Assembly: GCA_019787685.1 (NCBI GenBank)
Contig: JAHNUO010000006.1
Span: 1,364,001 to 1,428,000, forward strand
Length of the DNA: 64,000 nucleotides
Source: Chiua virens
Taxonomy: Eukaryota > Basidiomycota > Agaricomycetes > Boletales > Boletaceae
Reading direction: 5' to 3'
This document shows positions 1 through 64,000 of the stretch, in pieces (within the stretch, counting starts at the first letter, position 1; each line of letters begins with the position of its first letter). A program made the translations under genes and the position numbers. The notes below the pieces were generated by a model that saw only the letters and a list, made by a program, of their open reading frames with translations, was not told where the DNA came from and did no database searches.

Positions 1-1
1 C

Positions 2-100
2 GCTGCTTCTCAAGCTCGACTAGCTCTGCCTTTAGAAGAAGAGCGTATGCTTGAGCGGTCCGAGGGGGCAGTAACACCTATCAGAGAAGAGGATGAGTAG
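2..100 (+). CDS. C-terminal end of an unknown gene (5' truncated)
   Basis: An open frame enters from the left edge and stops at TAG 98-100, giving 32 residues. They are Leu/Glu/Arg-rich and finish with a very acidic tail (EEDE), compatible with a charged or coiled-coil C-terminus. No domain can be named from so little sequence. It could also be intronic or chance frame; the support is only the absence of stops and the codon character. Confidence 0.3.
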   Translation, partial: AASQARLALPLEEERMLERSEGAVTPIREEDE

Positions 101-657
101 AAAAAAATTGTACTAAATTGTTTCTAACCTTGAGCTCGTTGGGAGTATCTGTGCACTGAATAAAACGACATCCGGACTTTCTGGTGTGTTCATCGTGGGG
201 TTCGAGTTGTCCCCTAACTGGGCTGGGTTGTAGGTAGTCGAGAGGAGGAAGTGTAGAGTTCGAGGACGAGTCTCCGTGCATCTGGCGGTCCAAATGGAAT
301 TGGGGCCTCAAGCACCCACTAGCATGGATCTGCCAAGTCGGTTACCACGAGTATTTATTGCAGTTGTGTTTCAACATGTGTTTGGGTACAGACTTTGTAC
401 ATCAACTCGCCTCATATTGTGCACCACGATCGTTGACAATATTCAAGTTATTATTACCATGTAGTAACAGTTTAGAATTCGTTTAGTAGCGGGAACTCGT
501 CGCAACGAGTGCGTCGTCAATACGTGGGAAGAGTCCAAGAAGTGTTTGGACTGTAAACTTCGTTGAACGCTGACTAGGCGTGGCAACTTTCTTAACTCCA
601 CTTTGTTGTCCACTTTCCTCACATCCCCTGCTCGAGCTGAGTATCCCTAGGACCTTT
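101..657. other. Intergenic stretch upstream of PEX16
   Basis: About 560 bp between the truncated upstream frame and the PEX16 start. Short frames exist on both strands but none shows splice logic or a recognisable family. It presumably holds the terminator of the first gene and the PEX16 promoter; no clear TATA element seen. Confidence 0.5.
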
Positions 658-1994
658 ATGTCGTCAGCGTTGGCGCAATATGACAACTTTGTTGTCAAAA
701 ACGTCTCAACGATTTCTACTCTTGAATCTTCCCTCAGGTCCATGACTTGGTTCTTACCTGGGAGGTTCAAGGATGCCGACCTAGTGTCAGAAACATGTCA
801 GTCACATATCATAACTGATTGGCTCGTGTGCAACTGATGTACCTCCTCGCAGTATCCGCCATATTGAATATCATAAGCTTGTATCATGACGCCCTGCTCG
901 CCAGAGTCGTCAAAAGTGATCCTCATTGGAAGCCTATTCTCCCCACTCCTCTTCATACCAAATACACGCGTACATGGTCCGACAAGGATGTTCTTTACAA
1001 ATGGGCTGCTCGAGCACTCGAGGTCACCCGATTCACTCAGCTTCTGCTCGAGATGGTCATGCGACGCAAGTTATCCTCCCGGGCCAAATGGCGGGGCATT
1101 TTTCTACTAGAAACCGTAAAGTGAGCATTTTTCCGGGACATGCTACTCGGGTCCTAAGATTTACTTTTCCAGGGCCATACTTCGGTTTATCCTTCTAAGG
1201 AGTACCCATAGACCCCTGCTATCTCCACCCATTCCTGAGCGCGACATTGACCCCGCTTCCTTGACCCCATCTTCCATCCATTCTTCCCCTACACTTGCCC
1301 CTACTACTCCTTCGTCATCACCACCTCAAACTCCAGATCACCTCAAAAACAACCGTATTCCTTTGCAGCCCTCCGCTCTCATGTTTACCCCTCCTCCGCC
1401 CCCCCGCGCCGATACGTCCGTAGAAGATTACCTTCTCCCAAAGGCGCTGACGACTGCCTCTGTCAGACCTTCCTTACAACTCGTAAAACCTCTTTCATCC
1501 CTCCAGGACTGGGTAGCAGAGGTTATCTACATCATTCGTCCCCTCGTTTATGGTAGGTCTTCTCGCCAAGTCGGAGCAATCTCATCGAAAAACAATTTTT
1601 TACAGTGACCATGTTGACTACAGGGAAGCACAAGGACCGTGCCCTTGTGACCACTTTCGCGCTTGAGCTGTTATCTCGCAACTTACGCAGGGTTCCCTCT
1701 CCATCTTCTGCCGTGGAACGAGACGAGTATGCTCGAAGAGATCGGGACTTGGTTTGGTATCTCGTTCGCGGATTCATTTGGGACTCATACACGCGGTGAG
1801 TTTACTGCTTTCGATTTATGTTACTTTATTCACATATTCTTTCCAGACCGAGGATTGAATCCATCGCGGAAAGTGTTGCCACTAAACCTATGATCGGAGC
1901 CCTGAGCATGATAATTAGGGATTGGATACCGTTGGTTGATGACTATTATTATTGTGGGTACCCCATTATCATTATTTCTCTTCAGCCTCAATAA
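658..1994 (+). CDS. PEX16: Peroxisomal membrane biogenesis protein Pex16 (peroxin-16)
   Basis: Five exons: 658-796, 853-1120, 1173-1552, 1606-1795, 1847-1994; 374 residues, the usual family length. Pex16 is an integral peroxisomal membrane protein that takes part in recruiting Pex3 and inserting peroxisomal membrane proteins. Family signatures seen: SSLRSMTWFLPGRFKDADL near residue 30, SLYHDALL near 60, the W-DKD-LYKWAARALEVTRF block near 90, the KWRGIFLLE segment, the WVAEVIYIIRPLVYV membrane segment near 240, and WYLVRGFIWDSYTRP followed by a VDDYYYC terminus. All splice junctions are GT-AG and in phase. The start is the first ATG in frame upstream of the conserved N-terminal block; there is no cleavable signal, as expected for the family. 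Confidence 0.93.
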
Positions 1995-2490
1995 CGAATG
2001 TCTCAGATACGGCGCTTTGAATTTATTTGCGAGTCATGTATGTACATTCTGATCTCGTTGGAGAATCACTCCCCAATTGCGAAATTACTTTATCCCAATG
2101 ACACCTGATCTTGGGGTTCCTTAATGACAAGTTGATAGACAGTATTGTGGAGTGTCCGCCCGGTCCGACGCGACTGGCGTGTGAGACAAGCGCGCGCATC
2201 TGCCTTTGCCCTGATATTGGTGAGTTCTGCTAGGTTTGGCCAACTTGTACCTGGGTGGTTCTACCATCTGCCTACATTCGGCCCGTGTTCAGGTATAATG
2301 TCGAACGGTATCTGACCTTATGACTTGCCATAATCTCACCGTTGCTATTCCGGATCTGATCAGATGCATTCCTTGTGAACGCGTAGAGATAATAATTCTG
2401 GACATTTTGGTCAGCTCCTTACGGTTGGGTCTATAAATCCACCATTCTACTCCATGATTACTCACTGGCAGGTCCCCGACCCCCGCTATA
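1995..2490. other. Intergenic stretch between PEX16 and the KARI-like gene
   Basis: About 500 bp without coding character. The only element I can point to is a TATA-like box about 55 bp before the next start codon, listed separately. Confidence 0.5.
2431..2438 (+). promoter_or_regulatory. TATA-like box of the KARI-like gene
   Basis: The string CTATAAAT lies about 55 bp upstream of the ATG at 2491, a plausible spacing for a core promoter element. Based on sequence match and position only. Confidence 0.4.
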
Positions 2491-3940
2491 ATGCCACACG
2501 CTAAGATGTAGGTGACTCTATTTCAATGAATAAGTATCTCTCCCGACCATTGAGTCGAACAGATACTACGACTCGGATGCCGATCTGGGTGTCCTGACCG
2601 ACAAGAAGATCGTCTTCCTCGGGTAAAGGACATCATTTTCACTTAGTGTCATTGAGTGAGCCTGACACCCCTCCAAGTTTTGGTAACCAAGGGTCCGCAC
2701 AAGCCCAAAATCTACGTGATTCGGGAATTCCGAACGAGCAGATTCTAATTGCCAATCGCGTGGATTCTTATGCCGACACTGCCAGAGGAAAAGGTTTCAC
2801 TGTTGAGCACAACTTTGCCGAGGCAGCTAAAGTTGCAGATGGTGCGGTTCCCTAACGCCGATTCTGGTACTATTGACTGACATGTAGATTTTATGAAGTT
2901 CTGTTCATCCTCATCCCAGATCAGGTGCAACCTCGCGTATTCAACGAACAATTTTATCCGAACATGAAGTCCAATGCAACCATCATCGTCGCTAGTGGAT
3001 ATAATGTCTTTTTTGGCCTCCTCAAATTCCAAGCAGGCCAGAATGTGGTTATGGTTGCTCCACGGTAGCGAGACGTGTTTCGATGTTGCTAATATGCGAC
3101 TGACGGAATATCTAGTATGATTGGTTCCTCGGTCCGCTCCCTATATGAAAAAGGTCACGGATTTCCCTGCTTTGTCTCAGTCGAACAAGATGGAACCGGA
3201 GATAGTTGGGCAAACGGGCTCGCACTTTCTCGAGCTATCGGTGCGACGAGGCTGGGCGCTATCGCGTCCTCTGTGCGGGAAGAGACTGCAATGGACCTCT
3301 TCGCAGAACAAGCACTGTGGCCGAATATAATCACCCTATTTAGGTGGGGAATTTAACCCGGAAACATTAGATTTTGACTGAGATTTATTCACTCAGAGAG
3401 GCATTCAGTGTTCTGAAAGACGCAGGGTGCTCGGACGAAGCACTCTGCTATGAAATGTGGGTCTCTCGTCTCCCCAAGTATTTTTGAAATACCCAGCGTT
3501 TTTAGGTGGATGTCGAAAGAACCCGCAGAGATCTTCGAGCGGGCAGCTGATGATGGTTTTGTGACTCAGGCATGTCGGCAGTTGAGAGACAACTAATATC
3601 TTATTCAATTCGTCGGAGAACAGCTTAAACACCATTCGGTCGTGTCGCAATACGGGCAGCTAAGTGGTGCGCTGGCCCTTGATGGCAAAGCGATACGTCA
3701 ACACTTTACAGAAATTTTGTATCAGCAAGTGCGTCATTTCTGGGTCGTGGAGTTATTTGTCACTAAGCCCTTCTATAGATTCTGAATGGGAAATTCTGCA
3801 AAGCTTTCAGTTCGATCGAGGACGACCTAGAGAAAGAAGGCAGCGCCAACCCTTTGAACGAGTTGTACAGACGCGCTGAGGAAATGGAACTCGTCCAGGC
3901 AGAGAAGCGAGTTAGGGCTAGGCTGGCTGGTCTGCTGTAG
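2491..3940 (+). CDS. Ketol-acid reductoisomerase (IlvC)-like protein, divergent active site
   Basis: Nine exons: 2491-2507, 2563-2622, 2678-2841, 2899-3064, 3116-3343, 3397-3456, 3506-3569, 3624-3728, 3779-3940; 341 residues. It follows the short bacterial-type IlvC plan: YYDSDADL N-terminus, Rossmann loop FLGFGNQGSAQ (residues 24-34), LIPDQVQPRVF, then the helical C-terminal domain with the metal-ligand motif DLFAEQ (Asp196, Glu200). The catalytic His of SHGFN is replaced (ASGYN, Ser113), the Lys of APKxPG is Arg136, and the Glu of the usual AEYG motif is Gln (SQYG, about residue 265). No mitochondrial presequence is visible, unlike fungal Ilv5. The intron at 3570-3623 is GC-AG. Eight introns argue against recent transfer. 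Fold assignment is firm; normal KARI activity in valine/isoleucine synthesis is doubtful. Confidence 0.85.
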
Positions 3941-4104
3941 TCACCTAGTACTCACAGTAACTCAGCTGCATGTATCTGTGATTTAGGGTTCGTGTGGCTG
4001 TGCTCAAGCACTGGGAAAACGAAGTTTTCGCGTGTTTATAGCATCCTCCTTGAGCTTGAATCATTTACAACATTCGAATCAGCGGACGCAGGAAAGAACT
4101 TACA

Positions 4105-6434
4105 ATGTCTACCAAGGGCATAGACTTCGACGTGTCTCCAGGCAGGAAATCGTCCGTTTCTTAGTCAACTCTAGACGTCAAGTATTACTTACGTGCCTTC
4201 CGCAGGTCCCGCAATCATTCCACTGACACTCACCGCACCAAGCGGTCTCATCGGTCACATTCACGAGACCGGCGTGACCGACGCAAAGAAAGAGATAGGG
4301 GCGGCGAGGACAAACATAGGCGCAGTCGTGAAAGAGACTACCGTGACAGGGATCGCCGAAGCAGGTCCCGCGAGAAGTCCCACAAGGGCAGAGACCGAGA
4401 GCGGGACAGAGAAAGGGACCGAGAACGTCGTCACCGTGGTAGTGACAGGCAGGAGGCAGGCGAAAGTCGCCACAGAGAGCGTGACGAGAGACGCCGAAAG
4501 AGAGACGAAGGGGACGAGTCTCCTGAACTAAGAGACCAGGAAGAGCGATCCAAACGAAAAAGACATGACGATATCGATGGCTCATATCCTCCTTCCTCTG
4601 CAGGCCATACCAAGGATAGTCCTCGAAGCAGGACTTCTGACCGCAGAGATCGCTCACGTGATCGCAGGTACGATGACAGGAGAACAAGGGATGCTCGGGA
4701 CGAGTTTGATGACCCGCTACGGTACCGAATGGACAAAGACCGTCGTGAGACGAAGAACCCTCCCGTCGACGATGCTCCACTTGAGGATGATTTCGACAAG
4801 CACACTTTGAGACGAAGCCCGCCTATCAGGTAATCATTCCCTTTTCTCGTTTATTCCTTCTTATTTTTTGTCGCCAGACGTAGCTCTCCGAGATATGATC
4901 CCCCAGTCGAAGATTATAACCCTGATGAGCCCAAGGAAGACGATTCTGAAGCTCGGTCTGTCTTTGTTTCTCAACTTGCCGCTCGTCTCACGGCGCGTGA
5001 CCTTGGGTACTTCTTTGAAGACAAACTGGGCGAAGGGACTGTAATGGATGCTCGTATTGTCACCGACAGGCTTTCTCGTCGGTCTAAAGGGTGAGCACTG
5101 TGTTTGCATCTGCTATAACAGGTTGTTCATTCACTCTCAGTATTGGTTATGTGGAATTCCGTTCCATAGATCTAGTCGAGAAGGCTCTCGCCTTAAGTGG
5201 CACAGTCGTCATGGGTTTACCTATCATGGTCCAATTGACTGAATCAGAAAGGAATAGGCTTCACCCAGGAGACGGGTGAGGCGCATTGTTTGCTTCTTTG
5301 TATTTAGCTCACATAATACTCTAGAAATCTCAATCTACCACCAGGTGTTAATGCTTCTCATGGGGCAATGCAGTGGGTCACTTTCCTTGGTCGAGCGCTT
5401 ACGAGGATGACTGATACCATCACTTACACAGATTATATGTTGGTTCCTTACATTTCAACCTCACGGAATCCGATATCAAGCAGGTCTTTGAGCCTTTTGG
5501 TGAATTAGAATTTGTTGATCTGCACAGGGATCCGATGACTGGTAGAAGCAAGGGATATGCATTTGTGCAGTGCGCATTCTGTCCAGGATCCATCAAAAGC
5601 CATGCTCACCTCACATTGACAGGTACAAAAGGGGGGATGATGCCAAGATGGCGTTGGAACAGATGGAAGGTTTTGAGCTTGCGGGAAGGACGGTACGTGA
5701 CGCGTGTCATCTTCATCCAGCTCCGCTGACAGCTTGTCTAGTTGCGAGTAAACACTGTGCATGAAAAGGGCACAGTGAAATACACCCAACAAGATTCCTT
5801 GGATGAATCTGGCGGTGTGTGTTCAGAAATATGCAACGATGGATTGTTAATTGCTCCATTAAAGGCGGTAATTTGAACGCAGCATCACGTCAGGCACTAA
5901 TGCAAAAACTTGCCAGAATTGAGCCGACACCCAAGCCATTGCCAGTGTATGCTTGATTACTTTGCTTTGTTGTGACATATCTGATGCATGTTCCTCTGAT
6001 GCATGTTCCTAAACAAACAGTACCAAACCCAATATTCCTCAGGCCATGCAATCACGCTCTATTTTGCTGAAGAATATGTTCGATCCGGAAGAGTCGGTAT
6101 TCACCCTAATTTCAACATCTCAATCTCGTTGATGTCTTATGCAGAGAAACGGAGCGTGATTGGGACAAGGATCTTGCTGACGATGTCAAAGGTGAATGTG
6201 AAGATAAGTATGGCAAAGTTGATGCCATCAAGATCGAGAAAGACAGTCAGGTTGGTATCATTTCTCGTGGCTGTTGTTTTAAGTTGACCGTGCAAGCAGG
6301 GCGAGATCTACTTGAAGTTCGCCGCCATTGATTCTGCGAAGGCAGCCCTCCAAGGACTGAACGGGCGTTGGTTTGGAGGGCGACAAGTCTCTGCCACATT
6401 CATATCCGACGCTATTATGATGGCTCATCAATGA
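4105..6434 (+). CDS. CC1/RBM39-type splicing factor with RS domain and RRMs
   Basis: Exons 4206-4829, 4878-5090, 5141-5275, 5325-5372, 5432-5569, 5623-5692, 5742-5814, 5865-5946, 6021-6092, 6145-6250, 6300-6434, plus a tentative first exon 4105-4151; about 580 residues. An Arg/Ser/Asp/Glu-rich RS region fills the first 200 residues. RRM1 begins at RSVFVSQLAARLTARDLGYFF and ends in GYVEFRS; RRM2 has LYVGSLHFNLTESDI and the RNP1-like SKGYAFVQ; a C-terminal U2AF-homology-type RRM has SILLKNMFDPEE and ends in ATFISDAIM. RBM39/CC1 and fission yeast Rsd1 are nuclear pre-mRNA splicing factors. The N-terminus is uncertain: no strong donor connects the first ATG to the RS exon, and I used a weak GTCCGT donor at 4152. 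Intron 5947-6020 contains a 15-bp tandem duplication. Confidence 0.88.
5981..6010. repeat. 15-bp perfect tandem duplication inside an intron
   Basis: Two adjacent identical copies of a 15-bp unit (5981-5995 and 5996-6010) lie just before the 3' splice site of the intron 5947-6020 in the splicing-factor gene. They lengthen an intron that would otherwise have the usual size. Confidence 0.9.
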
Positions 6435-7175
6435 ATTCGCACGCAACACTGACCTCACAGTGGATGCATTGCGAAGTACACGTTTCTGAACATGCGTTTT
6501 ATTAATTTTTTTCTGTGCTGCAGGCATTTTCCCGATACTCCTTCAAAAAGTTTGCCTGTACATACCTTGTACGGGATCGTGCACAGGCAGGTTTAATATT
6601 GATTTCTTGTGCTGTACTATGAGCTTTTTTCCTCAATGAGTGTGTCCTCGTAGATCGTCTCGTGATTCAAAAAATAGCAGACCGATTCTTGATTAGGAGC
6701 ACTGAGATTTCAGCGGTTCGCTCATAGGACTACCGCAACTTCTTTGGTACACTTCGCCTTCCTACTTGAAAATTGTGTCATGCAATCCCTGGATCCATGG
6801 GTGAGAGGTTGCTCCACAATGAAGGTATTTACTTGAAAATTTACTCGACTTCTGCTTGTCACTATTTCAGTGTGGGTCTTGTCTTCTTCTCAGACCTCGT
6901 GGTCATTGATCTCGTGGTCAGCGTAGAACTCCGCCTGCCTCACTGAAACGGGGTCCCATGAATCCCGCAGTGAATGTCGAATGCCATGGATGAGTTATTA
7001 TAGTTTGACGACTTCTAGTGGCATCACATGGAACGACTAAGATTAAGGTAATTAATCACGAGTGTCCCACACGATAAATGACACGGAAATTTGAAAATAG
7101 ATAAAGTCGACATTGGAGCAGACAAGCTCCGTCTAGCGTAGTTGTATTATCCACCCTTGTCGCCTCATTGACGCT
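6435..7175. other. Intergenic stretch
   Basis: About 740 bp between the splicing-factor stop and the RidA start. Frames on either strand lack splice logic. I see no tRNA, repeat or recognisable element. Confidence 0.5.
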
Positions 7176-7712
7176 ATGACTTCCATCCAAAAGATCAATT
7201 CCTCGGAGCGCCCTCAGAAACCCCTTTACTGTAAGCGACATGCTGTTCTCTCAAATCGACTGGTGCTTGAAATTTCAATAGCCCATGCTGTGAAGGCGTC
7301 TGGCCTTATCTTTCTCAGTGGACAAGTTCCTGTAGACAAGGAAGGGAAACCTGTTCCGGGTGACGTTCAAGCTCACACTGTATGTCAGAGAACGTTTGTC
7401 GCGTCTTCAGGATCACTTCCACAAATTTAACAGAAACAATGCTTGAACAACCTCGCTGACGTACTCAACGCTGCCAACTCCTCCTGGGACAAAGTTGTCA
7501 AAGTCAATATCTACTTAAAGAACATGGATGATTTCGATAGGGTGAACGAGACTTATATCCAGGTATGCAAGCCAGGATCTTGCAAGTGTAATTCCTCACA
7601 CTCACACCATGCGCAGTTCGTCCCGGAGCCAAGGCCGGCTCGCACTTGCATCCAAGCCGGTAGGCTCCCAAATGACTTTGATGTCGAGATAGAAGCTATC
7701 GCCGCCGCTTGA
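7176..7712 (+). CDS. RidA/YjgF-family reactive intermediate (enamine/imine) deaminase
   Basis: Four exons: 7176-7230, 7282-7379, 7434-7562, 7617-7712; 125 residues, the standard RidA length. The family pattern is complete: PLYSHAVKASGLIFLSGQVP at the N-terminus, HTKQCLNNLADVLNAA, WDKVVKVNIYLKNMDDF, a C-terminal PARTCIQAG with the conserved Arg, and DVEIEAIAA at the end. RidA proteins hydrolyse 2-aminoacrylate and related imines made by PLP enzymes. Two genes downstream lies a PLP-dependent D-serine dehydratase, which releases exactly such an intermediate; the proximity may be coincidence. There is no mitochondrial presequence, so a cytosolic form is likely. Confidence 0.92.
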
Positions 7713-7773
7713 GTACATAATGACGCATTGAATTTTTAAATTTCTACGTTGAACGACGGGTGTCAGCACGTTT

Positions 7774-9049
7774 TCAAACCATCGTCCCAAACGCCTCTGC
7801 CAAATTCCTAGTCGTGTCGGCTACCAATTCTCGGCCAACCGCAAGAACTCTATTCGATACTATCAGAAAAACTTGAAAACAGATGGAAGAATTGAACTCG
7901 CCCTTGTGAGACCCAAAACACATGTCGGAGGACATAAATCGATGAGTCACCATCACGCGTTAAAAGGACAGAACCTACCGTCCATTGCCAAAATTTGATG
8001 GGGAGCTCCTTTATACATTTTAGAAGTGACAGAGACTCCTACTTTCTTCAGCCTGTCAGCGTATGCTAGACCTTCGTCCCTGAGGATGTCAAGCTCCATG
8101 ACTGCGACCCATGTGGGTGGGGACTTTGCCAGCAATTCATCCGGTGCAAAAATAGGGGAGCAGTCCCATTTTTCCCTGTCGACCACGTTTGGCACATAGA
8201 AATCCCTGAACCAGATCATGCGACCAGTGTTGAGCCAGACGGTATTCGCACACTCTTCCACGACTGGATAGCGATCTCCAGTGGGCTGTGCAGTGTTATC
8301 TGTGACCGGAACAATCATCTGTACATGCAAGATGGAGATAGGAGGGCTGAGTTGGGCAGCTTTCATAGAAATGATGGCTGAAAGGTTACCGCCGCTGTGC
8401 AATCTTTTAGATCTGACCCGATGAACAAGATGCTTCCCTACGCTGATGAGCCCCCGAGGGCAATGCGAGCGGGGTTGATTCCGAGGAGGGTACGATCCCT
8501 TCTCATAAACCCATTGAAGAGTTTCTAACGAGTCTTCGACTGCCGCAGGGTATGGATGCTCCGGCGCGAGACGATAGTCGACAGGTGGCGACCACACATT
8601 TGGCCCCTGTTCAAACACCGCCTTCGAGCCACGTACAGCCAGACAAGCATAGTAATTACCCTTGCAAACTCGAGAACAGAAGGCGTTCTCTGCATTGATG
8701 CTTCCTAGTGTCCAGCCACCTGCAGTTCTAGAGGTAAAGACTAGACGTTGAACCTCAGTTGCGACAAATACTGACCCCCGTGATACCAGCAATACACTGG
8801 CCATCCACCTTCCGGCGCAGGTCCTTCGGGAGTGAAGACGCGCACCTTGGTCTTACTGAGGTCGTAATCTTTGACGCTTCCGACCTGCAGCGTGTCTGCA
8901 GCCCCAGGTACGGTTTCCCTGTTACGAATGCTTGGATCCCATGGCAAGGTGTGGGGTGCAGGGAGATGTGCGATGTATTTGTTATGGAATTCCACATACT
9001 CTGGATCGAGACGAGGAAGAATCTCTGGGTGAATCGGTTGTCCGTCCAT
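7774..9049 (-). CDS. Alpha/beta-hydrolase fold-3 esterase (HSL type), with two frameshifts
   Basis: Exons from the start: 9049-8776, 8719-8660, 8606-8442, 8394-7979, 7859-7774. Removing one base near 8584 and one within 8488-8490 gives a 332-residue protein. Signatures: DPEYVEFHNKYIAHLP near the N-terminus, oxyanion-hole HGGGW, VDYRLAPEHPYPAAVED, nucleophile motif GGSSAGGN, an Asp in ELDILRDEG and the catalytic His in APHQILAMD. These carboxylesterases/lipases act on small acyl esters; the substrate is unknown. As sequenced, exon 3 (8442-8606) cannot be read through: the GAKCVVAT, VDYRLAPEHP and LGINPARIAL segments sit in three successive frames. Either the gene is decaying or the assembly has two inserted bases. 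Splice sites are all GT-AG. Confidence 0.8.
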
Positions 9050-9266
9050 TGCGTGACGAGGGAGAGCTGTGAGCAAGTCCTACTATCTTAAGTAGGGAAC
9101 TCGGACGACCTGGTGAGCACATGATGATACCAAGATTGGTCAGCGTAATCAAGATAATCCGAAATAGACGACATTCGGGGGTGCGGCCCGCCTCATGTGA
9201 TACACCGAATTGCAGGTCATAAACGCATGCGAGGCGAGAGCTCGAGACAAAGTCCCTCCTTCCATC

Positions 9267-10823
9267 ATGGAAAATATCAAGCAAACACGCACCCCACGGC
9301 AATTCCTGACGGGCCTGACGCCTAGCAAAGATGTTCTGGCAAAGGAGTTTGTGGGAAAGCATATCAATGAACTGCGAACCCCAGCTTTCGTCGTTGATCG
9401 CGCGGCTTTTAGAGACAACTGTACGAAAATGCACCAGAGCGCAAAGGGTTGGGGTGCCAATTTCAGGGCTCACCTAAAGACACACAAGGTAAATTTCGTA
9501 TCTGTATCAAGAATTACAACCACCCTAAACTTGGTGTAGACTGTCGAGGGAACGAGATTGCAGCTTGTTTCGGATGCTGGTGAAACAAACGCCGTTATTG
9601 TATCGACGCTGATGGAAGCTTGGGAGGTTGTGAAAGGGGGATTGGTTGCCGATGGGATCGTCAAAGATGTTCGTAATCTCCCGATATTTCTTGCGCCATT
9701 ACATTCTGAGCACTTGCCAATTCTAGGTGCTTTATGGTCTTCCCGTGGGCCTGAACAAGCTCGATGACCTATCTGCGCTCCACGAGGAGATGAGCAAGTA
9801 TGGAGGAACAGTCCGTATTATGGTTGATAACCTAGAACAAGTCAAGTTTCTTGAAGATTACGAGAAACAACAAGCAAAACCGAAGCAATGGTCCGGATTC
9901 ATCAAGCTGGATGGCGGTCGAAAGTAAGTATGCTTGTTTCAATTTTTTCTACATTCGTCAGTTCCAACTCATCTGGCACCACAAAGGCGCGCAGGTATAT
10001 CGGCTGAACCTAAATCGTTTAAAGAGTTCATCAAGACCGTTTTTATGTCCACTGTGGTTTCTGTGTACGGATTTTACAGCCACTCGGGAGATGCATATGG
10101 ATCCACTTCCCTTGAGGAGGCAGAATCATTCTTGACAGGAGAAGTGCGCCTTGTCAATGACGTTGCGGCCATGGCCCTAGAAGTCTTGGCAGGCCTACCC
10201 CCAAACATGGCTCGCAACCAACCATTTGTGCTGTCTGTGGGCTCGACACCTACTGCGCACAGTGCTTCAGCGAGAGCTAAGGTGACCTCTCAGTTGCACG
10301 GCGTTCTGGAGTTGCATGCAGGTATGTTAACCTGAAGGATAGGATGCGTCGATACTAAAGACTCGACATGTTGCTAGGCAACTATCCGATGCTAGACCTC
10401 CAGCAACTCCACACGACCCTCATCGACCGCCCGAGAATCTCACAGCGCGTCCTTGCAACGGTCATCTCATACTACCCCGGGAGGGGGAGGGACGGCTTGG
10501 ACGAGGCCATGTGTGATGCAGGAGCGATCGCTATGAGTAGGGATACTGGACGAATACCCGGGTTTGGTGAGATTGTGGGCAAATCGTGGAGACTTGGCAG
10601 GATCTCGCAAGAGCACGGGACACTAGAACAGATGCCAATGGACCCATCCTCTGTCAATGGTGGAGCAGACCAGACACTGAAAATAGGGGAAATCATCCAG
10701 ATCGTCGGGCAGCATGCGTGTTTGATTGCAGCTGGCCATCCTTGGTACTATGTCGTAGATTCTGATGCGGACAGCAGTGCAGACAAAGTGGTAGACATTT
10801 GGGTACCTTGGAAGGGTTGGTAG
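9267..10823 (+). CDS. DSD1: D-serine dehydratase (zinc- and PLP-dependent, Dsd1 type)
   Basis: Five exons: 9267-9488, 9540-9668, 9727-9923, 9987-10321, 10378-10823; 442 residues, close to yeast Dsd1. Fold-type III PLP enzyme of the alanine racemase/D-threonine aldolase superfamily that turns D-serine into pyruvate and ammonia. The PLP lysine lies in FRAHLKTHK (about residue 75) after the LRTPAFVVDRAAF entry strand; YGFYSHSGDAYG, VLSVGSTPTAHS and DAGAIAMSRDTG follow. The C-terminal QHACLIAAGHPWYYVVD carries the His-x-Cys pair that binds zinc in this family. It is divergently arranged with the esterase, about 220 bp apart. The ATG at 9267 is preferred because the conserved region starts about 30 residues later. 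Confidence 0.93.
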
Positions 10824-10897
10824 TCGAAATCTGTATAATCGTGGGAATACACGCTACTTCGTGCCACAGCTGCGCTAGTACTATCCCTCCTTGCATC

Positions 10898-11997
10898 ATG
10901 GCCTTGGACGAGTACGATGTGGACGCAACAGAACTTCTGGAAACTTACGGTTCGTCATCCTTGCCGCCCAAGCGAATGTCACTCACCAGCATCTAGATTT
11001 CCTAATGAAATACATTATTATTGGTGGGTCGATAACACACTGCCTAATCCCTCCCAGCTAAGCTGCTCGTCCCAGGTGAAGCAGGGACGGGAAAATCCTG
11101 TCTTCTTCATCATTTCACACATAATGCTTGTCAGTATTGTTGGTCGAGTTACACTTTCATCGTGGTTTCTGATCGATTCTTCACGTAGTCAAAGATCATT
11201 CACAACATACTATCGGAGTAGAGTTTTCTAGTCGAACAGTCAAGTTAGGAGAGAAGAAGATCAAACTTCAGGTTTGTCTTTAAGCTTGGTTCTCAGAACT
11301 TAACACTAAGTACTAGCTGTTTAGCTATGGGATACAGCTGGGCAAGAGCGTTTCCGGTTCGTGGGCTTGCGTAGTCCAAGCTTCATCATGATCAATAAAC
11401 GTTGAAACTAGATCAGTCACACGCAGCTACTACCGTGGTGCCGCCGGCGTGATCCTCGTTTATGACATCACCAAGTCTGTGTCTTTCAGACTTTTCTGCA
11501 TGGTGAAACTGACATGTTTTTGTAGCCGCGAAACGTTCCTCAACCTATCCAAATGGCTCGCTGATGCAAGAACATTGGCGAGTCCGCATCTTGTCGCAGT
11601 TTTAGTTGGCAACAAATCAGACCGAGAAGAAGATCGGGAGGTAGAATGGGCGGAAGCAAGCAGATGGGCAGCTGAGAATGGTGACCATTATTTCCCCAAA
11701 GCTAGTTCTCTTGATTCACTTTGATTGACAGGTGTTCACTTCCTCGAGTCGTCCTCTTTGAGTGGAGACAATGTGGAAGCACCATTCTTACTTGCTGCAC
11801 GATCTATCCTCTTATCCATAGAGTCGGGTGTTCTTGATCCGGAAAAGGCGGGAAGTGGGGTTAGTTATGGGGATCGGGCGCTGCGCAGAGTAACGAGCTC
11901 GAGTCATCTCAGCTTTGGGAGTTTGAGTGGGACCAGAAGAAGGCGAACGGGCAAATTTCGACTGACGAACTGGATGTCATCCGGCAAGTGTTGCTAG
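10898..11997 (+). CDS. Rab4-like small GTPase
   Basis: Eight exons: 10898-10949, 10997-11023, 11076-11129, 11189-11271, 11325-11356, 11412-11474, 11526-11680, 11732-11997; 243 residues. G motifs in order: P-loop GEAGTGKS, switch I HTIGVEF, switch [18 protein letters not shown] (NKxD) and ESSSLSG in the SAK position. [16 protein letters not shown] and [18 protein letters not shown] are Rab4/Rab2/Rab14-like, and the C-terminus ends in Cys-Cys for geranylgeranylation. Rab4 controls recycling from early endosomes. The hypervariable tail is longer than usual and basic ([10 protein letters not shown]). Two of the exons are only 27 and 32 nt. All junctions are GT-AG and in phase. Confidence 0.9.
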
Positions 11998-12692
11998 TGG
12001 CGACGCTACCTTTTCGTAGTATTGCAGGTTGAGGTGAGGTATGTTTTTGACGACTCATAACTTCAGCGTCTACACTTTACATTCTTCCCCTGTTACACCA
12101 TACCCTTTCCGCATATACCGCATCCATAAACGTTAGTCATGTTTTATACACATTCATTCTGCTTATCTACTTGTAATCGACATAGCACGTTGGTCGTAAT
12201 TCAATGTGATCACTGGTTCAACTTATTGTCACGCGTACGTTCAAGTTTATCAGGACGGTTCAGACGTGGCAAGGAACGCATGTGCGAATGATCATTATCA
12301 TCGCGGTAAGCACGCGAGTGTACGGGCGTCTGGTTGCCTTTACAGGTCTGCCGTGATCAAGCTGTTGTGCTATCAACTGGTGCCGTATCGCCTTTTGCCT
12401 CTTACAACCACACACTCACATTCTGCGTCCTCTATGGAGGCTAGCGAGTCCATATGCCTACGTAGCACCCTGACCACTTTTGTGCGCAGATCATCTCGTA
12501 CCAATAAAAAGCCCACTTGCACAAGGGATGGGTGGTTGGTTCCACCGCTGTGCTGGTTCCTCCCGGATAGCCCCCAATACCCGGTGGCCCCTGGTGAGTC
12601 GTCCCTCCTACCAGTGCCTTCGCCCTATCGACTGATGTATGGCCTTGATAAATGCTATCACAGCATCTTCTATTTTCTTCTGAACATCAACG
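11998..12692. other. Intergenic stretch
   Basis: About 700 bp between the Rab gene and the first membrane glycoprotein. A long open frame on the plus strand (12206-12832) has no recognisable composition and overlaps the next gene in another frame, so I do not call it. Confidence 0.5.
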
Positions 12693-14366
12693 ATGGCGAA
12701 TATATCGTCCTCGCTCTTCTCTTCCCGTTCTGTACCTTCTCTAGTTATATCCGCTTCATCTACTGTTCCATCTTCAGTCAACATCACCACATCATCCGCT
12801 ACGCCTACTCAGGTGAACATTTCAATGGCTAATGCATCACCGGTACTGTCGGTATTCCAGTCTTGCTTCACTAAAGATTCGCATGATTAACTCCATGTTT
12901 GGGCGATGATAGCACTTCAACAGCGGCATGTGGAACACCTTCTTTTTCGCCCAGTAACACATCTGTCATTTCCGATTGTTCGCCACAACCGACACCCAAC
13001 GCCTCCTTGAACACTACAGTTCCATCGAATAGTAGCAGTGCGGTCACTTCAACATATTTTTCTTCGGTCGTTTCGCAAACCTCTCTTGGTTCGGAGCCTT
13101 CCACACAGACGAGCACGACCATCACGCAGGCCACGTCCTTGATCTCCTCTCTGACTTCAGTCTCGGCCTTCACGGCCTTCACGAGTGCGAACGTGTTGCA
13201 ACCACTGCCCACGTCGTTAGGGTCCTCCACTGGACCACCCCTGACGACGTTTACACAAGTGGGATCAACTCTTACCAGCAACTCGTAAGTATCGCTATTT
13301 ACATCTTTAACCTATGCCAAATATGGCTTTTGATAGCTTTTTCGATAATCGTGGTGCCGTTATCGGGACCTTCGTCGCCGTTGCCGTTTGCTCCACAGCC
13401 ATTCTTGTTTGCTTGTCTCTTGGATGTAGACGCCTGCTGCGACGGCGTGCACGCGGCGGCATGATCGAGATCGATTCGATAGCCAGTCATGACACTGTTG
13501 ACCGGAGATTTCAAGGGGGACCTCATCAACCAACGATGAGCATGATTAGCGGAAATGACGCCTACCTCACACTGGGTCATGGGCACGACACATTGTTCCA
13601 TGGCATTGGTTTTGGGGCAATGCGCACAACAGGCACCACTGCCCCTGCCACAGGCAACGCAACTAACGCGACAGTATGGCAAAGTGATGGTCCCTTTGGC
13701 GACCCTTTTGTGCTGGATCGCGCTGGAAGACGTCTAACAGGCCTCTCTGCTATCACGGAAATTTCACGAATTGACTCGCCAACCCCATCCACTCCTTCCT
13801 TTTACCCAGCCAGTCTACCTCCGACGGAGACAGAAGAAGATCCTATGTGGTCAATAGTATACTCTACACTAAATTCGATGCCTTCCACCGAACCCCCGCC
13901 ACGTCCGCCGCGTCGAAGACCCCTCCCACCTTCCTCTAGGAACGTCGCTGAAGCTACTACAGTGCTCCCTAGTGCGCCAGCCCCTGCTGTTGTTTCCAAT
14001 GTTGTATCTACGAATGCCGTTCCGCATACACGAGTCAATCTCACCATATCCACCTCAGTGAAGGATGAGGATGCGAAACATGAAACGTCAAAGCCCTCTG
14101 GGGAGTTCCAACTGTTATCACCTGTGTCCTCCATATCGGTGTATTCTCAAACGGATTCTCGACGGAGTAGTGCGACGATTACTGCCCCTGCACTTGATTA
14201 TTCGGCAGCCGGAGAGTTGAAGGATGTACATAACCTCCTTTTAAAGAGGGCTTTGGTCGGTGTACGTATCCCAACAATTCATATGTGTGTATGACTGACA
14301 TGCAATACAGACACGGGCAGTTCCTCGTCAAATCTGAGACCTGTCTATCCATGGATCAATCCGTAG
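12693..14366 (+). CDS. Ser/Thr-rich single-pass membrane protein (copy 1)
   Basis: Four exons: 12693-12847, 12913-13284, 13337-14259, 14311-14366; 501 residues. Residues 1-175 are almost entirely Ser/Thr/Pro/Val with many Asn-x-Ser/Thr sites, as in an O- and N-glycosylated wall-facing ectodomain. One membrane helix follows (GAVIGTFVAVAVCSTAILVC, about 183-204) with a strong basic stop-transfer RRLLRRRAR, then a Pro-rich cytoplasmic tail (PPPRPPRRRPLPP). There is no classical signal peptide, so the N-out topology is inferred. The phase-2 intron just before the FF-x-GAV-x-G segment has an exact counterpart in the minus-strand gene at 15931-17598. Function unknown; wall sensing or anchoring is a guess. 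Exon 1 relies on a GTCGGT donor chosen to keep the phase. Confidence 0.75.
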
Positions 14367-14393
14367 CGGCCCTGATAATCCTCGTGGTGTCGG

Positions 14394-15481
14394 TTAGAAA
14401 TCCATAGGACTGTTGTCAAGGACCTTTTGAGCTTTAGAAGCTGGACTGATATAAGCTACACCCACATTCGTTGCATTGTAAAACACATTTTCCAATCCGC
14501 CAGGCGAGGTAGTTGCTGTGATATCACTAACTAATATACAATCATATCCACGAAAGTATGCGTCGACAAGCGTGCCTCCGACACACTGAAAACGATCTGA
14601 TTATCGGGTCGTTAGAATGAACATAAAACTAAGACATACCTGATCCGTGTTGACACCACCAAATAAGAGTGTCGTGATTCCATTTTCCTGAAGATAGAGG
14701 TCCAATGCACTTTGATACCCCCACAAGCCGCTCATTCTGAGAGCAAATTTAGCTTGTATATTGACATAGGAGCCAAGCATTTGGCAAGTGCGTACCTGTT
14801 CTTGTGGATCCAGACGTCAGTGCCCATCTCCTTCCCCCGCATGTAGTCATCTTGGAGCGGCCCGTAGAGCTCAGAATTATAGGCATCTCTCATCAACAGT
14901 CTACCAAAATTATTCGGCATTTCGGAACCAAAACCGCCACGTCCATTTTTGCGGAAACCACGAATTAAAGAAGGGGGGATGGTCTCGAGTTCGTGTTCTG
15001 TAAGACCCCAGTTACTAAGAATTGAAATATGAGAATATGGTCCTTGTCGACACAAGCATTGCAGCAAATTTCTTACACCCAGAGAATTTTCACGCCTTGC
15101 TGTCTGAGGGCAGGAATTAGCGCTCGAAGTGGGTCAACGCAGGCCAATCCCGTAGGGTAGGTCCTGAGATCGGGATGCAAAAAAAAGCTAGTTTGGGATC
15201 ACCCGAAAATCAACATCGACGCAGAGAGAATGACACTAGTCTACGACTGACTTTTGCATGTCAATGATTACAGCCGCAGTCTTGGATCCATCGATTCTGA
15301 TAACACGGTCCCCGTTCACGGGTACATCCATTTGAGATGGTTGCAGCTGAAGGGGCTCAGACGCTCCCTCTTGTAGATGTGCCGTCCGAGAGAGGTCAAT
15401 AAGCCCGGATGGATATTCAATCCAGAATGATGCGGCATTGCCATACTCGGTAGCATTGAATACCTTGGGTCGGGAAGACAT
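14394..15481 (-). CDS. Isochorismatase-family cysteine hydrolase
   Basis: Exons from the start: 15481-15252, 15187-15077, 15014-14796, 14736-14640, 14585-14394; 282 residues. The isochorismatase-like triad is visible: Asp in VIIDMQNFFLHPD, Lys in DVWIHKNRMSG and the nucleophilic Cys in GVNTDQCVGGTLVDAYFRG, the last right after an intron. LWVNWGLTEHE and DCILVSDITATTS complete the Rossmann-like fold. The family hydrolyses isochorismate, nicotinamide or other amides; fungal members of this size are uncharacterised, so no substrate is proposed. Its stop lies only 27 bp from the stop of the convergent membrane-protein gene, so the transcripts probably overlap in their 3' ends. Confidence 0.88.
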
Positions 15482-15930
15482 GATTGTCAAGCAGGAGGGG
15501 CTTGTACGACGACGGAAAACTTACTTCCTTATGAATGGGACCAACATGTGTGTGAGATGGATCATCCCCGTGATGGCAGCGTATTACACTAAGATCAATG
15601 CGGGCCTAATAGAAGATAAATCTGGAATGATACCATATGGTAGATGGCGCGTGATGAATGGGACGAAAGCAACATCGGCCTTGCTTCAGGCATTGTCCGT
15701 CGTCCATGAGAAATTTAGTGAGTGTCCGTGGGAATGCGTGCGATAATCAATGTTAGCTACGATGCGTGTGTGTGGTAAGTGTCTAACAAGTCCTGGTGTA
15801 TCATCTTTGGGCGAAAATGCGCTGACAACATAAATAGACTCGGACCCAGTTTGAAGTATGGGCATTCATTACGATGAATGTTGACTTTGGTTATCAGGTA
15901 AATTTCGAACCTAGATCAAAGGTCAGCTTA
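15482..15930. other. Intergenic stretch
   Basis: About 450 bp between the isochorismatase start and the stop of the next minus-strand gene. It must contain the isochorismatase promoter; no clear element is visible. Confidence 0.5.
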
Positions 15931-17598
15931 CTATGGTGGAGGAGGGTGGATACTTGCCATTAGCACGTAGCTTTTGTAATCCTCATCTCGGAGGACATAG
16001 CTACTAGAGGAATCCTGTCTTTTCAAGCTAGGTCTCGACACATCCTCGCCATCCAAGGAAGACTTATTAGGAGCAGAACTGGTGCCCGTCTGCTTGGTAG
16101 TGGTACTCCGTGGCACTTCCATGATATCGGCAGAAGTGTCTTGATCCGACATGTTCTGAGTGTAGTTTGCCAGGAGGGGCTCGAAACTACCCGCGCTGTA
16201 CGTGGGAGTATGACCATAGGAGCTTTTACGGCCACGAGATGAAGAAAGATCGTAGGTGGCCTGCTCAACCCGATTCAGAGACGAAGGACTTGTCGCCCGT
16301 GCTGGCACGTATCCCTCGAGATGACTACGCGCGTGATGTTCTACTGGTAACCCTGTGTGTGAATTGACACCGTCCCTTGCGGGGCCACCAAGTACCTCTG
16401 AGTGTCGAGCAGAAGGAGGCAAGGAAGCAGAACTTCCGAAGCCCCAAAAACTCCGTTGGCCCATCCTAGTGGAGAAGGGACGGAACTGACGATGAGTACT
16501 TGGCAAGATTGGGCTATCGTCGTCGTCGTCGTCCAAAGGCGCTCGGTGTAAACCTGCAGCGGCGACCGCGGCCTCGACCGCCGTCTCTTGTTCGATTCGT
16601 ACCATACGCTGGCGGTGGCGTATAGCAAATAAAATCCACAGCAAGATGGCGGCGCAAGCAAGACCGACGACGACAAAGACACCAACGACAGCCCCTGTGT
16701 CAGCAAAAAACCTGTTGATACAGTTCAGTACTTGTGTATCGGGAGCGGATGTAAACCTTACGCTGATTCCTCGGAAGTACTGTTGTTTGGAGCAAGTGTT
16801 GGATTGATGACAGCTTGAGTTACAGTGGTGACCACCCCTCCGTTTCCTGTTGTAGTGATCACCTCGGTGACCACGGGAGGCACGCTCGTCACCACCTGTC
16901 CTTGACTATTTGTGCTTGTAATAACAATGGTAGTACTTTGCAGCACTGTCGTTCTAACAATAGTGTTGAGTGAACCTCAAGCCTAGGTATTGGAAGCAAG
17001 CTCGTACAGTGGCATGTTGGTTATCTCTGGAGAAGTGCTTTGAGATGTCGACCCAGACGGTGTCGAGAAGGCTATTGTACTGGGTGCCGTGTCTAAAGTA
17101 GAAAAGATAGCTGATATTGAGGTTGAGGTGGTTGTGTCAGGTTGGAAGGTGGTAGTGGAAGGAGAGGTTATCGCTGCGGTCGTTTCTGTCGTCGATGGGA
17201 TCGTTGACGAGTCAGGGGATCCTGAAGTTGACGACGGACTGTCACTGCTCGATGTACCCGATATTGAGGATGGGTCAGAAGAGGAACCTGACGAGTCTGT
17301 TGCGGAAGTTTGAGAAATACTAGATGGCGACACCGCCGGACTTCCCGACGTTGGTGTCGTAGAGACATTCACACTTGTAGACGACATCTTGGTTCGGGAG
17401 GCCCTGCGAGCATTTCGTAAACAGAAGCTAAAGAAGTTAAATGTAAACATACGAAAATGGTGGTGGAGATTGTTCCGAAAAATTCGACTTTGTTACAGGG
17501 ACATTGGTCACCGAGGTAAATAGGACGATGGACGGTGGTGACGGCGCATTGGAAGTTATAGTGGATGCAGCAAGAAAGCGAGTACCGGCAGCCAGCAT
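15931..17598 (-). CDS. Ser/Thr-rich single-pass membrane protein (copy 2)
   Basis: Exons from the start: 17598-17453, 17403-17008, 16953-16762, 16711-15931; 504 residues in this model. The first exon is inferred; an alternative is an ATG at 17387 without it. The ectodomain (about 245 residues) is built of Ser/Thr/Pro runs, then comes FFADTGAVVGVFVVVGL and a membrane helix (about 252-274), a basic flank (RHRQR), an acidic run of six Asp, and a Ser-rich tail ending in four prolines. The helix entry, the preceding phase-2 intron and the overall length match the plus-strand copy at 12693-14366, so the two are paralogues. The terminal GCAAGT after LVLM could be a GC donor leading to another exon; I kept the read-through stop. 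Function unknown. Confidence 0.72.
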
Positions 17599-18364
17599 CG
17601 AGGGCAAACAATCCGCGTAGTACGAAGCGACACGTGTAACAAAAAGAACGTGAGATGCAAGTTATGTTGACCAGAAAACAGCCTAGCCAAGAACAGCTGG
17701 GAGATGGAAACAGAGAAGTGTCACGAAAGCCCTCGGGAGGCTGCGGGATGTTGAACGTGGAAAAGATGGTAGTGGGGTTGAGACTGATTTCAAGCATGGA
17801 ATACCAAACACGAGAGGCGTTGAACTCGTGTCAGGAGAGACATGGTGCTTGCAAGTTGGGTGGCCGAGCCAGCATGCCTGATGACGAAAACAAGAAAGAG
17901 GAAGGACTCACTGAGTCGTCCTGTGGAGACTAGACAATCATTCTGACGCCCCGAACACCGGGCGTAAACGGACGTTAAGGACAACGGGAAGTTGACAAGT
18001 TCAGTTCACGTTTGCAAGGCGAGTACTAAGTAAGGCAAGCAATCAATCAATGTTGGCTGCGAGAGTTTAGCGCAGTTTGAACATGCCTGAAGGATGGAGC
18101 CTGGGGGGAGCGGCTTGCGCTCGCTTGCGTGCCTGCTGCGCTATGTTGGAACGATGAAAGTGTAGTACGACTCCCATGCCTGCAAACCTCGCCGTCAATG
18201 CCGTTCTGGAATTGATCCAGCTGGTAGCCGGCCTTGGCAAGTTTAGAGTTCCCGCGTCAGCATTGCGCCGCCGCAGCCTGCGGTTTCAGAGCGGATGCGC
18301 CCGTGGTGCAACTGTGATCAGTGACTGTCCGATTTACTGACTTACCATCCTTAAGCTTGGTATC
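17599..18364. other. Intergenic stretch between divergent genes
   Basis: About 770 bp. It should hold the promoters of the membrane protein on the minus strand and of the plus-strand gene at 18365. I see no further gene; upstream exons of the membrane protein cannot be excluded. Confidence 0.45.
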
Positions 18365-19768
18365 ATGGTCACCCTCGACCCAGAGTTTGCTCAACCAAAG
18401 CAACAAGAACACCTCATCGCCGGGGACGCACCTCATTCTAGCCACACCACTTTGGCCCCACCCCCGTTTGAGCAGAGCACAGCGGATCCAGTTGTCCTTC
18501 ATTTCTCACAACCAGAGACATACACTGCCCCCGGCGGCGAAGACCCCCCTCTGTTTACTCCTTACGAAGCGTCTTATTTTGTTTCAGGCGTTGGAGACGT
18601 CATTTCGCATGACCCTCACTTGAATGAGGATGGTTCGTCGGCAGCTCGATTCCTCCATGACATACTTATTGACACGCAGTAGGTGAAGCACTCTATCGCT
18701 TCTTACTCTCTCAGGCAGTCACCCCGCCTCAAGTATTCCTGCGTTGTCAGGGGTCGCACTGCGAAACCCACACTCGTTTTGTTCATTCACAGGATGGGGA
18801 TCAATCACACCTGAAGACCGAAGAATACACAAGGAGAGTTGTCGATTTTGATTTCAAAATAGACATCGGCCAACATATATTTGGCGAACCCACACATTGG
18901 TCAATAGGGGACACCGTCCCCGCGTACCGTGGCCGTATGTTCCGCGAAGTTGGTGTCAGTAGTGAGAAACGCAAGGCCAAGAAAGCAGAAGTGAAATCTG
19001 CAAAAGTTTGGGATAGCGAGCGCGAGTCTAAAGGCTTTCCTCCGTGGGTCAGCAGCGGCTACGCGTGGAGAGAAGATCAACCACACATTATGGACGGTAA
19101 TAGCGTTTTGAAATCATCGTGGACGCTTCGGCAGTGGGCAGATGACTTCTGTTCCAGCAGAAGGTTCCTAAAAGAATTCGAGTACCGGAAAGTTCGTCCG
19201 ATTTTTTTCACCTTGACCACATTCCGAGTCGTTGGCTAATGTTCCACAGGTCGTTTATGGTTGGAATTTTGATGCCCTGAAAGCTGCCACACGTTCTGTT
19301 ATAGTCTCTACTCACTACCTGGGGGATCTCGAGGTTTCACTTGAGACTATAAACTCCATGATCTCTGTTCGATCGCATAATCATCTGTCGCGCGCACTTT
19401 CGAACGGATGGATCAAATTTCTTCTTATTATCACCTTGATATACCCCTTCTTGTGGCTATTTCGACGGTTTCACCATCGAGGTGGTGGAATCTGGCGAGT
19501 GTGCGGGGGTGCATATGCTCTCAAGCGTGTTGAAGGTGCAAGCGACAAAACTTGCTACAGTCTGGCTAAAAACGCTGGACAAGCCTCTGGATCTTCTGGA
19601 TCTTCCGATCCGTCGATGAAAGTCATCGGTTTAAGGGAAGGGGTTTGGTTCAGACAATGGGAAGGAACGATTAGAAGAGCTGTGCGCGATCGGTTGCAAC
19701 GGTCTGATCCACTTTTGGCAAGTGATGATCCTGTCACTTCCACTACGACCATGCTGGACGGTTATTGA
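18365..19768 (+). CDS. Conserved fungal membrane protein of unknown function
   Basis: Three exons: 18365-18632, 18680-19191, 19250-19768; 432 residues. I do not recognise a named domain. The region from FTPYEASYFVSGVGDVISHDPHLNED through LYRFLLSQAVTPPQVFLR, GSHCETHTR, VVDFDFKIDIG, the Trp/Arg-rich middle and YALKRVEG has the density of conserved-looking aromatic and charged residues expected of a real protein. One clear hydrophobic helix, FLLIITLIYPFLWLF (about residue 305), follows a globular N-terminal part and is followed by RRFHHRGGGIW. The tail is low complexity. The first intron uses donor GTTCGT at 18633. A membrane-anchored cytosolic enzyme or scaffold is possible; no function is proposed. 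Confidence 0.8.
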
Positions 19769-19982
19769 AATGACCAACAACCTATTAAACGTCGCGTAAT
19801 TCAGGTATAGCACACAATGTTTGATACCGTCTGATATCTGGTATAAATCCGTATTCTAAATTGGATGGCCCGGCGTAGTACAGTTCAAAAACAATTTAAG
19901 GAATAAAGAAGGTCCAGTATACACCCTAATGATGTAGCCGTCTGCTTGGTCAGCTATGTGGAACTCATGCAGCGCAGTGACG

Positions 19983-22319
19983 TCAGGAGGGACTAGTATC
20001 ATTGTTGTGCTTGAATGCATGCAGGTCCGTCCAGACGGCCGAGAAACCGACGTTGAGACTCTCCTGATCCACGTCGCCGCGAATGAGCTCCAATTCAGAT
20101 TCCGAATAGTCATCGACTTCGAGAAAAGCAAGTGCTGTTTCCAAAAACCACTCATGTTTTTTGATGAAATGTACCACGACAGTTCCGCCGACACGCTTGT
20201 TCTCGTATCGCTTCAAGCGACCTTCCCTATGCCGCCAAGCGTGATTTGTTTCAAGCGCCATCCCTAAAGAGGTAAGTCAGTAAAAAGACGGGCGATAAGC
20301 CTGACGTGGTGTAACCTTCACGCAAACTGGACATGTCACTCCCTTCTACGAGCGCCTCCACACTCTCAGCCAATGTCATATCCTGGATTGGCTGTTGGTA
20401 GCGCACTCCGAAGGTTGACACGCTTGATTGAGCCCATGTGGATGGTGTAGGGTTGTAGGGCGAAATCACTGGATTCTTAGCATCAGTCGAGTTGTTATTA
20501 AGATCCTTCTCTAGGTTGGATAGGACTGATTGCTCGACTCGCGTAACATGAGAAGGGAACAAAAAACCATGCGAGTATCTAGGAGAGGGTAAGGTGAGGA
20601 TGAAACGGCGAAGTTTGATGGACATCGTGCTTACACGGTGCCAGCACGCGGATGATCATATATCCAGCATCGTTCGCTCGCCCACCTAATTTGATTTGCT
20701 TGCGGATGCAAAGACATCCATTTCGCAGTTTGCTTGTCTTCAGCGCCGTTCGTCAGACCCTTGACAGTCGTGTCCCTCGATACCCAAGTAACCAGACTCC
20801 AGCTCAAGCCATATAGCTCACCAGCCATGAACTTGTCCTTTACTAGGTAGCCCCAATAAACCAGCGGATCCTGGAAAACGCCAAATTGTTCGGGTGTCGC
20901 GTCAACGCCTGAGTCTTGGGAAACAGAAAAATCGGAATCTAGAGCCTCTGGAGTGAAGGAGGTAATATTATTTGAGTAACCGAACGGACTATGGCCTTTG
21001 GCATGCAGCTCTAATCTCATCCTGGATTCCAATTCCGCTAGCATCAGGAAGGCATCATCATCCACTTTGGCGACAAAGTCTGGCCGTACCCAAGGACTGG
21101 GTCGGCCTGAAGCATGGTCTTCCCAGGCAAAATGTGAATCATGAGGAGCAGGTTGGGGTGCTGGTGCCGATTGTACTGAATAGGAAAAGTGTGGTGACGG
21201 GATCGAAGTATTGACGTAAACGGGTGGCACCCATGCATTTTCAGCAGCCCAGCTGAAGTAGGTATGTGACTTGCCCGAATTCATGTTTTCCGCACAGGGC
21301 AAAACGACAATGTCATTGTACACTGCGGAGGTTGTCAGTCTTAATGCAAACGGGACATGTACTTTCTTGAACGACTCACTCTCCATTTCAGTTTGTATGC
21401 GCCTTTCCCAACCTTTCCGAGGCTGACCGAGAATAAATCGCACTACTGTCCGTGACGTTCCGAGTCCATCGTCACCTGCCCCGGCACCATTTCGACTACG
21501 AGGATGTGAAGCCCAAGTGGTTCTTATCAGCATCCTACGTTCTAATGCGGAGTCCATGGAGAAGACACCCAGGAATATTCCTGCTGGTGGAAGCGAATCC
21601 AAGTTGTCTGGAGGAAACGTTGGTAGAGGCGATTCCGGGAGGGGATTCAGATACGGATAAGGCAAGGGTGTGCGATAGCTTGGAGGGTAAAATGACGAGT
21701 GTGGAATAGCACAGTATGCTCGCCAGGGTAACGGTTCCTTGTCAGGATTGAGGATGTACATGAGTAACAACGTGAGTGAGATTGCAAAAACTGTAAAGAG
21801 GAGAAGAGCGAAAATCTTATTGAGGAGTGAGCCCAACCTAGCACCTAATGGACGGAATGACCTTACAATAGTTATTGGTTGTCGGGGGAACAGTGGATGC
21901 CGGACGACTCTTCTTACACCTTTCTTGAAAGTTCTCCATATTCTTCCTTCTCGTGTGCGTCTCCTGCGCGAGTGACACCACCAGCTACGATTACCGTCCC
22001 GAATACTGGTATAGGCTCCGGGACTTCCAAGTATCGGTGACACCGACTCACCGTCCGTGTCTGAGGTAGACGAGGAAATTCTGTGGGTTGGAAACGGAGA
22101 CAAAGGCGTCGACACCCGAGACGGTGGCGAGATGTATGAAGGAGCAGAGTCATCAGAAGAACGACCACCTTGTGTGCTGTCCTGGTATGAAGCGTCCGCA
22201 CGTTGTCCCGCAAGCATTGCGTCTGGGGTATCCTGTGGGTTCGAACCAGGCAAGAATTCGTACTGTTCGGGGGGTTGCCATGATCTTGAAAAATAAAAGA
22301 AACTTCGAGACGCTGCCAT
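19983..22319 (-). CDS. GT31-family glycosyltransferase (galactosyltransferase-like), type II membrane protein
   Basis: Exons from the start: 22319-21380, 21322-20635, 20578-20316, 20263-19983; 723 residues. A long Ser/Pro-rich cytosolic N-terminus leads into one signal-anchor helix (IFALLLFTVFAISLTLLLMYIL, residues 169-190), the arrangement of Golgi transferases. The catalytic part starts at GIFLGVFSMDSALERRMLIRTTW, typical of beta-1,3-galactosyltransferase-like GT31 enzymes, and carries PDFVAKVDDDAFLML with the DDD metal/nucleotide-sugar motif and VYWGYLVKDKFMAGELYGLSWSL. The downstream part ends in EWFLETALAFLEV. The 165-residue cytosolic tail is longer than in animal enzymes. Donor and acceptor specificity cannot be read from sequence. 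Confidence 0.85.
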
Positions 22320-22573
22320 GATATCGGCGTCTCTGGACGGTGGGAAGGAACCTGTCGGCACGATGGAGCCCAACTTGACAAGCAAGTCCAAGCAGAACAA
22401 CAATTAACTTCAAGGAAAGTCGTCGACCCTTCCTCGAGGAAATGGACAAGTTCAAGGTTTACACAACTACATGAACCAGTGTCCCAGGGTGCTATACGTC
22501 CTGTGTATCACACATATCCAAGTCCGCTGCGCATTATCTGTGCTGCAGCTTTGCCTTTTGGCGTTTGAGACTG

Positions 22574-23848
22574 TTACGTAAAAATGTTGCCCCAACTCGA
22601 TCGCCTCTTCATGGAATCCCAGAATACCGCCAGCCTGCATTGTAAATTCGCGTCCTTGGGCAATGTTAGCCCAGTGTGCTGTTCCACTTTCGTCAAAGCA
22701 ACATCCCCCGAGTCGCTGCAATTCCCGCCTGAAAGACTCACGACATCCACCAACCAAGCGCATAGATGAATATCTGCGACCGAGATCTGGTCTCCTGCGA
22801 AGCAAGTTACACTCCAGCTTCTTGCAAGTGATTGCGATCTTACCAAGGATGTAAGGACCTACAATCTCCTCGTTTACTTTCACTAACGCATCCGGAACTG
22901 CTTGCTCCCATGTTTGCTTCGCAACGCTGAAGTACTCTTCGGCCTGTTGCCCGCCGTAATATTTGAGGAGACGTTCAATTTCATGCTTTGTATTATTCCA
23001 CAAAGCCTTTGTTCTATCGGACATCTTGATAACCTCGCGATCGCAATCCGCGATGTGGGCGGTGAGAACTTCCTTCCTACTCTGCAGGATGGGGACCAAT
23101 GTTGCAGCTAAATTTTGCAGGGACCGCGGATCACGCGGGTTGAAGTGATGCAGTGTTTCGGGAGCCACAGCGTCAGAATGGACAATGTCAATAATTTTGT
23201 TCGAGGTGATGATAAAACCAACTGTCGCAGGTGATAGCGATGGTGCTGGTGCTGTGGAGGTCGAATGCGAACGGGATGCAGAGGAGCGGGACTTGTCAAG
23301 AAAGTCGAGTAATGCCTACATTAGATTGTAAGTGGCGCTGAAGGGGGAGGATATATCTTCATCACCTTCGGGTCAGCAATGACCATGAAGCGAGTTTCAA
23401 CGTCGGCCCCAAGGGTGCCTTGCAGGGGAACGACCAGTATCGGAAGGGTAGCTATCCAAAGGTCAAGTAAGGATGCAATGTGGTCCAGAAGAAATACCTT
23501 TTGGGTTTAGGCGCAGCAAAGCTGGCGAAAATTCCTCTGCCTTGGCTGATGAGGGGTATGTACGTCAGTAGAAGGGCAACTTGGTCATCTAGTCTGTTAT
23601 CCTCACTCCTATCAACTACACGGAGGTCGACCTCGTCTTTGCCGTACCCTTTCTCTTCGCTGTAGCATGGAACAGATAAGGAGCCCGATCAACAAAACCT
23701 GAATGGACTCACAGAGTGAGGAGTGCTATCAGATAACAGCTCTTTGTTCAAATGAATATTCATACAAAGAACCTTTCTCACCTGCTCTTGACCAAACGGA
23801 TACTGGGTCATAATACAGAACAGCTTTTGGTACTCCTAAGTGTGACAT
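22574..23848 (-). CDS. Basidiomycete glutathione S-transferase-like protein
   Basis: Exons from the start: 23848-23782, 23725-23713, 23659-23607, 23545-23498, 23451-23366, 23315-22844, 22794-22574; 319 residues. The N-terminal thioredoxin-like fold is plain: LYYDPVSVWSRAALLTLEEKGY, EVDLRVVD, ALLRLNPKATLPILVVPL and VETRFMVIADPKALLDFLD; the helical C-terminal half contains EIVGPYILGDQISVADIHLCAWLVDVV, the usual GST N-capping box region. A Ser in SVWS occupies the catalytic position. An insertion rich in Ser/Ala follows LDKSRS. Exon 2 is only 13 nt and is required to join YYDPVSVWSRA to LLTLEEKGY in frame. Role: conjugation or reduction of electrophiles, cytosolic. Confidence 0.87.
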
Positions 23849-24149
23849 TATTGGAGGTTTCAGGATAACTGGTTGTACCCCATAACGGGATGGATACAAG
23901 TGTTTGACAGACGCATACTAACACAGGTCTCATAGTCGCTGCCATGCATACAATACCGGATACTCTGCAATCACAGTATCTAGTACAATATGTTAATCTC
24001 GCCGTTGGAACTTAAATGTCGAAACCTGCTCGACAAGCTGACAAGTTATAGTGGAGTTGTCACGTGACCTCAATACTGGAAAGTTCTGGGACAGGGGGTT
24101 AGAAGACTTGATCCTTACTTCCATCTCCCTACAAATTCTACCAGCTGAG
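23849..24149. other. Divergent promoter region GST / SGT1-like
   Basis: About 300 bp between two divergent starts. It must contain both promoters. AT-rich, with no clear TATA box that I would assign. Confidence 0.45.
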
Positions 24150-24903
24150 ATGTCCAGTATCAGGCAAAGATTTGAATCGAACGAGCTCCTTCCACCATTG
24201 ATCTTTTTCTCAGACACGAATTCTACGAGACGGATGACAAAGTTACGCTCTCTGTGTTCGACCGAGGGGCCGATCCAGAAGCAGTGTCCGTGAAGTTTGA
24301 ACCACGCAAGGTACGTAAACCCTATACGTCTGATCTAACACATTTCGCTGAGTAACGACAGTTTTTGTACCAAAACGGAGACAATGTTCTGTCACTTCAT
24401 CCTCTGAAAGGCCAGATTGATCCTGTCAAGAGCGACTACACAGTAGGTAAAGTCAAGGTCGAGATTCGGCTTGTCAAAATGGGCCAAGGACGATGGGGAA
24501 GTCTTGTCGGTGACGCTCCTGATCGTATGCTATTCCAACTGTGGTTTCATATGTTGCACTGCTACACGGTTTCTTAGCACTTGCTGGTTTCGCTCCGCCG
24601 CCGCCAACGTCGGAAGTCCCTATCACTCGCAAGAGGAAGAACTGGGAAGGTATCACTACGAATATCCTCACCGGCGAGAAGGAAAAGACTCTCGAGGAGG
24701 ATCCCAATGTTGGCGGTGACAGCTCAGTCAACACCTTCTTCCAGAAGATCTTCGCAGACGCAGATGATGATACGAAACGCGCAATGATGAAGAGTTTCCA
24801 GGAGAGTGGCGGAACAACGCTCAGCACGAATTGGGAGGAAGTTAAGAAAGGGAATGTTGAAGTGAAGCCTCCAGCGGGAAGCGAATGGAAGAAGTGGAGC
24901 TAA
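24150..24903 (+). CDS. SGT1: SGT1-like cochaperone (CS and SGS domains, no TPR)
   Basis: Four exons: 24150-24163, 24214-24310, 24362-24524, 24578-24903; 199 residues. The CS domain (residues 5-90) reads HEFYETDDKVTLSVFDRGA ... FLYQNGDNVLSLHPLKGQIDPVKSDYTVGKVKVEIRLVK in pieces, followed by a Pro-rich linker and an SGS domain with NWEGI, SVNTFFQKIFADADDDTKRAMMKSF, QESGGTTLSTNWEEV and a basic/aromatic end. SGT1 links Hsp90 to SCF ubiquitin ligases and kinetochore assembly. The TPR domain present in yeast and plants is missing, giving a two-domain form. The first exon is only 14 nt and is joined through a GC-AG intron (24164-24213); no GT donor keeps the phase. Confidence 0.9.
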
Positions 24904-25014
24904 ATTTTGTACGCTGTCGGTAACGGCGAGCCTTGGTGTTAATCTTGACCGATTGAATATTGGATCGCTTGTAGAGCGAGCTGATTCAGACTACTGATCG
25001 GACACTGTTGATAG

Positions 25015-25733
<719 letters not shown>

Positions 25734-25846
25734 CGGGTACATGTAACCATATTAATCTCCAATGACACGCTGCAACCATGTCTAAGATATTATGGTGTGA
25801 CTCTCTTAGGGTGCTCTTCGAGGGTTGTACTTGTGAACGGGGAGGA

Positions 25847-26131
25847 CTACCCTTGACGCTTCGAGAGAGTCAGCAATGCAGACTGGGAGAGAGAGATACT
25901 TGGTACCTGCTTATGTTTTGGATCTTTTGCACAAATAACATACACCCTCCCCTTGCGAATGACAACGCTGCAACCATCGCACATGACTTTGACCGATGAC
26001 CTGACTTTCATCCCCCTCGTCAGGGCTTGGACTGGTGGAATAGTACGTGTAACATGATGGGAGTGGGGGGTAGTTGCAGAGCGAAACCGGGCGAGAAGTG
26101 GACGGCTCGAGGTGAGTAGAGCCCTCAACAT
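25847..26131 (-). CDS. Mitochondrial large-subunit ribosomal protein bL36m
   Basis: Two exons: 26131-25907 and 25858-25847; 78 residues. An Arg/Ser-rich presequence of about 40 residues ([20 protein letters not shown]) precedes the bacterial L36 core [17 protein letters not shown] ... [14 protein letters not shown]. The zinc ribbon Cys-x2-Cys, Cys and His are all present. The last exon is just 12 nt and encodes Arg-Gln-Gly-stop, which exactly completes the conserved L36 terminus and so validates the intron. It is divergent from the SLC35F-type gene with 121 bp between starts, probably a shared promoter. Confidence 0.93.
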
Positions 26132-26252
26132 GACCGCAAAGCAAAGGACCGTGAAAGAAATTTATCGATATCACGTGCGACGTCGTTTTAAATAAACATT
26201 GATCCGAAAGAGACCGGTGACCTAAATCTTCGACTAGCTAAAACTCAGCGTT

Positions 26253-27681
26253 ATGCCATCAAGTGTGCAGGACGGCACTCTCTCCCGTACGTCGAGAACA
26301 GCTATATCTGTCTTGTTTCTCGCTGTTCTTCTTGCATTCGTTGTAGAGACCCAAACAACACAGGTAAATAAGGAATTCATCTCAATCGCAATATCACCTC
26401 ATCTGTGTGCAGTATCTACAGACTACTTTGGGATTCAAACAGCCTTACTTTATTTTGTAAGTACACCCCACATCTTGCAATATAGTCCGATCAACTAAAA
26501 TGAGATTCCAGCTACGTTGTGCATTCATCCTTCCTGTTTTCTTTCCCAACACATTTGGTCTATGTACTACTCAAGACCAAGCATGGTCTTCGTCCATTGT
26601 TATCCAGCCTCAAGCTTGCTCTCGCATCACAGGCGATTACCTTGAATACCGAACGTTCATCCACCACAAGTATCTCCCTCGCAAAATTGGTCGTTCTAAT
26701 CATCTTCATCACAACATTCTATAACCTCCCTGGTTTGCTGTGGTTTATTGCAGTGGCCCTGGCTTCGTAAGATGTCTTGTCTTTCCCTTTACCAACTTTG
26801 ACACTTCTCCAGGGTCACGGACGTAACAGCGATTTGGAATGCAAACGCATTTTTTGCTTATGTCTTCAGTGTCAAATTGCTTGGACTAAAATGGAGTGCC
26901 CTCCGTTTGTTTGCAGTAACCTTCGCAACTTTAGGGGTTCTTGCCGTGGTCTACGGTGGGACTACCGCGTTGTCACCCCCAAACTCACGGTTAAACAAAG
27001 CTGATGTATCGAGTATCTCCACCCCTTTCGTCGGAGACATGCTGACCTTGGTCGCATCCGTCCTGTACGCACTCTATCAAGTTCTCTACAAGAAATACCT
27101 TGCATTGCCGTCTGACCCAGAGTTGGTTGGCGAATCTGGTCACTATCGCCGGCTATCTGATGCTGCCGACAATATTGTGGATGAAGACTCTGCCGCTATT
27201 CCGCGCACAGACGCTACCATATACCCACCACCCTTCGGCTTATATTCCAACCTTGTTACAGCTACTATCGGACTCTGTACACTACTCGTGTTTTGGATTC
27301 CCATACCCTTCCTACACTTCTATGGGATAGAGGATTTCCGAATACCACCAAATGCAAGTGCCATCGCAGCGATTGCAGTCATAGCAGCGTCAGGGGTAGT
27401 CTTCAATGCCGGGTTTATGGTATGGCACATTATTTTATCAGCGCCTGGCAGTCTCAAGCTCAACACCTTTTAAACAGATATTATTGGGAATTTTGGGACC
27501 TGTTGTTGTCTCAGTTGGGAGTCTACTAACCATAGTCCTGACGCTTATCTCTGATCTAACTTTCGGTTCGGTCGCATTGACGCTTGGAGGGTTGCTGGGA
27601 GCTGGCATGATCATTTGTGCATTTGGGATTTTAGTGTATGATATGTTACAAGATGGAGCTTCATTTGCAGTAGATGAATGA
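26253..27681 (+). CDS. SLC35F-type DMT/EamA transporter (Thi74/YML018C-like)
   Basis: Five exons: 26253-26363, 26413-26456, 26512-26766, 26813-27419, 27478-27681; 406 residues. About ten hydrophobic helices of the drug/metabolite transporter superfamily: the first is AISVLFLAVLLAFVVET, then LQTTLGFKQPYFIFYVVHSSF, VTDVTAIWNANAFFAYVFSVKLLGLKW (EamA repeat 1), GDMLTLVASVLYALYQVLYKKYL (repeat 2), and GILGPVVVSVGSLLTIVLTLISD near the end. The YALYQVLYKK segment is typical for SLC35F5 and yeast Thi74/YML018C, reported in vacuolar or mitochondrial membranes. The substrate is unknown. A hydrophilic loop of about 50 residues separates helices 6 and 7. Confidence 0.85.
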
Positions 27682-28289
27682 AGAATCCATTGATGGCCAA
27701 CTATGCCGATCCACCCCTCACGACAATGCCAACCGACAGCACTATCGTTATATATCACAGACCAGAGAATAATATGCGACGTGTTAAATAACAAGCCCCG
27801 GAAAGTAAACTGACAGAACAGTGGATTCAATGTACCAGAAGGAGGGCCAGAATGGAGGTAGGAGAGGAATGAAGCTCCGCATTGCACGGATGCACGAAGG
27901 GAAGAGAAAATGAGCGTAGATGAGAATGCGGGTAGGTTACAAAGTTGCGCCTTCGACGAAAGAGCGTGCCAAAACTAGGGACGGAGTGGACAAGGGGATA
28001 TCACTTATGAGAGCAGTAGGGTAACGGAGACGGAGACTGAAGACAGGCGCAAGGACGGGCAAATAGAAGGGTCGGGGGTCGGGGGTACCCAAATGTCTCG
28101 TTCTAGTCCTGCACATAGAAAAGAGACAGCCTAAATAAGATATGAATCCGCTACCAACACAAAAGACATCATCACTCGAGGTGCACCGACCTCAGGTCGA
28201 AGCGGGGATTCGGATCATTATCACGGAGTCGTCGCCATTAGACTACCAACATCTTTTAGACTGGTGGTTCATTACATTATAAGCCTTCC
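27682..28289. other. Convergent 3' region between transporter and phosphatase
   Basis: About 610 bp between two convergent stops. Nothing coding is supported; it should hold two polyadenylation regions. Confidence 0.5.
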
Positions 28290-29864
28290 TTACCTCTTGC
28301 GTTTCGCCTTGGTCATCTCTTTCCGTAGTGCAGGGCCATCTAGTGGCTTCAGCAACTCAAACGCACAAAGCAAGTCTTCCGACACGCTGTAGTGAGTAAT
28401 GTAAGATGGACGTTTCTCATGGAAGACAATGGACAAACCTCATACAAGCCCCATAATTGTCGAACTCTGATGACGATGAATGAGCAATGTTCCCCTTAAA
28501 GAAGAGTATTCAAACAAACCTCCACAGTAATTCGGCGCACTAAACACGGTGACCAATGTTCGATCGTTCCAGAATTCATAACCATCCTCTACTACCATGT
28601 GCGCCCGACAGATCAAATCCATGTCGTATCGCACCAGGAAGTCGTTAATCACCGCCTTCCCAAAACAGTAGCTAACTCCGCGTTCATTGTCCTCCCAGTC
28701 TAGTGCGGTATCCGATGGATCCGACCATAATAAATCATTGAGCAGGCCGTAGTCAGGAACGTCCGTGGGTCGCTGTATACGTTTGATGTCATCCATGGAA
28801 TGGAGCGAGGGTGAGAGACCACCGTGAACGCAGAATATCTTTGAAGCCACGACGGCTGCAATGGGCAGACAGTTGAAAACATCAATGAAGGTTCTCCACG
28901 TTTTGATGTTACATCTTCGCTTGCATTCGTCATAAAAGCCATATACTGTGCCAAAATGAGCGTCATGAATAGAAGTCTCCATAGAAGACATACCTCGCGT
29001 CACGTTCGCACATTCATGATTGCCTCGCAAGAGAAAGAAATTCTCCGGATACTTGATCTTGTAGCACAGCAAGAGGAGGATAGTTTCCAGACTTTGCTTT
29101 CCTCGGTCCACATAATCGCCGAGGAATAGGTAGTTTGCAGAAGGAGGAAACCCACACATTTCAAACAATCGGATAAGGTCAGAATACTGGCCGTGAACGT
29201 CACCGACGATTTTTACGGGTGGCGATAACTCGATGAGAGTAGGTTGGCTAAGGAAGACGTCCCTTGCTGCTTGACAGATGGCAGCAATCTCAACGTTTTT
29301 AAGACAGAGAGACTTGCTGACTTTGCCAGTGTAGCCAACATCCAAGAGACGCTGGATCATATCGTCAACGTCGAATTGCTTGAGCTTGTCTTTCCCGTCG
29401 TTCAGCGGAAAGCTACTCGCTGTCGACCCTAGTGTGAATGAGGGGGGCACTGTCGACGTTGAAAGTATTGTTTGGGTAACTGGAATGTCGAGGGGGGTGG
29501 GAGATGGCTTTGCAGACGGGGCCGAAGTAGAAGGTGCTGACGGTGGCGAAAGTGAGGTGGCGGAAAGGTTGTTGGGAGAGGGCGAGAGGGTGGAAAGAGG
29601 GTCGGCTGGCGAGCCCGACGGTTGAGATCCACTTCCAGCGAGGGGAGTGGTATCACGGTCTGTGACGTCTACAGATGCAGCAGCGTTGCGAACGGCATCG
29701 TACTCGTGAGCGGCGCTTTGGGCAGGGTTTGAGTGAAGAGATGAACGGGTGAGGGTACCGTGAGGGGTAGAGTTGGCGTTGTCCTCAAACGGGCCATCTT
29801 GAGACGGCTCCTGGTCCTTCTCCCTGGCGGACTTTTTGGCCTTTTTGGACTGTTGCTGGCCCAT
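28290..29864 (-). CDS. PPZ1: PPZ-type Ser/Thr protein phosphatase
   Basis: Exons from the start: 29864-28994, 28945-28520, 28466-28439, 28386-28290; 473 residues. PP1-like catalytic domain after residue 165 with all metallophosphatase motifs: [52 protein letters not shown] and [13 protein letters not shown]. The 160-residue N-terminal extension is Ser/Pro/Thr-rich and starts [11 protein letters not shown], a good N-myristoylation signal as in yeast Ppz1; this decided the start over an in-frame upstream codon. Ppz phosphatases regulate monovalent cation homeostasis and wall integrity, are inhibited by Hal3 and are fungus-specific. Exon 3 is only 28 nt. Confidence 0.92.
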
Positions 29865-30140
29865 TGGCGCGGCCTGGGAGGAGGATGGTAATGAGGCTGG
29901 CTGTGTCTGGGCAGACTGAGTCCGCGACCTGGAAAGCTTGGAGGTTAAGACAGAAAATAGGGAGGGCGCCAGGTTTGCGGAGACGTGACTGTCGATCACC
30001 GAGCGGTGCAGGTCGGGTGGAGTGTCTACCCTTGTTTGTTCACTTGTTTACAACGTGCCAGAGAAGAACGAGCACGCGGTTTAATATTCATCCCGACATG
30101 CATACAATGTGAATATCTGATACAGTAACACCTCCCCAGC

Positions 30141-30870
30141 TCAGAACTTGCCAAACGCCTTGGCCGTCGCCTTGTTCTTTGCCACCCGGAGCACGTTGAA
30201 CCGTACCGTTTTTGACAGCGGTCGACATTGTCCTGTCAATTTTCAGTACACACCCTCTGCTGTCCAAATCTTACCCACCAACAGTGACAGTATCGCCAAG
30301 CTCCACACGAAACGCAGGCGAAACATGCGCCGCCAGATTCTTATGCCTCTTCTCGTAACGGTCTGCAACCCACATGTCAGCACACCGGTCCAACTCCCAC
30401 GATGCTCTCGACGCACTGTACTTAGGGATGTAGTGGAGGTAATCCCGGCGGATAATGATTGTCCGCGTCATTTTTGTCGAAACGACCTTGCCGGTCAAGA
30501 TGCGTCCACGAATCGAGATGTCACCGGTAAAGGGGCATTTCTTGTCTGTGTATATTCACGGCAGGTGTAGCTGTATGCGGAAGGCCATCAAGAAACCTAC
30601 CGATGTAAGTGCCGTGGATTGCATCTGATGGTGTTTTAAATCCCAGGCCAACGTCCTTGTACCATCGCTTGTCTTTTGTCGAAACTTTCTTACCACCTTG
30701 ACGAGACCAACAATCATATGAGTACCTCTACCTTTTCGCGAACAATCATTCTCCGTACCACGGACTTTGGCATTTTGGAAGAGATGTTGCTTCTGGAAAG
30801 CCTTTTCGATCTGCAGAGAGTTGTTAAATCACTAATCCATAACCGTTTGGGTACACACCTGTTCCGCCAT
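30141..30870 (-). CDS. RPS11: 40S ribosomal protein S11 (uS17)
   Basis: Exons from the start: 30870-30859, 30810-30759, 30696-30601, 30545-30417, 30362-30279, 30232-30141; 154 residues, the normal length. Reads [87 protein letters not shown], then [16 protein letters not shown] and the AKAFGKF end. Component of the small subunit body. Exon 1 is 12 nt (MAEQ), typical for the short first exons of fungal ribosomal protein genes. It is divergent from DNA ligase I. Confidence 0.96.
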
Positions 30871-31039
30871 TGTAACGCTTGTTCTCGAGGACGATGGCCT
30901 CACCAAAGCCACAAATAGAGAAACTATACAGACCCCGGCATTTGCCGAGGCTGAGAATTTGAGAATTAATTTCGACAACGCAATTTACTCAGGTAAATAA
31001 ATAATAAATTCCATTGACGCGACACGGTTAATGCTCGTC

Positions 31040-31045
31040 ACGCGT
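31040..31045. promoter_or_regulatory. MluI cell-cycle box (ACGCGT) upstream of DNA ligase I
   Basis: ACGCGT, the palindromic MBF-binding site of G1/S genes in yeasts, lies 107 bp upstream of the ligase ATG in the divergent RPS11/ligase promoter. CDC9 is a classical MBF target in budding yeast. A hexamer is expected by chance about 16 times in 64 kb, so only the position makes it worth noting. Confidence 0.4.
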
Positions 31046-31151
31046 TCTGTATACATCCACCTCATGAGCAGACAACAAACGCTCCGTATGTTCCCTTGTT
31101 CTTCACTACAATCTCTTACTTAGACCGCGACGAACAGGAAAGTTTATTGAG

Positions 31152-34100
31152 ATGCCGAAAAGCATCAAACCTGCACCACCCCAGCAGTCCAGTCTAGCTG
31201 AAATGTGGGACATGGGGAAGAATAAACGCAAGGTTTCCAAATCACTACCCGCTCCCTTGGCCTCAAGGGATGCAGAGGAGAAGAAAGGAGCAACGGGAGA
31301 GGAGTCCCCTTCTAACCCACCTGGTGGGTGATCACGATTCATTCATCCCTCCTTTAACTCAGTTCTTCAGCCAAATCAGAGGATAGGGGATCATCGTCAC
31401 CTAAACGTGCGTCATTTCCTCCGATGTTTTGAGATGCATATGACACAATCGCTACGTAGGTCAGTCTAAGAGGAGACGTGTTGCGGATTCAGATGAAGAA
31501 GTGGTAGTTTCGAAGTCCCTCAAGGAGGTCAAGTCGCTTCCCTTAGAACAACCTGCTGCACAAACAACGGCTGCCTCGCGTGCTGGTAGTCAGACACCTT
31601 CCAGTTCTCACCCCAAAGGCAAAGCGAAGGCCAAAGTACAACCTACTGTTCCAGAAGAGGACGAAGAACCGTCGTCCAGTGCTGTGGAGGACGAGGAGGA
31701 GGAAGGGGCAGATGCGGTGCAATCTGAAGAAGAGGATGCGACCCAGAAGTAAGGCTCCGTATGACTTCCTACTGGATCGATATAACATTGCTCGCAAGTG
31801 CCGAGGAAGTACTATCTCGGACTGGCGAAGTTGACATCAATGGTGGCTGGAAAGCAGGAACATCGTACGTCTTCTCTCGCATGGCAACGCGGAATCTCTG
31901 ACGACTTTCTTAGAGTACCATACATGGCACTCACCAAGGCATTCACGCTGATAGAGGCTACTACCAAGCGACTAGAAAAAACATCATTGCTCACGGGCTT
32001 CTTTCTTCTCGTTATGCGACGCCGCGGCAAAGGAGATACTGACTCCTTACTCCAAGTCGTTTATCTGTGTATAAACAAGGTACTGTGTGATCCAGGAATA
32101 TTGGCTTGCTGATTGATCATTCTTGTGAAGTTGAGCCCAGATTATGTTGGCGTGGAGTTGGGGATAGGGGAAAGTCTCCTTATCAAAGCGATTGGCGAGT
32201 CTACGGGTCGAAGTCTGGCAGTAGTCAGAGCGGACCTCAAGAAAGAGGGTGACCTAGGCTTGGTAGCATCGGCAAGTACACGATATCCTCGTTTATCATC
32301 ACTGACGCCGAAAACGTCCTAAAGAGTTCCAAAGCCAGTCAGAAAACCTTGTTCAAACCCAAACCTTTGACGGTTCCTTTCGTATTTACTAATCTGAAAG
32401 AAATTGCACTCTCCACCGGCCACTCAGTGAGTTATAACTCGTGAGTCTCTGATCTGACCCGTTTTACTGAGAATAACTAGTCGCAAACGAAGAAAGTATC
32501 TATCATTACCAAGCTACTTGCAGCATGCCAAGACAGCGAGGCAAAGTATATTATCAGGAGTCTAGAAGGGAAACTTCGGATAGGAAATGCCGAGCGAACC
32601 GTCCTCGTTGCATTGGCCCATGCAGCTGTCCTAGCGGAGAGCGAGGAGTGTAAGAAGTCCTCATCTTCCGTCTCTTTTTTCTAGCGAGTTCACCATTTAC
32701 TACAGCCGGGAAAAAGTGGAGCAAAGACAAGCTTGTCACTCGTCTGGAAGAGGCCGCCAACATTATGAAGGCTGTGTTCAGGTCTGCCCTTCCCTACCAT
32801 CGCGGATGTCCTGCTTATCGTGTGGTAGCGAACTTCCTAGCTATGATCTTGTCGTTCCTGCTCTTCTTGTGCATGGCATCAACAATCTTCGTTCTACATG
32901 CAAGCTTACACCCGGTGTACCCCTAAAGCCTATGCTTGCTAAGCCCACAAAGGCAATCGGCGAAGTCCTTGATCGCTTCGAGAATAAGCGGTTTACGTGT
33001 GAATACAAGTACGATGGGGAGCGCGCACAGGTTCACAAGCTTGAAGATGGTACTGTCGGAGTATTCAGTAGGAATTCTGAAGATATGAGTAAAAAGTATC
33101 CCGATCTCGTTGAGCAACTACCCCATGTAGGTACACCTTTGGATATCTCCTTGTCCATTCCTCCTGACGTAAGTCTAGTGCGTCAAACCGGAGGCGAAGA
33201 CGTTTGTTCTTGATGCGGAAGCTGTCGCTATAGACAAGACGACAGGGAAACTTATGCCATTCCAAGAGCTTAGCAAGCGCAAGCGGAAGGATGTCAAAGT
33301 TGAAGACATCCAAGTCCGTGTTTGCCTCTTTGCTTTTGATCTTCTTTATTTGAACGGAGAGGTATGTCCAACATGATGTTATTTAACCGAACGTGAAGCT
33401 AATGATGGTGGTGAAGTCAGTACTGCAAAAACCGCTGATCGAGCGGAGGGAATTATTGCGACAACATTTCCAAGTTGTCTCAGGAGAGTTCGGCTTTGCT
33501 AAGTCATCGGATAATGAAACCACCGAGGAAATCCAAGCCTTCCTCGAAGAGAGTGTCAAGGACGGTTGCGAAGGACTCATGGTAAAGATGCTCGAAAGCG
33601 ACGAAAGCCATTATGAGCCTAGTCGGCGTAGTGTGAACTGGCTGAAGGTAAAAATGATTGATTCAATTCTAGATGTCGGATATTGAATGTTCTATATAGC
33701 TCAAGAAGGACTACCTTGCTGGTGTCGGTGACTCGCTCGACCTGGTTGTGATTGGCGGATACTACGGAAAAGGCAAACGCACAAATGTTTATGGTGCATT
33801 TCTACTGGCGTGCTTTGACGCGGATTCCGAGGAGTATCAGACCATCTGCAAAATCGGAACCGGTTTCAGCGAGGAGATGTTGCAGACTCACTGGGATACA
33901 CTTCGACCACTCGAGACAGAGAAGCCTCGCGGAGACATCAAGGTTGGCGGTGCGAAACCTGACATATGGTTTGAACCCAAAGTCGTTTGGGAAGTTCTTA
34001 CGGCTGATCTGAGTCTGAGCCCGATATACACTGCTGCACAAGGACTGGTGGGTATGAGTCATTTGATGGTTGCTAATCTGACGAGAATGATTTTCCAGGC

Positions 34101-34321
34101 AGATGAGCGTGGTATTTCATTACGTTTCCCTCGATTCATTAGGGTAAGAGACGATAAGTCAGCCGACGATGCAACTGGCCCGGAGCAGGTGATAATCTTT
34201 ACACTTGACGTGATGCATCAACTGAGCTACGGACTAGATTGCGGAGATGTATGAACGTCAAGCACTCGCTCAACGGAAGGGAAAAATTGACGGTGGTGAT
34301 GGAGATGATGGATTTTGGTAA
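31152..34321 (+). CDS. CDC9: ATP-dependent DNA ligase I
   Basis: Fifteen exons: 31152-31327, 31363-31406, 31460-31748, 31799-31864, 31914-32079, 32131-32271, 32325-32426, 32481-32649, 32685-32781, 32829-33126, 33179-33361, 33417-33647, 33700-34047, 34099-34188, 34238-34321; 827 residues. Joins Okazaki fragments and seals repair nicks. The N-terminus has a degenerate PIP-like QSSLAEMW and a long acidic/Ser region with basic KSKRRR. The DNA-binding domain is followed by nucleotidyltransferase motif [13 protein letters not shown] (adenylated Lys), [30 protein letters not shown] and motif V WLKLKKDYL; the OB fold follows. Intron 32272-32324 is GC-AG with a consensus GCAAGT donor. An upstream exon giving a mitochondrial form was considered but does not keep the phase. 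Confidence 0.95.
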
Positions 34322-34431
34322 TATCCTACATGGGGAGCACGTACGAGTTATACTACTCGGTAGTACCTAGATAATTCTTGGGTCAATTTGACGTAAGAAA
34401 AAAAGACAGAACATACCGCACGCCTGGTAAG

Positions 34432-35030
34432 TTACTTTGTGTCGGACTTGCCAAGCTCTCGAAGGGCTTGTGTGACTGGGCCATTTGATTCAGCACCCGA
34501 CAGGCCATATTTCTTTTCACGGCCGCCGTAGTACCAGTAGTTGATAAACCGCACTCCTTGGATAGACTGAGCTATCGCATTGGTTGTGTGACATACGAAT
34601 AACAAGTAATTGCGAGGTTGCACTCGCCACGCTGTGATGGGAGTCAGTGACGGTTTCTTGTGGAGCGAATGACAGAATACTGACCAAAGCGCGTGAAGAC
34701 CACGCTTGAGAAGCGGAGTCAGTCTCGAGTACAGTACAACGGAAGTGAGACAGACGAGTAACACGCAAGGGTTGCAGTCATGGTACCGGATATGACTTCT
34801 TCATCCTTGCTCAGGTCAGCGATGGCAGCCAAGGGGAGACCAAAGTTGGCAACCTGGAAGAAGGGTTCAGTTGTACAATCAGCAAAAGGACAGGGAGACT
34901 GACTGGACCCCAGAAATGGGTGCCTAGATGAAGAAATGAGAAAGGTGAAATGCAGACGATGGATGGACTGACTGAAGAAGTATTCGCGGGCCGCTGGAGA
35001 CCTGACCCAGGTGAAGAAGGTGGAAGCCAT
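34432..35030 (-). CDS. MPC1: Mitochondrial pyruvate carrier subunit 1
   Basis: Exons from the start: 35030-34973, 34923-34904, 34853-34756, 34704-34685, 34631-34432; 131 residues. Inner-membrane protein forming the pyruvate carrier with Mpc2/Mpc3. Signatures: [59 protein letters not shown] and [20 protein letters not shown]. Exons 2 and 4 are both exactly 20 nt and both are needed to build conserved sequence (THFWGP and VVFTRF). The C-terminal 25 residues are Ser/Glu-rich and extend the animal length. Confidence 0.94.
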
Positions 35031-35378
35031 GACAAGAACGAACGACTCTCTAAACGATGAGAACAAAATGTAACATGTAGGTGTCACGTGACTCTACATT
35101 AATAACGGCCCGCCTGGCAGGATCATCATGGACACTCCGTGCTACGCGCTGGTAATGTTGGTAATGTGCTGTACGTGCAGCGAATGGACTGAGGAGGGAT
35201 TTAGTCTTCTCTGATCGCGGGCGCCTTGTGTCTCCGAGAATGGAAAGAATCCCGTACACGTTGTGTTGTTGGGCACAAGTTATGGACCTGCCAGCCATGT
35301 TCCTGCAGGCAGGCAGTTCTTTATCGCCGGGCTAATCTTCGCCCTTTCCTCCTTTCTCTTCTTATCCCCCTCATCCCA
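35031..35378. other. Divergent promoter region MPC1 / unknown gene
   Basis: About 350 bp between two divergent starts. No element identified. Confidence 0.4.
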
Positions 35379-36871
35379 ATGCACAACACATTCGCCCAAA
35401 ATCCCAACCCTGCTTATCCTTACTACGGCCAGCCTTATCATACCTATTTCCCCCCGGGGTACACCCAGCAAACTCAGCGTCCGTCCTTCCCCGTTCAACA
35501 ACCCCCTCGCAGCAGTCCATCTCACAGCACGTCACCCGACCCGTGGCCCCGCGAAAAAGTCGTGTTTCCGCAGCCCAATCCCCAACGCCAGTCTCCACCC
35601 AAGGAAACCCCCTTCATACCCCCCAATCCGGATACCTTCGATCCCGGTCATACCCCCAAACCCCGTCTCAAGCGTGCAGACACAGCCCGACCCAAGCCCG
35701 CCTCAGAGAAGCCACTCCTTAAGCCTGCACTAAAGAAAAATGGCATGAAGCGTTCAGACTCTGTCTCCGCCGTTCCCCTCGAGAGGACAAGGACTAACTC
35801 GAGTGCTCGCCAGCGGTTGGCACCATCCACTCGCACACGCACAAATTCCAACCCTTCTTTTCTGCCCGGTAATTTTTTTTATCCGGTTAACCTGCTGGAC
35901 TTCTCTGACCACCGCACCCCTTCCATGCCGTCACCCCTTTAGACCACATGTTCGTCTCGTTTCATGGCACCAATGAACTTCGTCTAGGAAATGTAGCATA
36001 CCAGGACACACTCGATGAAATAAAGGAGTACATCATGCCCATGTGGCCCCACGGTGTATCGAGCCAAATGATATCGCCCCTCTCCTGGCGTGTCACCTTC
36101 TCCAGAAACCCATGGAGTGCGACAGGTCCCGATGCTGTCATGTGAGTAGTACCATGCATACAACGTTGCACCTTGATGCTCACCCTTTTGTAGCGTAAAG
36201 CGGATGATCTCAGAATTATTTGCTTGCCTTCGTCGTCGCGTTCGTTTCTCTCCTTCATAGTGGAAGACAGTTGCCTAAACGCCCATTTACAACCAGGGAT
36301 TCCAATATCTAACTTCATTACATACCGGTTATACGGTAAGGTTTTGCATCTATTTTGATCATCTGACTGAAATGATGCCGTGGTTGGTTTAGTACCCTCA
36401 ACTTATATTTAGGGACATGTCAGAGGACACAGACTCCGACTTCTTCGTGGCCTACATGTCCAGATCGGGGCACAAAATGACCCTTGTCCGTCCACCACGC
36501 CGCGTTGGCGAACAACTCGGCCCTCGTCTGCGTACTGCTTGGCCGTTCAAGATAGCGGCACAAAGCGCAAGTGAAGCGGAGATTTACTCCATCGAACTCA
36601 AGCGCAACGCATTTGGAGGTTACTACTTCTCACGATTGTTTCTTGGCGATCTCTGATCACCACACTAACAGCACCGGAACTCGACAAGGACGTCTTTGCT
36701 TCTCACGCACTACAGGAGTTAAGCTTGCTTGGTTACAAACTCGAGGCCACAGTTTCCCTTCCTGGACCAGGCTTTTTGGGGTTTGGCGGAAAGAAAGAGG
36801 TTTGGGTTTTCCGCGGCACGCGGTCGCGCCACAGACCGGATTCGCGTAGTGCTGCGTCTGGACGCACATGA
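35379..36871 (+). CDS. Uncharacterised basidiomycete protein family
   Basis: Six exons: 35379-35868, 35943-36141, 36194-36239, 36297-36335, 36393-36618, 36672-36871; 399 residues. No known domain recognised. The first 165 residues are low complexity, Tyr/Pro/Gln-rich then basic with Ser-Asp repeats. The rest looks globular: FVSFHGTNELRLGNVAYQDTL, WRVTFSRNPWSATGPDAVM, VKRMISELFACLRRRGFQYLTSLHTG, DFFVAYMSRSGHKMTLVRPP, FKIAAQSASEAEIYSIELKR and LGYKLEATVSLPGPGFLGFGGKKEVWVF. I have the impression that this layout recurs in agaricomycete proteomes, in several copies, but that needs a search. The two small exons (46 and 39 nt) are supported by phase and by continuity of the sequence. Confidence 0.78.
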
Positions 36872-37011
36872 GACACTTTCCAGATGTGATTCTTGGAAAG
36901 TTTCCTTTGACAACGGCAGCAAGTCTGCATTGTACCAGTACAAAGGATTGGATCGCCATGGGCTTTACGACTATAATCTAGGAATGTGTACAATAGGGTG
37001 CCTGCCCGCTT

Positions 37012-39226
37012 TCAATCTGCTAAACCAGTCATCTCTTCCGCTCCAAGCGCAGCTCTCATGTTGAAAACACCGCCGGTGAACGAGCTCATGGCAGAGCCGT
37101 AAAAATACGATGCGTGTGCAAGTGTCACTTGCTCCACGAGACCTATGATATCTGAGAATAAGATCCCCCAACCAAATTCGTGGCGGTCCTCGATGGTCAC
37201 GAGATCTCGAAACATGATTGCTCCGTTCTTAGAGAAATAGGCCAACTTTTCGGGATCACTCTCGTCCGTCGCAATGAAAAACCTAGAGTCGTATGATCAT
37301 GGAGGGGGTGAATGTATGCAAACGACGACTCACTTGTCACCCTTCATTGGTGGTTCGCGGCGAAGTATCGACGGGTCAGGGGCAATGCCTGGGACAGAGT
37401 ACGCAGCGTGACGGTGTTCCGATTGAAGCAACTCCCGGCCTTCGTCGAGGTGCTGTTTGACTCGCTCGAGATGACCTTCATGCGTGTTGCCCCAGGCCCA
37501 ACCGGCTGAGACGACTACACAAAGGTAGGTCAACGTACAGCTCCAAATCCTCTTGTACTTACAATCTCCTCGACGGACGTGGGCGGCCATCCACTGCCGT
37601 CCATTGTTCATTCCAGAAATACGCAAATCCAATTTCCTGGCAAGCTCGTACACCCTGTCGAGAGGGACAACATGATGCAATACCAAGTCCTGGAACGACT
37701 CTTGCGTTGACCGAGTGGTAAAGCGCATTTGGCCCTGGAAAAGGTTGCGATTGTTCAGCTTCTATTAGCAAAAAAGCAAATATCCGGATACACACAGGTT
37801 TCCGGTAAAGATGCGTCTCGCCTGCAAGCACAACAACGTCTGCATCTATGTGACGGTAGTCTTCAACGAAACCGCGTATACTAGCCCTGTGCGCCACTTG
37901 TCGTTCGGGCATGACAACATGTTTGACAAAGTCCATCCCCGCGCTTCACCATACAAGTCAGAAATAGACAGCTAGGAGAAACAAGGTCGAACACTCACGC
38001 TCCGCCAAAGGTATACAGGACCTCCCAGCCGTACTGATTCAAGATACCTTCTATGGACTCGTCGCTCTCCAGGCTCGGAAAAGGAGAACCAACTGCCTCG
38101 GGTATTTGAATAGCCAAGTCCCCAACAGCCCTTCGTGCTTCGTCCCACTCGACTACATTCTTGTCGAGGAGTAAGCTTTTAAGAAGTCGAGCTGCGTCAC
38201 TGTCACGATCCTCCCAGTGGCTTGTCTGAACGATGTTCATATCCCCAGCCACCCAGCCACCCCGCTCCTTCACGATGTCAGGTATCGCATCGACACGCGT
38301 GACTCCATCCGGGTCGTACCAAGCGTTCTCGATCACAAAAAGAGTCGGTTGTCCGAGCGTATGGTCACTATGCGATGCAAAGGGGTCTGGGGAACGGTGA
38401 AATGCGCTGCGGTTCCAGTATCCACTCGTTGTTTCAACTGTCGAGGGTAGCCCAACGTATTTGAGATATTCCGCAGTGATGACGACTGGTTGGAACTGTC
38501 TCAATCGTGTGATATTGATCATCATTGAGATAGGTATTTGCCAACCCATTTGTTTCTCGACCGGAAGGTCGCGCCAGGTGTCCCAGCCTACTGCGTCCCC
38601 TTTGTTCACCATCGGCGCTTCATCTGCACAGACAGAACTGGAAGGGTATAAGGTATTATTGAGCATTATTGGAAGACCATAGAGTGACTCACTTGTCGTA
38701 TTCACACGAGCGAGCATACACAATGGAAGGAAGGATCAGCGTGCGATTCAACAACCTGGCTTGAAGCACAGAAGCTTCTATGATGTAGCGAACCTGGAAG
38801 AGTTGTAAGCATGGAAAGAAGATAAACCCACGGAAGAGAACTTACATTATTCCACCCTAACCCAAGGCTCCAGTCCCGTGTATAGAAGCCTTTGGTCTGC
38901 GAGATCATTGCCCTCAGCTCCTCCGTGGACAGATGTTCTTTTGTTAAATATGCGTGGCTTAAATTGTCTAGGACGAGCTCTGACGTAGTGGAGTTGACCG
39001 GAGCTATCAAATCCTCCCGAGATATCTCGGGGGAGACACTATCTGACGTGAAGACAAGTTGGAGATCAAAGGTTCGAGCGGCACCAACGACGATCACCAC
39101 GGCGAAAATGAATAGGACAATAAAGATATTACCCCTCCGCGTAAGAGTATGTTTGATAGGTCGAAGGCTGCTCCCATCTAGTGAGGGTAGTAGCGGGGAA
39201 TAACGAGCGTTGGCGGTTGGCCACAT
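37012..39226 (-). CDS. O-fucosyltransferase-like glycosyltransferase, type II membrane protein
   Basis: Exons from the start: 39226-38846, 38793-38693, 38637-37999, 37943-37796, 37734-37563, 37514-37334, 37282-37012; 630 residues. A signal anchor near residue 40 (GNIFIVLFIFAVVIVVGAA) gives Golgi-type topology. The luminal part has GLGWNNVRYIIEASVLQARLL near 135, a donor-binding motif MAAHVRRGDF and FFIATDESDPEKLAYF, the pattern of the GDP-fucose O-fucosyltransferase (GT-B) superfamily, and ends with YGSAMSSFTGGVFNMRAALG. Fungal members are largely uncharacterised; the true donor sugar is unknown. Convergent with the preceding unknown-family gene, stops 140 bp apart. Confidence 0.82.
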
Positions 39227-39605
39227 GGTGGCAACAAGAACCGAAGTAAGAAAAGAAAAGACAGCCCACCGGGAGCTTGGAGCTTGGAAGGAGATTAGGA
39301 AGAACAAGAAGCGTGCTGGGTTGTCGTGGAAGTTCTTATTATCTGGAAGTGAAACCTCAACAAACAGTAATTCGAAAGTGATATTCCAAAAATTCTTACC
39401 TATGCTTGATCAAATCCAACGGATACCCATACAAGTTAACATTCGCATGCAGGCACAGATGGGAAGGAATCCAAAGTTCCGTTGGTCATTTCATGTTAAG
39501 ATCTGACGTTACATAATCCTAGTAGTGGGAATCCCGTTGGCATGGCCCCAGGTGAATCCAATGAATCTGATTGGCTTTCCGTCTGCTCTTGGATTCAACC
39601 ACTTT
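39227..39605. other. Intergenic stretch
   Basis: About 380 bp between the glycosyltransferase start and the IPP isomerase stop. Probably the glycosyltransferase promoter; nothing specific seen. Confidence 0.45.
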
Positions 39606-40513
39606 CTATGCCATCTTGATGACCCGAGAGCCGTCAACAACACCAGCGAGGCGCTTAGCGTCTACGCGTCCGTTTTCCCTCTTTCGTTCAAGTAGCTCGT
39701 CCCACCAACCAAATAGAAAGTCCCGGGCAATGAGCTTGAACCACGGTGTGAAGGAGTTGGCTATGAGAATGGTCGGTAATCACTCGACCGGTAAATCAGA
39801 TGCAACGCACAAGGATTGTCAAACATGCTTTGTAGCTCCGCCTTGTCCACCCACTTGTGATCGCGAATCTCGTTCTTATTCGGAGTCACAGTAACATCTG
39901 ATGTTATGAACAAGATGTAATCAACTGCAACCAGATGCTATCAACAGAACATTTATCCCAAAACACTACACTCACCTTCGTGTTCACCCCACATTCCATT
40001 CGACGGCGCAAGATAGTGAATTCGAGTGAGGTACTGGAATTGGTGGATGGGCGTCTGACTGCGAGGGATGCCGAGTTCGTGTTCCAGCTTCCTCGAGGCA
40101 GCCACGCGGACGCCACGTTGGTCTTGTTCGATCTTCTCCTCCTCAAAATCATCCAGAGGATGAGAGCAGCAAGTGTTGGTCCACATGTCGGGGAATGTGA
40201 TCTTCTCGCTCGCACGTTGTTGAAGGAGAAGCTTTCCATCTGACGGCCGGAAGACGAACGCAGAGAAAGCGCGATGGAGCAAGCCTTTGTTGATGTTTTC
40301 CATCAAGTGACCTGGGTTGAAAGGGTCATGATGTGTCAGCGGTGAAAGATGATTTGGCGTACATGTCTTCTTGTCGGCGGCACCAATGGCGTTGTCCTGT
40401 TCGTCAACGAGGATGCACCGTTCATCCATGAGACGTGACTGTTCTGGGTCATAGTTCTTGAGATCAATGCTAGCGAGTGCAGCGCGAGCAGCGAGGACCG
40501 CAGGGGAAGACAT
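39606..40513 (-). CDS. IDI1: Isopentenyl-diphosphate delta-isomerase (type I, Nudix)
   Basis: Exons from the start: 40513-40363, 40311-39976, 39924-39811, 39760-39606; 251 residues. Interconverts isopentenyl and dimethylallyl diphosphate in the mevalonate pathway. Motifs: [57 protein letters not shown] with the catalytic Cys, the Nudix-type block [12 protein letters not shown], and [19 protein letters not shown] with the second catalytic Glu. C-terminal [19 protein letters not shown] is also conserved. All junctions GT-AG. The start ATG fits the short cytosolic form. Confidence 0.95.
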
Positions 40514-40975
40514 TGTTCCTTTATCGGATCCCAAAAACAGGTGCTGGGTCTTTATGATGTTGGCAGGCGCGATAAATAACTGCTTGATCGGGAAATAATG
40601 CGATGGGCGAGCCGCCAGAGCCTGATGAGTGGGGAGGAACGTTACCCCTCTGGCCAGCATTGAGTATCTACCCACGCGGCGCGTCAGCGCAGTTATATAA
40701 ATCCGTTATGACGAACAATTGAACGTTTCGAATGCCGGAACGTGCTCCATGATGCCGTTCTCTTTTTGCTTTCTCCATCCACTGGGGACCAAATTATGTC
40801 CGGAAATCCGATCCTCCCAGAGTGGCAATATTATCGGCTCATCTCAAACCTGCTGACAGGTACTATCGGACAAGACACTTAGTAGATCGATTCACATCGA
40901 TCGGTAAACTTTCGTGGGGACAAAAAACACGAGTACAACTTCCGGGAATAGTACATCGGAATTTTTCTACATCTC
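40514..40975. other. Intergenic stretch
   Basis: About 460 bp between the IPP isomerase start and the kleisin stop. It contains the IDI1 promoter; no element is obvious. Confidence 0.45.
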
Positions 40976-43900
40976 CTATATGATGCGGATGTCAATTCGT
41001 CCGTATGGTTCCCCTTGGTTCACCCGCATGAGGTCCTTCGTCGCAAGAACTAAATATGTAGTTCGGATTATATAACCTGACTTGTGGCAGATAAGATGAC
41101 GAACACTCACCAAGACAATGGTACAGCGCGGCAGCCGCGACTCGTGCAGTGCTGGTTGCCCTCGGAACGACATCATCGAATGCGAGATATTGAGTAGTAC
41201 TTGGAAGGGACTTATATTGCATTTTTGCGTACCTGAGACAAAGTCAGGTCACAGCATCTCATAGTTATATGCATCGACAAACTCTAGGAAATTGTGCGAG
41301 TTCTTCTCGAGAGCTACACGACTGGCCTCGGACTGCAGCGACTCGCCGATGTCGTTATTTCCAGGAACTGTAGGCAGATTTTGGTGAGCACAGGCGCTAT
41401 TTAATGCATGGCGCACCATCAAACACGAAATCGTCGTCGCTCTGGACCACGCGTGAAATCACTGCCGGCGATCCTATACCGGCCTGAAGATTTCCAGGGA
41501 AGCTCGGCAGAGAACTACCCCTTCGGCTGGCGGAACTTCCCCGAAGGCGAGCATCTGCTTGCTCAACACACATCCGATCACCACTCAGTAGTTGCATTTC
41601 TCCTGCGCGGGCAGAAATGGAAGAGCTGCCACCCGCCATATCCCACGGAAAGAGAGCACTGCGTTGCGAATGAAAGGTATTCGATGGTACATCGACCCCA
41701 AAATTGTCGTCGAAAGCGGGTGGTGACTGAGAAACACGACGAGCTTGTCCGGGCTCCTGGAACGAGGTCAAAACATCTCATCAGAAGTAAAAAAACATCA
41801 ATGTAACCTCTGATGAGCGCAGATATTTTGTATTGGGGGTGTACTCATCGACGTCCCCCCAGTTCGCTGTGGTGAAACATAATCAGTACCAGGACGCCAG
41901 TCCCGCATACATCAGACCTTCTATGTCATAGTTAAAGTCAGCCATTTCACCGCCATCAATCAGTACATGAGCCTTCCGATCTGTGCGCCAGTCTCCAGTG
42001 GACATCACTGATTTGTCTCCTACGTCTCCTGGACGTGACTTTATTGGAGTGATTGATATTTTCCGACGCTTCTGAGGGGGAGCACGATCTTACGAACAGT
42101 TAAGCAGTGTATGTGCACCCAAAATATGTATTACCCGAATGGTATGAATCCACTAAGAGACCACAGCGGGCCTCGACGTGTGCCTTGAAGTGATCAACCC
42201 AGAACTCGGCCAGTTCTTTAGCATGTACTACAGGAGTTCAGCTTCGCATTGTAACCGGCCTTTAACGGCTTACCGCTGCCAGGAGCATCCCAAAGTAACG
42301 TGCGAATCTGTTCAGCTTGTTCTTTTTCGAATCTCTTGATCTCTAATTCGCATCGGATAACGTTCTGCTTGTCCAGATAATACATGCGAGTAGCCTTCAT
42401 ACGAACGGGAATTGTGAGAACGAATGAGCTGAATTGTTTGTGCTCACCTTCAGTTCCTCATCGGTGAGCTCTGTCCTGACGTCCAGTACGAGTCTCGCAC
42501 GTTTGTTCTTCCTTGACGTGGCTCGTTTCTCCTCTGGGGGCGCTGGACCACCCGCACACACATCCTGTACAGTGTTCTCGTCAGGCGGAGAACGTGGGTT
42601 AGGAACGACGGCTTGAAAATCAGTCGACATTGTAGTGCCGACGAGGGAAGGCGAAGGTTGAGGTTCAACTGCGCTCCCAGGTGAGTTTCTGACTTCGAAT
42701 GCGAGGTATGCAACTCCTGTACCTGTCTCGACGATCGTATTTTGGATCAAGTTTATTGAGCTATGTGGTTGAGGACTCTGCGCAACGTGGACGGGGTCAT
42801 CAAATCCTGTTACTCCATCAAACTCTCCGGTGTCAAAATGTATATCAAACGCTTCTTGAGGCTGCGGAAGGTTCCTTCCTGGTGTCAGTTTTAGTCAGAA
42901 GGACTGAAGAGAGAGTTACTCTGCAACGTTCTCATCGGTCAGATTGACCCCCCATCCTTCTCCTAGCTCTCGGACAAGATCGTCCCCGACCCCCTCTCCA
43001 ATATCCAATCCATCAAATGTATCATCAAATGCAAAACCTCCAATCTGAGAAGACGAATGCATTGTCGCTCCGTTTCCTCCAAAAGATGCATCAAATGAAC
43101 TGGTAAGTAAAAAATTGTGGGTCTCGGGTAGAGTGCAGGCGGTCGCACGGAGAACTTCCAAATTGGAAGTTTTGGCCTTTCGTTTCGTTTTTGCCGCTGT
43201 GGGGTGATACTCGTCTTCCGCCTCGTCTTCCGCACTATCGTGGCCTGTTATTACGAATGATCAGGGACGTGGGCGAAGTGTCTAACTTGCAAGACAAACC
43301 TTCAGGGTTCAGGTATTCATCCCAGTTCTGAAGAGAGTCGCTAGGACTCGCGCGCATAGAGTCTGACAAGTCACCTACCGTAATCATAGCATCAAATTCC
43401 AAGGAGAAGGCGGCCCTTGGATCGGCTCGCAGAGTCACCGCGGACGATCTAAGGGATAATATCACAATCTGATCTACGCATACAGAGTCAAGACAAACTT
43501 TACGCTGGGCTGTGCCATTTGCAGTTGGCCTTCTGAAGATGTCAATGACCGAAATTCGTGTTCGACTCGTTTAAGAGAGTTAAAACATGTTGTGACATCT
43601 GACACAAAAATCTCCTGTTTTACTGACCAACGGTTAGTTAGATGTGCGGTCATTCTGGATACCTTACTTCTATAGACGCTGGAAATACGAGAGTAAGGGA
43701 TAGTCAAGAGGGTGTCGCCAAGGACGGTTACCCACCGAGCAGCACCAACCAATAAGTTGGAAGAGAGGCGAAGAGCAAGGGGTTCCGCCGGGGTGGCGAT
43801 CAGTCGACACAACTGGGAGATGTCGGCGGTCATGACAGAGCGCTTGGGTAATTTCTTAAAAGCGGATTTGGACCCGAGGGTAGCAGCGAGCCTGCGCATA

Positions 43901-44002
43901 GAGCGATGAGTACTACCCCGAGCAGACCGGATGAAATGGATACTACCAGAGAAGACCAAACCCGCTGTCTCTCTTTGACAGGAGGTCCGGAGAGAAAAAC
44001 AT
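40976..44002 (-). CDS. REC8: Rec8/Rad21-type cohesin kleisin (probably meiotic Rec8)
   Basis: Fifteen exons from the start: 44002-43947, 43891-43736, 43678-43668, 43622-43499, 43448-43300, 43244-42920, 42874-42448, 42394-42274, 42227-42135, 42088-41918, 41866-41808, 41756-41417, 41367-41283, 41232-41111, 41049-40976; 770 residues. The N-terminal SMC3-binding domain begins MFFSPDLLSKRDSGFGLLWLAATLG, with LRLSSNLLVGAARVY and DVTTCFNSLKRV. A long acidic middle region (FDDTFDGLDIGEGVGDDLV, TELTDEELK) is followed by the SMC1-binding winged helix: NSHNFLEYAKMQYKSLPS, RVAAAALYHCLVLATKDLMRV and a terminus in IRII. Kleisins close the cohesin ring. The diverged N-terminus suggests Rec8 rather than mitotic Rad21, but Rad21 is not excluded. 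Exon 3 is only 11 nt. Confidence 0.85.
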
Positions 44003-44168
44003 GGTGACTTGGGGGAAATCAGGAGAAAGGGTAGAAAATGAAGAACGCACAGGGCGGATTTATAACGAGTCGGGATCGTCAGCGAGGGAAGTAATCGAGA
44101 AGTCATGATAATGGGAAATGCCACTTAATTGGAAGCAGAAGCTCGATATATTCCAAATACTGCCAATC

Positions 44169-46294
44169 TCATACCGTTATCCATCGTCCCCCGTCTGATT
44201 CGGACCCAACTAGTCTTGCGAACAACTCGTCACGGTTCCCTACCCAGTGGAACTTGTCCTCTCTCGCCTCCCCCTCCGTCGACCCCTCTGGTATCCATGT
44301 CACAGTGATGCCTTTCATAAGGCCAGACCTCCTCACTCCACGAAGTCGCTCACGTGGAATCACCAGCTTGGCATGAGTCTTCGTCAGGGTGGTAAAAAAC
44401 AACGTGGAAGACGTCAACGTGATCAGTCCTGGTGAAGAAGCGTACTGCGCCAAGAACGCTAGCCATACAAAACAAACAAACAAAATGTCGTTCGGTGCAG
44501 CATATGACACGTGAAAGAAAGGCAACATACTGTTTGCATCCTCGGTTTCTAGGCGGTACATTGAAGCAGTTTCCGCAACGACCTGGTCTTGCGAGGTCTG
44601 CAATACGACTGAGCCAGCGTTGACACCGACGTCCATGATAAACTACGCACGCGGACCGACACGATTCGCTTGCTATCCTCCACAAAAGCCTTGCCCCGGA
44701 CAACCCGTTCACTCCACTTTTTCCAATTCACAACATCGTCCCCAGACGACTCTCCAGAGAGCGTGCGCGTGTCGTCGGGCGTGCTTGTAGAGGCATCAGA
44801 TATGTGGCGTGGTTCAAGTTGTTGCCTCAGCGAAGTGACATCCACGTCTTGCCCCGTTGCAATACGTTTGGTGATCATTTCCATCGCATAATCAGCATCC
44901 GTCGGTGCGTCTCTGAACAGCAACAATGCTCTACAAAGCAGGAATGAGCCGCGCTGCAGCGTTGCAATCAATTGGACTTGCCGTATTCTATCCTCTCGCG
45001 GAAGAGCTGCGACGACAGGTGTAACATGCCAAAATAGCATGCCACCAATGCAATAAATACTTTTAGCGATCAATTGTGCCGGGAGAATAAAGGTCCCAAT
45101 TCCAATGATGATCAATAACTTGTTATGCAATGAGCGCGCAACAGATGCAATAAATCATCGGCAACTTACAAGCAAATAGCGGCGGGATACGTTTTCCCGA
45201 CGCCAGGTAAAGATACTGTACACCATTCGGATTGAGAACGCTCCAGTTTCGTCAAGGGACAAAGATTACTTTTTGATCCTCTCATGAAGATCTGCCAGTT
45301 CACTCAGTAACTGTAACAAGTCACGCTTCAAATTTTCTTCCTCGTCGGTTTCGTCCGAGCGAATAGATGCAACTGCAGGGCCTTCAGAATTCCCTTTCAG
45401 ATCTTATTGCTCATTTACGCGACATCGCTTACCTTTCCCCCCCGATCTGTATAGCTTGAAGAGCCTCCATATATCGATGGGTCCAAGTGTCGTGGCTGTA
45501 AGGCGCTGTTGAAGGGCCTCGCCAAACTTGAGTGCTTGCGCAGTCTCTTCACGTCGCTTCTGTAGTTCTCTCAGGGTGGGGTAAGTCGTTAGACGACGTC
45601 GGAGAAGACCGAACACCATCCGAAATATAACAGCAGAGAGAAGCAAGTCGTGGAACCACAGGAACCAGAATATCTAGAGGTACTTGAGAAACGACAAAAC
45701 ATCCTTGGAATTTGAAACCGAAGCACTTACTATGCAATGCCTCAAACTACGTTGGAAATCTTTCCACAGAGCTAACCGGGCTAAATCTAATAGGAACACC
45801 TGGTATAGTGGAAACGCTGCCAAGTAAAGTCTCTGGGTGGTTAGCGTCAAGCGTTTGAGGGTGAACGCGGGTGTGACACTTGTCGCTGGCGGTAAATGTG
45901 GTAAAAGGTAATTCTATTTTTCTGAGATAAAGAAAGACCTGAAGATATGCGATGACTCACATGCGCAATATGTTGTGAAAGTGAGTGATTAGGCGGAAGA
46001 CGGGGTAGAGCAGTCAGAATGCTTTGCTCTGTTGCGGAAGCAGAACTGTCTACTCTATTGGACTCCGTACCAGTCGTACTGGATGACAGCCTAACTTCTC
46101 TGACATACTAAGACGAAGTTTGTGGTAGTGCTGTGACATTTTGAAGTGGAACGTACTGCGGAGAATGAAGACAGGAATCTCTCAACTTCTTCATCATCAT
46201 ATAGTTGACGCAATTGAGCTTCAGATAGTGCCGGAGGGTCCTGGTCCTGAGGCGGATATGTACTAAGGGGGCCTTGTAGGCTGAGCTCGGACAT
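44169..46294 (-). CDS. GRAMD4-like membrane protein with C-terminal GRAM/PH-like domain
   Basis: Ten exons from the start: 46294-46157, 46107-45961, 45913-45731, 45673-45433, 45381-45270, 45215-45170, 45118-44982, 44930-44651, 44597-44531, 44458-44169; 546 residues. Acidic N-terminus, a first hydrophobic segment (FWFLWFHDLLLSAVIFRMVFG), a helical region (LRELQKRREETAQALKFG ... LLSELADLHERIKNIF), a hydrophobic hairpin RRYLLLLIIIGIGTFILPAQLIAKSIY, then a linker and a C-terminal GRAM-like domain SSPGLITLTSSTLFFTTL ... FHWVGNRDELFARL. The layout matches GRAMD4-type proteins of ER and mitochondrial membranes. Intron 44931-44981 is read as GC-AG (GCAAGT donor). The intron 44598-44650 donor is the least certain junction. 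Confidence 0.78.
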
Positions 46295-46385
46295 ATTTGC
46301 ACAGGTGGCTTTGCCATCAGGACGGCTCAGTCCACTGGCACGACTCCACGACGGTGGCAGTGATGAGTCTTAGATCATGTGACTG

Positions 46386-46391
46386 ACGCGT
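46386..46391. promoter_or_regulatory. MluI cell-cycle box (ACGCGT) upstream of INCENP
   Basis: ACGCGT lies about 70 bp before the INCENP ATG in the 166-bp divergent promoter shared with the GRAM-domain gene. Cell-cycle control of INCENP would make sense, but one hexamer is weak evidence. Confidence 0.3.
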
Positions 46392-46460
46392 CTGCCACTG
46401 CGACCTGCCAGTGAGTCCCAGCGTCACAACCACGCGCAAGCTCGCAAGCACGCCGCGACC

Positions 46461-48883
46461 ATGGCTAATACCGACGCGAAAGAAAGCGGAATATACGTCT
46501 GGATGGCTTCGGTGCGAGACTCCATGGCCAATGATCCTTGCCGTCAGATATTCGAAGATCAAGTTCAGTCCCACGCGTTCACTTTCCTCGATGATTATCT
46601 CGAAAGTATCCTCGCCGGTCCGCAGCAAGGGTAGGTTCTCTTGATCATTAATGTTGTCGAATCATGTTCTGAGCGCAGAGTTCTGTAGACCAATAATTGA
46701 ACTTGTGAAGACACCGGCTCGTAAGAAAAATGTGCCTCGCAGGACCAGGGCAGCTACAGCGGCTGCCACAGCAGTGAAGAATACCATGTTTCTTTCATTG
46801 GATGTAGGTTTCCTTTCCTCTATGCGAATATTTTCTTATCACATCGCTAGTCCGTCAATTCTACGAAAGAGGTCCCCATCAACAGCTTTCACAAAGCTCT
46901 ACTTCAGGCTAAGGAAAGATCTGCTCAGGATGCACTCAACCCACAAAAACCTTCGGTTCGGTCGCTTTCAGTGTCAAATGATTCACAGGAGACGATACAT
47001 GGTTGTTCCATGTCCGCTCAACTAGAGGACTTTCCTGAAGCCACCGCGGAGTCGCGAGCCGATGGGATACTCCCTCAGCAGTACCATGGAGATCCACCAA
47101 GTAAATCATCAATACCTCGCCAAGCTTCTGAACGCAGTACCGAGCTATCCGTCATTGCAGAAGGAGACGAGTCCCCAGAACGAGGCGCCACTAACCCATC
47201 GCGTTTGTCTACTGTCGACTCCAATCAAGGGGAACCACCTCACGCTATACCTCCATTTGTCCGAGTAACGGAAGAATACCTCGTCATCGACGGGAATCCG
47301 AAAGTTATCGAAACTGATCACCAGTCACAGACGGATCTTTCACCGGACACGCCCTACTCTGTCGACGTCTATCATTCCATCCCTCTCGATTCACCTCAAG
47401 AAGTACAATCTTCAGAAGCAGGCAACCATACTGAACCACTACCCTTGCGGACCGAAACCAATTCCTCAAGAAATCGCGAGAGGAACGCATTCACAGCTCC
47501 TCTACCTGTTGTTCCTGCATTGAACTTGGCTCAAATACCGGACACGATTTACGTTCCATTGAATGATTCGTCACCAAGGTCTCTGGCTCACAAGAATGGT
47601 ACTGCGGGATTCCCGACACTCCCTGCACCGTCCCCACTGCGTAAATCCTTACGTGTTGCACAAGACGTACTAGCCGGTTCCGCGCTCCCGACCACCGCGC
47701 CTGCTCCAATACCACTTGGCAAGAGGACTTCTTGGTTGATGAAGGCACGCGAGGCTAAAGCAATGGAAGGAACGAATTTACTTCCTGTTGTCGCTACGGC
47801 TCCTACCCCGATAGCGTTCCCTCGAGCATCTACCGCCGTCAAGCGAAAGAGTGGGGATATGATTAGTGGACTTCCTCCCGGTCTCGACTGGGATAAGGAC
47901 CAGCGTAAACCAAAAATTGCCAAATCTACTGAAGTCGGCATTATACCACCTAAGGAGACGGAGAACGACAGCCAACGTGACTTCGCTTCCTTACAAGGCG
48001 AACCAATCGCTCGCTCCTCCGTTGCCGCCGCCATGCCGGTGGATCACTTTGAATCCCATAGAATGGACGTTGACCAAGAAATCACTCGCCTGGATTCCGC
48101 AGAAGAAGGGTTTATCGACTTATTCAAGCGTACAGTCGAAGGTCTTGGGGCACGCGCTGGCAAAAGCATGGGCAAGTCGCTCGGTGGTGCGGCGGCGGCA
48201 GCACTTGCCGAGGCACGGGCAGCCGCCGAAGCAAAGGTGGCTAAGCGAAACAAGGTTAGCGACTCAGACGAACATCGCGATGATGACCAGTTCGACCAGG
48301 AATCTCTGAAGACCGGAGGACAGTCGGACGAACAAGCACCATTTGTTCCCCTTCCTCAGACAGCAGAGGCTGAGCGTCGACTTAGTATCTCAGATCTGGT
48401 TCCAGAAACTATCCATTGTAAAGAGCCTGAAGTCTTGATACAGACGGGTGCAATTCCTGTAATCAACAGTGGCGACCAGAGTATGTCTACTACTCCGCCT
48501 GCATCGCCCCCGTCCAAGGGTAATTCAGGCTTTGTCAAGCCCATGGGTCCAGTGTTTAACAAACCACCACCGCAACCTGTCTTCATGCCTCCAGCTTCAA
48601 AACAACCCAGTGCTGTTTCTGCACAACCCAAGGAATTTCCATTCAATCTTCCTCCGGGCAAATTTACGCTACCTGCCACTGTCTCCTTGGATATTCCCGC
48701 TCGACTTACCTCTACCTCCGACGATCCTCCGCTTGCGCAACAGACATTGCAAACATCTGGACAGCCCTTGCAGTCCAGCGTTCTCTCCGACCCGATCCTT
48801 CACAGACGTGAAGGAGCCCTTACCCCTTCTACGCTCTACATCAAATCGCGAACGAGCGAGGAACGGTCCACGGTCGGCGTTGT

Positions 48884-48914
<31 letters not shown>

Positions 48915-50445
48915 AGCTGGCCGCTTGAGGAGAAACTTGCCGCTGTTGAACCAGGTTGGAGGCCATTTGACTTCAGCAATGTGGATAAGGAAGACACGTG
49001 GAGTTCGCTTCCAACAGAAAGCCAAGGAACCACCAGAAATCTTACAACAGAGAAGAGTAGGGTCACTGTGGCATTACCTATGGACACAGACACCAAAGCT
49101 GTGCCGAACAATGGAGGACTGGAACGAGAGCAACAAACTGTCGAGACTTCCGACGTCTCCGCCATGGAGACTAGTGAAGCCGAAGAAGTAGCTGAAGCTG
49201 GAACAGGCAATCGAAGTCGTGCGGAGGTATGCAATTGTTTTTTGCAATGCTCTCTATTATTTAATAGTCGGTTTCTATACAGTTCACCGCTATGATTAGA
49301 AGCCAAGCGTCACTGGCTTCCGCTGCTTCATCTCAACCCCAGGTCGGCTTCTTCAGTCAAGCCACCAAACTCGTCAATAGCATGCTTGGTGGCGGAAAGA
49401 AGGCTAAACCGGAGCTGAAGAGCTTGCAATTGGCGGCGGCGGCGGCCAAAAAGGTCGGTTTCGACCATCGAGCACATCGTGATTTTTCATCCTTACTCTC
49501 TTCCTGTAGCAACAAGAGGAAGCCGACAAGAAGACACAACGCTTGAAGGACATGGAATCTAGGCGTCAGGTCGTCATAGCAAAGAAAGCAGAGGAGGAGA
49601 GAACTCGGCTTCACGAAGAGGAGAAAAAGAGCGAGATTGAGAAGCGGAAACGCGAAAGGGAGGAAAATACTGACCGGCGGCCGCTTAAACCTCCTGTTTC
49701 CACCAAGAAAGCCGAGGATGATGCCTCAAAGAAGCGAAAACTCGCGCCAGAAACAGAGAAGAGACCGGAGAGCAAGAAACTCCCTTCGAAAGACAAGAAG
49801 GATCTTCCCCCCCCTGCAAAACCCTCTGCGACACCTGCTACAAAACTTGTTGCTCGGAAGGGTGCCAAGGCCGCCACTACTGTTCTCGTATCATCCGCCG
49901 CATATAACAGCACTCAGAACACCACAGCAGCTTTGTCGGCTAAGTCTATCATTCCTGAGGCGAAGCCTTTCAAAGTAGTCCCTTCTACTTTGAAGGGTAA
50001 GGCGAAAGCAAAACAAGAAGAGGACATGGGTGACCAGCTTCCTTCCACAGTGATCCAGTCACAAATGGCCGCTCGAGCTAAAGCACAAATGCAAACTGCT
50101 AAACTACCAATACCTGAAGTTCCGAGCGAGTCGATCGAGCTTCCAGAGATTAATAGCGAATACTCCGACTCTGAGGACGAGGATCGGGTTCACACGTTCG
50201 ATCCACCGGACTGGGCACAATCTCCGGAACTCCACACGGCACTCCAGAGGCAAAGTACGGTGAACCCTGATGATATTTTCGGGGCAATCCGACCACTACG
50301 AATGGACGAAATATTCCGGACAAGACAAAGTCGATTCAGAGCAAGGACAAGCTCTGCAAACTGGTCGGGGACGGACAGGTTGACTGTTGAAGAGATTCGC
50401 GAGTATGAGCGACGAATGGGCTTCCAACAAAACCGTGCATCTTGA
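46461..50445 (+). CDS. INCENP: Inner centromere protein (INCENP/Sli15), chromosomal passenger complex
   Basis: Five exons: 46461-46630, 46689-46803, 46851-49226, 49283-49453, 49510-50445; 1255 residues. INCENP scaffolds Aurora B, survivin and borealin. The C-terminal IN-box that activates Aurora is clear: FDPPDWAQSPELHTALQ, DDIFGAIRPLRMDEIF and then an Arg-rich segment ending RTSSANWSGTDRLTVEEI. Upstream is a charged single-alpha-helix/coiled-coil stretch (KKAEEERTRLHEEEKKSEIEKRKREREE, split around 49575-49665), a nine-Asp run from a GAC repeat, and an Ala-rich segment. The N-terminal FTFLDDYLESIL helix and LVKTPARKK resemble the part that binds the other passengers. The large central part is disordered and poorly conserved. 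Confidence 0.9.
48888..48914 (+). repeat. GAC trinucleotide microsatellite encoding nine Asp
   Basis: Nine perfect GAC units inside exon 3 of INCENP, read in frame as a poly-aspartate run before SWPLEEKL. Such runs are prone to length variation. Confidence 0.95.
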
Positions 50446-50715
50446 ACATAGATGGTATTGGTAAATTATAACATGTATATCTAATATAACTAGCATGTTT
50501 TCCGGGAGATTCTCCAAGTCGATGAATACATAACAATGCTTTACCGAATCATCACGTGATCTAAGTTGTTTGTTTGTGTTGTCGGGAATGCCAGTGTTAG
50601 GCATACACTGGAACAACTACTTACTAGATTCTATCATTCCAAACTCTTGTCCATAAAACGATCTGGCCCATCTTTACTGTCCTGCTCCTTTCTTTAATCT
50701 TTATTTCTTTCAACC

Positions 50716-53245
50716 ATGACTTCTTCCTCTTCCTCGTCCCCAGAAATACAGCCTGCCCCGACTGCAGATGCCCAGGAACGCTTCTCCTACAAACATGCCA
50801 CACACGACGAAGTCCTAGAGGATCTATCAAGGTCCCTTTTTTTGTATTTCCCAACGCCGTGTATCTTACTTTGGCGTAGCCGCTTTCTTCTGAATCTTCC
50901 CGACGAAGAGCTCTCATCGCTGGAACGGATATGCTTTCAGGTGGAGCAAGCGTAAGCCACTTGGCCGCTCTTTACCATTTCACAAGTTTATGCAAATCGG
51001 TAGCCATTGGTTCTATGAAGATTTTGTTCGAGAGCAAAACCCAAAGTTTCCATCTTTACCCCTCAAGAAGTTTTCCGAGATGTTGTTCCATGCCTGCCCT
51101 CTATTGCATCAATGGAGTCACGATCATGAACAAGCATTTAACACCTTCATGCAATATAAAACTAGAGTCCCTGTTTGTGGTGCGATAATGCTGAATGAGA
51201 CTTGGGAAAAGGTGCGGCGTATTCGTATTACATACCGCATAACTCAACCTCCCAACTCATTCCAGTGCATTCTTGTGAAAGGGTGGAAGTCTTCATCGGG
51301 GTGGGGCTTTCCCAAAGGCAAGATAAACGAGCATGAACCATCTCACGAATGCGCCGTTCGCGAGGTAAGCCCCTGTTCATTGCTGTAATAAATTGTTCTT
51401 TTTTATTTTGTTTATCAAAAGGTATTGGAAGAGACGGGTTACAACTTGGCGGGACAGATCAACCCAGCGGATGTAATAGAGATGTCCATAAAGGAGCAAC
51501 TTATTTCTCTATTCATTGTCCCTGGAATTCCGGAGGACTTTCCGTTCAAAACTCGCACTCGAAAAGAGATTAGTGTAAGCGCAAATTGTTTCATCTAAGT
51601 CTCATTATCTAAACGAATAACCAGCGGATTGAATGGTTCAAGCTGACGGATCTACCCACCTGGAAGCGTAATAGGGCTGCTCCTGGCAAGTTCTATCTGA
51701 TCTCGCCGTTCATTGCGTATGTCTAAAATGATTGATATCCGAGAAACACTTCTGATGACGTATAACAGACCCTTGAAGGCGTTTATCACAGCAAGGAAAC
51801 CGAGAGCGTTTGAATCGAGGAACCGCAAGTCCGTTCCGTACGTGTCGTCCAGTGACAGAGGCGCACAAGAATCGAGTTCATCTTCTGCTGACACTGGTGA
51901 ACCTCAAACACCCTCACCGCAATACAGTAAAGCCGTTTCGGTCACTAATGACCACATAATAACGCGACACGAGTCAGATGAAGAGAAGGGTGTCCTCGTA
52001 GAACCTTTGGATCCACATTTTGCACGCCTTCTAAACTCACTTTCCATTTCTGCTTCCAAGAATGTTGATACGAGGCCATCACTTGGTATCAACGGAGCTT
52101 CTCAATTACCAAAAGACTCTTCACCATCCAGTCGTCTCCAGACCCCAGACTGGTCCTCACGTATTCCCGCCTTCCACCAGACGCCGGTCGATTCTCCGAG
52201 CCTTCCTAGGCCTAAGCATATCTCAACACAGGATTCTCACTGCTCTCAAAAGCACTCGAATCTCATGTCTTCCCTTGACCCCGAGGTGGCATCCCGAGTT
52301 GAAAATGGTTCCGGTGATATATCGCCCGTCGTCGCGGTTGCAAACTCAAATTCTCCGACATCCTCTGGTACAACCGCACGGAAGCCATACATGTCTTCTC
52401 GTCGCAGCTCCAGCATTGCCGACATTTCCCCATACCTTTCTCGAGCATCCGAGGTACCCGCTTCAGGAAAAAGGCTAAAACAGTTGGCTCTCCTCGAGTC
52501 TGTGGCGGATGAATCTTCCAAGATGACACCGACTCTCATTAGCAGAGAGTTGCCACCCTTTCAAAGTCCGGGTTACCGACTTCCAGGCTATCCCGGGCCA
52601 TCTGCCTCCGTACCTCCACCAACATCTTACGGCTCTCAGGTCAACTTTCGAGGGTCATATGAATCAGGTGGATCCGTGCTTTCCATGCATCAGGCTCGGG
52701 GTGCGAATTTGGCATCGTTCCACCCTTTCCACGAATCACCCGTAATAGAGGATCCCTTCCAGGTTAGACCTCGCTCTAGCCAGTTCAATCACCCAACATC
52801 TACCTATCCAGGCGGCGTGTACACACGTGGCTCGAGGAATCAGAACCAATCTCCGTCTCTTTTAGGTGGACCAGTCCATGTTTCGCCCCCAGCGAACCTT
52901 CTGGGGAGATCTCTACAAACACCTTTGCCTCAGCCTTTTGCTCCAAGCCATTCGACTACACCCTTTCACCCAGCTCAACCGAACACTGCTCACCCTATTT
53001 ATTCCTATGCTAGCACATTGGACCATGCTGCAACCCGCACGTCACCCCACTCGTTCCATGCTCATCGCGATCCGTATGCAGTGCCTTTAACACATCCTGT
53101 GTTACCCCCACAATCTCGACCATCTCTCCCGTCGAGTAGCGTCCAGTTACTTTCCATACTCAACGGGGATCGTACGAGCGGGCCACATACCTCCATCTCG
53201 CATACAGGCCCGCCTTCCACCAGCATTTCAGTCCACACCCCCTAG
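50716..53245 (+). CDS. DCP2: mRNA-decapping enzyme Dcp2
   Basis: Seven exons: 50716-50831, 50880-50951, 51004-51211, 51266-51364, 51422-51574, 51625-51716, 51769-53245; 738 residues. Removes the m7G cap in P-bodies. The N-terminal regulatory domain ([36 protein letters not shown]) binds Dcp1; the Nudix box reads [24 protein letters not shown] with all catalytic Glu; box B with [17 protein letters not shown] closes the catalytic core at about residue 270. The remaining 470 residues are Ser/Pro-rich and disordered, with the short helical leucine motif VQLLSILNG at the C-terminus, the kind used to bind Edc3/Pdc1. Confidence 0.94.
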
Positions 53246-53772
53246 AGCAACTCGCCGATGAACTCCACATACTCGCATTACTCTCGCTCATAATATGTGG
53301 CAACGCCATCCACTTGAATTGCCTACTTCTCTGACTCCCATCGCTGTCCCCACGTTGACTCTTGTATCTCTTTTCTTCGTTGCCATCTTTTGAGGGCCAT
53401 CAACTATGCTCCGGTTTGTTTTCAAAGGGTCGACTGAGCGTTCGAACTTTGCCAGTCTCATCGTTGATTCAGTATCATAATTTTATTTTGCTTTTCTCGC
53501 CTCTCGTTCATTTTAACTCGTCCTCATTCAATTATTCAGACTCCCAGTACTAGTATCAGCGTCACGTTCTGTCACAGTCACCGCAATACCCTACGTGTAG
53601 TTTTGTAGCCTTTCGACGTGTCAATGCCGACTTTTGAGTATTCTACCGATGGCTGTGCCTCCTCACAGCCACGTATCTCACGATCACGACGGATGCAACG
53701 AGAAGACGTTCTAGCTTTGGTTTTCGTTTCCTGCCGATTTTGCGCTTGAGCACTCATTGTGAGGTTCAAACA
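53246..53772. other. Intergenic stretch
   Basis: About 530 bp between the DCP2 stop and the PRPP synthetase start. T-rich pyrimidine tracts follow the DCP2 stop. No gene supported. Confidence 0.5.
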
Positions 53773-55050
53773 ATGCTGAATGGCAGCGGCGTCAAGATCT
53801 TTACCGGTACGTTAGCCATGTCCTGGATGTAGCAGTGGTAATATAGTATATGACGAGCAGGCACCAGCCATCCAGAGTTGGCGGAAATTATCGCTCGTCG
53901 GTATGGAGTTGGATACGGACGGTCTACATATACTGAATAAATTCTAGTCTCGGACTATCTCTTTCAAAAGCAGAAGTGACGAAAAGCGGAATTGGGGAGA
54001 CCAATGTTCGGATCGCTGAAAGCGTGCGGGAGAACGACGTATACATCATCAACACGGGGTGCGGATCGGTGAACACGGCGCTGATGGAGCTCTGCATCAT
54101 GATACATGCATGCAAGATAGCGAGCGCACGAAGAATTACGGCTGTGTTGCCGTTGTTTCCCTACGCCAGGCAGGACAAAAAAGACAAGAGCCGGGCCCCG
54201 ATTTCGGCGAAACTAGTGGCGAACATGATACAAAAGTCGGGTTGCGATCACGTTATTGTAAGCCTGATTTTTTGCGGATTTGTCGATGGAGATGATGACT
54301 GGGATGATGATAGACCATGGACTTGCACGCCTCGCAAATTCAAGGCTTCTTTGATGTGCCCGTGGATAAGTAAGTGAGATGATCATGGTGCATTATCGGA
54401 GGCTGATCGAGTGCACTCCAGCGTGAGTGTTGTGATCTGGAACGCGGTGTGTGGCTGGCTGATTCCTCGTGGGGTAGCTTTATGCGGAGCCATCGTCGAT
54501 TTTGTATATCCGGACGCATTTTGATCTGAGCGAAATTGTGATTGTGTCGCCGGATGCTGGAGGAGCGAAGAGGTGAGGAGCGGCGATGTCAAAGGGAGTG
54601 TGGACTGACGCGGGGCACGACAGGGCGACGTCTATCGCTGATCGGCTTGGGGTGGACTTTGCGCTGTTCCACAAGGAGCGGAAGAAGGCGAACTCGGTGT
54701 CGCGGATGGTGCTTGTGGGACACGTAAAGGACAAGGTTGCGATACTGGTTGACGACATGGCGGATACGTGTGGGACGTTGTGCTTAGCGGCCCGGCACCT
54801 GGCTGAAGGGGGTGCGTCCAAGGTGTACGCGATTGTGACGCACGGTATCCTAAGCGGGAACGCGCTGGAGAACGTGTCGTCGAGCGCGCTGGAGAAGCTG
54901 ATTGTGACGAACACGCTGCCACAGAGGGAGAACCAGGCGCGGTGTAGCAGGATCGAGGTGATCGACATTGGGCCGGTGCTCGGAGAGGTGATCAGACGGA
55001 GCCACTACGGGGAGAGCGTGTCTAAACTGTTCCACCAAGTGCCGTATTAG
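53773..55050 (+). CDS. PRS: Ribose-phosphate pyrophosphokinase (PRPP synthetase)
   Basis: Seven exons: 53773-53806, 53861-53900, 53948-54257, 54314-54369, 54422 (one nucleotide), 54478-54572, 54624-55050; exactly 963 nt, 320 residues, the usual length. Makes PRPP from ribose-5-phosphate and ATP for purine, pyrimidine, His and Trp synthesis. Motifs: [100 protein letters not shown], and the PRPP loop [15 protein letters not shown]. The join between VPVDN and LYAEP uses a one-base exon; splicing out the whole 108-nt interval would shift the frame and stop after about 17 residues. The C-terminal [11 protein letters not shown] is typical. Confidence 0.95.
54422..54422 (+). other. PRS: Single-nucleotide exon of the PRPP synthetase gene
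   Basis: The C at 54422 lies between intron 54370-54421 (52 nt, GTAAGT...CCAG, branch-like CTGAT) and intron 54423-54477 (55 nt, GTGAGT...GTAG, branch-like CTGAT). It supplies the third base of the Asn codon split as AA|C ahead of CTT (Leu), giving the conserved VPVDNLYAEP. No other AG/GT combination within 54370-54477 yields an exon of the required length class. Confidence 0.85.
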
Positions 55051-55160
55051 CTTAGTAATAGATCAACTGGATTCGCTTGCTGCAACCGTAATTGACGCTA
55101 CTCGCTCTTGGCTCCCCTTCTTCATGTTTTCATAGTACTCAAGGCAATGCTCCTCGTATC

Positions 55161-58100
55161 ATGTTCAATCCCCCGAACAATGTCATACAGAGCAATGCCG
55201 TCTCAAAGTTCCAAACACCAAAGGACACCGTCAATGTACTCGGCATACCCGCCGTCTCAATACAGGGCGGTAAACTTCAGGTTGGCGATGCTCGCTCCAG
55301 TACGTACCCGCTTTTTTTTCCTTCCCCCTCCCTCCATATCCCTCCCCAGGTTCGCATCGCTCTTACACCCCCATCAAAACTCTCGGCGACGGCTCCTTTG
55401 GCACCGTCCTCCTCTGTGACTGGCATGGCACCCTTCCTCCAAACACACCTCTCTCCCCCATGCAGTGCGGCGGCGGCGCCCGTCCAGAGTGGGCGGGAAA
55501 GCGTCTCGTAGCCGTGAAGAGGATGAAAAAGAAGTGGGAGGGCGGTTGGGATGAGTGCAAGAGACTCAAGGAGCTCGAGGTTCGTTTTCCTTTCTCGCTT
55601 TCTCCTCCCTCTCACATCCCCCCAGTCTCTCCGTGCAATCCCCTTCCACCCTTGTATCATACCCCTTTACGATTTCTTTCTCCTTCCGGATACCAAGGAG
55701 CTCTATTTCGTCTTCGAGAGCATGGAGGGCAATCTATATCACCTCATCAAGGCTCGAAAAGGTCGTCCTCTCGCAGGCGGCCTCGTGGCATCTATATTCC
55801 GACAAATCGTCTCCGGCCTCCACCACATACACGCGTCAGGTTATTTCCACAGGGACATGAAGCCAGAGAATGTACTTGTCACCACCACTGGCCTTTTTGA
55901 ATACCGTTCTTTATCCCCAGTCGCTCCCCCAACCGCTCCCCTAGAGAAGGATGTCGTAGCAATAATTAAACTCGCCGATTTCGGACTCGCTCGAGAGACT
56001 GCAAGTCATCCCCCGTACACCGAGTACGTTTCTACTAGGTGGTATCGTGCTCCAGAAGTCTTGCTCCTGAGCAGGGATTATTCTAATCCCGTGGACATGT
56101 GGGCACTCGGTACAATTATGGCGGAGGTGGTCAATCTCCGTCCGCTTTTCCCGGGCTCCGGTCAAATTGACCAGATTCATCGAATCTGCGAGGTTCTTGG
56201 TGATCCCGTCGACTACGGTTCGGATGCTAGAGGCCGTGCCATCGGCGGTGGCAAGTGGAATAAAGGTCTCAAGATGGCAAAACCATTCAACTTTACCTTT
56301 CCCAAGGTACTTTTTTCTTCATCGTCTCGGCATGCAGAGTGTTCATTGTCTGTCCTCAGTGCCAACCAAAAGATGCCTTCTCAATTTTCGACCACAGCGT
56401 TCCTCGGAGGCTTGTTGAGTGCATATCAGACTTGCTTAAATATGATCCAGATGCACGGCTGACCAGCCGGCAATGCTTGGAGCATCCATATCTCATTGAA
56501 GCATTACCCCATAACATGCCCCCAATGCCTCCCTCGTTGCATGTGCAAACCTTGCCCACAACTCCGTCAAAGCTGTATACCAATGGTGCTCCGTTTATCA
56601 CACCTTCTACATCTCCTCGGAGCGTCCCACCGTCGCATTCCCACAATTCACTTCCAAAATCCCCATACCCGAGTCTCCATCCATCTCACATCCCAGATGC
56701 TGCATCTTCCCACCGCACTGCTTTCGTGCCTTCCATCATCGCTTCGACTACCCACACGCCGTCGTCTTACAAAACAACAGAATACGCAAACGACCATCGC
56801 ATATATAATTTCCCCCCACATTCCACAGATATCGTCGAGGAAGTTCGCTCACATGTTTCTTCTACCTGGCCCTCAAATCATGCCCGGTCAGATTCGGACC
56901 AGATGGACGTGTCTTCTCCATTGGTTGAAATCCCAGAAGACAATCATCCAATGGATACTCAACCTACGGTTCCATACCCGACGGCTGGACACGTCACCGC
57001 CCAGGACACCGCCCACGCATCCGGCAGCAAACTCGGCAGGTTCGGATCCCTCGGGTTCGGCAAGAAGAACGCGAGATGGGGTCTCGGCGTGTTCGGTCAC
57101 GGAGAAAAGCCACATCAACAATCCTTACCTCCTGTGGATGAGGTTCCAGGATCGAGCTCAACTCCCTCTCTCAAGCGTACGCAATCTACCAATTCCGATA
57201 GCTTTTCTGTTACAGACGTATCACCGGCCAACACTCGTAAGGATGCGAAAGCTATCAAGAAGGAGGCGGAACGGCTACAACTCGAAGCCGAGAAGCAGCG
57301 TCATGCGCTTGCGAGGCAGTCACAAAGGGAGCAAGCCCGGGCTGTCATGCAGAAGCGCAATCAAATGCTCATGCAGACTCCTGGACGAAATGAATTGGAG
57401 TGGAAGTGGACACATAGTGCTAGTTTGCTGACCGTCAACCAGCGCCCAAATCATGACGATTTGGACAAGGGAAAGCGTTCAGCGTCGGGTCCGATACGGC
57501 AAAATCAAAGCAATGGCAAGGTGGCCTCACCGACGCTGAATGCTGCTTCTGGACGATATCTCAAACCTCCAGATATGAATCTGCCTTTGAGTGATCGCTG
57601 GCCACCTAGAGACGAACGCTTGAGCAAGGTTCGTCGTAGAGACTTCGATGACGACCATTCCATGTCATCGTCGGATGTTCATAGCACGGGGAGGATGTCA
57701 GCCCTGTCGTCCACAACAGTGGATAGTGACCCAGGCCCCACACGCATCCGGAGACCACCTGTTTATGGTATCAACAGAATGACATCCGCATCTTCGTTGA
57801 GGACGAGTACGACGTCTTATGATGATTTCCCCACCTCTGCACGATCATCAAATTCGATATCCTTGGATCACCAATTCAACGAGTTCAGCATCCGTGCCTC
57901 CGTCGATACCACCTCTTCGGTCTCAGGGACCTCTTCCCCACCACCGATCAACCTCCTGTCGCTCTCCCCTTCACCCAATTCATGGCTCCAGTCCCATAAT
58001 TCCCACGAATCCCCCGGTTCTTATGTGGCCCCTCCACTTATCCAATATCCGTCTTCCTCCCATAAATCGTACGAATGCAATGGTCAAATGTATGGTCATC

Positions 58101-58345
58101 CGCCAAATGACCTGATTGACCCGCATGCCGCAATAAATCCGATATTCAAAGTGGTATGTGACTATATTTCTTCATGGTTCCTGTCTGATGGTTGTTGTTC
58201 CACTCAGACGCCACTTCCGGCTTCCCCAAGTGACCAACTCTCATCTCCACATTCCCTTCCACCTTTCTCGCAACTCGAAGCCGTGGCAGAAGGGGAGTAT
58301 CCTCCACTTTCTCCCATGTCTTTTCATTCACCGGGGGATGAATAA
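55161..58345 (+). CDS. IME2/MAK-family protein kinase (Crk1-like)
   Basis: Five exons: 55161-55299, 55350-55579, 55626-56306, 56360-58153, 58208-58345; 993 residues. Kinase domain residues about 47-400: glycine loop [21 protein letters not shown], catalytic [18 protein letters not shown], activation loop [14 protein letters not shown] with the TxY dual phosphorylation site of MAK/ICK/RCK kinases, and [13 protein letters not shown]. There are inserts in the N-lobe ([19 protein letters not shown]) and before the DFG. A 590-residue Ser/Pro-rich tail contains a basic helix ([21 protein letters not shown]). Ustilago Crk1 and yeast Ime2, its nearest known types, act in mating and meiotic programmes. 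Confidence 0.9.
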
Positions 58346-58739
58346 CATTCTCTCCACCCTCCTTTAACCTTCTTATTTATCTCATATATTCGCGTTCGTT
58401 GCTACAATTTCTGTACCTCCCCGCTTGCTCTCTGCATTCTTCTGGATCCTCTCACCGTCATCGCGACTTGACCACATCCCAGATCCACCTCTGACCTCCC
58501 TGCGAACCACCAGCAAACTACCCTCTCCTATGACGCGTAGTATTCCCTATTTCGCTTTCCCTACTTATCATACTTACTGGCATTCTAGTAGCATACTTAG
58601 TCCGATTGTAGAGCGCTGAGTTGTACTCTTACTCATTTGCAATAAACGCACCACGCAGTCGACACTGATTTCCGTAGTGTAATTTCTGATGTATATCTCT
58701 ACATAAACCTGCTTGTTTAGTCTCAAACGGTTGAACAGT
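58346..58739. other. Convergent 3' region kinase / NDUFS6
   Basis: About 390 bp between the two convergent stops. No gene supported. Confidence 0.5.
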
Positions 58740-59383
58740 TCAATGCTCGTGTCCATGCGGTGCCTGTTCGAACCGGAGACCACTAACAAATACATGTAAG
58801 ACCAGGACCATAAATAAACCATATGCTTGACAACATACCAGTATCTAGAAAGGAAGGCCAAATTAACGAAGAGCGAGATGGGAAGCAGCATGAAGAACTT
58901 ACCCGCATGACCGAGGACCAGGTTTATCCTGGAATCAAGTTAACAAAACGAAAACGAAAAGCACGACTAAGCAGGCCAGTGCGTACAAGGTTAACAAAAA
59001 CTTTGGGATGACCAAGAGGGCCTCCTCCTAACACGATCCGTTAGCAGTCTGATAAGGAAAAGAAAGGAAAACAGGCAGCACGACTCACCACCGTCACAGA
59101 CTGCCTTTCGGCCGTGGATCACATCTGACCGGTTCGTTGGCGATCAACTCCATAGCGCTGAGTGGGTTGGGCTGGAGCTCCATATATGTCTGTTCAAAAC
59201 GAGGACCCGAACGAGAGTAGGCCGGGGTTTCTGGTTTGTCGACCACGTCGTTGGGTAATTGGGTGATTGCGGCGCGACGCTCGACTCGGAGACGGGCGCG
59301 GGGGTGCTTGCCGCAGTGGAAGCCGCCCTTGCCAGCGTATTCAGCTGGGGTCCGAGTGTAGTGACAAGCCGACGGCCTAGCAT
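58740..59383 (-). CDS. NDUFS6: Complex I iron-sulfur protein subunit 6 (NDUFS6, 13 kDa), two offsetting frameshifts
   Basis: Exons from the start: 59383-59089, 59027-58987, 58928-58903, 58844-58839 (6 nt), 58782-58740; 136 residues. Mitochondrial presequence MLGRRLVTTLGPQLNTLARAA, then NYPTTWSTNQKPR, GPRFEQTYMELQPNPLSAMELI, VIHGRKAVCDGG, GGPLGHPKVFVNLDKPGPRSC and GYCGLRFEQAPHGHEH. The zinc-binding His and Cys residues of the C-terminal domain are present. In exon 1 one base is missing somewhere in 59201-59228 and one is extra in 59117-59124; the exon length is unchanged modulo three, but the segment between the two points is readable only in another frame. Exon 4 of six bases supplies the Tyr and most of the Cys codon of the zinc site. 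Confidence 0.85.
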
Positions 59384-59532
59384 ATTCGAAGACTCTTACT
59401 ACAGTTGTCGGTTGATGGCTGAGTTTCGGGGCAACCGGAAAATGTATTAGGTAATAAACTCTCTGTCTTGAAATGGAAATCAATTTACACATGGCCTAAC
59501 AAATACAAAAGTCCACTTGGACGCGGACGTCT

Positions 59533-62500
59533 CTAATCCATCTCCTCGATTTCAATGTCGTCTTCCATGGCATCCAGATCCATCCCTTCAATTGAGACGC
59601 TCGAATCGTGGTTAGGAAGAATGATTAGCCTGTTCCGTGGACCGTCAAACCTAACCCTGGCAGTCTCGCCATCGCGAACGCGATCAGAGAGTAACATAAC
59701 GGACAACGGGTTCAGAACCTCGCTTTGTATCGTGCGGTTCAAAGGACGAGCACCGTAGGTAGGCGAATAGCCAACAGACACAAGGTAATGCTTCGACTCG
59801 GCATCAACGTCTAGGACAATATGACGGTCCGCAAGTCTCTCTTGAATTTCTTTCAGCCGGATATCCACTATATTGAGTATGTTGCTCCTCGACAACATAC
59901 GCTGTCAAAAAAGATTGATTGAACGGTCGTACATTGAGGCGATGGCGCGAAACTTACATATATGATGATATCGTCAATACGGTTGATGAATTCGGGGGGG
60001 AAATGTGCTTGGATAGCACCCATAACCAATTGCCTCGTGTGCTCGCTGATCGGACCTTCGCCCATATCGGAAAGGAAGGCAGCACCAAGGTTCGACGTCA
60101 TGATGATAACAGTGTTGCGGAAGTCGACAACGCGGCCTTGGCCGTCTGTGAGACGTCCATCGTCCAGAACTTGCAGAAAAAGGGTCACAAATTCGCGAGC
60201 TGCCTTTTCGATTTCGTCGATGAGGATAATGCAATAGGGCTTGCGCCGAACGTATTCGGTGAGTTGACCGCCAGATTCATGACCAACATAACCTGGAGGA
60301 GCGCCAATAAGACGCGCGATCGCATGTTTTTCTGAATACTCAGATCCGTCAATTCGAATCATGGCATCTGGAGAATCGAACAGGGTTGACGCAAGCTAAT
60401 CAAATTAGCCGTGGACACCAGTGAGCCATGTGGACGTGCTTACTGTTTTACTCAACTAATGTTTTGCCTGTTCCAGACGGACCGCTCATAAGAAAACTGG
60501 CAATAGGTCGTTGGGCATTCGTGAGCCCACTGCGAGATAGCCTGATTGCGTTTGCTACGGCTTTTACAGCCTCAGGCTGGCCCACCACCGATTCGGCAAG
60601 AATCTTTTCCATGTGGAGCAACTTCTCCTTCTCTGTTTCCATGAGTTTGGTAACCGGAATAGATGTCCATCGACCAACAATATCGGCTATATGCTCCGGG
60701 GTAACAGTATCAGTACCAGTGAACCCACTGGCTTCTTCCTCTCGTAATTTTTTGGCTTGAAGCTCCTCGAGTTTGGATTGCAATTCAGGAAGGGCATAGT
60801 AGCGAAGGTCTGAGGCGGTCTGAAGGTCATGTCTACGGGATGTGTCAGATACTACTGTCATCTGTAGATAAAATGCAAGAAACCGGCCTTCTTTCAGCAT
60901 CGTCAGCTTTCGCCTTCAGTTCATCAATCCTCTTGCGAGCACTGTTGATCTCGTCACCACGCTGTTTCTCAGCCTCATAGGCAGCATTGAGTGGTTGAAG
61001 TTCATCATCGATCTCTGCCATCGCCTTTCGGGCAGCAGCCAAACGATCCTTGCTGGCTTTGTCCTTCTCTCTCTCCAACGCATGAATTTCCACTTCGAGT
61101 TGCAACCTTCGATGCTGCAGCTTGTCGATCGCTTCTGGGGCTGTTTCACGAGCCACTCGCACGCTGGTAAGCAAGTATGAGCAGTCGTATCATAACATCT
61201 GACGAGCTTACCAAGCACAAGCTTCATCGACGAGATCTATCGCTGCGTCAGGTAACCGCCTTGACGTCAAGTAGCGATGAGCAAGGGTCGCCGCAGATAT
61301 CAAAGCACCATCGAGTATCCTGACACCATGATGTACTTCGTATTTCTCTCGTATCCCTCGTAGGATGCTGATTGTCTCTGGCACACTGGGTTCATTGATA
61401 AGCACTTGTGCAAACCTTCGTTCGAGCGCCGCGTCAGTTTCGATGTACTTTCTGTATTCTGCAAGTGTCGTAGCACCGATGCAGTGGAGTTTTCCTCGTG
61501 CAAGAGGAGGTTTGAAAAGGTTGGCGGCATCCATCCCACCTCCCTCCGCACCTCTCCCGGCCATGATGAGATGTAATTCGTCGATGAAAAGGATGATGGA
61601 GGTTCCGTCTTCGGACGCCTTTTCGACCTCGTTGAGAACATTCTTGATTCGTTCTTCATATTCTCCCTTATACTTGGCTCCGGCCATGAGAGCACCCATG
61701 TCCAGCGAGAAGAGTCGTCCAATCAGAGATGCAGGAACATCTCGATTGATGATGCGCTGGGCGAGACCTTCGGCAATGGAGGTCTTACCAACGCCAGGTT
61801 CTCCAATAAGAACGGGGTTGTTTTTGGTCCTAATAAGGATAATTAAACGGGTGTTGTTTATGACAACAAGACCATACCGTCTACACAAAATTCGAATGAC
61901 TCTCCTTATCTCATCATCTCTCCCAATGACAGGATCGACCTTCCCTTCTTGAGCCAGTGCAGTCAAGTCAACTGCGTACTTTTGGAGTGCATCAAAGCCT
62001 TCCTCGGCACTTTTGCTATCGATATGCCTATCACCTCGAATTTGCTGGATAGCAGTTCGGAGCACCGGCTCGGTAAGTCCAGCTTCCTTGATGACGGATG
62101 CAACAGAGGAGTCCTTTATGAGGGCAAGGAGAAGGTGATCCTGAGCGAGATATGCATCATGCATGTTCTTTTGTTGAGCCTGCGCCTCTTGCAAGACTTT
62201 GGCAGTAGCAGAACTGAGCGTGACATCATCGGGAGCTGGCGATTGAGAAGGTAGGCGGACAATGAGTTTCTGCAGTCCACGAGCGATGGGTGTCTATTGA
62301 AACAGTCGATTGATGCATAAGGAAAGGGGTGTTGATTATGTATCATGTCACTTACTGGGTCACCGCCCGCTTTCTGGATCACCGATGCAAAAAGGGGCCT
62401 AGGGGACGCCCTAGTTCCAGATAGGGACTGGGCTGATGCGGACGCTTGGTCATCGTTGAGGAGGACGGAGGCCAAGTGGGCAGGATGGACTGAAGAGAAC

Positions 62501-62628
62501 AGTTCAGCGTGAAAGACACGCGAGTCTAGTAAAGATGAGTTACCTTGCACGTTGGCGTAGTCTTTGGCGAGCTGGATAGCAGCAGCCAAGGACTGCCTCG
62601 TCTTGTCAGTGAGATTGTCGAAGTTCAT
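59533..62628 (-). CDS. HSP104: Hsp104/ClpB-type AAA+ disaggregase
   Basis: Exons from the start: 62628-62544, 62489-62356, 62293-61878, 61829-61212, 61163-60888, 60832-60444, 60395-59958, 59901-59533; 907 residues if one base near 60450 is ignored. N-domain [17 protein letters not shown]1 with Walker [10 protein letters not shown] and Walker [12 protein letters not shown]; the coiled-coil middle domain ([21 protein letters not shown]); AAA2 with Walker [39 protein letters not shown] and MTSNLGAAF; a C-terminus ending DDIEIEEMD like other cytosolic Hsp104 proteins. It extracts proteins from aggregates with Hsp70. The extra base before KTLASTLF could be avoided with a GTTGAG donor, but that loses five conserved residues. 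The intron 60833-60887 starts with GC. Confidence 0.93.
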
Positions 62629-62651
62629 AGTCAACCAGGATTATTCAACAA

Positions 62652-62656
62652 AGGGG
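62652..62656. promoter_or_regulatory. Stress-response element (AGGGG) in the HSP104/DPH7 promoter
   Basis: AGGGG, the core STRE of yeast general stress promoters, lies 24 bp upstream of the HSP104 ATG (it reads CCCCT on the HSP104 strand) in the 92-bp divergent promoter. A five-base match is weak; no perfect heat-shock element triplet was found. Confidence 0.25.
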
Positions 62657-62720
62657 AACTTCGCAAACTTGTCAGTGTCACGTCACGGCTAATCGCAGGC
62701 TTACTGATCATTAATATTCA

Positions 62721-64000
62721 ATGACCAACACCACCTGGCCTGCAGACTCGGTCGAGTTTTGTCCCCATGAAGGCTCGCAAGATATCTTGGTTTGTGGAAC
62801 GTATAAACTAGAGTCTGCCCAAACCACGGACAGAGTTGACGACGACGCGAATGATATCCCAACAGCAGCACCAAAGAGCACCCAGAAGCGACGGGGGAAA
62901 TGCCTCGTTTTTCGGGTATCATGCGCAAATGGGAACAGCGCCATGTGAGTTCGAATCAAATCCACTCCTAGAGTTGCCCTACAGCTTCGATCAGATCACC
63001 ACTCCAAGAGATCGACTCGCCAGCCGTCCTTGATCTGAAATGGTGATCATCATCCTCTCAGATGCGACTCTACCACTCACGTTATCAGGTGCCATAGATC
63101 GTCCTCTAGTACCCCGGTCCTGGGCAGTCGCTGATTCGGAAGGAAACATCTCCTTGCATGAATGGCTGGCTACCGAGGTACCCATTCAAGCGTCATACAT
63201 CCTGTCCTGTCCAATAAGTTTACGATGCGGCCATCTTTGAACAGGACAAGTTAACCTCACTCCAACGATTATCCTGTGCGCCAGGAGAACGTGCTATGTC
63301 TTTCCATCGACTGGTCGAACCGCCAATGTCCAACCAAGTGCGCGCAAACTTTTCTCACCCTTGTTGTCGACGGGTGACGAGCGTTATTGCAGCGGCCTCG
63401 GCAACCTGATCGTTTCATTGTCAGATGGGTCATTGTCGCTCCTTAAACCATGTTCGCAAGGAGAGCTTATTGTCTCGGAGAAGTGGCACGCCCACGATTA
63501 CGAACCGTGGATTGCGGCGTGGAATTACTGGAACAACTCCGTAATTTACTCGGGTAACAACTTCACACAGGGTCCCGTGGGCATGACATCTAATTCTTGA
63601 CTGAGTCAGGCGGGGATGATCTCCAACTTAAAGGCTGGGACCAGCGACGGGGTTTTGACCAACCTTTCTTTGTTAATAAACGGTACGGAAAGTCGACGCA
63701 ACTAGCGCATTGAGAAAGCTGAGCGCGGGTGAATGCAGATTCGATGCAGGGGTGACTGCAATTCAGAGTCACCCGCATATAGAACATTTGATCGCTGTGG
63801 GAAGGTATTTTGGACCCGACAAGAGTTTGGAAGACAAATTGACCCTGGGGCATTGACAGTTATGACAACCAAGTTCGACTTTTTGACACAAGAAAACTCT
63901 TGACACCAATAACAGAGGTGAACGTTGGGGGTGGAGCTTGGCGCGTAAAGTGGCACCCATCCTCTCAGCGCAAGCATGACCTTCTTGTCGCATGCATGCA
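62721..64000 (+). CDS. DPH7: Diphthamide biosynthesis protein Dph7 (WD-repeat methylesterase), 3' truncated, two frameshifts
   Basis: Exons in the window: 62721-62944, 62995-63042, 63089-63177, 63245-63337, 63393-63553, 63610-63682, 63739-63804, 63860 to the edge; about 297 residues. WD40 protein that demethylates diphthine on eEF2 before the final amidation. Signatures: TWPADSVEFCPH, DILVCGTYKLE, SPAVLDLKW, DSEGNISLHEW, LQRLSCAPGE, LSIDWSNR, IVSLSDGSLSLLKP, WHAHDYEPWIAAWNYWNNSV, GGDDLQLKGWD, VTAIQSHPHIEHLIAVGSYD and VNVGGGAWRVKWHP, which is the canonical order. An extra base at about 63126 (between VLG and VADSEG) and one at about 63299 (between ERAM and LSIDW) break the frame as sequenced. 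Divergent from HSP104. Confidence 0.9.

What the first reader, a model, noticed from the sequence alone, without database searches (positions are those of the whole stretch)
54370..54477. A one-nucleotide exon in PRPP synthetase
The 108-bp interval between two conserved coding blocks is twice the local intron size and divides perfectly into a 52-nt and a 55-nt intron, each with consensus donor (GTAAGT, GTGAGT), a CTGAT branch-like site and a good acceptor, leaving only the C at 54422. Including that single base restores the invariant VPVDN-LYAEP sequence and gives exactly 320 codons; skipping it shifts the frame and truncates the enzyme. One-base exons are almost unknown (a case in Arabidopsis APC11 has been reported) and are normally invisible to gene predictors and aligners. 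Intron definition, usual in fungi with short introns, would explain how it can be spliced. Seen directly: splice sites, sizes, frame. Inference: that both introns are removed.
Basis: partly seen in the sequence, partly recalled or inferred. Interest (0 to 1): 0.92.

Follow-up and report, generated by a model that had tools for sequence, protein, structure and literature searches.

The report
One-base exon in mushroom PRPP synthetase
A gene for an essential nucleotide-making enzyme in a mushroom-type fungus appears to contain an exon of a single DNA letter, and related mushrooms seem to share it, since most of their public gene annotations that were looked at are wrong at exactly this spot.

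Summary
The PRPP synthetase gene (53773-55050, +) has exons of 34, 40, 310, 56, 1, 95 and 427 nt; the one-base exon is the C at 54422, between introns of 52 and 55 nt (other introns of the gene: 47-56 nt). With the C the protein is 320 aa and reads VPVDN-LYAEP. Joining the outer sites directly, or retaining either or both introns, truncates it at 147-180 aa.

No transcript of this organism was available. Support comes from relatives: of the genome-annotated agaricomycete orthologues listed, 57 of 62 are wrong at exactly this codon (K, loss of VDN, short inserts), whereas 62 of 62 agaricomycete records on short intron-free contigs (taken as transcripts) have normal length there (61 Asn, 1 Ser), as do 170 of 170 other records. 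Three Pleurotus annotations fail in three different ways, each 100% identical outside the site to one transcript-like record with VPVDN. Three of the error types, 38 of the 57 cases, can be reproduced on the window locus. This argues against an assembly error and for an old one-base exon in Agaricomycetes.

One-base nuclear exons are already published (plant APC11 and VPS55, Fusarium CYP621A): this is a new member of a known kind. My searches of the held papers found none in a basidiomycete or in PRPP synthetase.

The parts
53773..53806 (+). PRPP synthetase exon 1 (34 nt, start codon)
53861..53900 (+). PRPP synthetase exon 2 (40 nt)
53948..54257 (+). PRPP synthetase exon 3 (310 nt)
54314..54369 (+). 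PRPP synthetase exon 4 (56 nt), ends GAT-AA, the first two bases of the Asn147 codon
54370..54421 (+). intron A, phase 2, 52 nt, GTAAGT...CTGAT...CTCCAG
54422..54422 (+). one-base exon C, third base of the Asn147 codon (AAC)
   Evidence: relatives
54423..54477 (+). intron B, phase 0, 55 nt, GTGAGT...CTGAT...GGGTAG
54478..54572 (+). PRPP synthetase exon 6 (95 nt), starts CTT-TAT-GCG-GAG-CCA (LYAEP)
54624..55050 (+). PRPP synthetase exon 7 (427 nt, stop codon)

Best explanation
The C at 54422 is a real, normally included single-nucleotide exon of the fungus's PRPP synthetase gene. It supplies the third base of the Asn147 codon and is flanked by two ordinary short spliceosomal introns of phases 2 and 0. 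Each intron is probably recognised on its own by intron definition; because the AG of intron A and the GT of intron B are one base apart, the two are probably removed one after the other, in either order (inference). Whichever goes first leaves an ordinary single intron: removal of B leaves AA|GTAAGT...CAG|CCTT, removal of A leaves AAC|GTGAGT...TAG|CTT. Skipping the C joins the outer sites, shifts the frame and ends the protein after 163 aa. The same arrangement is inherited in many Agaricomycetes (inferred from the pattern of annotation errors; their DNA was not seen).
For: Shown in the window: splice sites, sizes, frame, restored motif; 8 of 100,000 shuffles give the same arrangement. The motif is the same in human PRPS1 and is uninterrupted in the second PRPS copy of the same genome (L003). 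Relatives: of the 120 best homologues, 61 lie on jgi/lgn contigs of 984-2976 nt that hold the whole ORF; at the site 60 read DN and 1 reads DS, none with an indel; 54 of the 59 ncbi genome annotations deviate there, while no indel was counted elsewhere in either group between residues 6 and 317. One search adds 1 agaricomycete-like jgi record (DN) and 3 annotations that lose VDN. Outside the site, Pleurotus P0119 (insert KLTIGYLVS), P0117 (VDN lost) and P0052 (K) are each 100% identical to P0036 (lgn, DN); Leucocoprinus P0049 is 100% identical to P0011, Suillus P0018 100% to P0004, Fomes P0112 99.7% to P0083, Macrolepiota P0037 99.7% to P0023. On the window locus the K, lost-VDN and NVS forms (22, 15 and 1 of the 57 errors) can be reproduced; K follows whichever neighbouring exon a mapper stretches by one base, since both bordering intron bases are G. 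NVS matches AA-C-GTRAGT read through donor B. Controls: 170 of 170 records outside Agaricomycetes are intact at the site. Fisher test for 57/62 against 0/61: p 1.3e-29, rows not independent.
Against: No RNA from this organism and no DNA from any relative was seen. Five of 62 annotations are correct at the site (Laccaria, Moniliophthora, Marasmius oreades, two Taiwanofungus), and whether they annotate the one-base exon or have lost an intron is unknown. Another one-base exon (T at 54428, acceptor CGTGAG, donor GTTGTG) gives the same protein. The KW, KC and KY errors (11 of 57) cannot be reproduced here, because the window's donor GTAAGT would give an in-frame stop; they need another donor in those species, which I could not check. 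Introns A and B have no clear common origin (469 of 5000 shuffled pairs score as high).
Confidence: 0.93

Rival explanations
1. One 108-nt intron, and the assembly lacks a base next to the acceptor (CC read as C at 54478).
For: A CC collapse would also restore AAC-CTT; 108 nt is a possible intron size. The base calls themselves were not checked against reads.
Against: Would not explain why 57 of 62 independently sequenced and annotated agaricomycetes fail at the same codon. Would leave the internal AG-C-GTGAGT with two branch-like sites as an accident (8 of 100,000 shuffles). The rest of the CDS has no frameshift.
Confidence: 0.02
2. One canonical 116-nt intron, 54362-54477, with donor GTGGAT: a 317-aa enzyme without VDN, as 15 of 62 public agaricomycete annotations have it.
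For: In frame with GT-AG ends; 12 of 59 annotations and 3 more show this form.
Against: 0 of 62 transcript-like agaricomycete records and 0 of 170 other records lack VDN. Annotations with VDN lost from Suillus and Pleurotus are 100% identical outside the site to transcript-like records with VDN. It ignores two strong donors (GTAAGT, GTGAGT).
Confidence: 0.015
3. Another small exon: 4, 7 or 10 nt (VPVDN-V, -VS, -VSV) or the T at 54428 as the one-base exon.
For: All are in frame; Rhizopogon is annotated as NVS (P0008), Tricholomella and Lyophyllum as NVSD (P0035, P0058).
Against: No record on a transcript-like contig carries these inserts. They need weak donors (GTTGTG, GTGATC) and in two cases the acceptor CGTGAG. 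The T-54428 form would still be a one-base exon with the same protein.
Confidence: 0.025
4. One intron with non-canonical ends (TA-AG or GT-TA) and a genuine Lys in place of Asn.
For: The commonest annotation form (K, 22 of 59); in frame at 320 aa.
Against: No transcript-like record has K; Pleurotus ostreatus PC15 is annotated K while P0036, 100% identical outside the site, has N. Asn is found in 170 of 170 records outside Agaricomycetes.
Confidence: 0.01

Closest known systems
One-base exons of APC11 and VPS55 in land plants (Guo and Liu 2015, PMC4674806, parts 1 and 2 of 3 read; Yu-type plant survey PMC8831610, passages read)
   Same: A single nuclear nucleotide between two spliceosomal introns, needed for the frame, missed by annotation, conserved over a large clade; VPS55 has GTRAGT donors at the one-base exon, as here.
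   Different: Plants, longer introns (the APC11 base lies 333 nt into a 422-nt stretch), other genes; confirmed there by RT-PCR or RNA-seq and by constructs.
One-base exon of cytochrome P450 CYP621A in Fusarium (Nelson and Syed 2026, PMC12940212, parts 1 and 2 of 3 read)
   Same: Fungal nuclear gene with short introns; [quoted passage not shown] public models wrong there.
   Different: Ascomycete, one genus, secondary-type enzyme, exon G (AGGGT) giving the middle base of a Gly codon; supported by 18 SRA reads. Here: basidiomycete, essential enzyme, exon C, signs of sharing across several orders, no reads.
Mitochondrial one-base exons: placozoan cox1 (PMC5436844, passages) and fungal rnl (PMC12308204, passages)
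   Same: One base isolated between two introns.
   Different: Group I or group II introns in organelles, not the spliceosome.

Membership tests
Nuclear spliceosomal single-nucleotide exon | One genomic base flanked by a 3' AG and a 5' GT | tested here: met
   CTCCAG-C-GTGAGT at 54416-54428
Nuclear spliceosomal single-nucleotide exon | Base needed for frame and for a conserved motif | tested here: met
   320 aa with it, 147-180 aa in the four simplest models without it; VPVDN intact in 170 of 170 outside records. In-frame alternatives with an altered motif exist
Nuclear spliceosomal single-nucleotide exon | Both flanks look like functional introns | tested here: met
   52 and 55 nt, GTAAGT/CAG and GTGAGT/TAG, CTGAT 15 nt from the end in both; other introns of the gene 47-56 nt, five placed introns of the paralogue 56-76 nt
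Nuclear spliceosomal single-nucleotide exon | Transcript shows the base included between both neighbours | tested here: inconclusive
   No RNA of this organism; 62 of 62 transcript-like agaricomycete records have normal length at the site (61 Asn, 1 Ser), but their nucleotides were not seen
Nuclear spliceosomal single-nucleotide exon | Conserved AG-N-GT in orthologous DNA | not testable with these tools
   Agaricomycete genomes are not held; a pattern scan of genome contigs gave one bacterial chance hit (L009) and of viral contigs none. Only indirect traces in annotated proteins
Class I PRPP synthetase | Full-length PRPS fold by sequence | tested here: met
   Human PRPS1 (4lzn_B and others), residues 6-319, E about 1e-131

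The most novel reading that the evidence does not exclude
The one-base exon arose once before Agaricales, Boletales, Polyporales, Russulales, Jaapiales and Amylocorticiales separated and is kept because its inclusion is a control point: incomplete inclusion yields a frameshifted, prematurely ended PRPS message, so the efficiency of two overlapping splicing events sets the supply of PRPP.
Probability: 0.08. Interest if true: 0.88.

Novelty: new member of a known kind. Interest (0 to 1): 0.72.

Why it matters
It extends one-base nuclear exons to a basidiomycete and to an essential enzyme of primary metabolism, and suggests that such an exon can persist across several fungal orders. It shows that most of the public agaricomycete PRPS protein entries examined are wrong at a conserved residue (Asn147, human PRPS1 Asn144), and gives a cheap way to find more such exons: look for conserved codons where annotations of close relatives disagree while transcript-derived proteins agree. 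It also offers a naturally conserved substrate for the open question of how the spliceosome handles a 3' and a 5' splice site one base apart.

Tried and rejected
Single-intron and other two-intron models were enumerated and weighed against relatives. Duplication of one intron into the other was tested and is not supported (A-B score 5.5, reached by 469 of 5000 shuffled pairs; the pair ranks 9th of 55 intron pairs). A DNA pattern for this donor junction was scanned for in genome contigs and viral contigs to find stray fungal contigs: one bacterial chance match (L009, no PRPS reading frame) and none. Searches for more distant basidiomycetes with two constructed queries returned animals, early-diverging fungi and again Agaricomycetes: they served as controls, but the age of the exon below the listed orders stays open. 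A search for PRPS1 with Asn144 found no paper; with N144 one. Metagenome contigs was not used because its cap is 0.

Full report
Observation. The window holds a PRPP synthetase gene on the + strand, 53773-55050, with exons of 34, 40, 310, 56, 1, 95 and 427 nt and introns of 54, 47, 56, 52, 55 and 51 nt. The CDS is 963 nt, 320 codons and a stop. The protein matches human PRPS1 over residues 6-319 with E about 1e-131. Exon 4 ends GAT-AA; the C at 54422 completes AAC (Asn147, human Asn144 by the alignment); the next exon starts CTT-TAT-GCG-GAG-CCA. Joining the outer sites directly ends the protein at 163 aa; removing only one intron gives 180 or 147 aa, removing neither 147 aa. The interval is present once in the genome by DNA search.

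Chance. With the first six and last three bases fixed, 8 of 100,000 dinucleotide-preserving shuffles had AG-N-GTRAGT with both parts 40-70 nt and a branch-like motif in each part (55 with GTRNGT, 621 with GTR). YAG-N-GTRAGT occurs once in the window on both strands together. Both introns have CTGAT with the A 15 nt from the end; two of the other four introns of the gene have no match to the motif used.

Alternatives in the window. Seven single-intron models with GT or GC donors stay in frame; all of them lose residues of the conserved block or of its neighbours, the mildest being donor GTGGAT (317 aa, VDN lost). With the outer sites fixed there are five two-intron solutions: exons of 1, 7 and 10 nt from 54422 and of 1 and 4 nt from 54428. 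The two one-base solutions give the same protein; the one at 54428 (T) needs acceptor CGTGAG and donor GTTGTG.

Relatives. The 120 best homologues were aligned and split by source. 61 have only jgi or lgn sources and lie on contigs of 984-2976 nt that hold the complete ORF; since the window gene has six introns I take them to be transcripts (inference; that lgn stands for the Logan assemblies is recalled). At the site 60 of 61 read DN (one of these DIPVDN) and one DS, none with an indel. The other 59 are ncbi genome annotations: 5 read DN; 22 read DK; 12 lose VDN; 8 read KW, 2 KC, 1 KY; 1 NVS, 2 NVSD; and 6 have other inserts. No indel was counted in either group elsewhere between residues 6 and 317; the list is the best 120 by score, so badly broken models are under-represented. 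One search adds one agaricomycete-like jgi record (DN) and three annotations with VDN lost: in total 57 of 62 annotations deviate, 62 of 62 transcript-like records do not change length. Rows are not independent; the Fisher p of 1.3e-29, computed with 57/62 against 0/61, is only descriptive.

Same protein, different errors. Outside the site Pleurotus P0119 (insert KLTIGYLVS), P0117 (VDN lost) and P0052 (K) are each 100% identical to P0036, an lgn record of 1461 nt with DN. Leucocoprinus P0049 is 100% identical to P0011, Suillus P0018 100% to P0004, Fomes P0112 99.7% to P0083, Macrolepiota P0037 99.7% to P0023, Stereum P0104 98.7% to P0071, all of the latter with DN. So the annotators, not the proteins, differ.

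The errors trace the structure. On the window locus, stretching either neighbouring exon by one base gives DK at 320 aa, donor GTGGAT gives the 317-aa form, and reading the C plus GTGAGT as a 7-nt exon gives NVS. These forms make up 22, 15 and 1 of the 57 errors. KW, KC and KY (11) would follow from a donor 4 nt downstream in species with GTGGGT, GTGCGT or GTATGT; the window's GTAAGT gives a stop there, so this is unverified. Inserts ending in S before LYAEP (P0037, P0044, P0049, P0119) fit the AG end of intron A plus the exon base read as a Ser codon, and inserts ending in Q (P0045, P0061) fit the CAG end of intron B (inference from the protein letters).

Controls. 170 of 170 records outside Agaricomycetes (120, 50; at most 69.8% identical to the agaricomycete consensus; some unnamed) keep VDN-[LIM][YF]xEP. 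The second PRPS copy of the same genome (C1, locus L003) reads GAC-AAC-CTC without an intron; its five placed introns are 56-76 nt.

Breadth. Aberrant annotations include Jaapia (Jaapiales), Heterobasidion (Russulales) and Plicaturopsis (Amylocorticiales), and genera that I place from memory in Agaricales, Boletales and Polyporales. If the errors reflect one inherited structure, it predates these orders.

Mechanism. Two short introns, each with its own donor, branch-like site and acceptor, fit intron definition; the Arabidopsis paper discusses intron definition combined with stepwise removal for APC11. The sites are one base apart, so sequential removal is the likely course (inference). No evidence here bears on the order or on regulation.

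Literature. One-base nuclear exons: APC11 in Arabidopsis (PMC4674806, parts 1 and 2 of 3 read), APC11 and VPS55 over land plants (PMC8831610, passages), CYP621A in Fusarium (PMC12940212, parts 1 and 2 of 3, passages), which calls itself the first fungal case. Mitochondrial cases: PMC5436844 and PMC12308204 (passages). PRPS1 N144S is in a table of relapse-specific ALL mutations (PMC7403961, one passage). Searches in the held library for single-nucleotide exon, one-nucleotide exon, 1-nt and similar wordings, micro-exon with basidiomycete, microexon terms with agaricomycete names, and PRPS names with microexon terms (listings capped) showed no basidiomycete or PRPS case. Subscription papers and preprints are not covered.

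Verdict. The finding stands as a very probable one-base exon and gains a strong, previously unmentioned line of support from relatives. The kind is known; the gene, the phylum and the probable breadth are new as far as searched.

Noticed in passing
L003:2156-2231 (paralogue, G000 C1): The second PRPS copy of this genome has a GC-AG intron (GCACGT...CAG, 76 nt); its intron in GGAKR is at the same place as the window gene's last intron.
   Followed up: partly
Public proteins P0003-P0120, P0268, P0269, P0274: 57 of the 62 genome-annotated agaricomycete PRPS proteins listed are wrong at or next to Asn147; these database entries could be corrected.
   Followed up: yes
window 50894-51388 (+): ORF just upstream that looks like an mRNA-decapping Dcp2 Nudix protein by recalled motifs; not tested.
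   Followed up: no
window 59868-62640 (-): ORF pieces that look like a ClpB/Hsp104-type chaperone by recalled motifs, interrupted by introns; not tested.
   Followed up: no
P0022: One transcript-like agaricomycete record has Ser instead of Asn at the codon completed by the one-base exon.
   Followed up: no
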